A DNA stretch of 45,163 nucleotides from Anaerolinea sp. Its GTDB lineage: Bacteria; Chloroflexota; Anaerolineae; Anaerolineales; Villigracilaceae. The stretch lies in assembly GCA_020723805.1 (NCBI GenBank), contig DYID01000006.1:1-45163 (forward strand), given 5' to 3'. Under the pieces are notes generated by a model that did not search any database, was not told the DNA's origin, and was given only the letters and a program-made list of their open reading frames with translations. The stretch's first letter is position 1; each line of letters opens with the position of its first letter. A program made the translations under genes and the position numbers. Below are positions 1 through 45,163 of the stretch, one piece after another.

Positions 1-1
1 C

Positions 2-280
2 GATGTTATCCACGTTTATGAAGCGGGGCTCGACCAAACTCCCGACCCTGAAATCCTTCGGTCCGCAGTGGAAAATCATCGAGCCGTTGTTACGTTTAAC
101 ACCAAAGACTTCATTCCGCTTGCCCATCAATACGCAATCGAAAGCAGAGTGCATTACGGCATTGTCGTTTCCAATGAAATTTCACAAGGCGAATTAAAGA
201 GGCGGGTGACAAAGTTGCTGGAAAGCGTTTCGGCAGAAGAAATGATGAACATGGTTCGCTTTTTGCAAGATTTCAAGTAA
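2..280 (+). CDS. DUF5615-like PIN-fold toxin, 5' end outside window
   Basis: The open frame runs from the window edge to TAA at 278-280, so only the C-terminal ~92 residues are visible. It contains TPDPEILRSA and VVTFNTKDF, typical of DUF5615 (Mut7-C/PIN-like) proteins, which are usually the toxin-like partner of a DUF433 antitoxin; that partner would lie just left of the window. The final region is helical (LESVSAEEMMNMVRFLQDF). The stop codon directly abuts the first aldehyde-dehydrogenase-like tail fragment, mirroring the PIN toxin gene further right. The family call rests on motif recall only. Function as an RNase toxin is inferred. Confidence 0.6.
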   Translation, partial: DVIHVYEAGLDQTPDPEILRSAVENHRAVVTFNTKDFIPLAHQYAIESRVHYGIVVSNEISQGELKRRVTKLLESVSAEEMMNMVRFLQDFK

Positions 281-421
281 ACCGCCGCCGCCAACATGAA
301 ACGGACGTGGGTCAACTACGGCTTGCCGCGCGATTGGATGTCCCGCGAGCAGGGCGAAGGTCACGAGTTCCTGCACGAGGCGACGCAGGTGAAGAATATC
401 TGGACGCCGACGGGGGAGTGA
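281..421 (+). pseudogene. Aldehyde dehydrogenase-like 3' end fragment, copy 1
   Basis: Directly after the DUF5615 stop there is a frame ending at TGA 419-421 that reads MKRTWVNYGLPRDW and later ATQVKNIWTPTGE. This looks like the last ~45 residues of an NAD(P)-dependent aldehyde dehydrogenase, whose family proteins often end in a K-x-IW-x-x-x-GE type tail. No catalytic part is present, so it is a fragment, not a gene. Positions 323-422 recur at 1103-1202 with only two mismatches in 100 bases. The dehydrogenase identity is a recollection of family endings and is only moderately certain; the repeat itself is certain. Confidence 0.5.
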
Positions 422-441
422 GACGCGACTTTTGAAGTTGG

Positions 442-447
442 TATAAT
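442..447 (+). promoter_or_regulatory. -10 box TATAAT of the antitoxin-PIN operon
   Basis: TATAAT lies 16 nt before the antitoxin ATG at 464, with a GAGGTGAG ribosome binding site between. No convincing -35 element is visible; the expected position falls in the tail of the dehydrogenase-like fragment. Confidence 0.65.
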
Positions 448-463
448 TTGAATGAGGTGAGCC

Positions 464-697
464 ATGACTAATTTAGAACAAACCATTATGCTTGAAATTT
501 CCACCCTGCCGGAAAGACGGTTGGCGGACGTCTTGGCGTTTATCCGCTACTTGAAGTTGAGTATTCCCCCTGAAGAAAGAGACCTGGAAGAACGATTCGA
601 CAAAGCGCTTAAATCAATCCGCGACCGCGCGAAACAAATGAACATTACCGATGAAGATATTGAAGCCGAAATCCGCGCTGTGCGGGATGGTAAATGA
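464..697 (+). CDS. Small antitoxin-like protein of a PIN toxin pair
   Basis: This 77-residue acidic and basic helical protein (MTNLEQTIMLEISTLPERR, LADVLAFIRYLK) resembles DUF2281/RelB-type antitoxins that precede COG1569-type PIN toxins. It likely binds and neutralises the toxin and represses its own promoter, as family members do. The start is supported by the GAGGTGAG site and a TATAAT box. Its stop overlaps the start of the next gene by 4 nt, the usual coupling of an antitoxin and toxin. The region is flanked on both sides by copies of the same dehydrogenase-like tail. Confidence 0.65.
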   Translation: MTNLEQTIMLEISTLPERRLADVLAFIRYLKLSIPPEERDLEERFDKALKSIRDRAKQMNITDEDIEAEIRAVRDGK

Positions 698-1098
698 TGC
701 GCGTGGTTTTGGATACGAACATTTTTCTATCCTCCATTTTGGGCGGAAAATTGAGCGTCATCATTGATGAGTGGAAAGCGGGAAAATTCAAGTTGATCGT
801 ATCTGAGGCAATTGCCCGCGAGTACCTCGATGTGATCAACCGCCCAAAATTCAAGATTCCGCCAATTGAAATTGTGACGGTCGCCGAGTATCTTTTGCAG
901 ACCGCTGAATTTGTCACGCCAGAAGAAGAGGTCCTCGTCGTTGTTGCCGACCCTACCGACAATAAATTTCTTGAAGCGGCGCTTGTTGGAAAGGTCAATT
1001 ATATTGTCAGCGGAGACAGCCACCTGCTGGAACTGGGTTCTTTCAGGGGAATTCCGATTATCAGAGCGGCGGATTTCATCGCATTGCTGAAGTCATAA
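694..1098 (+). CDS. PIN-domain toxin, COG1569 family
   Basis: The 134-residue product fits a putative type II toxin with a PIN nuclease fold. Visible acidic active-site positions are D in VVLDTNIF near the start, E in REYLDV near residue 47, D in DPTDNKFLEAA and D in SGDSHLL. These four would bind Mg2+ and cleave RNA. Length and motif order match the family of about 135 residues, so it appears intact. It starts with tandem ATG codons overlapping the antitoxin stop. Downstream, five bases after the stop, the second tail repeat begins. Confidence 0.82.
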   Translation: MMRVVLDTNIFLSSILGGKLSVIIDEWKAGKFKLIVSEAIAREYLDVINRPKFKIPPIEIVTVAEYLLQTAEFVTPEEEVLVVVADPTDNKFLEAALVGKVNYIVSGDSHLLELGSFRGIPIIRAADFIALLKS

Positions 1099-1102
1099 AT
1101 TT

Positions 1103-1201
1103 TTGCCGCTCGATTGGATGTCTCGCGAGCAGGGCGAAGGTCACGAGTTCCTGCACGAGGCGACGCAGGTGAAGAATATCTGGACGCCGACGGGGGAGTG
1201 A
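1103..1201 (+). pseudogene. Aldehyde dehydrogenase-like 3' end fragment, copy 2
   Basis: The second copy of the dehydrogenase-like tail starts five bases after the PIN toxin stop and ends with the same TGA at 1199-1201. It aligns with 323-421 at a constant offset of 780 bases, with differences at only two positions. It lacks the first part of copy 1 (MKRTWVNYG). A fragment of a larger gene duplicated on both sides of a toxin-antitoxin cassette is the simplest reading. Confidence 0.6.
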
Positions 1202-1236
1202 GGGGGAGGGGAGAAAGTAAAGAATAGCGAGTAGCG

Positions 1237-1269
1237 AAAACTCCGAAGTTTCAATGACTTCGGAGTTTT
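1237..1269. terminator. Bidirectional hairpin terminator
   Basis: Stem AAAACTCCGAAGT (1237-1249) pairs with ACTTCGGAGTTTT (1257-1269), a 13-bp perfect stem with a 7-nt loop. It has A tract on one side and T tract on the other, so it can end transcription from both the left (toxin region, plus) and the right (dimethylargininase operon, minus). Confidence 0.85.
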
Positions 1270-1287
1270 GATTTTCACAAGGTCGCT

Positions 1288-2049
1288 TCACCCCAGAATC
1301 AAACTGCAACAGGTGACTGCGCCTTCTGCCTTGGCGAGTTCATCCACTTCGACGGGGAGGACTTTGTAGCCATGTTCTTCGAGTTTGGCGCGGGTTTGGG
1401 GAAAGGCGGCGGGGAAGATGACCACATCACCGACGGGCAGGCAGTTCGCCGCGTGCGGTTCAGAGGGGTCTATTTCGATCAGGCGGTAATCGGCGAAATA
1501 GGCTGTGTCCACCCAGTTTTTGTTGATGAGCAGGGTGTGATCGTCCACGCGGGTGACGGCGGATTTGAGATGCAGGCAATCGCGGAGGGGAACGCCCGTG
1601 ACGATGTAGCCGTATCCGTTCAGGAGTTGCTGTAACTGGCGGATCGCTTCGTCGTTGCTGCGGGTGGAGATGCCGACAAAGATGCGCTTGCCCACGACAA
1701 GTACATCGCCGCCGTCGAGGGTGGCGGGTTCACGGATGAACAGCAGTTTGACGAGAGGGGACAAGGCTTGGGCGATGGATTCGACTTCGGGTTTGCGCGA
1801 ATCAGCCCCAGGTCGGGTGAGAAGCGCTGCCTCAGGCAGGATGACGGCTGTGTCTTCGACAAAAACCGAGTCGGGCAGGTTTGCTTCGGCGGGAAGTTCC
1901 AGTATGTTGCATCCCAATTGTTTGAGGGCGTTCACGTAGGCACGGTGCTGAGCGCGCGCCCTGTCCACGTCAATGGGCGTGCGCTCGATGTGGGTGATTT
2001 CGCACTCGTTGAAGCGCGGGCTGATGTCTCGCGTGATGGCGAGCGGCAT
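1288..2049 (-). CDS. ddaH: Dimethylarginine dimethylaminohydrolase-like enzyme
   Basis: The 253-residue product belongs to the amidinotransferase/guanidino-modifying fold. It has VFVEDTAV (64-70), LDGGDVLVVG (111-120), CLHLKSAV (158-165) and a C-terminal TCCSLIL. D112, H160 and C247 are the likely catalytic Asp-His-Cys positions. The family hydrolyses methylated arginine to citrulline and an amine. Length matches short bacterial DDAH. Its ATG follows the ATPase gene stop with no gap, so it is the last cistron of the amino acid transporter operon. Arginine deiminase-type activity on another guanidino compound is possible; the exact substrate is inferred. Confidence 0.85.
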   Translation of the reverse strand: MPLAITRDISPRFNECEITHIERTPIDVDRARAQHRAYVNALKQLGCNILELPAEANLPDSVFVEDTAVILPEAALLTRPGADSRKPEVESIAQALSPLVKLLFIREPATLDGGDVLVVGKRIFVGISTRSNDEAIRQLQQLLNGYGYIVTGVPLRDCLHLKSAVTRVDDHTLLINKNWVDTAYFADYRLIEIDPSEPHAANCLPVGDVVIFPAAFPQTRAKLEEHGYKVLPVEVDELAKAEGAVTCCSLILG

Positions 2050-2814
2050 TTATCTTTCCCCGGAGCGGTAGCGTTCGATGAGTGCTTTGGTGCGCGGGTC
2101 CTGCGGCTGGCTGAAGAGAATTTCGGGTTTTGCCTCTTCGATAATTTGACCGTCTGCCATGACGAGGACGCGGTCTGCCACTTCGCGGGCGAAGCCCATT
2201 TCGTGCGTGACGACCAGCATGGTCATGCCGTCTTTGGCGACCTTTTGCATGACGTTGAGCACTTCGCCGATAAGTTCGGGGTCGAGTGCGGAGGTGGGTT
2301 CGTCGAAGAGCATGACCTTGGGCTGCATGGTGAGGGCGCGGGCAATGGCGACGCGCTGTTTCTGACCGCCGGAGAGGCGGTTGGGATATTCGTTCTTTTT
2401 GAAGAGCAAGCCGACGCTGTCGAGATTTTGCTCGGCAAGCTCGATGGCTTGTTTGCGATCCATGCCCTTGACGGTGACGGGTCCTTCGATGACGTTTTCC
2501 AGCACGCTCATGTGAGGGAAGAGGTTGAATTCTTGAAAGACCATGCCAGTTCGCAGGCGGATGTCGTGGATTGCCTGACGGTGTTCGCGGGTGGTGCCGT
2601 TGTGGATTTCGACGCGGATGCCGTCCACTTCGATGACCCCGCGCGACGGGTCTTCCAGAAAGTTGATGCAGCGCAGGAGCGTGCTCTTGCCGGAGCCGCT
2701 GCGTCCGATGATGCAAACCACCTCGCGCGGCTGAACTTGGAGGGAGATGTCCTTCAGGACGTGCAGCAAGCCAAAGTACTTATCGAGGTTTTCGATTTTG
2801 ACGATGGGCGCCAT
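2050..2814 (-). CDS. Polar amino acid ABC transporter, ATP-binding protein
   Basis: This 254-residue ATPase drives import through the neighbouring permease. Walker A is GRSGSGKST, the signature is LSGGQKQR and Walker B is VMLFDEPTS; the H-loop is in VVTHEMGFA. The pattern is that of GlnQ/HisP-type ATPases. The ATG at 2814 is chosen over longer upstream extensions because the N-terminus [15 protein letters not shown] matches the family and AAAGGAG lies 8-9 nt upstream, inside the end of the permease gene. The upstream extension overlaps the permease and is low complexity. It follows the permease stop by 2 nt and is itself followed directly by the dimethylargininase-like gene. Confidence 0.93.
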
Positions 2815-2816
2815 GG

Positions 2817-3656
2817 TTAGCGGTCTCCTTTGGCGAGGCGGGCTTCGATGATGCTTTGGATGTAGGTCAGGATGATGGTCATGAGCCAGTAGAAAACAGC
2901 CGCCATGATGAGCGCTTCGAGGTTGTTGAACTGGGCGCGTCCGACGCGGGTGGCGCGCCACATGATTTCATGCACGAAGCCGGTGGCAGAGACGAGCGCC
3001 GAGTCCTTGGTCATGGCGATGAAGTCGTTGCCGATGGGCGGGATGGCGAAGCGCAGCGCCTGCGGCAGGATGATGCGTTTCATCGTCTGCCAGGGAGTCA
3101 TGCCGAGCGCCATGGCAGCCTCGCGTTGACCGCGCCCGACGGAGGCAAGCCCGGCGCGGAAAATTTCGCTCATGTAGGCGCCATAGTTCAGCCCCAGCGC
3201 AATGACGCCGGCGAACAAGCCGGTCAGGACGATGCCTAACTGAGGCAGGGCGAGGAAGAAGAAGAAGATTTGCAAATAGAGCGGCGTTCCGCGGATGAGG
3301 GAAACGTAAAACGTGCTGAGCGCGTAGAAGGGCGGGAATTTGGAGAGCCGTCCCAATGCGGCGATTAGGGCGAGGACGATAGCCAGCGAAATGGAAAGAA
3401 ATGAAACCAGAAGAGTCTGCCACACCCCCCCTGCAATAAAGGTAAGGTTTTTCTGGATGAATTCCATGTTCAGGGCGATTGCCTGAAAGCCAAGAAAACT
3501 TTGACCACTGAATAGGTACACCAAAAGAAGGAACAAGACCCCCCATGTGACAGACACCCACATGTTGAACTGGCGCGATTTGCGGAGTTGCGCTTCGTAA
3601 AGCAGTTCGGCGTGTGTCTTTTGCAGGGCGGGGTCGGAATGCATGATTGCGCTCAT
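2817..3656 (-). CDS. Polar amino acid ABC transporter permease
   Basis: The 279-residue membrane protein has an N-terminal cytoplasmic stretch, a first membrane segment ([12 protein letters not shown]) and then the HisM/GlnP-type core. The ATPase-contacting EAA loop is visible as [26 protein letters not shown]. About five hydrophobic segments follow. It forms the channel for a periplasm-type binding protein; here the binding protein is a lipoprotein, which fits a monoderm or Chloroflexi-like envelope. It is preceded by the binding-protein gene and an intergenic hairpin. Confidence 0.9.
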
Positions 3657-3700
3657 AATGACGCTTGTTCCTTTCGTTGCAGAGAGCGGAATGAAAGCAC

Positions 3701-3727
3701 AGGGAGGCGGAATTCCTCCGCCTCCCT
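3701..3727. other. GC-rich hairpin between binding-protein and permease genes
   Basis: AGGGAGGCGGA (3701-3711) pairs with TCCGCCTCCCT (3717-3727), an 11-bp stem with a 5-nt loop. It sits in the message just after the binding-protein stop. There is no strong U tract after it, so it more likely protects the upstream message end or causes partial termination, which would give excess binding protein over permease. That role is inferred. Confidence 0.7.
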
Positions 3728-3744
3728 GATGGTATGTTATACCT

Positions 3745-4656
3745 TTATTTAGGCGCCTGCGTCAGGTCTTCGCCGAGCCATTTGATGGACAGTTGCGAGA
3801 GGCGACCGTCGCTGTGCATGGCGGTGAAGATCTTGTTGACTTCTTCGCGCAAGGTGTCGGTGGGCAGGCTGGAGGATTTGTCGAACGCGGCAGCCAGTTC
3901 CTCGGAGTAGACCGGCGAGCCCAGTTGAACCACCGGGAAGCCGGCGGCAATGTTGGCATTGACCACTGTCATCGAGGTGACGTAACCGACAAAGTCCTGG
4001 CGTCCGGCGGCGATTGCCTGAGCGCATTCCTGGTCGGTCGGAAGCGGGACGATTTTCACGTCTTTGGGCGGCTGGGCATAAATGGACGATTCGGGCAAGC
4101 CCAGACCCTCGAAGTCGCCGCTCAGCCATTGCTCATAGGTGGTGGCGCTGCCCACGCAGAGCGCCTGACCGTTCAGGTCTTCCAGCGAGGTGATGCCTGC
4201 ATCCGCGCGGACGGCAATGACAGCCGGAGCGTAGTAATACGGCACGCTGAAATCCAGCACTTTCTGGCGGGCGGTGGTGATGGTCATCGAGCCGATGCTG
4301 ACATCCCATTTGTCTGCCCAGTTGCCGGCGGTGATGAGGTCCCAGTCGGGGGTGGCGAAGCAGGTTTCCACACCCAAGCCCTTGCCCACTTCCACAGCGA
4401 CCTCGACATCGAAGCCCTGCATTTCCGCAGATGTCAGGGCGTCGGCCGGGCATTTGGTGTCGGCGGGGCGCTGACCGTCAGTGTTGAGGAAAGATTGGGG
4501 TTCGTAGTTCGGGTCGGTGGAGACCAGGATATAGCCGCGCTGTTTGATGGCGTCCAGTAAAGTCGCCGGCTTGGCTTCCCCGCCGCCTCCCGTACAGGCA
4601 GCGAGCACGAGAACGGCAACAATCCCCACTGCAAGAATGTTATACAGCCTTTTCAT
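3745..4656 (-). CDS. Amino acid ABC transporter substrate-binding lipoprotein
   Basis: This 303-residue family 3 solute-binding protein begins with a lipoprotein signal peptide whose lipobox is L18-A-A-C21. The mature part has the usual start LLDAIKQRGYILVSTDPNYEPQSF and domain features such as WDLITAGNWADKWDVSIGSMTIT and FSVPYYYAPAV. A Gly-rich spacer (TGGGGEAK) follows the lipid-attached Cys. It is the first gene of the operon with permease, ATPase and dimethylargininase-like enzyme, so an arginine or methylarginine-type ligand is plausible but not shown. GGAGGAG precedes the ATG. Confidence 0.92.
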   Translation of the reverse strand: MKRLYNILAVGIVAVLVLAACTGGGGEAKPATLLDAIKQRGYILVSTDPNYEPQSFLNTDGQRPADTKCPADALTSAEMQGFDVEVAVEVGKGLGVETCFATPDWDLITAGNWADKWDVSIGSMTITTARQKVLDFSVPYYYAPAVIAVRADAGITSLEDLNGQALCVGSATTYEQWLSGDFEGLGLPESSIYAQPPKDVKIVPLPTDQECAQAIAAGRQDFVGYVTSMTVVNANIAAGFPVVQLGSPVYSEELAAAFDKSSSLPTDTLREEVNKIFTAMHSDGRLSQLSIKWLGEDLTQAPK

Positions 4657-4683
4657 TTCTCCTCCAAAAAATGGAATTGGTTT

Positions 4684-4702
4684 AAGGCAATTGCATTGCC
4701 TT
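4684..4702. repeat. Palindrome upstream of the transporter operon
   Basis: AAGGCAAT (4684-4691) and ATTGCCTT (4695-4702) form an inverted repeat with a 3-base centre in the 5' leader of the binding-protein gene. A similar palindrome with the same AAGGCAA/TTGCCTT ends lies at 5214-5235. It could be an operator or a member of a dispersed palindrome family; the different spacing argues against a single shared regulator. Confidence 0.55.
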
Positions 4703-4769
4703 ACGACGTAGTTTAAGCATAGACTATTTTCGGCAATTCGGCAAGGTTCATGCGCCTTTTTTCAAATGG

Positions 4770-4775
4770 TAAAAT
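4770..4775 (+). promoter_or_regulatory. -10 box TAAAAT of the SCP2-AOR unit
   Basis: TAAAAT in the context ATGGTAAAATTGC resembles other -10 boxes of this window. It precedes the SCP2 gene ATG at 4805, with GGAGG at 4796-4800 between. Confidence 0.5.
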
Positions 4776-4804
4776 TGCAGCATCATCATGATTTGGAGGC
4801 GGAT

Positions 4805-5215
4805 ATGGCGGCAGTGTTTCCGAGTGAAGAATGGCTGAATGAACTGGCAGAGAAACTGAATTCCGATGAACGGTATGCGGATGTTGCCAGGAATTGGGAA
4901 GGCGACTTGTTCTTCTTCATCGAGCCGGAGGGGAATCTCAAGGAACGGCTCACGTTCTATCTGGACCTGTGGCATGGGAAGTGCCGAAAGGTCGAATACC
5001 AGCCCGCGCCGGAATCTCACCCCAGCCCCGCCTTCACGTTGACCGCCTCTTACGGCAACATCGCCGCCATCCTTTCGGGCAAACTGAACCCCATGACTGC
5101 AATGATGACCAGCAAATTGAAGGTCAAGGGCAGTCTGGGCTATATGATGCGCAACGTGCCGACCGTGCTGGATTTTGTCCGCGTGGCGCAGGCAGTGACG
5201 ACGGAGATTATGTAA
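4805..5215 (+). CDS. SCP2 sterol-binding domain protein
   Basis: The 136-residue product looks like a stand-alone SCP2 (sterol carrier protein 2) domain: FPSEEWLNELAEKLNSDERY at the start, a GDLFFFIEP strand, FTLTASYGNIAAILSGKLNP, MTSKLKVKGSLGYMMRN and a terminal helix. Such proteins bind lipids or other hydrophobic ligands in a tunnel. The ATG at 4805 is preferred to the upstream one at 4766 because GGAGG lies 4-5 nt before it, and because 4766 overlaps the presumed -10 box. It lies 30 nt before the first AOR gene and probably shares its transcript. A link between ligand carriage and the oxidoreductase is speculative. Confidence 0.8.
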   Translation: MAAVFPSEEWLNELAEKLNSDERYADVARNWEGDLFFFIEPEGNLKERLTFYLDLWHGKCRKVEYQPAPESHPSPAFTLTASYGNIAAILSGKLNPMTAMMTSKLKVKGSLGYMMRNVPTVLDFVRVAQAVTTEIM

Positions 5216-5236
5216 GGCAACATTCATGTTGCCTTA
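5213..5236. repeat. Palindromic element at the SCP2 stop codon
   Basis: AAGGCAACAT (5214-5223) and ATGTTGCCTT (5226-5235) form a perfect 10-bp inverted repeat with a 2-base centre. It begins inside the SCP2 stop codon. It shares the core ACATTCATGT with a hairpin at 32540-32552 that also sits beside a stop codon. Confidence 0.75.
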
Positions 5237-5245
5237 TTACATGCT

Positions 5246-7069
5246 ATGCAGCCCATCCTCAAAATTGACCTCACGACAGGAAAAACCGAAGAGTATGTCA
5301 TCCCGAAAAAGTGGGAAAGGGATTTTCTGGGCGGCGCTTCTCTTGCCGCCCGCATTCTCTACGAATATCTGACCCCCGCTCTGGACCCGCTCTCGCCGGA
5401 TGCGCCGCTCCTCTTTATGACCGGTCCGCTGACCGGCACCTCCGGTCCCACCACAGGGCGCTTCGTGGTCTGCGGGAAAAGTCCCGCTACCGGGCTGTGG
5501 GCGGAATCCAACATCGGCGGCTTTTGGGGACCCGAACTGCGGAAAGCCGGCTACGACGGGTTGTGGATTGTGGGAAAGGCGTCAGCGCCGGTTTATCTCT
5601 GGTTGAGCGGGAACAGGCTCGAGGTCCGACCGGCGGCGCATTTGTGGGGCTTGGATACATACCAGACGCAGGATAAGGTCAAAGAGGAGACCGGCGTCAA
5701 GTCTGCGAGAGTCTGCGTGATTGGACCGGCGGGAGAGAAGGGAGTCCTGTTCGCGTCCATGATGTGCGATCACGGACGCATGGCGGGGCGGACGGGCTTG
5801 GGCGCGGTGATGGGAGCGAAGAATCTCAAGGCGGTGGCGGTGCATGGGGAGCGGGAAATCCCCGTGTTCGACCTGACGAAGTACAAGGCGCTGCGCTCGG
5901 AGTCGAACCGTAAACTGAAAGAGGACAACGAGGCGAAGGTACTGCGTGAACTGGGGACGGCGGGCGCGGCGAATTATGCGGAATATCTCGGCGCGATGCC
6001 GGTGAAGTATTTTTCGAGCGGGTCGTTTCCTGCCGTGGACGAGGTCTCCGGCGCGAAGATGACCGAGAGCATTCTGGTGGGGCAGAGCGCCTGCCAGGGA
6101 TGTGTGATTGCCTGCGGACGGGTGGTGAAACTGCCCGGCGACTCGGTCAAGCGCAAAGGTCCCGAACACGAGACGATGGTCGGTTTTGGCGCGAATCTGC
6201 TGAATGACAATCTGGCTTCCATCGTGGAGTTGGGGGAGTTGTGCGACCGCTATGGCATGGATACCATCAGCACAAGTAACACCATCGGCTTGGCGTTTCG
6301 TTTGTACGAGAAGGGGATCGTCACGAAAGAGGATACCGGCGGCATCGAGTTGAAGTGGGGGGATGTGGATGCCATACAGCAATTGGTGCGCCTGACCGCC
6401 TCCCGTGAGGGGCTTGGCGACCTGCTGGCGCAAGGCTCGAAGCGATTCGGCGCGTATTTCGGTGCGGAAGAGGAAGCCGTGCAGGTCAACGGACTCGAAG
6501 TGGCGTGCCATGATCCGCGCGGGGTATCGGGGATGGCGCTCTCGTATGCCACCAGTCCGCGCGGGGCGTGTCACAACCAGTCCGATTACTTCTTTGTGGA
6601 TTGGGGTCACTCGCACGAGGAGATTGGCATCGAGTTCATGGATCGTCACGCTCAGGCGGAGAAAGCCGCCAATGTGGCGCGGCATCAAAACTGGCGCTCG
6701 GTGGATAACGCCCTCGTCACCTGCATCTTCGCCAATGTGGAGGCGCAGGAAAAGGTGGACCTCATCAACGCCGCCTGCGGCTTGGACTGGTCGGTGGAGG
6801 AGATGATGAAGTTCGGCGAACGGTCATGGAATCTGAAGCGCGCCATCAATAACCGCCTCGGGCTGACCGCCCAAAACGACAAATTGCCGAAGGCTCTGCT
6901 CACGCCTCTGCCCGACGGCGGCTCGGCGGGATTTGTCCCGGACATTGCGGCGATGCTTTCTGCCTACTACGAAGCGCGCGGCTGGGATGGAACGACCGGC
7001 AAGCCGACATGGGAGAAATTGACTGACCTGGGTTTGGAGGATGTGGCGCGGGATTTGTGGGAGAAATAA
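5246..7069 (+). CDS. Aldehyde:ferredoxin oxidoreductase family protein, copy 1
   Basis: This 607-residue protein has the full AOR layout. The N-terminal domain carries GPLTGTSGPTTGRFVVCGKSP and the cofactor-binding GRTGLGAVMGAKNLKAVAV. The [4Fe-4S] ligands are C283, C286 and C290 (CQGCVIAC) and C493 (VTCIF), nearly the same positions as in Pyrococcus AOR. The enzymes use a tungsten or molybdenum bis-pterin cofactor to oxidise aldehydes or related carbonyl compounds with ferredoxin. Substrate is unknown. No Shine-Dalgarno site is visible before ATG 5246; the SCP2 gene stops 30 nt upstream and translation may be linked to it. A second AOR lies at 40.9 kb. Confidence 0.93.
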   Translation: MQPILKIDLTTGKTEEYVIPKKWERDFLGGASLAARILYEYLTPALDPLSPDAPLLFMTGPLTGTSGPTTGRFVVCGKSPATGLWAESNIGGFWGPELRKAGYDGLWIVGKASAPVYLWLSGNRLEVRPAAHLWGLDTYQTQDKVKEETGVKSARVCVIGPAGEKGVLFASMMCDHGRMAGRTGLGAVMGAKNLKAVAVHGEREIPVFDLTKYKALRSESNRKLKEDNEAKVLRELGTAGAANYAEYLGAMPVKYFSSGSFPAVDEVSGAKMTESILVGQSACQGCVIACGRVVKLPGDSVKRKGPEHETMVGFGANLLNDNLASIVELGELCDRYGMDTISTSNTIGLAFRLYEKGIVTKEDTGGIELKWGDVDAIQQLVRLTASREGLGDLLAQGSKRFGAYFGAEEEAVQVNGLEVACHDPRGVSGMALSYATSPRGACHNQSDYFFVDWGHSHEEIGIEFMDRHAQAEKAANVARHQNWRSVDNALVTCIFANVEAQEKVDLINAACGLDWSVEEMMKFGERSWNLKRAINNRLGLTAQNDKLPKALLTPLPDGGSAGFVPDIAAMLSAYYEARGWDGTTGKPTWEKLTDLGLEDVARDLWEK

Positions 7070-7098
7070 AACATGGATATGTTTCCATATCCATGTTT
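7069..7098. terminator. Hairpin after the first AOR gene
   Basis: AAACATGGATATG (7069-7081) pairs perfectly with CATATCCATGTTT (7086-7098) around a TTTC loop. It starts at the AOR stop codon and lies between this gene and the convergent HI0074-like gene. The T tract is short. Confidence 0.7.
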
Positions 7099-7129
7099 GA
7101 AATGCAATTCCTAATTCCATAACGGAATG

Positions 7130-7522
7130 CTAAACGTTCTTTTCCATACCTTCCAGCCATTTCTGTAAAACATCAACGTATTTTGTAATGTCACGATAAA
7201 CGGACCTTGCCAGTTTCTCGTTGTAGGTATGCACGGTCATGTTCCTCGCTTCTGCCATGTGGAGGGCGGTTTGGGCAGTTTTTTCATCGAACAGCCCGAC
7301 TTGCCAGCAAGCGCGGATTGCGCTCTTCGGTGAATTGGCAGTCAACCCTTCCATTTCATTTAGATAGAGTTGCGCGGCTTTCCAGACCGCCTCAAAGGTA
7401 TATTCGAAGCGCTGAATGGCGGCGTCCCGCTCGACATCGGTGAGTTTGGTTTTATCGGTCAATTCGCGGAGGGTAAGCAATGCTTTTCGTGCAACGGTTA
7501 GCCGTTCTTTTATTCTTTCCAT
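7130..7522 (-). CDS. HI0074-like nucleotidyltransferase partner, HEPN-related
   Basis: The 130-residue helical protein resembles HI0074 'nucleotidyltransferase substrate binding' proteins: FEYTFEAVWKAAQLYL, AIRACWQVGL and RNMTVHTYNE. The R-x4-H motif in RNMTVH corresponds to the catalytic HEPN RNase signature. It is encoded after and overlapping the MNT gene by 13 nt, with GGAGGG before its ATG. Such HEPN-MNT pairs act as toxin-antitoxin modules in which the MNT protein modifies or blocks the HEPN toxin. Intact in length. Confidence 0.85.
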   Translation of the reverse strand: MERIKERLTVARKALLTLRELTDKTKLTDVERDAAIQRFEYTFEAVWKAAQLYLNEMEGLTANSPKSAIRACWQVGLFDEKTAQTALHMAEARNMTVHTYNEKLARSVYRDITKYVDVLQKWLEGMEKNV

Positions 7523-7815
7523 GGAATGCCCTCCTTCAAAACGCGCCGGCGAAACGCCGCATCGGTCTGCGATAGATCCACAATCTCCACAGTGCGCACA
7601 ACGTCGCTTTCCTCCAGCTTTTCGCGTATCTCGGTGAGAATCGCGGGGGACAATCTGCGGCGGGAAAGGATTGCCACGTCAATATCTGAGTGCGGACGGG
7701 CTTTTCCAGCCGCATGAGACCCGAACAAATACACCTTGATGTTTTTCCCCCGCAGGTGATCCAGCACGATCTTTTTGGTGGTTCTTAAATCGTAAGAGAG
7801 GACGGAGGATTTCAT
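7510..7815 (-). CDS. MNT-type minimal nucleotidyltransferase
   Basis: The 101-residue product has the signature LFGSHAAGKARPHSDIDVAI, with a Gly-Ser nucleotide loop and the two metal-binding acids of SDID. It is the likely antitoxin of the HEPN partner downstream. The start at 7815 is chosen because the family protein begins near here (MKSSVLSYDLRTTKK) and because a TATAAT box lies only 7 nt before this ATG. Upstream ATG extensions would lie within or before the promoter. The message is therefore probably leaderless. Confidence 0.87.
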   Translation of the reverse strand: MKSSVLSYDLRTTKKIVLDHLRGKNIKVYLFGSHAAGKARPHSDIDVAILSRRRLSPAILTEIREKLEESDVVRTVEIVDLSQTDAAFRRRVLKEGIPWKE

Positions 7816-7822
7816 GATGCTT

Positions 7823-7828
7823 ATTATA
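7823..7828 (-). promoter_or_regulatory. -10 box TATAAT of a leaderless MNT transcript
   Basis: On the minus strand TATAAT ends 7 nt before the MNT ATG, so transcription should start at or next to the start codon. No Shine-Dalgarno site is present. Confidence 0.7.
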
Positions 7829-7918
7829 CCGAATCGCCTGCTTGCAGGGTATCGTGGTGAAATTACGCCGGGCGTTTGATTTTTATAAGCGCCAGGCGAA
7901 AGGCGGCGGGACTTGCAG

Positions 7919-7924
7919 TACAAT
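7919..7924 (+). promoter_or_regulatory. -10 box TACAAT of the NAD(P)HX repair gene
   Basis: TACAAT lies 24 nt before the ATG at 7949. The short leader contains GGAG at 7938-7941. Confidence 0.5.
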
Positions 7925-7948
7925 TCCCGCACTCAATGGAGATCAACT

Positions 7949-9565
7949 ATGAAACTTGTAACCGTCTCACAAATGCAGGCAATCGAAAAGGAAGCCGATT
8001 CCAGCGGCTTGACCTATGACATGATGATGGAAAACGCCGGTCAGGGGCTGGCGGACGTGGTCCTCGACTTGTTCGCGGACGAGGCTGAACTCGAAGCGGT
8101 GGGCTTGGTCGGTCCGGGCAACAACGGCGGCGATACCTTGGTCGCCTTGACCGCCCTCTGCGAGGAAGGCTGGAAGGCAAAAGCCTATCTCGTCAAGCGC
8201 AAGAAAGACGCGCTCGTCAAACGCTTCACCGAGGCGGGCGGCGAGGTCATCTCCGGTGAAGATGCCTTCGATAAACTGACAGAAGCTCTCGAAACGGCGG
8301 ATGCCCTGCTGGATGGCGTGCTTGGCACGGGTATCAAACTGCCGCTGAAGAAGGAGGTCGCTGACCTGCTCTCGGAGGTCAATGACGTGCTGGACAGCCT
8401 CGAGGAAAATGCACCGCTGGTCGTTGCTGTGGATTGTCCCAGCGGGGTGGACTGCGACACCGGCGAAGTGGCAGAGGAGACCATCCCTGCCGACCTCACC
8501 GTCACGATGGCGGCGGTCAAGCAGGGATTGGTCAAACTGCCCGCCTTCGAATACGTTGGCGAACTCAAAGCCGTGGACATCGGTCTGCCCGCCGACCTGC
8601 CCTCCTTGCAGGCGGTCACCACCGAAGTTGCCGAAGCGGATTCGGTTGCCGCGCTTTTGCCGGAGCGCCCGCTCGAAGCGCACAAAGGGACGTTTGGCAC
8701 GGCGCTCATCGCGGCGGGTTCGGTCAATTTCACGGGAGCCGCCCTCCTGGCGGGAGAGGCGGCGTATCGCGCCGGTGCGGGGCTGGTGACGCTGGCGGTG
8801 CCGGCGCCGCTGCATGGCGTCTTGGCGGGTCAATTCCCCGAAGCGACTTGGGTACTGCTGCCTCACGAGGCGGGACACATCTCCGAAACCGCCTCGGATG
8901 TGCTGGCGAAAAATTTCGAGAAAGCCAGCGCGCTGCTGCTTGGTCCCGGCTTTGGAACCGAAGCGACCACCAAGGTCTTCCTCGAAGATTTGCTGGCGGG
9001 CAAGTCCACCCAAAAGGCGTCGGCGCGGATTGGGTTTATTCATCCAGAAAACAGCCCGAGGTCCGAGCGTGAAGCGAAACTCCCTCCGCTGGTCATTGAT
9101 GCCGACGGGCTGAAACTGCTGGCGCAAATCAAGGACTGGGCGTCGAAACTGCCTCCGCTTTCCATTCTCACGCCGCACCCCGGCGAGATGTCGGTGCTGA
9201 CGGGGCTGTCAAAAGAGGAGATTCAAGAGAACCGGCAGACGGTCGCGTTGAAGTATGCGCAGGAGTGGGGGCATGTGGTGGTGTTGAAAGGCGCGTTCAC
9301 CCTGATTGCCGCCCCTGATGGACGCCTGACGCTGATCCCCGTTGCCTCGCCCGCCCTTGCCCGCGCAGGGACAGGCGACGTTCTGGCGGGACTGATTGTG
9401 GGTCTGCGTGCCCAGGGCTTGGATGCCTACGATTCAGCCGTCGCCGGAGCCTGGATCCACGCCCAGGCTGGACTCTACGCCGCAGACGACCTCGGCACCA
9501 CCGCCTCCGTCCTGGCAAGCGATGTGCTGAACTCGATCCCCGATGTCTTGAGCGATCTCGAATAA
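7949..9565 (+). CDS. nnr: Bifunctional NAD(P)HX epimerase/dehydratase
   Basis: The 538-residue enzyme repairs hydrated NADH and NADPH. The N-terminal epimerase (YjeF-N) has MMENAGQGLADVV and GPGNNGGDTLVA, with D-C-PSGVDCDTGE later. The C-terminal ADP-dependent dehydratase carries KGTFGTALIAAGS, LLGPGFG, VIDADGLKLL, LTPHPGEMSVL, VLKGAFT and AGTGDVLAGLI. Both halves look complete. The ATG at 7949 is preferred because GGAG precedes it at good spacing and MKLVTVSQMQAIE matches the family start. It is a single-gene unit followed by a strong terminator. Confidence 0.95.
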   Translation: MKLVTVSQMQAIEKEADSSGLTYDMMMENAGQGLADVVLDLFADEAELEAVGLVGPGNNGGDTLVALTALCEEGWKAKAYLVKRKKDALVKRFTEAGGEVISGEDAFDKLTEALETADALLDGVLGTGIKLPLKKEVADLLSEVNDVLDSLEENAPLVVAVDCPSGVDCDTGEVAEETIPADLTVTMAAVKQGLVKLPAFEYVGELKAVDIGLPADLPSLQAVTTEVAEADSVAALLPERPLEAHKGTFGTALIAAGSVNFTGAALLAGEAAYRAGAGLVTLAVPAPLHGVLAGQFPEATWVLLPHEAGHISETASDVLAKNFEKASALLLGPGFGTEATTKVFLEDLLAGKSTQKASARIGFIHPENSPRSEREAKLPPLVIDADGLKLLAQIKDWASKLPPLSILTPHPGEMSVLTGLSKEEIQENRQTVALKYAQEWGHVVVLKGAFTLIAAPDGRLTLIPVASPALARAGTGDVLAGLIVGLRAQGLDAYDSAVAGAWIHAQAGLYAADDLGTTASVLASDVLNSIPDVLSDLE

Positions 9566-9579
9566 CGTTTGCTCATAAA

Positions 9580-9617
9580 ACATTCCAACCTTCAAACTTT
9601 CCACTTTCCAACTCACG
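9580..9617. repeat. Heptanucleotide array, GTGGAAA family
   Basis: On the minus strand the sequence is built of degenerate 7-bp units (GTTGGAA, AGTGGAA, AGTTTGA). The same unit family makes up the large array at 25474-25573. It lies between the NAD(P)HX gene and its terminator. Confidence 0.65.
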
Positions 9618-9621
9618 AATC

Positions 9622-9655
9622 AAAAGAGGAGACTGATCTCTCAGCCTCCTCTTTT
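9622..9655. terminator. Bidirectional rho-independent terminator
   Basis: AAAAGAGGAG (9622-9631) pairs with CTCCTCTTTT (9646-9655) and is followed by another T. It separates the convergent NAD(P)HX repair gene and SPFH gene and can serve both. Confidence 0.85.
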
Positions 9656-9656
9656 T

Positions 9657-9686
9657 CAATTACCACTTACCAATTACCAATCACCC
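9657..9686. repeat. Heptanucleotide array, GTAATTG family
   Basis: Plus-strand units TTACCAC, TTACCAA, TTACCAA, TCACC (minus strand GTAATTG type) fill the space between the terminator and the SPFH gene and run into its stop region. The same unit recurs inside the CoxM-like gene near 32060. Confidence 0.7.
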
Positions 9687-10724
9687 TTTGAGAAACTCCT
9701 CCAGCGCCGCTTTGCTGATGCGGTAGGCGTTGCCAAGTTTCTTGGCTTTCAAGTCGCCGGCTTCGATGGCGGCTTTGACATCCTCCTCTGAAACCTTGAG
9801 AATAGCCGCCGCCTCGGAGGGGGTCATCACTTCGGGGATGCCCGCCGCCGCGCCGCCTCCGCCGGATTGCTGTCCTTGCTGCATCGCGCCGGAGGTCGCC
9901 TGCTGCATCAGATTGCCGATACCCATCCCCGCGCCGATGCCCGCCGTGAGACCGGCGCCGCCGCTCGGATTTTGAGCCGCATCGCGCATCGCGTCCGCGG
10001 CTTGGAGTTGGGTGTAGGTCGCCATGTCGAGCATGCCCATGTCGCGCAGTTCCTGCGCCGACTTGCTGGACGGCTTGAGGTTGCCGATGTAGAACGATTT
10101 CAGTTCGAGCCCCAGCGCCTGGAAGTCATCCTGCGCCTTTGCCCGCACCGCCGCACCGACCTCCTCCGTCAGCCCGATGAGTTCCACCACGCTCTTGGCG
10201 GAAGTCGTCTCGCCCAGCACGTCCTGAAGCGTGGAAAGCAGCATCGTCTTCAAGCGTTCTTCGATGTCCGCTGTGCGATACGCGCCCTGCGTGCCGACCA
10301 CTTGAGTCACGAACTGCTGCGGGTCCTTCACCTGGAATGAGTAGGTGCCAAAACCCTGCAAGAGCGCCACACCCAATCCCATGCCCGGGTTACGGACAAT
10401 GATGGGCTGAGGAGTACCCCACTTCTCATTGGCGAATTCCTTCATCGAGACGAAGTACACCTCCGCCGGGAAGGGAGTGCGTTCGTTGAACAGTTTGCCA
10501 AGCCAATTGATGAGCAGGGGGATGTTTGCAGTGGTCAGTGTATGGCGCCCGGCGCGGAATACATCCAGCGCCTGCCCGTCGCGGAAGAAGACCGCCGCCT
10601 GCGCCTCGCGCACGATCAACTGTGAGCCGATGCGGAAATCGCCGATGCCCTGTTCCGGAAAACGATGGACGATTTCATCCTTCATCTCGCTCGGATATTC
10701 GATAACGTCAAAAACTCTCGCCAT
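9681..10724 (-). CDS. SPFH/YdjI-like protein with C-terminal excisionase-type HTH
   Basis: The 347-residue protein starts with an SPFH (band 7/prohibitin-like) domain of the virion-core/YdjI type (VIEYPSEMKDEIVHRFPEQG, FFRDGQALDVFRAGRHTL, GMGLGVALLQGFGTYSF). A Gly/Ala/Gln-rich linker (about 250-297) follows. The last ~50 residues, MTPSEAAAILKVSEEDVKAAI and LKAKKLGNAYRISKAALEEFL, form an excisionase/MerR-like HTH_17 domain. Relatives commonly end in a zinc ribbon instead. SPFH proteins assemble on membranes; what the DNA-binding-like tail does is unknown. AAAGGAG precedes the ATG and a TATAAT box lies upstream. Confidence 0.85.
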   Translation of the reverse strand: MARVFDVIEYPSEMKDEIVHRFPEQGIGDFRIGSQLIVREAQAAVFFRDGQALDVFRAGRHTLTTANIPLLINWLGKLFNERTPFPAEVYFVSMKEFANEKWGTPQPIIVRNPGMGLGVALLQGFGTYSFQVKDPQQFVTQVVGTQGAYRTADIEERLKTMLLSTLQDVLGETTSAKSVVELIGLTEEVGAAVRAKAQDDFQALGLELKSFYIGNLKPSSKSAQELRDMGMLDMATYTQLQAADAMRDAAQNPSGGAGLTAGIGAGMGIGNLMQQATSGAMQQGQQSGGGGAAAGIPEVMTPSEAAAILKVSEEDVKAAIEAGDLKAKKLGNAYRISKAALEEFLKG

Positions 10725-10755
10725 GATTTTCTCCTTTTTGAAGACCGTTGATGCG

Positions 10756-10761
10756 ATTATA
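10756..10761 (-). promoter_or_regulatory. -10 box TATAAT of the SPFH gene
   Basis: Minus-strand TATAAT 31 nt before the SPFH ATG, leaving a short leader that contains an AAAGGAG ribosome binding site. Confidence 0.65.
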
Positions 10762-10830
10762 GCCCATAGGACTTGCCGGTCAAGAACCGTTTTTCTTATT
10801 TCTCTACGAGTTCCACCCTCGAACGTTTCA

Positions 10831-10866
10831 AGTACTGCTCACTGTTCACTGCTCACTGATTACTTG
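10831..10866. repeat. Heptanucleotide array, GTNATCA-like family
   Basis: Plus-strand units TACTGCT, CACTGTT, CACTGCT, CACTGAT, TACTTGC make a degenerate 7-bp array just after the xdhC-like stop codon. The units match those in the linker of the CoxS-CoxL fusion. Confidence 0.75.
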
Positions 10867-10868
10867 CC

Positions 10869-11660
10869 CTATTCCTTCATCATCTTCCCCGTCCCCCTGC
10901 CGCGCACCATCAAAATCTCCGCCATGATGCTGACGGCGATTTCCTCGGGCGTTTCGGCATTCAACTCCAACCCAATCGGCGAATGAACCTTTTCAATCAA
11001 CTCATCTGGGATGCCCTGCTCTTTCAACGCTTTGACTGTGGTCAACCAGCGGCGTTTCGAACCGATGACGCCGATGTACGCCGCCTGTGACCGGAGCAGC
11101 GCCGGCAACCCCGCCGCGTCTATGCTGGACCCGCGGCTGGTCACCACGACATAAGTCTGACGCGTCACTTTGAGTTGATTCGGCAGCTCCGCCATCGGGC
11201 AGGGATAATACGAATCCGCGCCCGGCACGGATTCGGGTGTGCAAAACTCCGCGCGGTCGTCGCTGACGGCGACGCGGAAGCCCAGCCACTTGGCGAGATG
11301 CACGACGGCTTTTCCCACGTGTCCCCCGCCGATGACGACGATCATGGGAGCGGGAAGAATCGGTTCCACGAACACCTCCACAGTCCCGCCGCATACGCCG
11401 GGGTCGCCGCGGCTGGGGTCCACCATCGAATACTTGAGCAGGCGCGGCTGACCGTCGCTGATTGCCATCCATGCCTCGTCGAGGACTCGGTGTTCCAAAT
11501 CCCCGCCGCCGACGGTACCGATGAATTTCCCATCGGGATAGACCAGCATCTTGCTGCCCACGTGCCGCGGCGTGGAGCCTTCGCTCTTCACCACCGTGCA
11601 TAGTGCGGCAGATTCGTTGTTCTTTTCGAGTTCGTAGAGAGCCTGGTAGATGGTGTCCAT
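10869..11660 (-). CDS. XdhC/CoxI family protein
   Basis: The 263-residue protein has the two-part XdhC layout. The N-terminal XdhC_CoxI part has VKSEGSTPRHVGSKMLV and GTVGGGDLEHRVL. The C-terminal Rossmann domain has VVIGGGHVGKAVVHLAKWLG and VIGSKRRWLTTVKAL. XdhC proteins bind molybdenum cofactor, promote its sulfuration and insert it into xanthine dehydrogenase-like enzymes. The likely client is the CoxS-CoxL fusion at 18.5-21.6 kb. It follows the pyrophosphatase gene by 11 nt in the same direction and has no obvious ribosome binding site. Confidence 0.92.
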   Translation of the reverse strand: MDTIYQALYELEKNNESAALCTVVKSEGSTPRHVGSKMLVYPDGKFIGTVGGGDLEHRVLDEAWMAISDGQPRLLKYSMVDPSRGDPGVCGGTVEVFVEPILPAPMIVVIGGGHVGKAVVHLAKWLGFRVAVSDDRAEFCTPESVPGADSYYPCPMAELPNQLKVTRQTYVVVTSRGSSIDAAGLPALLRSQAAYIGVIGSKRRWLTTVKALKEQGIPDELIEKVHSPIGLELNAETPEEIAVSIMAEILMVRGRGTGKMMKE

Positions 11661-11671
11661 AAATTAAAAGA

Positions 11672-13015
11672 CTACCTCTCCAACAATCCCAACACCACCG
11701 GCAGCAACTGTTTCTTCCTCGAGACCACGCCCGGCGCGTCGCGCGTGCCATCCGGCAGGGGAGGATAGGGCAGGTCGTTGAGGATGGGCGGGGGATTGGA
11801 GGAGAGGATGAGGCGGCTGGAGCCGCGCACCACGTCGGTGACGAGCAGCATGGCAAAGTCCAGCCCGCGCTTGTCGCGCAGTTCGTCGAGGGCTTGAGTG
11901 AGCGGCGCGAGATGCTCGGAGAGTTGGACGAGGTCGGTCACTTCTGCCTGGGCGATGGCGAATTTGAATCCGCCCGCCTCGTAGGGCTTGATGTCGGTGC
12001 TGACGACTTCCTTCGGGTCGCGGTTGGAGAGTCCCGCGCCTGCCGAAAGGACGGCTTTGCCGTAGGACTCGATGGTCTCGCCCTTGAGCGGACTTCCACC
12101 GGCGAACGCCCAGCGGGCAAGCCGCTGCGCGGCTTCCTTGTCGCGCGGCGTGGTGGTGGGGGAGGTCAGGATGAGGGTATCCGCTAAAAGTCCCGCGAGA
12201 AGCGCTCCCGCGAGGGCAGGCGGGAGGGAGAGTCCGGCTTCGGCAGTCTGTTCGGTGACGAGGGTGGAGGTCGAGCCGACGATGTCCACGGTGAAGCGAA
12301 TCGGGGTGTGGGTGTGCGGGTTGCCGAGGCGGTGATGGTCGAGGATTTCGAGCAGTTCGGCTTCTTCGAGCGAGGCGATTGCCTGACGCGGTTCGTTGTG
12401 ATCCACGAGGATGATTTTGAGGCGCGGCGGGTTGAGCAGGTCGCGCTGGCGGGCGATGCCGAGGTAGAGTCCGTTTTCGTCCACGATCCAGTAGTCGTCG
12501 TAGGAATCGCGCAGGATTTTGTTGAGCGAGTCGCGGATGTGCGCGGCGGCTTTGTATTGGGGGACGGTGGTGTCGGCGGCGTCGCGGCACGGGGCAGACA
12601 TCATCTCGCGCACGGTCGTATCGCCGGGGCGCGGACCGAGTATCTGCGTGAAGTATTGGAAGAGGCTGAGTCCGTTGATGAGACCGTAGGGCTTCCCGTC
12701 CGTGTTGACGATGGGGGCGACGCCGCCGGTTTTGCTGGCGAGGGTCCACGCCGCGCCGAGTTGGGCATCGGGAGGCAGGCTGTCGAGTCTTTGCATGACC
12801 GATTCGAAGCGCGGTGAGGCGTCGGTGAGCAGGAGGGGCGGTTCCAGCCCGAGCGTTTTCAGCACCCAGGCGGTTTGCGGGTTGAGCGCGCCGGCGCGCG
12901 CCGCGACGGCGTCTGCCTTGTCGCGCTCGCGCAGCAGCCAGGCGTAGCCCATGGCGGAGGCGATGGAGTCGGTGTCGGGGTTGACGTGTCCGATGACGTG
13001 GATGGAGGTGGTCAT
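11672..13015 (-). CDS. ppaC: CBS-regulated family II (manganese) inorganic pyrophosphatase
   Basis: The 447-residue protein has the DHH phosphoesterase motif IGHVNPDTDSIASA at the start and LDHHRLGN further on, plus the DHHA2 ending GVVSRKKQLLPVVLGLL. A pair of CBS domains (about residues 65-190, including APIVNTDGKPYGLI and YWIVDENGLYLGI) is inserted between the first motif blocks, as in nucleotide-regulated family II pyrophosphatases. It hydrolyses PPi in the cytoplasm, with likely AMP/ADP or ApnA control. A TAAAAT box ends 6 nt before the ATG, so the message is probably leaderless. Confidence 0.92.
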   Translation of the reverse strand: MTTSIHVIGHVNPDTDSIASAMGYAWLLRERDKADAVAARAGALNPQTAWVLKTLGLEPPLLLTDASPRFESVMQRLDSLPPDAQLGAAWTLASKTGGVAPIVNTDGKPYGLINGLSLFQYFTQILGPRPGDTTVREMMSAPCRDAADTTVPQYKAAAHIRDSLNKILRDSYDDYWIVDENGLYLGIARQRDLLNPPRLKIILVDHNEPRQAIASLEEAELLEILDHHRLGNPHTHTPIRFTVDIVGSTSTLVTEQTAEAGLSLPPALAGALLAGLLADTLILTSPTTTPRDKEAAQRLARWAFAGGSPLKGETIESYGKAVLSAGAGLSNRDPKEVVSTDIKPYEAGGFKFAIAQAEVTDLVQLSEHLAPLTQALDELRDKRGLDFAMLLVTDVVRGSSRLILSSNPPPILNDLPYPPLPDGTRDAPGVVSRKKQLLPVVLGLLER

Positions 13016-13021
13016 GGCTTT

Positions 13022-13027
13022 ATTTTA
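13022..13027 (-). promoter_or_regulatory. -10 box TAAAAT, leaderless pyrophosphatase transcript
   Basis: Minus-strand TAAAAT with 6 nt between it and the ATG of the pyrophosphatase gene; no ribosome binding site. Confidence 0.6.
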
Positions 13028-13090
13028 GACGATGTGAGGATGCTAGGGTAGGTTGAAATGGCATCAAGGCTTTTCTGAACTCTTCCGCTT

Positions 13091-14206
13091 TTATGGGCAC
13101 GGCGAGCCGCTATCCACGCCGGTCTCGCTGAAATCTTTCCGCCCATCGCGGCAGTAATTGCCAATGAATTGGATGTCGCGCGGGTAATGCACGGAGAGGA
13201 CGTGCTCGTACCAGGAAATCTTTCCGTTTATCTCCCCGGCGTGCAGACAGGCGCCTGCCGAAGCGACGTTGTTGCAGTCCATCCAATCCGGATCCCATTC
13301 ACAGAAGTCAACGCTGGGAAACCAGTCGAGCGGATTCGGTGACCCCGTCCCGCAGGCGGGCCAGGAGGCGTGCTGCCAGTGCTCCCAGTCGGGTCCCGCG
13401 TTCTGGTACAGGTCTGGGACGCCATTGATGGAGTATAGCGCCCAGTCCAGGTTGTGAATCCACTCGTGAAGCAGGGGTTCGTAGACCGTTTTCCCGGCGA
13501 TGGTCACCGAGTTGCAAATTTCGTTGTATTGGATGTAAGAGTAGCCCGCGCCGTGGATGCTCAATTCGCCATAGGAACTGCCGCACCAGTACGCCAGTTG
13601 CAGATTCTGTGCCCGGTCGCGGACTCCGGTGACAACGTAGACGAAGTCGGTCTCGGTGGTGACATAGTTGTTGAGCAGTTCGTCGTCAATCTCAAAGGGA
13701 CCAATGACGAAATCCGGAGCAGTGAAGCCGGTATGGACGTGCGGCAGGACAATGAACTCCATCTGCAAGTCGAGCGCGCCGCCGGTCCACTCGTAAACCT
13801 TGTCGCGGACGAGACGCATATCAGCCATGATGTCGGCAATTTCATCGTTTGTCAGTGTGATGTCCACGCATATCTTGTGCGCATAGGCAGTATATTGCGG
13901 GTCATCGAGCCGCTCCGGCGGGACTCCAACCTGCGGGGCGGGCGGGTCGTGTTCCTCCCAAGCGCATGAACAATCGCCACACTTGGTCCCCGCGCAGACG
14001 GTCCCGCTGGCGAATTCATTTCCCACCAAGCAGGTGGTGAGCGGGTTCAGGATGAACACTTGAAATTTTGGCGTCGAATGGACGGCTGGAATGGTTGGCG
14101 TGAGGGCGGGCGGGGCAGACGTTTCCGTAGCGGGCGGAGGCGTGGTCAGGTTACAGGCAGTAAGCGCCGCGGACAATACGAACACGAGCAAACAAGAACG
14201 GTTCAT
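13091..14206 (-). CDS. Putative zinc metalloprotease lipoprotein
   Basis: The 371-residue product begins with a lipoprotein signal peptide; the lipobox is LTAC with the Cys at residue 18, followed by a Pro/Thr-rich spacer (TTPPPATETSAPP). The mature part is Cys-rich (CAGTKCGDCSC). LLHEWIHNLD contains HEWIH at 247-251, an HExxH zinc motif, suggesting a secreted metallopeptidase, though no family is recognised. Start M at 14206 is chosen because GAGGAG lies 6 nt upstream; the ATG just before it touches the ribosome binding site. It follows the SDH-like protease gene, so protein quality control or surface processing is plausible. Confidence 0.7.
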   Translation of the reverse strand: MNRSCLLVFVLSAALTACNLTTPPPATETSAPPALTPTIPAVHSTPKFQVFILNPLTTCLVGNEFASGTVCAGTKCGDCSCAWEEHDPPAPQVGVPPERLDDPQYTAYAHKICVDITLTNDEIADIMADMRLVRDKVYEWTGGALDLQMEFIVLPHVHTGFTAPDFVIGPFEIDDELLNNYVTTETDFVYVVTGVRDRAQNLQLAYWCGSSYGELSIHGAGYSYIQYNEICNSVTIAGKTVYEPLLHEWIHNLDWALYSINGVPDLYQNAGPDWEHWQHASWPACGTGSPNPLDWFPSVDFCEWDPDWMDCNNVASAGACLHAGEINGKISWYEHVLSVHYPRDIQFIGNYCRDGRKDFSETGVDSGSPCP

Positions 14207-14274
14207 GGGCATCTCCTCTGTGAGCAAAAATCAGCGCGCGAGTCAGAGAGTTATGCCACAATGTAGAGAAACCT

Positions 14275-15090
14275 TTAATTTCTCGTGCGCGGAGCGGGGA
14301 TATATTCCACCGAGGGGCGGCGCTGGGCGGTTTGCGGGTAGAGCGCCATGATTTGATAAATTTCAGCGGGCATCTCGGTGCGGACGGGCAAACCGAGCGT
14401 TTGCGCTTCCTTGACGGTGATGGGGTAATCGTGTGTCCACGTGCCGCTGGCAAGCGTGGACGCGAGTTGGTCGGCTTGTTCGGCGGACATTTTGTCCTGC
14501 AGGAGTTCGCTCACCGTGCGCTTGACCTGGCGGATGGCTTTTTCGGCGATGTCTGCCATGATGAGCGTCTCGTCGTCAATTTCGGCGATGGGCTTGCGCT
14601 CGAGGACTTTCAGGATGGACGCAGCGGGGTGTTGACCCAGCTGCGGGTCCACCGGACCGAGGACCGCGTTCTCGTCCATGACGATTTCGTCGGCGGCGAG
14701 GGCGATCAGCGTCCCGCCCGACATGGCGTAGTGCGGCACGAAGACCGTCACCTTGGCGGGATGTTTGCGCAGGGCAAGGGCGATCTGCTCGGCGGCGAGC
14801 ACCAGTCCGCCGGGAGTGTGCAGGATCAAATCAATTGGCACGTCGTTGTCGGTCAATTTGATGGCGCGCAGGACGGCTTCGGAGTCTTCGATGTTGATGT
14901 AACGCACCAGCGGAAAGCCGAGCAGGCTCAACGTCTCCTGACGGTGGATGAGGACGATGACGCGGCTCTTGCGTTTCTGCTCCAGTTGTTGCAGGAGACG
15001 CTGGCGCGCCATGTCCAGCATCCGCTGGCGGATGACGGGCTGAAGCGATGAGATGATGAAGAACAGCCAGATGAGCGATACAAAGTCCAT
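14275..15090 (-). CDS. SppA/ClpP-fold serine protease, SDH family
   Basis: The 271-residue protein starts with a membrane segment (VSLIWLFFIISSL) and a basic linker. The ClpP/crotonase-fold core carries DLILHTPGGLVLAAEQIA, VFVPHYAMSGGTLIALAAD with the probable nucleophile Ser in MSGGT, and LGPVDPQLGQ. This matches the serine dehydrogenase proteinase family (PF01972), membrane-bound relatives of SppA. AGGAG precedes the ATG. It is encoded 21 nt after the rhomboid gene, so two membrane proteases share a transcript. Confidence 0.88.
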   Translation of the reverse strand: MDFVSLIWLFFIISSLQPVIRQRMLDMARQRLLQQLEQKRKSRVIVLIHRQETLSLLGFPLVRYINIEDSEAVLRAIKLTDNDVPIDLILHTPGGLVLAAEQIALALRKHPAKVTVFVPHYAMSGGTLIALAADEIVMDENAVLGPVDPQLGQHPAASILKVLERKPIAEIDDETLIMADIAEKAIRQVKRTVSELLQDKMSAEQADQLASTLASGTWTHDYPITVKEAQTLGLPVRTEMPAEIYQIMALYPQTAQRRPSVEYIPAPRTRN

Positions 15091-15111
15091 GAGTGTCTCC
15101 TGTGATGGATG

Positions 15112-15810
15112 TTACCAGGGATAATATTCGTCAATGTAAATTCTGCGGACGTAACGGCGGCGTGCAAAGAACGGCGCGAGGAGAAGTCCTGCCGCAAATC
15201 CGCCCACGTGCGCCCACCAGGCGACGCCGCCGAAGGCTTGAACGCCCGCGACGACGGAAAACAATCCGTTGGAAAGTTGCAAGAGAAACCACATCCCCAG
15301 GTAGAACAGGGCGGGGATTTCCACGAACCAAGGCAGGAAGAAGACGGGAATCAGCGTGATGACCCGCGCGTAGGGGAAGAAGATGAGATAGGCGGCAAGC
15401 ACGCCGCTGATGGCTCCGCTCGCGCCGATGGTGGGAACGGTGGACGTAGGGTTGAAGAAAATGTGGGCAAAAGCGGCGGCTGTGCCCGAAAGCAGATAGA
15501 ACAGCAGATAGCGTCCGCTTCCCATGCGGTCTTCCACGTTATCGCCGAAGATGTAGAGCGCCAGCATGTTGCTGAGCAGGTGTGCCCAACCGCCGTGCAT
15601 GAACATGGATGTGAACAGCGTCAGATATTCGTAGGGGTTGGCGAGGTCCAACAGGAAGCGTTTGGGAATCAACGCAAAAGATGCGACCAGTCTTTCGCTA
15701 TTTGCCCCCGCATCCGCCAGCCAGAGGAAGGCAAGGACGTTGGCGGCAATCAACATCCAGTTGACGATGGGAAACGTGCGGGAGGGAACAGTGTCCTTGA
15801 GAGGGAGCAT
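15112..15810 (-). CDS. Rhomboid family intramembrane serine protease
   Basis: The 232-residue membrane protein has the rhomboid signatures: HGGWAHLLSNMLAL in the second core helix, the catalytic Ser in GASGAISG and the catalytic His in WWAHVGGFAAG. Six or more hydrophobic segments are visible, with a basic tail. It cleaves membrane proteins within their transmembrane segment. AAAGGAT precedes the ATG. First gene of a run with the SDH-like protease and perhaps the lipoprotein. Confidence 0.93.
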   Translation of the reverse strand: MLPLKDTVPSRTFPIVNWMLIAANVLAFLWLADAGANSERLVASFALIPKRFLLDLANPYEYLTLFTSMFMHGGWAHLLSNMLALYIFGDNVEDRMGSGRYLLFYLLSGTAAAFAHIFFNPTSTVPTIGASGAISGVLAAYLIFFPYARVITLIPVFFLPWFVEIPALFYLGMWFLLQLSNGLFSVVAGVQAFGGVAWWAHVGGFAAGLLLAPFFARRRYVRRIYIDEYYPW

Positions 15811-15861
15811 GGCAATCCTTTGGCGAAAAGCCGAGTGCGCTGCAGAAGCGCTATTCCAGTT

Positions 15862-16014
15862 TTAGGAATGCGCGTGAAAATTTTCGGCGCATTGCTGGGC
15901 GTGAAAACACGCGCCGTAGAGGGATGGCTTCTTGCCGCGCAGCAACTTCCCCGCCGCGTTGAAATCATCCTCCGCGTGTTCGATCCAGATGTCGAGATCG
16001 GTTTTTTGGGGCAT
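15862..16014 (-). pseudogene. HEPN-domain protein, 3' truncated
   Basis: The frame MPQKTDLDIWIEHAEDDF and then GACFHAQQCAEN is the typical start of a HEPN-domain partner of a minimal nucleotidyltransferase. It stops after only 50 residues (AENFHAHS), whereas family members run to about 120-135 and carry the RNase motif in the missing part. No continuation is seen in other frames downstream. It overlaps the preceding nucleotidyltransferase gene by 50 nt. It is probably a broken toxin gene, since the catalytic half is gone. Confidence 0.7.
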
Positions 16015-16360
16015 ACAGCGTTTTTCCTTTTTGCACAATGTCCCGTATGAAAAAATTTCTCTTGTCGGATAACGCCCTCTTGATTTCCTCAGGCGTTTTG
16101 ACGATGATGTCCACAGGGAACTCACGAGGGGTCAATACACGTGAAACGGCAAGATAACGTTCAGTCTGCTTTGCGTCCGTTTCCATGATTACCAGCAGGT
16201 CCACGTTGCTGTCGGGCGTGGGGTTGCCATACGCATACGACCCAAACAGGATGATCTTTTCGGGCTTGAGCGTTTCGGCGATTTTCTTTACCGCCTGCGG
16301 CAGGGTCTTGGAAACAGGCGGGAAACCGACCGAGCGAACATTGGTGCGGATTCGATACAT
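15965..16360 (-). CDS. MNT-type nucleotidyltransferase
   Basis: The 131-residue product carries KIILFGSYAYGNPTPDSNVD, the GS...DxD nucleotidyltransferase signature, though the usual SDID reads SNVD: the first acidic position is replaced by Asn while a preceding Asp (PDS) may compensate. It would be the MNT partner of the truncated HEPN gene it overlaps. The ATG at 16360 is preferred because GAGGA lies 8 nt upstream; another in-frame ATG at 16375 lies too near a TAAAAT box (16380-16385) to be transcribed reliably. Long upstream extensions are not protein-like. Confidence 0.72.
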   Translation of the reverse strand: MYRIRTNVRSVGFPPVSKTLPQAVKKIAETLKPEKIILFGSYAYGNPTPDSNVDLLVIMETDAKQTERYLAVSRVLTPREFPVDIIVKTPEEIKRALSDKRNFFIRDIVQKGKTLYAPKNRSRHLDRTRGG

Positions 16361-16550
16361 GCGCAAAGTCCTCATGCCAATTTTACCGTTAATCAACAAC
16401 CTGACGGTGTTACTTGCCAGATCTGTTCTTGATGTGTGGATGAATGGCGTTGAGTGGTGGGATTTCAAAAAAAGGTTGGCGACTGGGAATGTAACGCTAG
16501 CAGGAACGCGGTTTCTCATAAGGTGAACCGCAATGTGGTTTTTTTTCCTC

Positions 16551-18269
16551 TCATGATTCGCTTGACGGTTGAATTCTTCCAGAGGTTTTCTCAATTGCAT
16601 CTAACACCTGATGGATTTCATAGTCAATGTCTTCTTGGGCGATGAAATCTGCTAGCACATGGAAATTCGTCTTTGTCATCTCATTAGGCAAGCCAAGATT
16701 CTTATAAAACTGCTTAAACAATGGTGTTAAAAACTCATCACTGGCCTTAATCTCTGTGCTCCATGGGTCTTTGCTCAAGGTCAGAAGTGCTTGTCCAACC
16801 TGTTCAATGGCTTTCTGCATTGCATCTTTCCAAGACGATGCAAAGAGATCACCCACTTGCCGCTTCCCCCTCTCTTCGGCAAAAGCAATCAGAGTTTTAG
16901 GTTGGCAGAGATAATTTTCCAATTCACGACGTGACCACATGATCTGACGCAAATTGGGATCTTCTGGCAAACCCATTTCTAGTCGATCGTAAATGGCAAT
17001 ACCTTTTAGATCGTGTTTGGCTTCGCGCAGCGCGTAAAAATGCTCCTGTGCTTTACGCGGTTGATTACCAACATAGTGAACGAAGGGACGTGCCAAGGCA
17101 TCTTGGGCAGGATGATTTAAACGTTTTGCCAACGCTTGCAAAATTGCAAGATCTGTCGATCCCTCAAGGTAAAGGACCCAACCGGTTTCTTCGGCAAGAT
17201 AATATTGCTCAAAACCGATTTCGCGTAAAGCTTTCAAGACTTGGCTACCCTGATCGTTGATGCGATGGGGTTGACCTACAAAGGCAATTACCAAATCTCG
17301 ATCAGCTGCCTCGTTGAGAATGACTTCGGAATGGCTAGCGGCGATCAATTGACTTTTTGAGTTTTCTGCTTCTTGTGAGAGTACATCGTAAATTTGCCGT
17401 TGCCTCAAAATTTCTAAATGGGCATCTGGCTCGTCTAGCAAAAGTACGGAACCGGCGTTGACCGCCATGTGCGCTAACAGCAAAAGGGTTTGCTGTTCGC
17501 CGCGCCCCATAGCGGAAATATCCAATCGCGTGTTGGAAGGGGTACGGTAGTCCATGATGATTTCGCCGCGTTCGGCAATGTATTGCGGCGTGTTTAACCT
17601 CGAGCCAAACAGCCGCGCGATGGCGGCGACAATATTCTCCCATTTCTCTTTACCATCTTTGTTCTGTAATACCTGCCAGCACAGGTTACGCAAAACTTCG
17701 GCAGTGCGCCCTTCTCCCAGACGGACACGAATCGAACCGATTTCCAGGCGATCTTCTCGGGCAGCTAAGCCGGACATGGGAGGGAGGTATGCCACTTGGA
17801 TGTTTTTTAGATGTGCCGGAACTTCTAGACGATTAGTACCGTCAGGCTCGAGTGGAGGACGGCAATAGATGGATTCTTCGTTGGCGTAGTCAAACTCCAG
17901 AAAACAACGCCAAGGCTTTTCATTAACTCCCTCGATGCCTATTTCAATGCGCACATTACGAGTGCGCGGTTTGTCTTCTTTCCGTTCTCCTTCGCGTACA
18001 TGCAAATCACGCCACAGGAGATTGGCTGCCGGCACAGGAATGGAAATTAGGTCTTGTCGGTTGATTGTGACGCCAGCGCGTTCGGCAGGAATTCTGCTGC
18101 TGCCGCGCTTTTCCAACCAGCGCTTGACGCCAACATCCCAGAGCGCAATCGCCTGCAGAGCCGATGTTTTTCCGGAGTTGTTCGGGCCAATGAACACGAC
18201 TCGTTCGCCGAGTTCAATCTCAATCTTATCGAAAATTTTGAAGTTGCGAATTGATAGCCTGGTAAGCAT
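16551..18269 (-). CDS. OLD-like AAA ATPase with TOPRIM-like region
   Basis: The 572-residue protein is a RecF/SMC-type ATPase: LTRLSIRNFKIFDKIEIELG, Walker A GPNNSGKTS, the signature region SAMGRGEQQTLLLL and Walker B SVLLLDEPDAHL, then an ASHSEVIL switch. The C-terminal part contains LYLEGSTDLAILQAL and IAIYDRLE, which resemble the TOPRIM acidic motifs of OLD-family nucleases. Such proteins often act in phage defence, alone or with a partner. ATG 18269 is used rather than TTG 18287. Base composition is more AT-rich than its neighbours, which fits horizontal acquisition. Confidence 0.8.
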   Translation of the reverse strand: MLTRLSIRNFKIFDKIEIELGERVVFIGPNNSGKTSALQAIALWDVGVKRWLEKRGSSRIPAERAGVTINRQDLISIPVPAANLLWRDLHVREGERKEDKPRTRNVRIEIGIEGVNEKPWRCFLEFDYANEESIYCRPPLEPDGTNRLEVPAHLKNIQVAYLPPMSGLAAREDRLEIGSIRVRLGEGRTAEVLRNLCWQVLQNKDGKEKWENIVAAIARLFGSRLNTPQYIAERGEIIMDYRTPSNTRLDISAMGRGEQQTLLLLAHMAVNAGSVLLLDEPDAHLEILRQRQIYDVLSQEAENSKSQLIAASHSEVILNEAADRDLVIAFVGQPHRINDQGSQVLKALREIGFEQYYLAEETGWVLYLEGSTDLAILQALAKRLNHPAQDALARPFVHYVGNQPRKAQEHFYALREAKHDLKGIAIYDRLEMGLPEDPNLRQIMWSRRELENYLCQPKTLIAFAEERGKRQVGDLFASSWKDAMQKAIEQVGQALLTLSKDPWSTEIKASDEFLTPLFKQFYKNLGLPNEMTKTNFHVLADFIAQEDIDYEIHQVLDAIEKTSGRIQPSSES

Positions 18270-18436
18270 GATTTCACTCTTATCCAATAATTTTCAGTCT
18301 ATTCGTGTTTGAGTTATCCACACTCTTTACCACCATGATGCGGTGCTTGTCTGATTTGATTAGATGAACAGTAATGGAAAGAGAACTGTGCGGCATAGTA
18401 TTTCCTGTTGAGAGCATTTCTGATTTGTGCGGTCAA

Positions 18437-18442
18437 ATTATA
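18437..18442 (-). promoter_or_regulatory. Possible -10 box TATAAT upstream of the OLD-like gene
   Basis: Minus-strand TATAAT about 165 nt before the OLD-like start. If used, the message has an unusually long leader for this window (18270-18430), in which I recognise no known element. Confidence 0.45.
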
Positions 18443-18475
18443 GCATCCAGGGCAGCCCCTCCGTCTCCCCTGCCC

Positions 18476-18503
18476 ACCGATCACTAATCACTGATTACTG
18501 CTC
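18476..18503. repeat. Heptanucleotide array at the CoxL stop
   Basis: Plus-strand units GATCACT, AATCACT, GATTACT, GCTCTTC run from outside into the last codons of the CoxS-CoxL fusion gene, supplying its final residues and stop. Confidence 0.65.
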
Positions 18504-21500
18504 TTCATTGCCCTCCACACCTTCTCCGGCGTGATGGGATTCTCGTCAATGTTTACGCCCACTGCATCCAGCACAGCATTCCCCACCGCAGGCGCGACGC
18601 CGTCCATCGGAATCTCCGCCACCGCCTTGACACCGAATGGGTGACTCGGCTCGAACGTTTCCACGAAGATGGTTTCGAGTTCGGGCATTTCGTCGGCGCG
18701 GAAGATGTGGTAGCGGTCGAAGTCGCGCTGACGGATGCGCCCCTGTTCATCCCATGTCATCTCTTCGCAGACAGCGTAGCCGAGGGCTTGGGTCATGCCG
18801 CCTTCGATTTGTCCCGAAGCGGTGAGCGGGTTGACGATGACGCCCGAATCCACCGCCATCACCAGTTTGTCCACCGTGACCATGCCCGTCTCCGTGTCCA
18901 CGGTCACCTCGGCAAATTGCGCGGCAAAGGGAGGGGGAGAGGATGGCGAGACGTAGGACGCCACGCCCATAATTTGTTCCTGCTCGTTTCGATGAAGCGC
19001 ATCAAGCGCGACCTCTGCCAATGATACCGACCTGCCATCTGGCGCGATTGCCTTGCGATCAGCCAGCCGAATCTCCTCAGGCTTTACCTGTGTACTTGTG
19101 TACTTGTCTGCTTGGCTATTCAATATCTTCGCCGCCCGAATCTTAATTCTCTCAGCGCAAATCTGCGCGGCTTTGACGGTTGCCGTCCCCGAAATGTAAG
19201 TGGTGGATGAGGCATACGCGCCCTTGTCGAACGGGGTAAAGTCGGTGTCGGACGAGTAGCAGATGATGTCTTCGAGCGGCACGCCCAGCACTTCTGCCGC
19301 CATCTGCGCGAGGACCGTGTCTGAGCCTGTGCCGAGGTCAGTTGCGCCAACGAGGAGATTGAATGAGCCGTCGTCGTTCATTTTGATGGATGCCCCGCCC
19401 ATGTCGAGGTAGGGAATGGCGGTGCCTTGCATGACCAAAGCGACGCCGATACCTTTTCGGGTCGAAAGTCGAAGGTCAGAGGTCGTGCTTGACTTTCGAC
19501 CTGCGACTTTCGACTGTTTCCGCCATTCCTCATTCCCAAACTTCTCATCCCAGCCAATCGCCGCCTTGCCCTGACGGACGCACTCCTCCAGCCCGACGGT
19601 ATGGATGATTTCCGGGCGCGGCTCGCGTCCTTCGTTCCATGCCGTGCTGAAGGGATGATATTCGCCCGGGCGGATGGCGTTCTTCAGGCGGAACTCCAGC
19701 GGGTCGAAGCCCATGGCGCGGGCGATTTTCTCCATGTGACGTTCGAGGGGCCAGTATCCCTGCGGCACGCCGTAACCGCGATACGCGCCTGCGGGCGGCG
19801 TGTTGGTGTACACCACGTCTGCGTAGAAGCGGATGTTGGGACTCTTCCGATACTCCCCGTCGCCGACGTAGAGCGCCATTGCCTTGTGTCCCGTGTTGCC
19901 GGTCACGGTCAGCGCGTGACAGCCATACGCGCCCGTGTCCGAGAGCGCGTACATCGCGTTGGCGGTGATCGTCCCGTCGCGTTTGACGCCCGTCTTCAGT
20001 TTGATGCGCATGGGATGACGCGAACGCGCCGCCGTGAACTCCTCTTCGCGCGTGTACTCGTACATCACGGGGCGGCCAGTGGCAATCGTCAGATGCGCCG
20101 CCACGTCCTCCATCAGCACTTCCTGTTTGCCGCCGAAGCCTCCGCCAATGCGCGGCTTGATGACGCGGATGCGCTTGATGGGCAGTCCCAGCACCGGGGC
20201 GAGTTGACGCCTCACATGAAACGGGACCTGAGTCGAGGTCCGAATGACGAGGCGGTCATCCTCATCCCAATACGTCACGCAGACGTGCGGTTCGATGTGC
20301 GCCTGCTGAACCTTCGGCACTTCGTATTCGGCTTCGAAGATTTCATCGGCTTCGGCAAAGCCCTTTTCCACGTCGCCGATGTCAATGCGGATGTGCGCGG
20401 CAAGATTTCGGTCGGGGTTCGATTCGGCGAAATTGACGTATTCGGGCTCGTCGTGAATCTTCACGGGATTGTCGAGCGCCTCGCGCGAATCGAGAATCGC
20501 AGGCAGGACTTCGTATTCGACTTCGATCAGCGAAAGGGCTTTCTCTGCAATCTCCGGCGTCTCCGCCGCGACGAACGCCACGCGGTCGCCCACGAAGCGG
20601 ACTTTGTTGTCGAGCGAGAACGTATCGAGCGGACCCGGGATCGGGTCAGACTGACCGGCGGTGGAGTAGACGACGCGCGGGATGTCCTGCCACGTCAGCA
20701 CCGCGGCGACTCCTTCGAGGGCGCGTGCTTTGCTGGCGTCAATGCGTTTGATACGGGCGTGTGCGTATGGCGAATGCAGAACTTTGGCGTGGAGCAGTCC
20801 GCGCTTTTCAAAATCGGCGGCGAAGGCGGGCTTGCCCTGCACGAGTTTGACCGCGTCCACTTTGACCTCGGGCTTGCCCACCGTTTGCCATTGTTTGGTT
20901 TGAGGGGCGAGAATCACTTTGGGGGCAATCTTGGTAGTGATCAGTGACCAGTCATCAGTAATCAGTTTCTCGCCTGGCGGCGTGTCGGTTTCAGCAGGTA
21001 ACTGCCCACTGCTCACTGATAACTGATCACTGCTCACTGATAACTGATCACTGCTCACTGGTGACTGATCACTGATCACTGGTGACTGATCACTGATCAC
21101 TTCTCCGCGAAGTTCCGCCGCCGCTTTCATCACTGCCTGCACCGGTTTGAGATAGCCCGTACAGCGGCACAAGACGCCCGCAATCGCCTCGCGGACTTCG
21201 GCTTCGGTCGGGTTGGGGTTTTTATCGAGCAACGCCTTCGCGGCGAGAATCTGCGCGGGCGTGCAGTAGCCGCACTGGATCGCGCCCGATTCGACGAAGG
21301 CGCGTTGGAGCGGATGCAGCCCGTCTGTTTTTTTCCACCCCTGTTCGGGATGTTCGCCGAGCGCTTCGATGGTGGCAATCTTGTGACCTTCTGCCTGCGC
21401 CGCGAGCAGCGAACCCGCGTTGACGGGTTTGCCGTCCAGCAGGACAGTGTCCGCGCCGCTTAGTCCGTGCTCGTCGCCGAATTTGACGCCGTGGTAGCCC

Positions 21501-21586
21501 AGTCCGCGCAGCGCCGCCAGCAGGGTGGTGTGCGCGGGGGCTTCGAGTTCGTGGTCAATGCCGTTGATGTGGAGGGTGATGTTCAT
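18488..21586 (-). CDS. Fused CoxS-CoxL molybdenum hydroxylase (xanthine dehydrogenase family)
   Basis: The 1032-residue protein joins a small iron-sulfur subunit (1-160) to a molybdopterin-binding large subunit (about 230-1032). The ferredoxin-like domain has lost its ligands: D38, S43, D46 and G58 stand where C-x4-C-x2-C-x11-C is expected. The second [2Fe-2S] domain is intact with C105, C108, C140 and C142. The large part has RIGGGFGGKQEVLMED and ends with VKAVAEIPMDGVAPAVGNAV, keeping the catalytic Glu. The linker (162-217) is encoded by heptamer arrays, and two more arrays lie within the large part. AGGAG precedes the ATG. Substrate unknown; an aldehyde or N-heterocycle is likely. Confidence 0.88.
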   Translation of the reverse strand: MNITLHINGIDHELEAPAHTTLLAALRGLGYHGVKFGDEHGLSGADTVLLDGKPVNAGSLLAAQAEGHKIATIEALGEHPEQGWKKTDGLHPLQRAFVESGAIQCGYCTPAQILAAKALLDKNPNPTEAEVREAIAGVLCRCTGYLKPVQAVMKAAAELRGEVISDQSPVISDQSPVSSDQLSVSSDQLSVSSGQLPAETDTPPGEKLITDDWSLITTKIAPKVILAPQTKQWQTVGKPEVKVDAVKLVQGKPAFAADFEKRGLLHAKVLHSPYAHARIKRIDASKARALEGVAAVLTWQDIPRVVYSTAGQSDPIPGPLDTFSLDNKVRFVGDRVAFVAAETPEIAEKALSLIEVEYEVLPAILDSREALDNPVKIHDEPEYVNFAESNPDRNLAAHIRIDIGDVEKGFAEADEIFEAEYEVPKVQQAHIEPHVCVTYWDEDDRLVIRTSTQVPFHVRRQLAPVLGLPIKRIRVIKPRIGGGFGGKQEVLMEDVAAHLTIATGRPVMYEYTREEEFTAARSRHPMRIKLKTGVKRDGTITANAMYALSDTGAYGCHALTVTGNTGHKAMALYVGDGEYRKSPNIRFYADVVYTNTPPAGAYRGYGVPQGYWPLERHMEKIARAMGFDPLEFRLKNAIRPGEYHPFSTAWNEGREPRPEIIHTVGLEECVRQGKAAIGWDEKFGNEEWRKQSKVAGRKSSTTSDLRLSTRKGIGVALVMQGTAIPYLDMGGASIKMNDDGSFNLLVGATDLGTGSDTVLAQMAAEVLGVPLEDIICYSSDTDFTPFDKGAYASSTTYISGTATVKAAQICAERIKIRAAKILNSQADKYTSTQVKPEEIRLADRKAIAPDGRSVSLAEVALDALHRNEQEQIMGVASYVSPSSPPPFAAQFAEVTVDTETGMVTVDKLVMAVDSGVIVNPLTASGQIEGGMTQALGYAVCEEMTWDEQGRIRQRDFDRYHIFRADEMPELETIFVETFEPSHPFGVKAVAEIPMDGVAPAVGNAVLDAVGVNIDENPITPEKVWRAMKSSNQ
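19086..19118. repeat. Octanucleotide array inside the CoxL part
   Basis: On the coding strand the units AAGCAGAC, AAGTACAC, AAGTACAC, AGGTAAAG encode SQADKYTSTQVKP. The 8-bp unit is the same family as the array at 22460-22536. The frame is kept. Confidence 0.7.
19458..19515. repeat. Inverted pair of heptanucleotide arrays inside the CoxL part
   Basis: On the coding strand, GTCGAAA, GTCGCAG, GTCGAAA units are followed by their reverse complements ACCTCTG, ACCTTCG, ACTTTCG. The pair could fold as a long hairpin. It encodes SKVAGRKSSTTSDLRLST, an unconserved-looking insertion before the RKGIGVALVMQG strand. Confidence 0.78.
20935..21103. repeat. Heptanucleotide arrays forming the CoxS-CoxL linker
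   Basis: On the coding strand 15 units of the form GTNANCA (21103 down to about 20997) encode the repeats VISDQSP x2, VSSDQLS x2, VSSGQLP. After about 30 bases of other sequence come four inverted units (TGATTAC, TGATGAC, TGGTCAC, TGATCAC; about 20966-20936). Three heptamers make 21 bases, so each repeat adds exactly seven residues and the frame is kept. Confidence 0.92.
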
Positions 21587-21610
21587 GGGGGCTCCTGTAA
21601 CATCGCGAAA

Positions 21611-21966
21611 CTATTTCAATCTTGATTTCAATTCTTCCAAATGCACAAGAATATCGGGATGGAGATCAAATTTGCCAGCCTTCGCCACAGCGTTTTGGAC
21701 GATGTGCTCCAGCTCTTCAAACGATATGTAATAAAACGGTCAATTGGGACGGCATCAACCTGCAAATCCATTTCCTTGGCTTTTTCCATGATTTTGCGAT
21801 GCAATTCGGATGGCTGAACATCATCGCCGACGAAGTCAATGTCGAACGATGGACGCGGACTGCCAAGCAATGTAAGCGCGCCTCCACCCAGGAGATATAA
21901 CTGCGAACCGGGCGGAACCTGCTCTCCCAACGCAGTCAGAATTGATTCAAGTCTTTGCTTGTCCAT
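21611..21966 (-). pseudogene. DUF6036-like nucleotidyltransferase, internally deleted and frameshifted
   Basis: The first ~77 residues (QVPPGSQLYLLGGGALTLLG, RPSFDIDFVGDD) are a nucleotidyltransferase start with the GG...DID signature, resembling DUF6036. After VPIDRF the frame turns to nonsense and stops at 21628. A second frame shows YYISFEELEHIVQNAVAKAG and DLHPDILVHLEELKSRLK, ending at TAG 21611-21613, which looks like the true C-terminus. The middle part expected in family members (a segment with PYxIALSKL-type sequence) is absent, so a deletion removed it and shifted the frame near 21740. Its partner gene overlaps upstream. Confidence 0.72.
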
Positions 21967-22453
21967 GAAGTTTCTGCAATTCGAGATCTTTTAGCCAAAT
22001 ATCTGCCGCATGTCGGTATGTGTCGAGCCAGTTGATGCGGGAGTTGACCATTTTTTTTTGTTGCAATGCCAGCACGCGGAGATTTTCCTCAGGATCAGGT
22101 ACGGGAGAAATTTCCAATTCCTGTGAAAACAGATCGGGAAGTTTATGTTCCGAAAGGTGTTTTCGCTCCAGCCAGACTGCCGCGCTGTAAAAGAATTTCA
22201 GCATTAACTGATTTGCAGGGTCGAGTTTTTTTACGGCGTCCATAACATGGGCGGCAAATTCAGGATGACATAGAAACAGCGGGATTAAACTCAATTGCAG
22301 GCGCGCCTCACGACTTTCTGCGAGCGCGATGATTAATGCGGCAGGAGAAAGCATGGGTGGACGGTCGGGTTTCGATCCCAAAACGAATCGCACATCCCGC
22401 GCCCACAGTTCGGACACAAGCAGGTCATCCGTGATTTCAAGCGGAGCAGTCAT
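21947..22453 (-). CDS. Unknown protein paired with DUF6036-like gene
   Basis: The 168-residue helical protein (MTAPLEITDDLLVSELWARD, LKFFYSAAVWLERKHLSEHK) is not recognised. It overlaps the start of the DUF6036-like pseudogene by 20 nt, the arrangement of a two-gene module such as a toxin-antitoxin pair. A TATACT box ends 7 nt before the ATG and lies at the edge of an octanucleotide array, so the promoter may have been shaped by the repeat. No signal peptide or membrane segment. Confidence 0.65.
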   Translation of the reverse strand: MTAPLEITDDLLVSELWARDVRFVLGSKPDRPPMLSPAALIIALAESREARLQLSLIPLFLCHPEFAAHVMDAVKKLDPANQLMLKFFYSAAVWLERKHLSEHKLPDLFSQELEISPVPDPEENLRVLALQQKKMVNSRINWLDTYRHAADIWLKDLELQKLHGQAKT

Positions 22454-22459
22454 GGTTTA

Positions 22460-22536
22460 TAGTATACAAGTAAACACGTAAACAAGTAAACAAGTAAACA
22501 CGTAACCTGTCTGCCTGTCTACCTGTGTACTTATCC
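22460..22536. repeat. Inverted pair of octanucleotide arrays
   Basis: Plus-strand units GTAAACAC, GTAAACAA, GTAAACAA, GTAAACAC are followed by CCTGTCTG, CCTGTCTA, CCTGTGTA, whose form is close to the reverse complement of the first units. The array fills the space between the M16 peptidase stop and the 22453 start and overlaps the latter's -10 box (22461-22466). Confidence 0.8.
22461..22466 (-). promoter_or_regulatory. -10 box TATACT, leaderless transcript
   Basis: Minus-strand TATACT with 7 nt before the ATG at 22453; no ribosome binding site. It lies at the edge of the octamer array. Confidence 0.5.
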
Positions 22537-22541
22537 AACAA

Positions 22542-25451
22542 CTACAACACCTTTGTCACCTTCAATTCAATTCCTGCGTTTTCAATTGCATTCTGCGAGC
22601 CCATCACCGCCACCGCCTCGGATTGCGCCGCTTTTTCCAGCGCTTCGCCGAAAGCGATGAAGTCCTCGCCGTTGGTGGAAAGCACCTCTTCGCGAATCTC
22701 CTGCCGCATTTCGTCAGTGCGCCCGGTGAGGTAGCGCATCATCGAAGTGTAGCCCTTGGCGTCGGGCAGTTGATAGGCATCGAGGTCACCAATGGCGGCG
22801 ATGATGGCTTTGGTCAGTTCCTTGTCGGTGAGGCGGGATGAGTCGAGGCTTTTCAGGAACGCGCCGGCTTTGTCGTAGTTTTCGAGCGTGGCGGCGACGT
22901 TCGGGTCGCGGTAGGAAAGGAAGGTGAACACGCCGGAGGCGTCGTCGAACGAGGAAAATCCGCCGTAAGCGCCTCCCTGCACGCGGATTTTCTCCCACAG
23001 GTACGCCATCTGCATATACCCATTTACCACGAGGGCAGAGCCGTCGAATTCGTAGCCCAGGTCATATAAGTTCGCGCCCTTGCCCACGTAATTGACCTGC
23101 GCCGGGATGACCAAGCCTTCTTTTTGAGGAGCGGGTCGAAAGTCGAAGGTTGAAGGTTGAAAGTCTTTGAGCGGCAGAGCGCCAAGGAAATCGTCCAGTT
23201 GCGGTTTGAAGGCGTTCCAGTTTGCGGCGTCGAGCGTCACGTTGCACACCAGCGCCCTGCGGTTGACCAGCGCCTCGCGCATCGCCTCCAGTTTTGCCAG
23301 CACGGCGGACCAATTCTTTTCGGTTTCCTTTTCCAGTTCGCGCAGTGCAAATAAATAGCCGATGCCGCTCATCTGGTCCTGCGCCCAGCCCGCCTCGCTG
23401 AATTGCGCGTTCAGCCGCTTGTTGGTGAAGACGTGTCCCATCGGGACCAGCATGGTCTCCACGCCCGCCTTTTCTTCGAGGACGATTTGCTTGAAGCGCT
23501 CCTTGTTATCGAGCTTTGTCGTGAGCAGGATGTCGCGCAGGATGTTCAACAGTTTGGATACCTGTCCCGCCGTCGCTTTGCCGCGCAGGAACAGCCGCGT
23601 CACGCTCTCTCTGGACCCGAAAACGGTCGCGGCGACCGATTCGCGGCGGATTCCGCCGGTGCTTTTTCCGATGCGCTGCGCGAGTTTGACGTAATCTTCG
23701 GTCTCGGTGCCCATCTCGAGCAGGGCGCGCCCGAAGACTTCCGTCAGCGGGATGAGTTCCTTTGGCAGGGCGTGCAGGTCGAAACCGAGATCGAGGTAAA
23801 CGATGCCGTTGGTGAACAGGTCGTGATACAAGACTTTGGTCTCTTGCGCTTCCAGCGCTTCGATGGGAATATTTTTGCTCTGCCTGTCGAGGTCTTCGAG
23901 TTTAAGGATGGGAAGTTTGGCGAGCGCTTCGGGCGAGTCGGGGGTCTCCTGGCGCTTCTTGAGTTGACGGGTGTTTTCCGCAATCTGCGCGAGATGTTCC
24001 TCGGTCAGCGACTCGCGCACCTGCGCCAGACGGGTTTTCTCCTCCTCCTCGAAACGGCGGCCAAAGTCCGGGTCCGGAATGAGGCGTAGAGTCGTTCGAT
24101 GCGGGTTGTTCAGCAGGTACGTCTCGATGAGTTTTTCGAAGTAGCGTCCGTCGTTGGAAAGCCGCGATTTGACCGCTTCGAGCGGCGCTTCGAAGGCGAG
24201 CAGTTTGAAGGGGTCGTCGTCGTAGAGCCAGGTGGAGAGGGCGCGGAGCATGAGCGCGATGCCGCGCGGGAAGGAGCCGGTGTTGTTTTCGCGCAGGCGG
24301 AATTCGATGGTGTTGAGCGCGGCGGCGGTCATGTCGGGGTCAATGCCCTCGCGGACGAGGCGGTCGAGCGTGTCGAAGATGAGCGCTTCGATTTTCTTCG
24401 CGTCGCGGGCGCGCGTGCCTTTGAGCCCGGTGGAGAAGATCATCTGACGTATGTCCGCTTCGAGACCGAGACCGGTCAGGTCTTCGCCGAGACCGGAATC
24501 GAGCAATGCCTTTTTGAGCGGCGAGGCGGGCGTGCCGATGAGGATGTGGGCGAGGATGCGCAGGCTGAAGTTCATCAGCGGGTCGGTGGTTTCGGGCAGT
24601 ACCCAGTTGACGGTGAGGTAGTGTTTCTTTTTGATGTCGGTGTCCTGCCCGGCGTCGTAGGCGTACTGCACTTTCTTCGGGCGCTTGAACGGTTTCTTGA
24701 GCGGGACCTGCGATTTGACGCGCAGTTTCTTGTAGGGTTTGAGATAGCCCTCCATGAGTTTGAGGCGTTGTTCGGGGTCGTCGTTTCCGTAGAAGAAAAT
24801 GAAGGCGTTGGAAGGGTGATAGTATTTTTCGTGGAAGGCTTTGAAGTGTTCGTAGGTGAGTTCGGGGATGTGGCGCGGGTCGCCGCCGAAGTCCACGCCG
24901 TAAACGTGCCTGGGAAAGAGCGAGTTGATGATTTTGGTTTCCAACACGCCTTCGGGTGAGGAATAAGCGCCTTTCATCTCGTTGAAGACCACGCCCTTGT
25001 AATTCAGCGGCTGGGAGGGGTCCTCCAGTTCGTAGTGCCAGCCTTCCTGCATCAGTGTCTGCTCCGAGATGAGCGGGTGGAGGACGGCGTCCATGTACAC
25101 GTCAATCAGGTTGTAGAAGTCCTGCACGTTCTGGCTGGCGACGGGATAGCAGGTCTTGTCGGGATAGGTGAAGGCGTTGATGAAAGTCGCCAGCGAGCCT
25201 TTGAGCAATTCCACGAACGGTTCTTTGACCGGGTACTTTTCCGAGCCGTTCAGCACCGAATGTTCGATGATGTGCGCCACGCCGGTCGAATCGTGCAGGG
25301 GCGTGCGGAAGTTGATCGAGAAGACCTTGTTCTCGTCGTCGTTGATGACCGAGAGCAGGCGCGCCCCCGTGCGTTTGTGGATGTAGTAGCGGACGGTGGC
25401 GTTCAATTCGGGGATGGTTTGTTCCTGGAGGAGTTTGAAGGATTTGGACAT
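22542..25451 (-). CDS. M16C zinc metallopeptidase, presequence-protease type
   Basis: The 969-residue enzyme has the inverted zinc motif HIIEH at residues 60-64, with the third ligand Glu expected in [12 protein letters not shown]. The layout (four M16 modules in one chain, with [30 protein letters not shown]) is that of PreP/Mop112-like insulinase proteases, which degrade peptides inside a closed chamber. Length is normal. A heptamer array at 23133-23165 encodes [10 protein letters not shown] in the C-terminal part without breaking the frame. It lies after the CcrM-like methyltransferase gene with an array between. Confidence 0.93.
23133..23165. repeat. Heptanucleotide array inside the M16 peptidase gene
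   Basis: Coding-strand units ACTTTCA, ACCTTCA, ACCTTCG, ACTTTCG, ACCCGC. The 19-mer ACCTTCGACTTTCGACCCG is identical to part of the array at 19458-19515 in the CoxL gene. Confidence 0.8.
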
Positions 25452-25473
25452 AGGATGCCTTTCGGTGTTGGTG

Positions 25474-29069
<3,596 letters not shown>

Positions 29070-29070
29070 G

Positions 29071-29646
29071 TTATTCCGCTTCCTTCAGCGCGCGTTCGAG
29101 CAAATCGCCCACCTTGAGTTCGTTTGCCCATTTGCGCAAATAGTCGAGGTCGAGTTCGCCGGCGCGGACCTTCAGCACGCCGAGGATGTCGCGCCACTGA
29201 CGGTCGGAGACTTCGCCGCCCAGGCGGTACCATTCGAGTTTGGAGAGGATCGTATCCTCCGGGCTGGCAAACTTCGCGCCGATTTCCGTCTCGAAGGTGA
29301 AGGTCTGCCTTTGGGCGCGGGCAAATTGCGATTCCAGGAAGGGACGCGGGCGCGGGATGAACACATCCACTTTGAACATGGTTTCGCGGTGGATGATGTT
29401 GAAACTGGAACGCCGCTGAATGGCTTCTGCAATCATTTCATCGTCCACGTAGAATTCATCCTGCAAAGCCGCGACGAACGGTTGAAGGTGCTCGGCGCGC
29501 ATTTCTGCGACGATGTCCGAATCCTGGGTGGTGCGTACCATTCCGTAGAGCGTGCTGGCAAGCGAGCCGCCGATCAGATAAGGGACGCCCAGTTTTTCAA
29601 AGACGTCCGTTACTTTCAGCGTGACTTCGACGGGTTCATTTTGCAT
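29071..29646 (-). CDS. Nucleotidyltransferase within the restriction operon
   Basis: The 191-residue protein carries PYLIGGSLASTLYGMVRTTQDSDIVAE in its first 50 residues (GGS...DSD), a polymerase-beta-type nucleotidyltransferase signature, followed by FKVDVFIPR with the third acidic residue. It resembles stand-alone nucleotidyltransferases often found as toxin-antitoxin partners. It overlaps the small upstream gene by 11 nt and ends 1 nt before the Res gene, so it is fully built into the restriction operon. Its role there is unknown; modifying the Res protein or tRNA, as related toxins do, is one possibility. Confidence 0.8.
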   Translation of the reverse strand: MQNEPVEVTLKVTDVFEKLGVPYLIGGSLASTLYGMVRTTQDSDIVAEMRAEHLQPFVAALQDEFYVDDEMIAEAIQRRSSFNIIHRETMFKVDVFIPRPRPFLESQFARAQRQTFTFETEIGAKFASPEDTILSKLEWYRLGGEVSDRQWRDILGVLKVRAGELDLDYLRKWANELKVGDLLERALKEAE

Positions 29647-29899
29647 GGCTGGCTTCCCTGTGAGTTCCGTAGACCTTGCGCGTCAATTCCTCTCCAAGCA
29701 GCAGACACGCCAGTTTGAAACGCAACTCGTCTTCACTGGCATTTGGGAACCTCGCCCGCAAGCCCGTCCAAGCCAGCAGGCGCGCGGAGGCGTTGAGCTG
29801 CGCCAGCATATTCATCTTGCGCGTGGGGCTTGCCTGCCGCCACAAGCGGATTTGCAGGGCTTCCATCTTGGGGTGGGTGTCGGGAAATAGGGCGCTCAT
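29636..29899 (-). CDS. Small conserved partner of the nucleotidyltransferase
   Basis: The 87-residue helical, basic protein (THPKMEALQIRLWRQASPTR, KMNMLAQLNASARLLAW, FKLACLLLGEELTRKVYG) resembles a small family that is usually encoded just before a nucleotidyltransferase of the type next door. Overlap by 11 nt supports a two-gene module. It could be the antitoxin or regulatory half. It starts 27 nt after the Mod stop. Confidence 0.72.
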   Translation of the reverse strand: MSALFPDTHPKMEALQIRLWRQASPTRKMNMLAQLNASARLLAWTGLRARFPNASEDELRFKLACLLLGEELTRKVYGTHREASHAK

Positions 29900-29926
29900 G
29901 ATTTCTCTGACGAGACCGGACAGGTC

Positions 29927-31600
29927 TTAACTCACTTTGATCTCATACGGCACCTGCTTGAAGGTGACGTTCAAACTGCGGAGCGTGTTTTCGCCCAGCA
30001 GACAGCCGTTTCCGTAAATGACCTTGGGACCGTCGTGCGGCGGCAGGGATTCCAGCAATGCCCGCGTCAGCACGTTGCCGCCGCTGCGGGATTTGTCCTT
30101 CATCACGCCGTTGTAGAGCAGATAGACCGCCACGCCGTTGTGAACGCCGAGCAGGGGACCTAACCTCCCAGCCCCCTTCCCTTTAGGGAAGGGGGAGCGG
30201 GGGATAGGTAACGGCTGTCCCGTCTCCACAAAATAGACGTGCCGCGCCAAATCCTCGAAGGTGACTTCGCTTCGAATCTGCCCGGCGGCGTCGAAGAGCG
30301 TTTCGCCGAGCGTGCAGTAGCGGAAGCCGCCGCCCAAGCCTGCCTCTTTCTTTTTGTTGCCTTTCTGGTCTGTCCATTCGTAGCCTTGAATGACGCGCCT
30401 CAGCCGCTCGGCGGTGATGTTTTTGCAGATGTTCTCGTCCATCTCGACCAGGATGAAGCGGCGGTTGTTGCCGCCGTCTTCCTTGTTCATTTTCAGCACG
30501 GCGTGCCCGGTCGTGCCGCTGCCTGCGAAGGAGTCGAGGATCAGGTCGCCGGGGTTGGTGGCTAATTTCAAAATTCTCTCAATCAACCGTGTAGGTTTGG
30601 GGGTTTGAAACACCTCTGTCGCGATTGCTGAAATTTTTATCAATTCAGTTTTTGCTTCTTGATTATCTCCAACCTCTTCTCTGAACCAAATTGTCTTTGG
30701 GACATTGCCTTCCTGCACTTCTGATAAGAATTTTTTCAAAGAAGGTACATTATTGCCGCTTGTTCCAAACCATATTCGATTGTCGGCTACAAGTTCTTGA
30801 TAGCGAGCCGGTGATGTCTGCCAACATCGACCACGCGGAGGATTTACAACTCGACCTGATGGTAAGGTGATTGGATAGTCATAAGCAGGAGTGTAGGTCT
30901 TTACCGAAAAATCAGCAGGTTTCCATGGTCCTCTAGGATCATTGTCAGGATTTTTGTACCTTTTATCTTGTTCTTCAGTTCGTGGCAGAAGATTTCTGAA
31001 CCATTGTCCTTTATTTTTAGCGTAAACAACAATATGGTCATGGTTATCTGAAAAATACCGTGCGTCATTTTGTGGTGAGTATTTTTTCTGCCAGATAACG
31101 TGGGTAACAAAATTTTCTCTTCCAAATACTTCGTCCATCAATAAACGCGCATGATGAACTTCGTTATCATCAATGCTCATCCACAAACTGCCGTCTTCGC
31201 GCAGCATCTCGCGCAGCAGCGCCAGGCGTGGATACATCATGCACAGCCATTTGTCGTGGCGGCTGAGGTCTTCGGATTCCGAGCCGACCACTTTGCCCAG
31301 CCACTCCTTCATTTCGGGGCTGTTGACGTTGTCGTTATACACCCAGCCTTCGTTGCCGGTGTTGTAGGGCGGGTCAATGTAGATGCACTTGACTTGTCCC
31401 GCGTAGTGGGGGAGCAGGGCTTTGAGGGCGAGCAGGTTGTCGCCCTGGATGAGGAGGTTGCCGGACTCCACCCCCAGCCCCTCCCCTGAAGGGGAAGGGG
31501 AGTCAACGGAGCGTTTTGGGTCGCATTTCAGCAAATGAAACGGCACTTCCTTATGGTGATTGACGACGGCGTCTTTGCCGATCCAATGGAGGGTGGGCAT
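29927..31600 (-). CDS. Type III-like Mod DNA methyltransferase
   Basis: The 557-residue protein has IYIDPPYNTGNEGWVYND near residue 75 and SFAGSGTTGHAVLKMN later, so it is a beta-class N6-adenine/N4-cytosine methyltransferase of the type III Mod kind. The target-recognition region lies between. Two GC-rich palindromes lie in-frame: one encodes SPSPSGEGLGVES (about 34-46), the other PIPRSPFPKGKGAGRLGPL (about 464-481). Neither looks conserved. ATG 31600 is preferred (MPTLHWIGKD) over an upstream extension lying in a repeat. It heads the five-gene restriction operon. Confidence 0.88.
   Translation of the reverse strand: MPTLHWIGKDAVVNHHKEVPFHLLKCDPKRSVDSPSPSGEGLGVESGNLLIQGDNLLALKALLPHYAGQVKCIYIDPPYNTGNEGWVYNDNVNSPEMKEWLGKVVGSESEDLSRHDKWLCMMYPRLALLREMLREDGSLWMSIDDNEVHHARLLMDEVFGRENFVTHVIWQKKYSPQNDARYFSDNHDHIVVYAKNKGQWFRNLLPRTEEQDKRYKNPDNDPRGPWKPADFSVKTYTPAYDYPITLPSGRVVNPPRGRCWQTSPARYQELVADNRIWFGTSGNNVPSLKKFLSEVQEGNVPKTIWFREEVGDNQEAKTELIKISAIATEVFQTPKPTRLIERILKLATNPGDLILDSFAGSGTTGHAVLKMNKEDGGNNRRFILVEMDENICKNITAERLRRVIQGYEWTDQKGNKKKEAGLGGGFRYCTLGETLFDAAGQIRSEVTFEDLARHVYFVETGQPLPIPRSPFPKGKGAGRLGPLLGVHNGVAVYLLYNGVMKDKSRSGGNVLTRALLESLPPHDGPKVIYGNGCLLGENTLRSLNVTFKQVPYEIKVS
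30162..30208. repeat. In-frame palindromic element, Mod gene C-terminal part
   Basis: CCCCCTTCCCT pairs perfectly with AGGGAAGGGGG around TT. The flanks CCCAG and GGGGGATAGG extend it. It shares sequence with the element at 31465-31504. Confidence 0.85.
31465..31504. repeat. In-frame palindromic element, Mod gene N-terminal part
   Basis: CCCAGCCCCTCCCCT and AGGGGAAGGGGAG form an imperfect palindrome of the same family as 30162-30208. It encodes a Ser/Pro/Gly-rich loop just before the first methyltransferase motif block. Confidence 0.82.
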
Positions 31601-31622
31601 GGGCGTTCTATCTTTTTCCTTT

Positions 31623-31712
31623 TGTTGTTGTCGTTGCGAGCGAGTGTACTTCGAGCGAAGCAATCTCCTTGCGACAGGCGACTGCTTCGCCGCAGGCTTG
31701 CGGTGACGTTAT
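31623..31712. repeat. Dispersed GCGAAGCAATCTCC-type repeat
   Basis: The sequence around GCGAGCGAG and GCGAAGCAATCTCC, followed by GACTGCTTCGCCGCAGG, matches by eye a palindromic repeat seen between genes in many bacterial genomes (cores TTGCGAG and GAAGCAATCTCC). It lies between the Mod start and the CoxM-like stop. Confidence 0.55.
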
Positions 31713-32467
31713 GAAATATCTTCCAAACATCTCTTTGCCAGCGTCGCGGCGGCATCCATGCGGTATTCGGCGGATGCCATGTCGTCCGCGGCTTCGTGAC
31801 AGGCGTTGCGCGCCGCGGTTTCGAGACCTTCGGCTTCGGTCCCATCCATCGCCAGCGAGGGGGACTTGCCCCAGCCGCCGAGCGCCAGCCGCGTGCGCCC
31901 CGAATTCCACTGCGTGAGCGCCGCGCAGACGATGGGCTTGTCGGAGGGAGTGCGCGCGACGTATTCGAAGGCGAATTTGACGTTGAGGGGGATGACGATT
32001 TGCGTAATCAATCCGCGCGGGCGCAGGGGAAGAAAGTCTCCAGCATTGAGTGTGGATGGTTGGTAATTGGTAATTGGTAATTGAAGACTGAACACTGATA
32101 ACTTCGCATCGAGGGCGAGCAAAGATGTTGCAAACGTGGAACGCCCATCGCACGTGACCAGCGTCCCTGCCACGGTGGCGGAATTGCGCAGGTTGAGCGG
32201 CGCTTCGAGTTTGATAGCGGTCTTCAACGCGGGCGGACAGTGTTCCGATTCGAGCAGCTGCTGGAGCGTGACGGTCGCGCCGATTTCGATGGTATTTCCT
32301 TTGGGGCGGATGTAGTTCAAGCCGAGGCGTTGGAGGTCCACAACGGAAACGGGATCAGGCGTCGGCTTGGAAAGATGCGTCCCGCCGCCGAGGGGGACGG
32401 TGTTCGGTTGAGAGAGAAGCGTGAGGGCTTCGTCGAGAGTTTGCGGGCGGTGATAAGTCGTAATCAT
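31709..32467 (-). CDS. CoxM-like FAD-binding subunit of molybdenum hydroxylase
   Basis: The 252-residue protein matches the FAD-binding domain of molybdopterin dehydrogenases: VPLGGGTHLSKPTPDPVSVVDL near residue 25 and LNLRNSATVAGTLVTCDGRS near residue 90, with a C-terminal CO-dehydrogenase-flavoprotein-like part. It would pass electrons from the iron-sulfur domain to NAD or another acceptor. A heptamer array encodes SVFSLQLPITNYQPSTLN within it. The ATG at 32467 has GAGGAAGGAG upstream and matches the family start MITTYHRPQTLDEAL. It is 10 kb away from the CoxS-CoxL fusion, an unusual split. Confidence 0.85.
   Translation of the reverse strand: MITTYHRPQTLDEALTLLSQPNTVPLGGGTHLSKPTPDPVSVVDLQRLGLNYIRPKGNTIEIGATVTLQQLLESEHCPPALKTAIKLEAPLNLRNSATVAGTLVTCDGRSTFATSLLALDAKLSVFSLQLPITNYQPSTLNAGDFLPLRPRGLITQIVIPLNVKFAFEYVARTPSDKPIVCAALTQWNSGRTRLALGGWGKSPSLAMDGTEAEGLETAARNACHEAADDMASAEYRMDAAATLAKRCLEDIS
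32051..32103. repeat. Heptanucleotide array inside the CoxM-like gene
   Basis: Coding-strand units GTTATCA, GTGTTCA, GTCTTCA, ATTACCA x3, ACCATCC. They encode a stretch containing LPITNYQP, like repeat-derived peptides seen in cyanobacterial proteins. The array begins with one unit family and shifts to another without losing the 7-bp phase. Confidence 0.85.
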
Positions 32468-32486
32468 GAAAACTCCTTCCTCTCGA

Positions 32487-32492
32487 ATTATA
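32487..32492 (-). promoter_or_regulatory. -10 box TATAAT of the CoxM-like gene
   Basis: Minus-strand TATAAT 19 nt before the ATG at 32467; the short leader holds a GAGGAAGGAG ribosome binding site. Confidence 0.65.
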
Positions 32493-32496
32493 CAAT

Positions 32497-32530
32497 CAAA
32501 ACATGCCGCCACCTTTCGATGACGGCATGT
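32497..32530 (-). terminator. Terminator after the LysM/anti-sigma gene
   Basis: On the minus strand ACATGCCG pairs with CGGCATGT around a 14-nt loop, followed by TTTGATT. It ends the sigma/LysM transcript just before the CoxM promoter. Confidence 0.7.
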
Positions 32531-32534
32531 TGTT

Positions 32535-32584
32535 GTAGGACGACATTCATGTCGCTTTCATTGGCGAGATACATCTCGCCCTAG
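32535..32584. repeat. Double palindrome at the LysM gene stop codon
   Basis: Two adjacent hairpins: CGACAT/ATGTCG (around 32541-32554) and GGCGAGAT/ATCTCGCC (32563-32580). The element starts with GTAGG and ends with CCCTA, where CTA is the complement of the stop codon. Its ACATTCATGT core is shared with 5213-5236. Confidence 0.65.
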
Positions 32585-35025
32585 CCCGGCTGCGTGTACG
32601 GCGCAAGTTCGGGCAGGAGGAATTGCTGCTTCAACGCCTGCACGAGGATGAAGAACGAAGTCCCGTCGCTGTAGTGACCAGTGAACAGCCAGGCAGGCTG
32701 GATGTAGCGCTGGTCGGGTTCGAGTTCGCCGGCGAGGTAGCGCGGGTCGGGCATGTAATAGACCAGTTCGATGCGTTCGATGGTCATCGTGGGCGGAGTG
32801 TAGTTGTTCGCTGCCAAATCCACGGTGTAAATCTGGTCGGCGGCGACTTGCAGCGGCTGGGGGCTGTCCGCCGTCTGCGCAGCGAAGATGCGCAGGGCAG
32901 GATAGCCGCCAAAGGATTCGCCGGGGACAATGAGCGCTTCGATTTCCACCTGGTCGCCCAAATTGCCGACGGTCGAGACATCCACGCCGCCGCCAGGGTT
33001 GAATTGGATGTAGGTTTTTCCGTCTGCCGTTGTGAATAGCGCGGCGGGCTGACCGTTCAGCGTGATGTAAGTCTGCGTGCCGCGCAGGATTTGGAACTGC
33101 AAATCGGGGAAGGGGATTTCGTAGCGTTCCACCTTCAGCACAGGCTGACCCGCTTCGTTCGTTTCCACCGTGCCCCACACATCCACAGGCTTGTTTTGAT
33201 AAGCCTGCAATGCTTCGAGATTTTCGCCCTCCAGCGGCAGGTATGGATAGGGACCGGCTGTGATGAAACCATATTCCACGCGCTGACTGCCGTCGGCTTG
33301 TTTGTAGATGGTGATGGACATCAGCCCGCGCACGCCTTCGACTTTCTGCGGCGCGCTGACGCCGGGGATGAGCAGTTGCTGGTCAATTTGCAAGGTGGAG
33401 CAATCGGCAGGCAGATTATTGACTGCGATCAATTCTTCGACAGGGATGTTGAACGCATCGGCGATGCTGCGGCAGGTATCGCCCGCCTGAACAGTGTAGG
33501 TCACGCCGCCCTCGCCTCCGCCACCGCCTCCGCCACCACCTCCACCCCCGAATATCTGCGGCGCAGGCGTGGGGAAGGGGACGGGCGCGCCCGTGAGATT
33601 CAGTTTGTAGAAGCCGAGTCCGCCTCCGCCGCCCCCGCCTCCGCCCATAATGTTGCGCTGGTCAATGGACTTCCACTCGAAGGTCTCGCCCTGGCGGACG
33701 CCGATGACGAAGGCGTTATCCAGCGGCAGGGGTAAATCGGCAGGAACGTCGGGCAGGGTGAGGACGAAGCCCTCTACTGTGTTCAAGATGACTTGCCCGT
33801 TTTGCCGGCTGATCGTGCCGAGCAGACCATCTTCGTAGCCGTCGTAGACTTTCCACGATTCGAGCGCGAAGGTTTTCATGCCGTTCTCTTCGTGGAATTG
33901 ACCCGTCGCTTCGACGAAGGTGGGGCTGTATTCAGGCGGGACGTTTTCGACGCTGCCCGTGACGCGGATTCCATCCAGCGTGACGAGCGGCGCGCCGCCC
34001 TCCGCCGAGGGGACGGAGGCGAGGTAACCGTAGAGGCTCAGAGTTATGTCGAGGGGACGCGCCCGCACCCAGGTCGGGATGGGAAGCGAGGGCGAGTGCA
34101 TTCCCTCCAGCATTCCCGCCGCGCCGTTCGATTCCAAAATCTTTTGGAACGCTTCTTCGGCGCTGATGATTTCGTATTGACCGAGAGGCTCGTACTTCGG
34201 CAGTGCGCCGTCCACGGAGAGGATGCCTTGCTCGTCGAGCGTGAAGCGCAGCCCTGCGCACTTGAAATGCTCGTAGCAGATGGGGTAGCCGTCGGGCGTG
34301 AGCGGCGCGGCGAAGAATCCGCCGAACATTTCGCTTGGCACGAGGGCGTAATCGAAGTCGAAGCCGTGCGATTTCAAAAATTCGTCAATGACTGCTTCGG
34401 CATTCGCGGGCGGAGTCCCGCCGTTGATGGCTGCCGCGTAGCGCGGGTAATCGGGATAGTATTGGAAGTATTGATCCGAGCGGACGTGCAGCCATTGATT
34501 CCCGTCCACGATAAGATAGTCTTTCGATGTGGGCGTTTCGCCGGGCGCTTCATAGACCGCGCCGTCCATGCCGAATTGCGCGGCGAGGGCGCGGGCGTCT
34601 TCGAGCGAGGCGAATTGTTCGGGCTGGTAGTTGAAAACAAAGGCTGAAGTCGGTGCGTTAGGCAGATTGGTTTTCAATGTCAGCGGCGTGCCGCGCAGGT
34701 CGTAAATTGTTTCGCTGACGACGATGGGTTCGGGGGTTGCTTCGGGGGTGGCTGTGCCTTCGGCGGCGGGCTGGGGTGTGGGCGCAATCGAGCGGATGAC
34801 CCAGATGAACGCCAGCGTCAGGACTGCCAGACCAACGGTCCAGCCGAAGGCGTGAAGAACCCCTCGCAGCCGCGGAAGCGCAAAGCCGCGTTTGGGTTTG
34901 TGGGCGGCTTTGAGTTTTTCCTCCAGTTCAGCCTGAAAGACGGGGTTCGGGTGAAGCGACGCAGCCAAGCGTTCGAGTTCGTTCGCCGTGTCACGGTCGC
35001 GGGGAGTCAGGTTATCTTGAGTCAT
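32581..35025 (-). CDS. Anti-sigma-like membrane protein with LysM domain
   Basis: The 814-residue protein has a short cytoplasmic N-terminus (about 1-55), one membrane helix (VLHAFGWTVGLAVLTLAFIW) and a large outer region. The outer part contains two poly-Gly tracts (about 457-467 and 492-505), then a LysM-like repeat (TYTVQAGDTCRSIADAFNIP, about 506-553) that would bind peptidoglycan-like glycans. Its ATG overlaps the sigma-factor gene stop by 4 nt. The topology and coupling suggest it holds the sigma factor at the membrane, but no named anti-sigma zinc motif is visible. Confidence 0.72.
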   Translation of the reverse strand: MTQDNLTPRDRDTANELERLAASLHPNPVFQAELEEKLKAAHKPKRGFALPRLRGVLHAFGWTVGLAVLTLAFIWVIRSIAPTPQPAAEGTATPEATPEPIVVSETIYDLRGTPLTLKTNLPNAPTSAFVFNYQPEQFASLEDARALAAQFGMDGAVYEAPGETPTSKDYLIVDGNQWLHVRSDQYFQYYPDYPRYAAAINGGTPPANAEAVIDEFLKSHGFDFDYALVPSEMFGGFFAAPLTPDGYPICYEHFKCAGLRFTLDEQGILSVDGALPKYEPLGQYEIISAEEAFQKILESNGAAGMLEGMHSPSLPIPTWVRARPLDITLSLYGYLASVPSAEGGAPLVTLDGIRVTGSVENVPPEYSPTFVEATGQFHEENGMKTFALESWKVYDGYEDGLLGTISRQNGQVILNTVEGFVLTLPDVPADLPLPLDNAFVIGVRQGETFEWKSIDQRNIMGGGGGGGGGLGFYKLNLTGAPVPFPTPAPQIFGGGGGGGGGGGGEGGVTYTVQAGDTCRSIADAFNIPVEELIAVNNLPADCSTLQIDQQLLIPGVSAPQKVEGVRGLMSITIYKQADGSQRVEYGFITAGPYPYLPLEGENLEALQAYQNKPVDVWGTVETNEAGQPVLKVERYEIPFPDLQFQILRGTQTYITLNGQPAALFTTADGKTYIQFNPGGGVDVSTVGNLGDQVEIEALIVPGESFGGYPALRIFAAQTADSPQPLQVAADQIYTVDLAANNYTPPTMTIERIELVYYMPDPRYLAGELEPDQRYIQPAWLFTGHYSDGTSFFILVQALKQQFLLPELAPYTQPG

Positions 35026-35600
35026 AGTTCCACCTCCAGTGCAAGGGAGGTCTGTTCGCGCAGGTCTTGCAGTCCGCGCGAGACGAGCATTTTGACGGCG
35101 GCTTCGGTCTTGCCGAGTACACGTGCGGCTTCGGAGTGCTTCAATCCGCCAAAGAAATGCAGGATGACCGCTTCGGCGCGGTCGGGGCTGATGCGGCGCA
35201 GGGCGCGCGCGACGGATGCGATTTGGAGGCGCAGCGCGGCGGCTTTATCGGTGGGCGGCGCGGGGTTGGGATAGTATTCCACCGCCTCCAGCGGGACCTC
35301 GCGCCGGCGTCCGCGAAAGAAGAGGGCGCGGCGTCTGGAAGCGATTCCCATCAACCACGCGGCGAAGGGCGCATCCCCGCGAAAGGAGCGGATGCCCTCC
35401 AGTGCGGCAAGGAAGGTTTGCGAGGTCAAATCCTCCGCGTCCTTGACGCTGCCCGTGTGCGCGATGTGATAACGATAGACGCGCGTCACGTGGCGGCGGT
35501 AGAGTTCGGCGAAGGCTTCCGCGTCTGAGACTGCCTGGCGTGCCAGTTCGGTCTCCTCGACAGGGGGGCTTTGGGTTTGTATGTCCATAAGAGTAGTCAT
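35022..35600 (-). CDS. ECF-type RNA polymerase sigma factor
   Basis: The 192-residue product has region 2 (AFAELYRRHVTRVYRYHIAH, DAEDLTSQTFLAALEGI) and region 4 (ISPDRAEAVILHFFGGLKHS, EAARVLGKTEAAVKMLVSRG). It directs RNA polymerase to a set of stress or envelope genes, presumably released when the linked membrane protein senses a signal. AGGAGG lies very near the ATG at 35600; M5 at 35588 is a possible alternative. A large palindrome lies upstream (35682-35744). Confidence 0.92.
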   Translation of the reverse strand: MTTLMDIQTQSPPVEETELARQAVSDAEAFAELYRRHVTRVYRYHIAHTGSVKDAEDLTSQTFLAALEGIRSFRGDAPFAAWLMGIASRRRALFFRGRRREVPLEAVEYYPNPAPPTDKAAALRLQIASVARALRRISPDRAEAVILHFFGGLKHSEAARVLGKTEAAVKMLVSRGLQDLREQTSLALEVEL

Positions 35601-35681
35601 AAACCTCCTGCTGTGAGTATGTTGCAGGAGGCGGGGAAAAGGTAACAGGGCGGCGTAACAGACTAAACGTCAGTTTCGGAT

Positions 35682-35744
35682 AACCGTCCCGAAGGCTGTT
35701 TTTTTTACCCTTGCAATCGCTTATGCAAAGCCTTCGGGACGGTT
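35682..35744. repeat. Long palindrome, CGTCCCGAAGG family, copy 1
   Basis: AACCGTCCCGAAGGCT (35682-35697) pairs perfectly over 16 bases with AGCCTTCGGGACGGTT (35729-35744). The centre holds a smaller TTGCA/TGCAA inverted repeat. The arm core CGTCCCGAAGG recurs at 42781. It lies between the thioesterase stop and the sigma-factor start. Confidence 0.88.
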
Positions 35745-35857
35745 CACGGGCTTGTCCCGAATTCAGGCGGCTTACGTCGCTTTCTACAGATTGCTCTTGC
35801 GCTTATCATGTACAAAATGAATTTTCCCGCACTACCCGCCAGGGCAAGTGTGCAGCA

Positions 35858-36331
35858 TCAATCGGGATACACTTTCCACCCCAATTCTTCCAGCCGTGAG
35901 AGGTCGAACTGTGCCTCGGGGACGTTGATGAGCAGGGTGCTGCCTTCGGCGAGCAGCTCGCCCGTTTCGGCGTCGTAGATACCTGCCCACGCCTCGGCAG
36001 ACCTGGCTTTTGTCTTTCCCGCTCTGCCGATGATTTTGAGCGGTTTGCCTACCGGCACGTTCTTGCGGTATTTCACTTCGAGCTTGGCGGTGAACATGAA
36101 GCGCGGATTTTGCGGATCGCTGCCCATGTGTGCCCGCCCAGAGATTTCGTCAATGATCGCGCCGACGATGCCCCCATGCAAGACGCCGGGGTATCCCTGA
36201 AAATGTTCCGGCGCGGTATAGGTTGTTTCGACTACGCCGGGTTCGGTTTCATAGATGTGCAGATGCAAACCGACCGGGTTTTCGAGCCCGCAGATGAAAC
36301 ACATTTTGGAGTTGGGTTGTTTTGTCCGCAT
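35858..36331 (-). CDS. PaaI-like hotdog-fold thioesterase
   Basis: The 157-residue protein has the hotdog thioesterase features FQGYPGVLHGGIVGAIIDEI (HGG motif with the following Asp/Glu region) and LEVKYRKNVPVGKPLKIIGR. The N-terminal MCFICGLENPVGLHL is a CxxC-type start seen in a subset of PaaI-like proteins. It hydrolyses acyl-CoA thioesters; substrate unknown. The start at 36331 fits the family and lies 7 nt after a TATAAT box, so the message is probably leaderless. Longer upstream reading is not protein-like. Confidence 0.87.
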   Translation of the reverse strand: MRTKQPNSKMCFICGLENPVGLHLHIYETEPGVVETTYTAPEHFQGYPGVLHGGIVGAIIDEISGRAHMGSDPQNPRFMFTAKLEVKYRKNVPVGKPLKIIGRAGKTKARSAEAWAGIYDAETGELLAEGSTLLINVPEAQFDLSRLEELGWKVYPD

Positions 36332-36338
36332 GTCGTGA

Positions 36339-36344
36339 ATTATA
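36339..36344 (-). promoter_or_regulatory. -10 box TATAAT, leaderless thioesterase transcript
   Basis: Minus-strand TATAAT with 7 nt between it and the ATG; no ribosome binding site. Confidence 0.7.
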
Positions 36345-36383
36345 CATGGGCGCGAATTCCTGAAACACCCCCGCAGCCATTGT

Positions 36384-38477
36384 TCAAGGTCTGATGAAAA
36401 TATCCGCCATGTAGTAGGCGTGTTCGTAGGCGGCGATGGCGCCGCATTCGCCGGGGATGGGTTCGATGTTTTCGTTGCCGTTGACATCCACGCCTTTGAG
36501 GATTTGATTGGCAAGGACGACCGCCTGACGAACGGCGCTTTCGGCTTCGGATAACGACCCGCTTCCTGCCACGACCATTAACTGGTCCCGCAATTGAGCC
36601 GTCCACCCGCTGACGTTTTCGGCGGCAATCCTGACGTGTTCGCCGTGAACGAGCATGTTTTCGGTGGCGTCCGGCGATTGCATGGAGAGGTTGGCGTGCG
36701 AGAACGTTCCCTGGATGTAGCCGTTGTTGCTCCCGTTCAAAAGCAAGCCGAAGCCGTCACCGGGGTCGTCAGTCGTGCCATCTCCGTTCCAGTCTTTGTA
36801 TTCGGGGCTTTGCGAACCGACGATGAGATTCAACATTTGTTCCGTGCGGAGACGGACATTTTTCTCATCCCCCGCTTCAAAGGAGGCAAGCAGGTCTTGT
36901 GAGAGGCTGTTCAATAACTCCGTGTCTCGCAGCAAGCCGTGAACGAAGGGCGTTTGATTGGGTGTGGCGCTGAACGCGGCGAGCAAATGCCGGACGTGCG
37001 TAAAACCGCCGTGCGGCAGGAGGGCAAGGAAGGCAACTTCGTTGGATGGATTGGGGTTGTTATCGGCGTTGGGTTCGATGGTGATTTGGACGCCGTGATA
37101 GAGGGCAAGCAGGTTGCGCCCGGCAGGGTCCACGAACGCGAGAGAGGCGCGGTTTTCCGGGCTGAACTCGATGACGCCAATGCTGAAGAGGGTCTCGCCG
37201 TCATCGGCAATCAGCCATGCCTGGTAGTGAGCGCCTTGCGGCGGAGGCGGCAGGTTGTTGGAGGAGAAGGTCACCTGGTCGGCAACTTTCGAGCCATCTT
37301 GAAAGCGGAGCACGCCCAACGGTTCGGCGAGCGGAGCCCGGGGCGGAACTTCCGCCGGCGAAGTGGGAACCATGTTGTGCGCTGGCATTTCGGTGGGAGC
37401 GGGCGGCGGAGTTTGTGTGGGCGCAGGGGGCGGCGGCGTGCCGCGCATCATTGCCCACGCACCAAATGCCACGGCAAGCACCACAGCGCCGATCACGAAA
37501 GGAACGATGGATTTTTTGGCTCCTCTTTTTTTGAGCGCCTGCTCGAAGTTTTGGCGGGTCACGGTGATGGATTTGCCGATGGCAGAGCGCACGTTCAGGG
37601 TTTCGGCGTCGGCGGTGCGGGTGAGGGCGGCTTCGAATGCCTCGGCAAATTCGAGCGGGGTTTGGAAGCGTTCGTTGGGGTCTTTGGCGAGGGCGCGGTT
37701 GATGACCTCCTGAAGCCGGGGGGAGAGTCCCGGGATGGGAGGAGGCGGGTCGTAAATCTGCATGTGGAGGACGGTCAGGGTGGAATCGGCTTCGAAGGGG
37801 ACGCGTCCCGCCAGCATTTCATACACGGTGACGCCCAGCGAGTACACGTCGGTGCGCGAGTCCACGCGCTCGCCGCGCGCCTGTTCGGGACTCATGTAGG
37901 CGGGCGTGCCGGTGATGGTGCCGGTGCTGGTCTGTGTGTTCGATTGGATGAAGCGCACCAGCCCGAAGTCGGTCAGAATCGGTTCCACGTCGTCCGGCAG
38001 GGGTTTATCCGTCGTGACGGGGACCGTGCGGGATGTGAGCAGGATGTTGGCAGGCTTGACATCGCGGTGGATGACGTTGTTTTGGTGGGCGTAGGTGAGG
38101 GCGGCGGCAATTTTTTTGAGCAGTTCACGGACTTGGGTCAGGTCGAGGCGTTCGTTACGTTTGTGCAGTTCACGCAGATATGCGCCCAGCGAGGCGCCCG
38201 GCACAAATTCCATGACCAGATAGGGCTGGTTCTGGTACGAGTCGAAATCGAAGATCTGCACGATGTTGGGGTGCCGAAGCATGGCAATCACCCGCGCCTC
38301 GCGCTCGAAGCGGTCGCGCAGTTCGGGTTCTTCCTGCAGGTCGGCTTTCAGCAATTTGACTGCCACCGGGCGGTGGAGGGTGGTATGTGTGCCGAGATAG
38401 ACTTCCGCCATTCCCCCTTTGGCGAGGAACATATCCACGCTGACTTTCCCGAGCATTTTTCCGTTAAGGCTGGGCAT
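36384..38477 (-). CDS. Transmembrane Ser/Thr protein kinase with large extracellular part
   Basis: The 697-residue protein has an N-terminal kinase: VAVKLLK (ATP lysine), VIHRDVKPANILL (catalytic loop), TDFGLVRF, and TPAYMSPEQARG. A single membrane helix (SIVPFVIGAVVLAVAFGAWA) lies near 320-345, followed by a Pro/Thr-rich stalk. The outer part contains HYQAWLIADDGETLFSIGVI, like the anti-sigma-K/RskA fold, and two Ca2+-loop-like stretches (DWNGDGTTDD, DVNGNENIEP) reminiscent of dockerin or EF-hand loops. It likely senses an outside signal. A TATAAT box ends 6 nt before the ATG. Confidence 0.9.
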   Translation of the reverse strand: MPSLNGKMLGKVSVDMFLAKGGMAEVYLGTHTTLHRPVAVKLLKADLQEEPELRDRFEREARVIAMLRHPNIVQIFDFDSYQNQPYLVMEFVPGASLGAYLRELHKRNERLDLTQVRELLKKIAAALTYAHQNNVIHRDVKPANILLTSRTVPVTTDKPLPDDVEPILTDFGLVRFIQSNTQTSTGTITGTPAYMSPEQARGERVDSRTDVYSLGVTVYEMLAGRVPFEADSTLTVLHMQIYDPPPPIPGLSPRLQEVINRALAKDPNERFQTPLEFAEAFEAALTRTADAETLNVRSAIGKSITVTRQNFEQALKKRGAKKSIVPFVIGAVVLAVAFGAWAMMRGTPPPPAPTQTPPPAPTEMPAHNMVPTSPAEVPPRAPLAEPLGVLRFQDGSKVADQVTFSSNNLPPPPQGAHYQAWLIADDGETLFSIGVIEFSPENRASLAFVDPAGRNLLALYHGVQITIEPNADNNPNPSNEVAFLALLPHGGFTHVRHLLAAFSATPNQTPFVHGLLRDTELLNSLSQDLLASFEAGDEKNVRLRTEQMLNLIVGSQSPEYKDWNGDGTTDDPGDGFGLLLNGSNNGYIQGTFSHANLSMQSPDATENMLVHGEHVRIAAENVSGWTAQLRDQLMVVAGSGSLSEAESAVRQAVVLANQILKGVDVNGNENIEPIPGECGAIAAYEHAYYMADIFIRP

Positions 38478-38483
38478 AAGCAG

Positions 38484-38489
38484 ATTATA
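38484..38489 (-). promoter_or_regulatory. -10 box TATAAT, leaderless kinase transcript
   Basis: Minus-strand TATAAT with 6 nt before the kinase ATG; no ribosome binding site. Confidence 0.7.
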
Positions 38490-38555
38490 CAGCAGTAAAT
38501 CCGCCGGCTGTATTTTGAAATGCTACGAAAATGAAACAGCAGCCCTGCTCTGGGT

Positions 38556-39074
38556 TCATCTGCGGTTAAAGTTCCCAACGTTCTCCTCGAGCGGTTTTTC
38601 CATGCCGATGTCGTCCGGGTCGTCGCCAACGGCTTGGATTTCGTAAAAGCCCAACCGTTTGTAGAATTCCACGGCGCGTTTCTGGTAAACGGGATCGGTG
38701 AAGAGGCGCATGTATCTGTATCCCTTTTGGCGGGCGATGGCGAAGAGCTCCTTCATCATGCGGTAGCCCAGTCCCTGACCGTGATATTCCGAGAGCAGCC
38801 ATAGCCGCTTCAATTCGCAGACGCCTGCCTCCAGGAAGCGGATGGCGCCCGTACCGATGATGCGCCCGTCATGAACGGTTACGAGAAAGGTCCCGCCGTT
38901 TTCGAAATAGTTGGCGCGCACATCGTCCATCTCTTTGAGTTTTCCCTGCGCCGAGAACTTGGCAATGGATTCTTCCAGCGTATCGGCTCCCCCGAAAATT
39001 TCAAAAGCGACGGTGAAGATGACCCGTTTGGCTTGCGGGATTTCATGTTCCTGAATGGGGCGGATTTCGATCAT
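38556..39074 (-). CDS. GNAT family N-acetyltransferase
   Basis: The 172-residue protein has GNAT motif A in ELKRLWLLSEYHGQGLGYRM (Q-x-x-G-x-G/A type acetyl-CoA loop reading HGQGLGYRM) and the late motif VYQKRAVEFYKRLGFYEI. It transfers an acetyl group from acetyl-CoA to an unknown amine. Length is normal. A TAAAAT box ends 6 nt before the ATG and no ribosome binding site is present. It is a single-gene unit. Confidence 0.9.
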   Translation of the reverse strand: MIEIRPIQEHEIPQAKRVIFTVAFEIFGGADTLEESIAKFSAQGKLKEMDDVRANYFENGGTFLVTVHDGRIIGTGAIRFLEAGVCELKRLWLLSEYHGQGLGYRMMKELFAIARQKGYRYMRLFTDPVYQKRAVEFYKRLGFYEIQAVGDDPDDIGMEKPLEENVGNFNRR

Positions 39075-39080
39075 GCGCCG

Positions 39081-39086
39081 ATTTTA
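39081..39086 (-). promoter_or_regulatory. -10 box TAAAAT, leaderless acetyltransferase transcript
   Basis: Minus-strand TAAAAT with 6 nt before the ATG at 39074. Confidence 0.6.
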
Positions 39087-39105
39087 CCTCTCACCTAAAC
39101 GTTTT

Positions 39106-39179
39106 CACCACGGAGCCACAGAGAGCACAGAGAAAACCTGAAAAATCTTTGGGAACTCCGTGTTCTCCGTGGTGAGCGA
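39106..39179. repeat. Facing CACGGAG-type repeats between divergent genes
   Basis: CACCACGGAG, CCACAGAGAG, CACAGAG on the left face CTCCGTG, TTCTCCGTGGTG on the right, an inverted pair of degenerate short repeats. It fills most of the gap between the divergent acetyltransferase and MFS genes. Confidence 0.7.
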
Positions 39180-39245
39180 TGCTTTTGCCCATCCTTTCCG
39201 TCATTCCCTTTTACCGAACCTGGTCAAAAGTTGTGCCGGGTATTA

Positions 39246-39251
39246 TATAAT
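39246..39251 (+). promoter_or_regulatory. -10 box TATAAT, leaderless MFS transcript
   Basis: TATAAT with 6 nt before the GTG at 39258; TGGTCA at 39221-39226 is a poor -35 candidate at long spacing. Confidence 0.65.
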
Positions 39252-39257
39252 CCAGCC

Positions 39258-40499
39258 GTGACATCCATCAACGCCTCGAGCGAAGAAGACCTTCGCATTC
39301 AAAAATTGAACTTTCGCTACGTGCAGATTGACGCTGTGGGGGTGAGTATTTCCAATGTCGCCGCGCCGTTTCTCCCCGTGTTTCTGACGCGTTTGGGCGC
39401 GACCAATTTTCAGGTGGGATTGCTTACCTCCATGCCCGGCGTGACCGGTCTCCTGCTCGCCATTGTGGTGGGGCGGTTTTTGCAGTCCCGCAAAAACATC
39501 GTTCCCTGGTACAGCCTGTCGCGCCTGATGGTCATCCTGTGCTATGCGCTGACCGGCATCCTTGCCCTGCTGCTCGAAGAGAAGTACGTCATCGTTGCCA
39601 CGCTGGGCATTTGGGCGTTTGCCACTATCCCGCAGACGGCGCTGGCGGTGGCGTTTTCAGTGGTGATGAACGGCGTGGCTGGACCGACGGGACGGTATGC
39701 CCTGCTCAGCCGCCGCTGGACCATCTTCGGGCTGACCGGCGTCATCGGGACGTTCATCGTCACCCGCGTCATTGACCTGATTGATTTTCCCGTCAATTAT
39801 GCCGCCATGTTTCTCATCCTTTCGCTGGGGGGCTTTCTTAGTTTTTACTTTTCGCAAAAAATCACGCTCCCCGACCAGCCCCCTCCGCCTCTCACCAACG
39901 CTTCTCCCCGGCGCGGGCTGCGCGGTCTTCTCGAACTGCTCAAGGCAAATCCTGCTTTCCTCTCCTTTTCCCTCAAGCGGTTTGTGTACTTTTCTGCCCT
40001 CACGTTGGGAGCACCCATCATGCCGTTGTTTCTGGTGCGCGAAGTCCATGCCACTGACAGTCAGATTGGCGCGGTGAACATGGCGATGACGCTGGTGATG
40101 CTGGCAGGTTATTTTGCCTGGCCCCGCATCACCCTCCGACGCAGCGGACGGTTCGTCCTGCTGGCAACGACGCTGGGGATGGTGTTATATCCGGCGTTGA
40201 GCGCCCTCACGCCGCGCATCGAACTGATTATTCTCTATGCGGGCATTGCCGGCTTCTTTCAGGGAGGGCTCGACCTGGTGTTCTTCGATGAGTTGATGAA
40301 GACCGTGCCGGCGGAATATAGCGCAACGTTTGTAGCCATCGCCCAATCCATGCAATACCTTTCCATGATTCTCGCGCCTCTGCTGGGAACGTGGCTGGCG
40401 GGCTACATTGGCTTGGCAGGCGCATTGTGGGTGAGCGCCGGCTTGCGGTTTTTGGGCTTTGTACTTTTCCTTCTGCCGGAGAAGAAACAAGCCGCCTGA
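39258..40499 (+). CDS. Major facilitator superfamily transporter
   Basis: The 413-residue membrane protein has about 12 hydrophobic segments in two halves, with a charged central loop (TNASPRRGLRGLLELLKANP). LTRLGATNFQVGLLTSMPGV and the following GRFLQSRKNI resemble the first cytoplasmic loop region of MFS exporters. Substrate unknown. The GTG at 39258 is preferred to a TTG at 39231: the latter frame runs through the -10 box itself, while GTG lies 6 nt after TATAAT. Divergent from the acetyltransferase. Confidence 0.85.
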   Translation: MTSINASSEEDLRIQKLNFRYVQIDAVGVSISNVAAPFLPVFLTRLGATNFQVGLLTSMPGVTGLLLAIVVGRFLQSRKNIVPWYSLSRLMVILCYALTGILALLLEEKYVIVATLGIWAFATIPQTALAVAFSVVMNGVAGPTGRYALLSRRWTIFGLTGVIGTFIVTRVIDLIDFPVNYAAMFLILSLGGFLSFYFSQKITLPDQPPPPLTNASPRRGLRGLLELLKANPAFLSFSLKRFVYFSALTLGAPIMPLFLVREVHATDSQIGAVNMAMTLVMLAGYFAWPRITLRRSGRFVLLATTLGMVLYPALSALTPRIELIILYAGIAGFFQGGLDLVFFDELMKTVPAEYSATFVAIAQSMQYLSMILAPLLGTWLAGYIGLAGALWVSAGLRFLGFVLFLLPEKKQAA

Positions 40500-40531
40500 C
40501 CGCCCGGTTTGCCGTCTCTTTTGCCTCATGC

Positions 40532-40537
40532 TAGAAT
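40532..40537 (+). promoter_or_regulatory. -10 box TAGAAT, leaderless MoaD-like transcript
   Basis: TAGAAT with 7 nt before the ATG at 40545; no ribosome binding site. Confidence 0.55.
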
Positions 40538-40544
40538 TCGACCC

Positions 40545-40784
40545 ATGTTGATACGGGTCAAACTTATCGCCAATTACCGTCAAGCCCTGCCGCCCGGACA
40601 CAATCACGGCATGGTGGAACTGGACATGCCGGAAGGCGCGACGGTCTATGACGCCATCTCGCGTTTCGACATCCCTCTCAACGACGAAAGCGTCATCGTG
40701 TTGAATGGTCTCACCGTGGACCTGAACACACCGCTCAAGGAAGGCGATATGGTTACAGCGTTTTCCGCCATCGCCGGCGGATAA
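40545..40784 (+). CDS. MoaD/ThiS-like sulfur carrier protein
   Basis: The 79-residue protein has the beta-grasp ubiquitin-like pattern of small sulfur carriers: VKLIANYRQALPP, GATVYDAISRFDIPLND, VIVLNGLTVDLNTPLKEGDM and the terminal FSAIAGG. The C-terminal Gly-Gly is the site of adenylation and thiocarboxylate formation. MoaD-like genes beside AOR genes are a known pattern and suggest a role in making the pterin dithiolene for the tungsten cofactor. The ATG at 40545 fits both the family start and the 7-nt distance from TAGAAT; an upstream ATG at 40509 is less likely. Confidence 0.87.
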   Translation: MLIRVKLIANYRQALPPGHNHGMVELDMPEGATVYDAISRFDIPLNDESVIVLNGLTVDLNTPLKEGDMVTAFSAIAGG

Positions 40785-40788
40785 AACT

Positions 40789-40860
40789 ATTAACCACGAA
40801 GGACACAAAGGGCACGAAGAATTTCTTTCATCCTTCACATTTCATCCTTCATCCTTTCCA
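40789..40860. repeat. Two short-unit arrays between MoaD-like and AOR genes
   Basis: First 9-bp units (CCACGAAGG, ACACAAAGG, GCACGAAGA; 40793-40821), then 7-bp units (TTCATCC, TTCACAT, TTCATCC, TTCATCC; about 40826-40857). The arrays end at the AAGGAG ribosome binding site of the AOR gene. Confidence 0.75.
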
Positions 40861-40870
40861 AGGAGTTCCC

Positions 40871-42703
40871 ATGTACGGCTGGCACCTCAAAATTTTGCGC
40901 GTGAACCTCACCACCCGAAAAGTCACCACCGAAGACGTTGACCCGAAAATTGCCCGCGATTATCTCGGTGGGCGCGGCTGGGCGATCCATTACATGTACA
41001 AAGAGATGGACCCCGCTGTGGACCCGCTTTCGCCGCAGAACATGCTCATCTTTGCCACAGGTCCACTCACGGCTACGCCCGCGCCGACCGGCAACCGCTA
41101 CATGGTCGTCACCAAGTCGCCGTTGACGGGAGCGCTGGCGCATTCCAACTCCGGCGGCGACTTTCCCACCTGGCTGAAGCGCACCGGCTTCGACATGTTC
41201 ATCTTCGAGGGGAGGGCGTCAGAGCCGGTTTATGTTTGGGTCAACGAGGACCGGGTCGAGGTCCGCTCTGCCGCGCATGTGTGGGGCAAAGATACGCATG
41301 AGACGACGGACATCCTGCTCGCGGAGACGCATTCCGATGCGCGCGTCGCCTGCATCGGACCGGCGGGCGAGAATCTCGCGCTCATGGCGGCAATCATGAA
41401 CGACAAGCACCGCGCGGCGGCGCGTTCGGGCGTTGGCGCGGTGATGGGAAGTAAAAATCTCAAGGCGGTGGTGGCGATGGGGAACAAGAATCCGCCGCTG
41501 CACAACCCCGAAGGAATGCGCGAAATCAGCGTGAACACCTCCAAGAACGTGGGTGCCGATGTCAAGAAGGGCTCGAACATGCGCATTTACGGCACGTCGT
41601 ATGTTCCGCAGGTGACGAACACGCTCGGCATTCTGCCCACGAGGAATTTTTTGCAAGGCACGTTCGAACACGTCCACAACATTGACGGCGATGCGCTCAA
41701 GGACAACTACCTCATCCGCCACACGCCTTGTTACCGCTGTCCGCTTTCGTGCGGACGCCTCACTGAAGTGCCGGATGGACCCTACAAAGGCAAGGGCGAA
41801 GGTCCCGAGTATGAGACGATTTCCTCTCTTGGCACGGGATGCGGCGTGAGCAACCTCGCCGCGCTCGTCAAGGCAAATTACCTGTGCAATGAATACGGCT
41901 TGGATACCATCTCGACCGGCATGACGATAGCCGCCGCGATGGAGATGTATGAAAAGGGATATATCTCCGACGAGGTGACCGGCATCCCGCTGCGCTTCGG
42001 CGACCACGACGCCATGATTGCCATGATCAAAAAGATGGCATACGGCGAAGGCTTCGGCAAAGACCTGGCGATGGGCAGTTACCGCTTGTGTGAAAAATAC
42101 GGTCACCCTGAACTTGCCGTGACCACGCGCAAGCAGGAGTTCCCCGGCTACGACCCGCGCGGGTCGCAGGGGATGGGTTTGCTGTATGCCACCTCCAACA
42201 AGGGCGCCTCGCACATGGAAGGCGATGTTGCCTACGAGGAGGTCTTCGGCGTGCCGGTGAAGGAAAACCCGCTTACCACCGAAGGCAAGGCGGAACTCGT
42301 CAAGCACTTTCAGGATTCGTTTGCGTTGATTGATTCTTCGGGGTTGTGTGTGTTCGTTGCCATCCGCTACGTCTTCGACAAGAACCGCATCATCTGGCCC
42401 CAAACGCTTGCCGCCATGATGAACCTTTCCACCGGCGCGGGCTACACTCCCGAAGAGGTGCTGAAAGCCGCCGACCGCGTCTATACCCTCGAGCGCATGT
42501 TCCTCATCAAAGCGGGTTCGGGTCCCGAGTGGGATACGCTCCCGCCGCGCATGTTGCACGAGCCTTTGCCGGATGGTCCCGCCAAGGGCAGGGTGGTGGA
42601 ACTCGACAAGATGCTCCCGGAGTTTTACCAGCGGCGCGGCTGGGATGAAAGAGGCTATCCCACCAAAGAAAAGTTGCTGGAACTGGGACTGCCGTTGAAT
42701 TAA
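40871..42703 (+). CDS. Aldehyde:ferredoxin oxidoreductase family protein, copy 2
   Basis: The 610-residue protein has GPLTATPAPTGNRYMVVTKSP, RSGVGAVMGSKNLKAVVAMG, the cluster ligands C287, C290 and C294 (CYRCPLSC) and C493 in SSGLCVF. All four positions closely match the classic AOR. It uses a tungsten (or molybdenum) bis-pterin and ferredoxin. It differs clearly from copy 1 (for instance an SSGLC motif instead of NALVTC), so substrates may differ. AAGGAG lies at good spacing before the ATG. The MoaD-like gene upstream and a strong terminator downstream frame it. Confidence 0.94.
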   Translation: MYGWHLKILRVNLTTRKVTTEDVDPKIARDYLGGRGWAIHYMYKEMDPAVDPLSPQNMLIFATGPLTATPAPTGNRYMVVTKSPLTGALAHSNSGGDFPTWLKRTGFDMFIFEGRASEPVYVWVNEDRVEVRSAAHVWGKDTHETTDILLAETHSDARVACIGPAGENLALMAAIMNDKHRAAARSGVGAVMGSKNLKAVVAMGNKNPPLHNPEGMREISVNTSKNVGADVKKGSNMRIYGTSYVPQVTNTLGILPTRNFLQGTFEHVHNIDGDALKDNYLIRHTPCYRCPLSCGRLTEVPDGPYKGKGEGPEYETISSLGTGCGVSNLAALVKANYLCNEYGLDTISTGMTIAAAMEMYEKGYISDEVTGIPLRFGDHDAMIAMIKKMAYGEGFGKDLAMGSYRLCEKYGHPELAVTTRKQEFPGYDPRGSQGMGLLYATSNKGASHMEGDVAYEEVFGVPVKENPLTTEGKAELVKHFQDSFALIDSSGLCVFVAIRYVFDKNRIIWPQTLAAMMNLSTGAGYTPEEVLKAADRVYTLERMFLIKAGSGPEWDTLPPRMLHEPLPDGPAKGRVVELDKMLPEFYQRRGWDERGYPTKEKLLELGLPLN

Positions 42704-42706
42704 ACG

Positions 42707-42737
42707 AAGAAGCGGACGCGAGGAACGTCCGCTTCTT
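42707..42737 (+). terminator. Strong terminator after the second AOR
   Basis: AAGAAGCGGACG (42707-42718) pairs with CGTCCGCTTCTT (42726-42737), followed by a pyrimidine tract made of CCTCTTT units (42738-42753) that itself looks like a short heptamer array. Confidence 0.88.
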
Positions 42738-42772
42738 TCCTCTTTCCTCTTTCTTCTTGCTTTACTCACCTT

Positions 42773-42840
42773 ACGCGAAACGTCCCGAAGGTTCTCGCAA
42801 ATTGTGCCTGTTTTCCAGCCAAACCTTCGGGACGGTGCGT
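42773..42840. repeat. Long palindrome, CGTCCCGAAGG family, copy 2
   Basis: CGTCCCGAAGGTT (42781-42793) pairs with AACCTTCGGGACG (42822-42834); outer ACGC/GCGT extends it. The arms share CGTCCCGAAGG with 35682-35744, while the centres differ. It lies between convergent genes. Confidence 0.85.
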
Positions 42841-42856
42841 AACACTGATTGCCAAC

Positions 42857-43486
42857 TTACCTTTTTCCATCCCTCGGCAAAAAGTCGAACGGCGGGCGCT
42901 GGTTGAGTTTCAACAGCATCGCGCCCGTCTCTCCGATGGCAAGCGCCGTGAGCGAGCCGGTGTCGCACCCTAATCTCTGAAACTGGTCGAGCGGCAAGCC
43001 GATGTAATGCGCCACTGCCAGTTTGATTGGGTCGGCGTGAAAGACACAGGCGATGATGTCTTTGGGTTTGTATTTTCGGATGATCGCGTCCAATGCGCCG
43101 ACCACGCGCGACTGACATTCGTAGAACGTCTCGCCTTCGGGGAATTGCGCCCGCGAAGGCGCCCGTTGGACGACCTTCCAGTGCTTATAGAGCGCCAGCC
43201 GCTTCAACGACTTTCCTTGCCACTCGCCGACATCGGTTTCGAGCAGACCTTTTTCCTGTTGAATAGTCAAGCCGGTGGATTGAGCGATGGGCGCGGCGGT
43301 CTCCAGCGCCCTCTCCAGCGGACTGGAATAAATGGCTTTGATCGGGACATCCTTCAGCGCTTCGCCCAACGCCTGAGCCTGTTTCTGTCCATGTTGGTTG
43401 AGATGCACCCCGGGCAGTCTGCCCGCGAGACGGTGCGTTTTGGTGTAGTCGTTTTCGCCGTGACGGATGAGAAGGAGTATTGGCAT
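42857..43486 (-). CDS. Histidine phosphatase (phosphoglycerate mutase-like)
   Basis: The 209-residue protein has the catalytic LIRHGEND (R8-H9-G10) at the start, the acid loop ETDVGEWQG and the second histidine in CVFHADPIK. It belongs to the histidine phosphatase superfamily and is close to broad-specificity or MSMEG_4193-type members rather than glycolytic mutase, judging by LPGVHLNQHGQKQAQALGEA. It starts 6 nt after the RarA stop, so the two are co-transcribed. Substrate unknown. Confidence 0.9.
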   Translation of the reverse strand: MPILLLIRHGENDYTKTHRLAGRLPGVHLNQHGQKQAQALGEALKDVPIKAIYSSPLERALETAAPIAQSTGLTIQQEKGLLETDVGEWQGKSLKRLALYKHWKVVQRAPSRAQFPEGETFYECQSRVVGALDAIIRKYKPKDIIACVFHADPIKLAVAHYIGLPLDQFQRLGCDTGSLTALAIGETGAMLLKLNQRPPFDFLPRDGKR

Positions 43487-43492
43487 GTTTGA

Positions 43493-44899
43493 CTATTTGA
43501 TCTTGCGCTTCATCTCTTGAATTTTCTCTTCGCTCAGTTCGGGGATGTTGATAACCTTCTCGATGCCCAGCGCTTTCCTCTGCGCCTCGCGCCACCGTTC
43601 CAGCCGCGCCGCCACCTGCGCCTCATAGCCCTCTTCGGACGGCGAATAGAAGTATGTCCCCAACAGCCGCTTCGGTAAATACTGTTGCGGGACGAAATGC
43701 CCCTCGAACTCGTGCGGATACACATAATCCTTGCCGTGTCCCATCGCGGCGGCGTCGCGGTTGCTGTCCATGAGATGACGCGGTACGGAGATTTGTCCCT
43801 CCTCCTCGATTTTCTTCATCGCTTTGAAGTACGCCCCCGCGCTGTTGGATTTGGGCGCGGTGGCGAGGTAGAGCGTCGCTTCGACGAGGGGGTAGATGCC
43901 TTCGGGCAAGCCGACGTAATCGAAGGCTTGCGCGGCTGAAGCGGCAACGACTAGCCCCATCGGGTCGGCGAGACCGATGTCTTCGCCCGCCAGGATGAGC
44001 AGACGCCGCAGAATGAAGCGCGGGTCTTCGCCGGCGTAAATCATCTTCGCCAGCCAATAGAGCGCCGCATCGGGGTCCGAGCCGCGCACCGACTTGATGA
44101 ACGCGCTGATGGTGTCGTAGTGTGCGTCGCCGTCCTTGTCGTAAAGCACCGCCCGCCGTTGAATGGACTCTTGCGCCACCTCCAGCGTGATGTGGATGAC
44201 GCCCTCCTCGTCCGGGGCGGTGGATTCGACCGCCAGTTCGAGGGCGTTGAGGGCGTTGCGGGCGTCGCCGCCGGCAACTTCGATGAGGTGGGCGCGGGCG
44301 TCAGGGTCCAGGACGATGCGTTTGTCTCCGTAGCCGCGTTCTTTGTCGCTGAGGGCGCGGTCAATGAGGATGCCGGTCTCTTCCTGATTCAAACTCCGCA
44401 ACTGGAAGACGCGCGAGCGCGAGATGAGCGCTTTGATGACTTCGAAATACGGGTTCTCGGTGGTCGCGCCGATGAACGTCACGACGCCCGCCTCGACGTG
44501 CGGCAGGAGTGCATCCTGCTGTGCCTTGTTCCAGCGGTGGACTTCGTCCACGAAGAGGATGGTGCGTTCGTTGTGCAGGCGGCGGCGTTCGAGCGCTTCT
44601 TCGATGACCTCCCGCAGTTCCGCCTTGCCCGCCAGAATGGCGGAGATGGTGACGAAGTGACTCTTGGTAGTGTTGGCGATGACCTGTGCAAGCGTGGTCT
44701 TGCCGGTGCCGGGCGGTCCCCACAGGATGATGGAGGAGAAGAGCCGGTCTGCTTCGATGGCGCGGCGCAGGAGTTTGCCAGGTCCGATGATGTGTTCCTG
44801 CCCGACGAATTCCTCCAGCGTGCGCGGACGCATACGCGCGGCAAGCGGCGCTTCGTTTTTCATGCGTTCCTGCATGGCGTGGTCGAAGAGGTCGGTCAT
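43493..44899 (-). CDS. rarA: Replication-associated recombination ATPase RarA (MgsA)
   Basis: The 468-residue AAA+ protein has the family start LAARMRPRTLEEFVGQEHII, Walker A GPPGTGKTTLAQ, Walker B ILFVDEVHRWNKAQQDALLP, sensor 1 FIGATTENPYFE and the C-terminal domain with LPEGIYPLVEATLYLATAPKS. It acts at stalled replication forks. The ATG at 44899 (MTDLFDHAMQERMK) is chosen because a TATAAT box ends 7 nt upstream; the longer reading from 44977 passes through that box. The message is thus probably leaderless. Confidence 0.94.
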   Translation of the reverse strand: MTDLFDHAMQERMKNEAPLAARMRPRTLEEFVGQEHIIGPGKLLRRAIEADRLFSSIILWGPPGTGKTTLAQVIANTTKSHFVTISAILAGKAELREVIEEALERRRLHNERTILFVDEVHRWNKAQQDALLPHVEAGVVTFIGATTENPYFEVIKALISRSRVFQLRSLNQEETGILIDRALSDKERGYGDKRIVLDPDARAHLIEVAGGDARNALNALELAVESTAPDEEGVIHITLEVAQESIQRRAVLYDKDGDAHYDTISAFIKSVRGSDPDAALYWLAKMIYAGEDPRFILRRLLILAGEDIGLADPMGLVVAASAAQAFDYVGLPEGIYPLVEATLYLATAPKSNSAGAYFKAMKKIEEEGQISVPRHLMDSNRDAAAMGHGKDYVYPHEFEGHFVPQQYLPKRLLGTYFYSPSEEGYEAQVAARLERWREAQRKALGIEKVINIPELSEEKIQEMKRKIK

Positions 44900-44906
44900 G
44901 GGGAGG

Positions 44907-44912
44907 ATTATA
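44907..44912 (-). promoter_or_regulatory. -10 box TATAAT, leaderless rarA transcript
   Basis: Minus-strand TATAAT with 7 nt before the ATG; the spacer is pyrimidine-rich with no ribosome binding site. Confidence 0.7.
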
Positions 44913-44998
44913 GCAGGGGACGGGAGCGGGAGGAGGATGCGGTCAGGGGGTGGAAAATGCCGGTTGGGGAGAATCAAGCAGGGGCGGGGGATGAAGCG

Positions 44999-45163
44999 TT
45001 ACGTCCGCTCTGCCTGGTAGTGGCTCTGGTTGACGAGGTAAATCCCAATCAGCGCCACCGTTCCGCCAATCCCCTGCCAGAAGTTGGGAACTTCGCCGAG
45101 CAAAGGGATGGCGAGCAGGGCGGTGACGACCGGCTGGAGCACCATGGTCGGCGCGACGATGGA
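44999..45163 (-). CDS. EamA/DMT family transporter, C-terminal end
   Basis: The frame open from the right edge to TAA at 44999-45001 reads APTMVLQPVVTALLAIPLLG, EVPNFWQGIGGTVALIGIYL and ends in VNQSHYQAERT. This is the last helix pair of an EamA-type drug/metabolite exporter (the usual P-V-x-x-x-L...E...G-x-x-L-I-x-x-G pattern). Only 54 residues are visible; the gene starts outside the window. Confidence 0.78.
   Translation of the reverse strand, partial: SIVAPTMVLQPVVTALLAIPLLGEVPNFWQGIGGTVALIGIYLVNQSHYQAERT

Follow-up and report, generated by a model that had tools for sequence, protein, structure and literature searches.

Conserved loss of the plant-type [2Fe-2S] cluster ligands in an XdhD-like molybdenum protein of Chloroflexota

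In textbook accounts, the enzymes of this family have their cofactors in a linear chain (Mo, Fe-S, Fe-S, FAD). How could electrons travel between FAD and molybdenum if one of the two clusters could no longer be held by its protein? This question is raised by a 1032-residue protein encoded in a 45,163-nt stretch of DNA from Anaerolinea sp. (contig DYID01000006.1; hereafter, the window), which shares the four helical-domain cysteines with the canonical two-cluster relay of the xanthine oxidase family but not the four plant-type ones. The preliminary description of this locus held that the plant-type ligands had been cleanly replaced and took this, together with a CoxM gene 10 kb away, to suggest another electron exit or a changed reaction. 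The features of the gene are as follows.

18488 to 21586, minus strand: fused FeS-Mo oxidoreductase, XdhD-like, 1032 aa (open reading frame, Pfam domains, XdhD alignment and NCBIfam scores)
21413 to 21475, minus strand: codons 38 to 58, with D38, S43, D46 and G58 at the plant-type [2Fe-2S] ligand positions
21161 to 21274, minus strand: codons 105 to 142, with C105, C108, C140 and C142 of the second (proximal, helical-domain) cluster, intact (alignment and Fer2_2)
20999 to 21101, minus strand: tandem repeat within the linker that joins the FeS and Mo domains (Tandem Repeats Finder, period 21 with 4.9 copies, or period 7)
18503 to 20887, minus strand: Mo-pterin part, residues about 234 to 1028 (Pfam Ald_Xan_dh_C, MoCoBD_1 and MoCoBD_2)
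19631 to 19633, minus strand: codon 652, Glu, aligned with XdhD Glu606

Cluster ligands in the window protein and its relatives

The protein begins with a CoxS-like FeS domain (residues 1 to 160), followed by the repeat-bearing linker and the Mo-pterin part, and Pfam recognized Fer2_2, Ald_Xan_dh_C and both MoCoBD domains. No match to PF00111, which we take to be the plant-type Fer2 domain, was returned up to an E value of 0.1. Codons 38 to 58 of the minus-strand frame coincide exactly with 21413 to 21475, and the alignment bore out both the replacement of the four ligands by D38, S43, D46 and G58, with the x4-x2-x11 spacing kept, and the integrity of the four second-cluster cysteines. The surroundings of the lost site are preserved, as had been described: the fold signature is retained, as a CoxMS fusion encoded by the same genome (contig C27) has a Cys-bearing domain with 47% identity to the FeS region of the window protein. 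The linker repeat encodes an ISDQSPV-like sequence with a period of 7/21.

Alignment with homologues showed a clean loss that is characteristic of a lineage: a D-(S/T)-D pattern is carried by 78 of the 80 nearest relatives. These relatives were the best 80 of 548 from a scan of genome contigs (best-segment identity, 73 to 92%), nearly all in records titled Chloroflexi or Anaerolineae; residues were counted from a MAFFT alignment that demanded no motif, and the two relatives set aside, L078 and L083, keep all eight cysteines. Asp38 and Asp46 are each present in 78/78, while position 43 is Ser in 55 and Thr in 23. The fourth ligand position is Gly in 71, Ala in 3, Ser in 2, Val in 1 and Arg in 1, the Arg belonging to the frame-broken L061. 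Cluster II reads CCCC in 75 of the 78. Two of the exceptions, L061 and L065, come from genes split by a frame break, in which the scored fragment stops short of cluster II and the second fragment reads CCCC; the third, L081, reads S-C-D-E. One relative (L043) is filed under Blastopirellula marina; its contig holds an 82% near copy of the Chloroflexi gene and is probably a binning error.

Takeover of the vacated positions by other cysteines was also looked for and is ruled out, the window protein having no Cys ahead of C105; among 83 proteins with the D-(S/T)-D pattern, 64 have none before that position and 19 have one. The 83 genes were picked by a motif that demands the Asp residues, and only codon counts were used from this set: Asp38 is GAC in 42 and GAT in 41, and Asp46 is GAT in 43 and GAC in 40. 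Both Asp codons are thus about equally used, which argues that the residue, not the DNA, is held. By the genetic code, going from Cys (TGY) to Asp (GAY) takes two changes and would not be a one-step slip. Decay, a pseudogene or a sequencing error is barely credible: L061 and L065 do carry frame breaks, but the window gene is an open frame of 1032 codons, and we reject gene decay or assembly error on the residues common to 78/78 near relatives and on the freely varying synonymous codons at the Asp positions.

We also examined a wider set of proteins. In a TIGR03313 search of 400 Chloroflexota genomes, 79 matched strongly (E up to 1e-100), and none of the 400 reached the curated cutoff. Thirty of these loci were combined with haloarchaeal, Sinorhizobium, Cetobacterium, Shinella and Streptomyces proteins and with E. 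coli XdhD. Three patterns were seen: both clusters are present in many proteins, only cluster I is missing in the window's lineage, and both are missing in some, namely, E. coli XdhD and five Chloroflexota proteins (L122, L123, L128, L138 and L139), of which L123 retains one cluster II Cys. The Cetobacterium protein, XdhD's sister in the tree described below, has both sites, the first with one extra residue, and L144 (haloarchaeal, Haloterrigena) has three of the four ligands. At the lost sites of other clades the residues are S-T-A-D in most and D-A-D-S in E. coli. Seven alignment rows reading GCCC reflect a one-residue shift, and those proteins retain C-x4-C-x2-C; L142 and L164 were treated as ligand keeping in the tree. 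The clean loss does mark a lineage, but it is not unique, as E. coli XdhD and another Chloroflexota clade are without both clusters.

The tree comprised 63 Mo domains, a subset made up of 20 loci chosen from L005 to L084 (two of which keep Cys), the window protein and, for the rest, proteins from other searches. The sets overlap: L041/L134 and L079/L127 share identical FeS domains, while L117/L163 and L118/L157 are the same genes, each pair being reduced to one. The minimum number of changes on this tree is at least three for cluster I and at least three for cluster II. On this quick tree with long branches, and with groups set by ligand state, AU tests rejected a single clade of all cluster-I-lost rows (P = 6.6e-7), a union of the window's own clade with the both-lost clade (P = 3.1e-7) and a union of the both-lost clade with E. 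coli (P = 2.8e-51). One common loss for all lineages is rejected by these three groupings, and the relatives seem to have lost clusters separately at least twice more. Within the window's lineage, a single loss would need the fewest changes, an argument short of proof; the branch uniting that lineage is weak, with a support of 36.

Inside the same lineage, L081 (positions 1289 to 4258) is also without three of the four cluster II ligands, reading LDRETGY in place of the usual LCRCTGY. These letters recur in all but one of the five both-lost Chloroflexota proteins, and QSGYS is likewise shared by three of those four.

Likeness to XdhD and the probable FAD partner

E. coli XdhD is the closest named protein, with 35% identity over the full length. 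The best NCBIfam scores were those of XdhA_XDHase (681.3 bits; cutoff, 780) and TIGR03313 (678.9 bits; cutoff, 1101.9), and the selenium-dependent xanthine dehydrogenase TIGR03311 gave 438.2 bits against a curated cutoff of 830.45. Since the curated score of every family tested was missed, we describe the protein as one that works like XdhD rather than as a filed member. Compared from sequence, the window protein and the E. coli XdhD-YgfM pair (uric acid reductase; TIGR03313/TIGR03312) have in common a fused FeS-Mo chain, an FAD subunit of the YgfM kind and a Glu at position 606, and both chains lack the cluster I ligands and have Asp in the first and third of these positions. However, all four cluster II ligands are gone as well from the E. 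coli protein, whereas the window protein retains its four. Chloroflexota also have XdhD-like proteins with all eight ligands present (L078, L083, L120, L121, L124, L126 and others); these show the same fusion and neighbors, with identity rising to 75% in the copy from the L154 operon. The best PDB sequence and fold matches, 4-hydroxybenzoyl-CoA reductase (1rm6) and glyceraldehyde oxidoreductase (4zoh), are of the CoxS/CoxM/CoxL type and share domain order and fold family. Enzymes of that type have both [2Fe-2S] clusters and other substrates.

XdhD was reported to convert uric acid to 2,8-dioxopurine with NADH when purified together with a protein of roughly 30 kDa, presumed to be YgfM, and Glu606 was proposed as a residue that may orient urate (Li et al. 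2025, PMC12507026). A Glu stands at this position in 110 of 120 Mo-domain proteins and is absent from the genome's own paralogues on contigs C27 and C11; the equivalent of Glu652 is also present in Cys-keeping relatives, and it therefore does not track the loss. In the Cetobacterium locus, the FAD subunit and XdhD lie within a full uricolytic cluster. Of the suggested change of reaction, what stands is that a reductive reaction is plausible, the closest characterized relative being reported to reduce uric acid (PMC12507026). By this likeness, a reductive activity on urate is likely, and the downstream route may differ.

Two further genes in the window bear on the electron path and the cofactor.

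31709 to 32512, minus strand: YgfM/CoxM-type FAD subunit, likely partner (Pfam FAD_binding_5; best NCBIfam match TIGR03312)
10869 to 11660, minus strand: XdhC-family cofactor insertion/maturation protein (NCBIfam XdhC_rel_AOR, 232.9 bits, and xanthine_xdhC, 125.8 bits, both under the cutoff)

The CoxM gene is indeed present on the same strand, some 10.1 kb upstream, and its best match, the YgfM family, scored 70.7 bits against a cutoff of 241.5. Among the 51 cluster-I-lost loci showing at least 7.7 kb upstream, 35 have a YgfM/CoxM-type gene upstream on the same strand, and in 16 no FAD subunit was seen. The gap to the XdhD-like gene runs from an overlap to 7.8 kb and is within 300 nt in 5/51. 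Because the partner lies upstream in 35/51 loci, the distant CoxM is best read, from these gene arrangements, as the usual YgfM-like partner displaced and not as a sign that FAD has been dropped. Downstream, XdhC- or YqeB-like genes (YqeB-like best matches counted) are found on the same strand in 39 of the 49 relatives with enough flank. A same-strand FAD subunit was present in 11 of 16 wider loci; a separate one was not found in the other five (L149, L153, L158, L160 and L161), L160 having a CoxMS fusion instead. An FAD subunit is also near four of the five both-lost Chloroflexota genes. The GGGT and RN-x-x-T motifs, which we take to mark the FAD site, appear to be retained in the clades with lost clusters. 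With FAD subunits the usual upstream partners and both motifs apparently kept, the proposal of another electron exit finds no support.

A compact arrangement is seen in two loci of the same order with cysteines intact, L154 and L155, whose XdhD proteins are 75% and 70% identical to the window protein. Their cluster holds SsnA, NpdG, an F420-type LLM oxidoreductase, a YgfM-like protein, XdhC, CoxMS, CoxL, YqeB and YqeC, with the YgfM-like gene, XdhD and XdhC consecutive. The same kinds of genes are scattered in the window genome: XdhD, CoxM and XdhC are in the window; SsnA, NpdG and LLM are on C48; CoxMS, CoxL and YqeB are on C27; YqeC is on C6; and selD is on C26. SsnA is over its cutoff in this genome with NpdG beside it, and the LLM gene is 80% identical to that of L154. 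By reference search, neither an SsnA nor an LLM gene was found within the window itself, and no diaminopropionate lyase (DpaL) over the cutoff was found in the window genome.

Possible routes for electrons to molybdenum

In a related structure the cofactors stand in line at distances of 13.5, 13.8 and 10.8 Å (PMC8305194), and the plant-type cluster, FeSII, is the one nearest the FAD (PMC3864932). Without the distal cluster, the jump from FAD to the proximal cluster would be up to about 24 Å if this geometry were unchanged. Rates were computed from the general tunneling rule for electron transfer with three parameter choices and came to roughly 0.3 to 18 per second at 20 Å, 0.02 to 1.2 at 22 Å, 0.0004 to 0.03 at 24.6 Å and under 0.00002 at 30 Å. 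The 20-Å rate could suffice for a slow catabolic enzyme. Proteins that lack both clusters would need closer docking of the subunits, another carrier or a redox-neutral reaction. A hand tally over six lost sites found Asp or Glu at 10 of 23 vacated ligand positions, against a background of 11 to 14% (binomial P of 7e-5 to 5e-4, post hoc), an excess that would fit carboxylates standing in for an anionic cluster.

The AlphaFold model of the full chain had a pLDDT of 60.5, and that of the FeS domain had one of 77.7, with loop 37 to 45 under 50. Foldseek and VIA-align recovered CoxS-type chains from it, but with an rmsd of 11 to 12 Å across the whole domain; thus, the two halves of the FeS domain would be wrongly placed relative to each other in the model. 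Predicted structures of this quality, too poor at the loop, say nothing on the empty site.

Our best reading, held with about even confidence, is that this is a Chloroflexota urate-reductase-type enzyme of the XdhD kind in which the distal cluster was lost, the domain was kept and electrons probably still come from FAD. Its grounds are the ligand loss, the conservation of that loss, the independent losses in relatives and the gene neighborhoods. The protein would be a molybdenum (possibly selenium-dependent) purine oxidoreductase with fused FeS and Mo parts, probably serving reductive uric acid degradation, and a separate YgfM-like subunit would supply the FAD. The distal plant-type [2Fe-2S] cluster would have been lost in the window's lineage with its domain kept, and the empty loop would be held by the conserved Asp38, Ser/Thr43 and Asp46, which probably replace the cluster's negative charge and hydrogen bonds. 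Electrons would probably flow in the reductive direction, from NAD(P)H to FAD, the proximal cluster, Mo and the purine, the missing relay being replaced perhaps by a slow long jump or by closer docking of the FAD subunit.

It is conceivable, albeit unlikely, that the proximal cluster takes electrons directly from a different docked donor (for example, ferredoxin, or a reductase dependent on F420 or flavin), bypassing the FAD subunit. NpdG and F420-type LLM genes belong to the relatives' operon and are present in the window genome, and Chloroflexota clusters are reported to have an F420-type enzyme in place of YgfK, while C. difficile XdhD is described without YgfM, perhaps using ferredoxin (PMC12507026). 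L149, in which both clusters are lost, has no YgfM-like match but a weak 25% match to the Cetobacterium 4Fe-4S protein adjoining XdhD. Against a direct donor stand the FAD subunit seen upstream in 35/51 cluster-I-lost loci and near four of the five both-lost Chloroflexota genes, and its kept motifs.

Less probable still is that Asp38, Ser/Thr43 and Asp46 let the empty loop bind a different redox group or a metal, be it mononuclear Fe or some other cofactor. The invariance of the D, S/T, D residues in 78/78 near relatives and the post hoc carboxylate excess from the hand tally are both consistent with such a site, but the residues differ in other lost clades, which fits a structural stand-in better than a single metal site. 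We regard a redox-neutral transhydroxylation, a putative activity that would move an oxygen group from one purine to another without outside electrons, as very unlikely. Clades without any Fe-S ligand do retain the Mo part, and by the tunneling rule electrons would cross a gap of about 30 Å or more too slowly; against this, the FAD subunit is retained in 35/51 loci and near four of five both-lost genes, and E. coli XdhD is reported to have been assayed with NADH, in an account that singles out no control without NADH (PMC12507026).

XdhD and its reaction are already known. In the literature searched, which covered few subscription papers, no mention of missing Fe-S ligands in XdhD was found, and the term "2Fe-2S" is absent from the main text of PMC12507026; a repeated, graded loss with the domain and the FAD subunit kept is not described within that literature. 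Somewhat below even confidence, we propose that the XdhD branch has repeatedly dismantled its Fe-S relay (the distal cluster only, or both) and has retained the empty domain along with the FAD subunit, which would imply an undescribed electron route to Mo. This enzyme group thus seems able to do without parts of its electron wire. A lineage lacking the distal cluster only, with Cys-intact sister genes in an operon, makes the need for the relay directly testable, the more so as E. coli XdhD is reported active (PMC12507026) with a sequence devoid of any Fe-S ligand. The answer also matters for the newly found reductive pathway: which bacteria use it to reduce uric acid, and which electron donor they rely on.

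Selenium markers and other metal-enzyme genes

The markers of selenium-dependent molybdenum hydroxylases, SelD, YqeB and YqeC, are all encoded in the window genome, each over its cutoff. This is the likeness to those enzymes; on the other hand, YqeB adjoins another Mo hydroxylase on C27 and may serve that one instead; selenium in the window protein would be a possibility suggested by gene content. The selD gene (G000:C26:48744-49676, minus strand; 359 bits, over the cutoff) lies about 3.6 kb past the window end, and its frame holds one TGA, probably marking a selenocysteine-containing SelD. A haloarchaeal locus (L143, Haloarcula marismortui pNG700) has two tandem FeS-Mo gene pairs with D-aminoacylase, a Zn-dependent hydrolase, YqeB, SelD and YqeC, a gene set that looks like an archaeal selenium-linked purine cluster. 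The window also contains two aldehyde ferredoxin oxidoreductase-like (tungsten-type) genes, at 5246 to 7069 and 40871 to 42703, both on the plus strand and under the curated cutoff.
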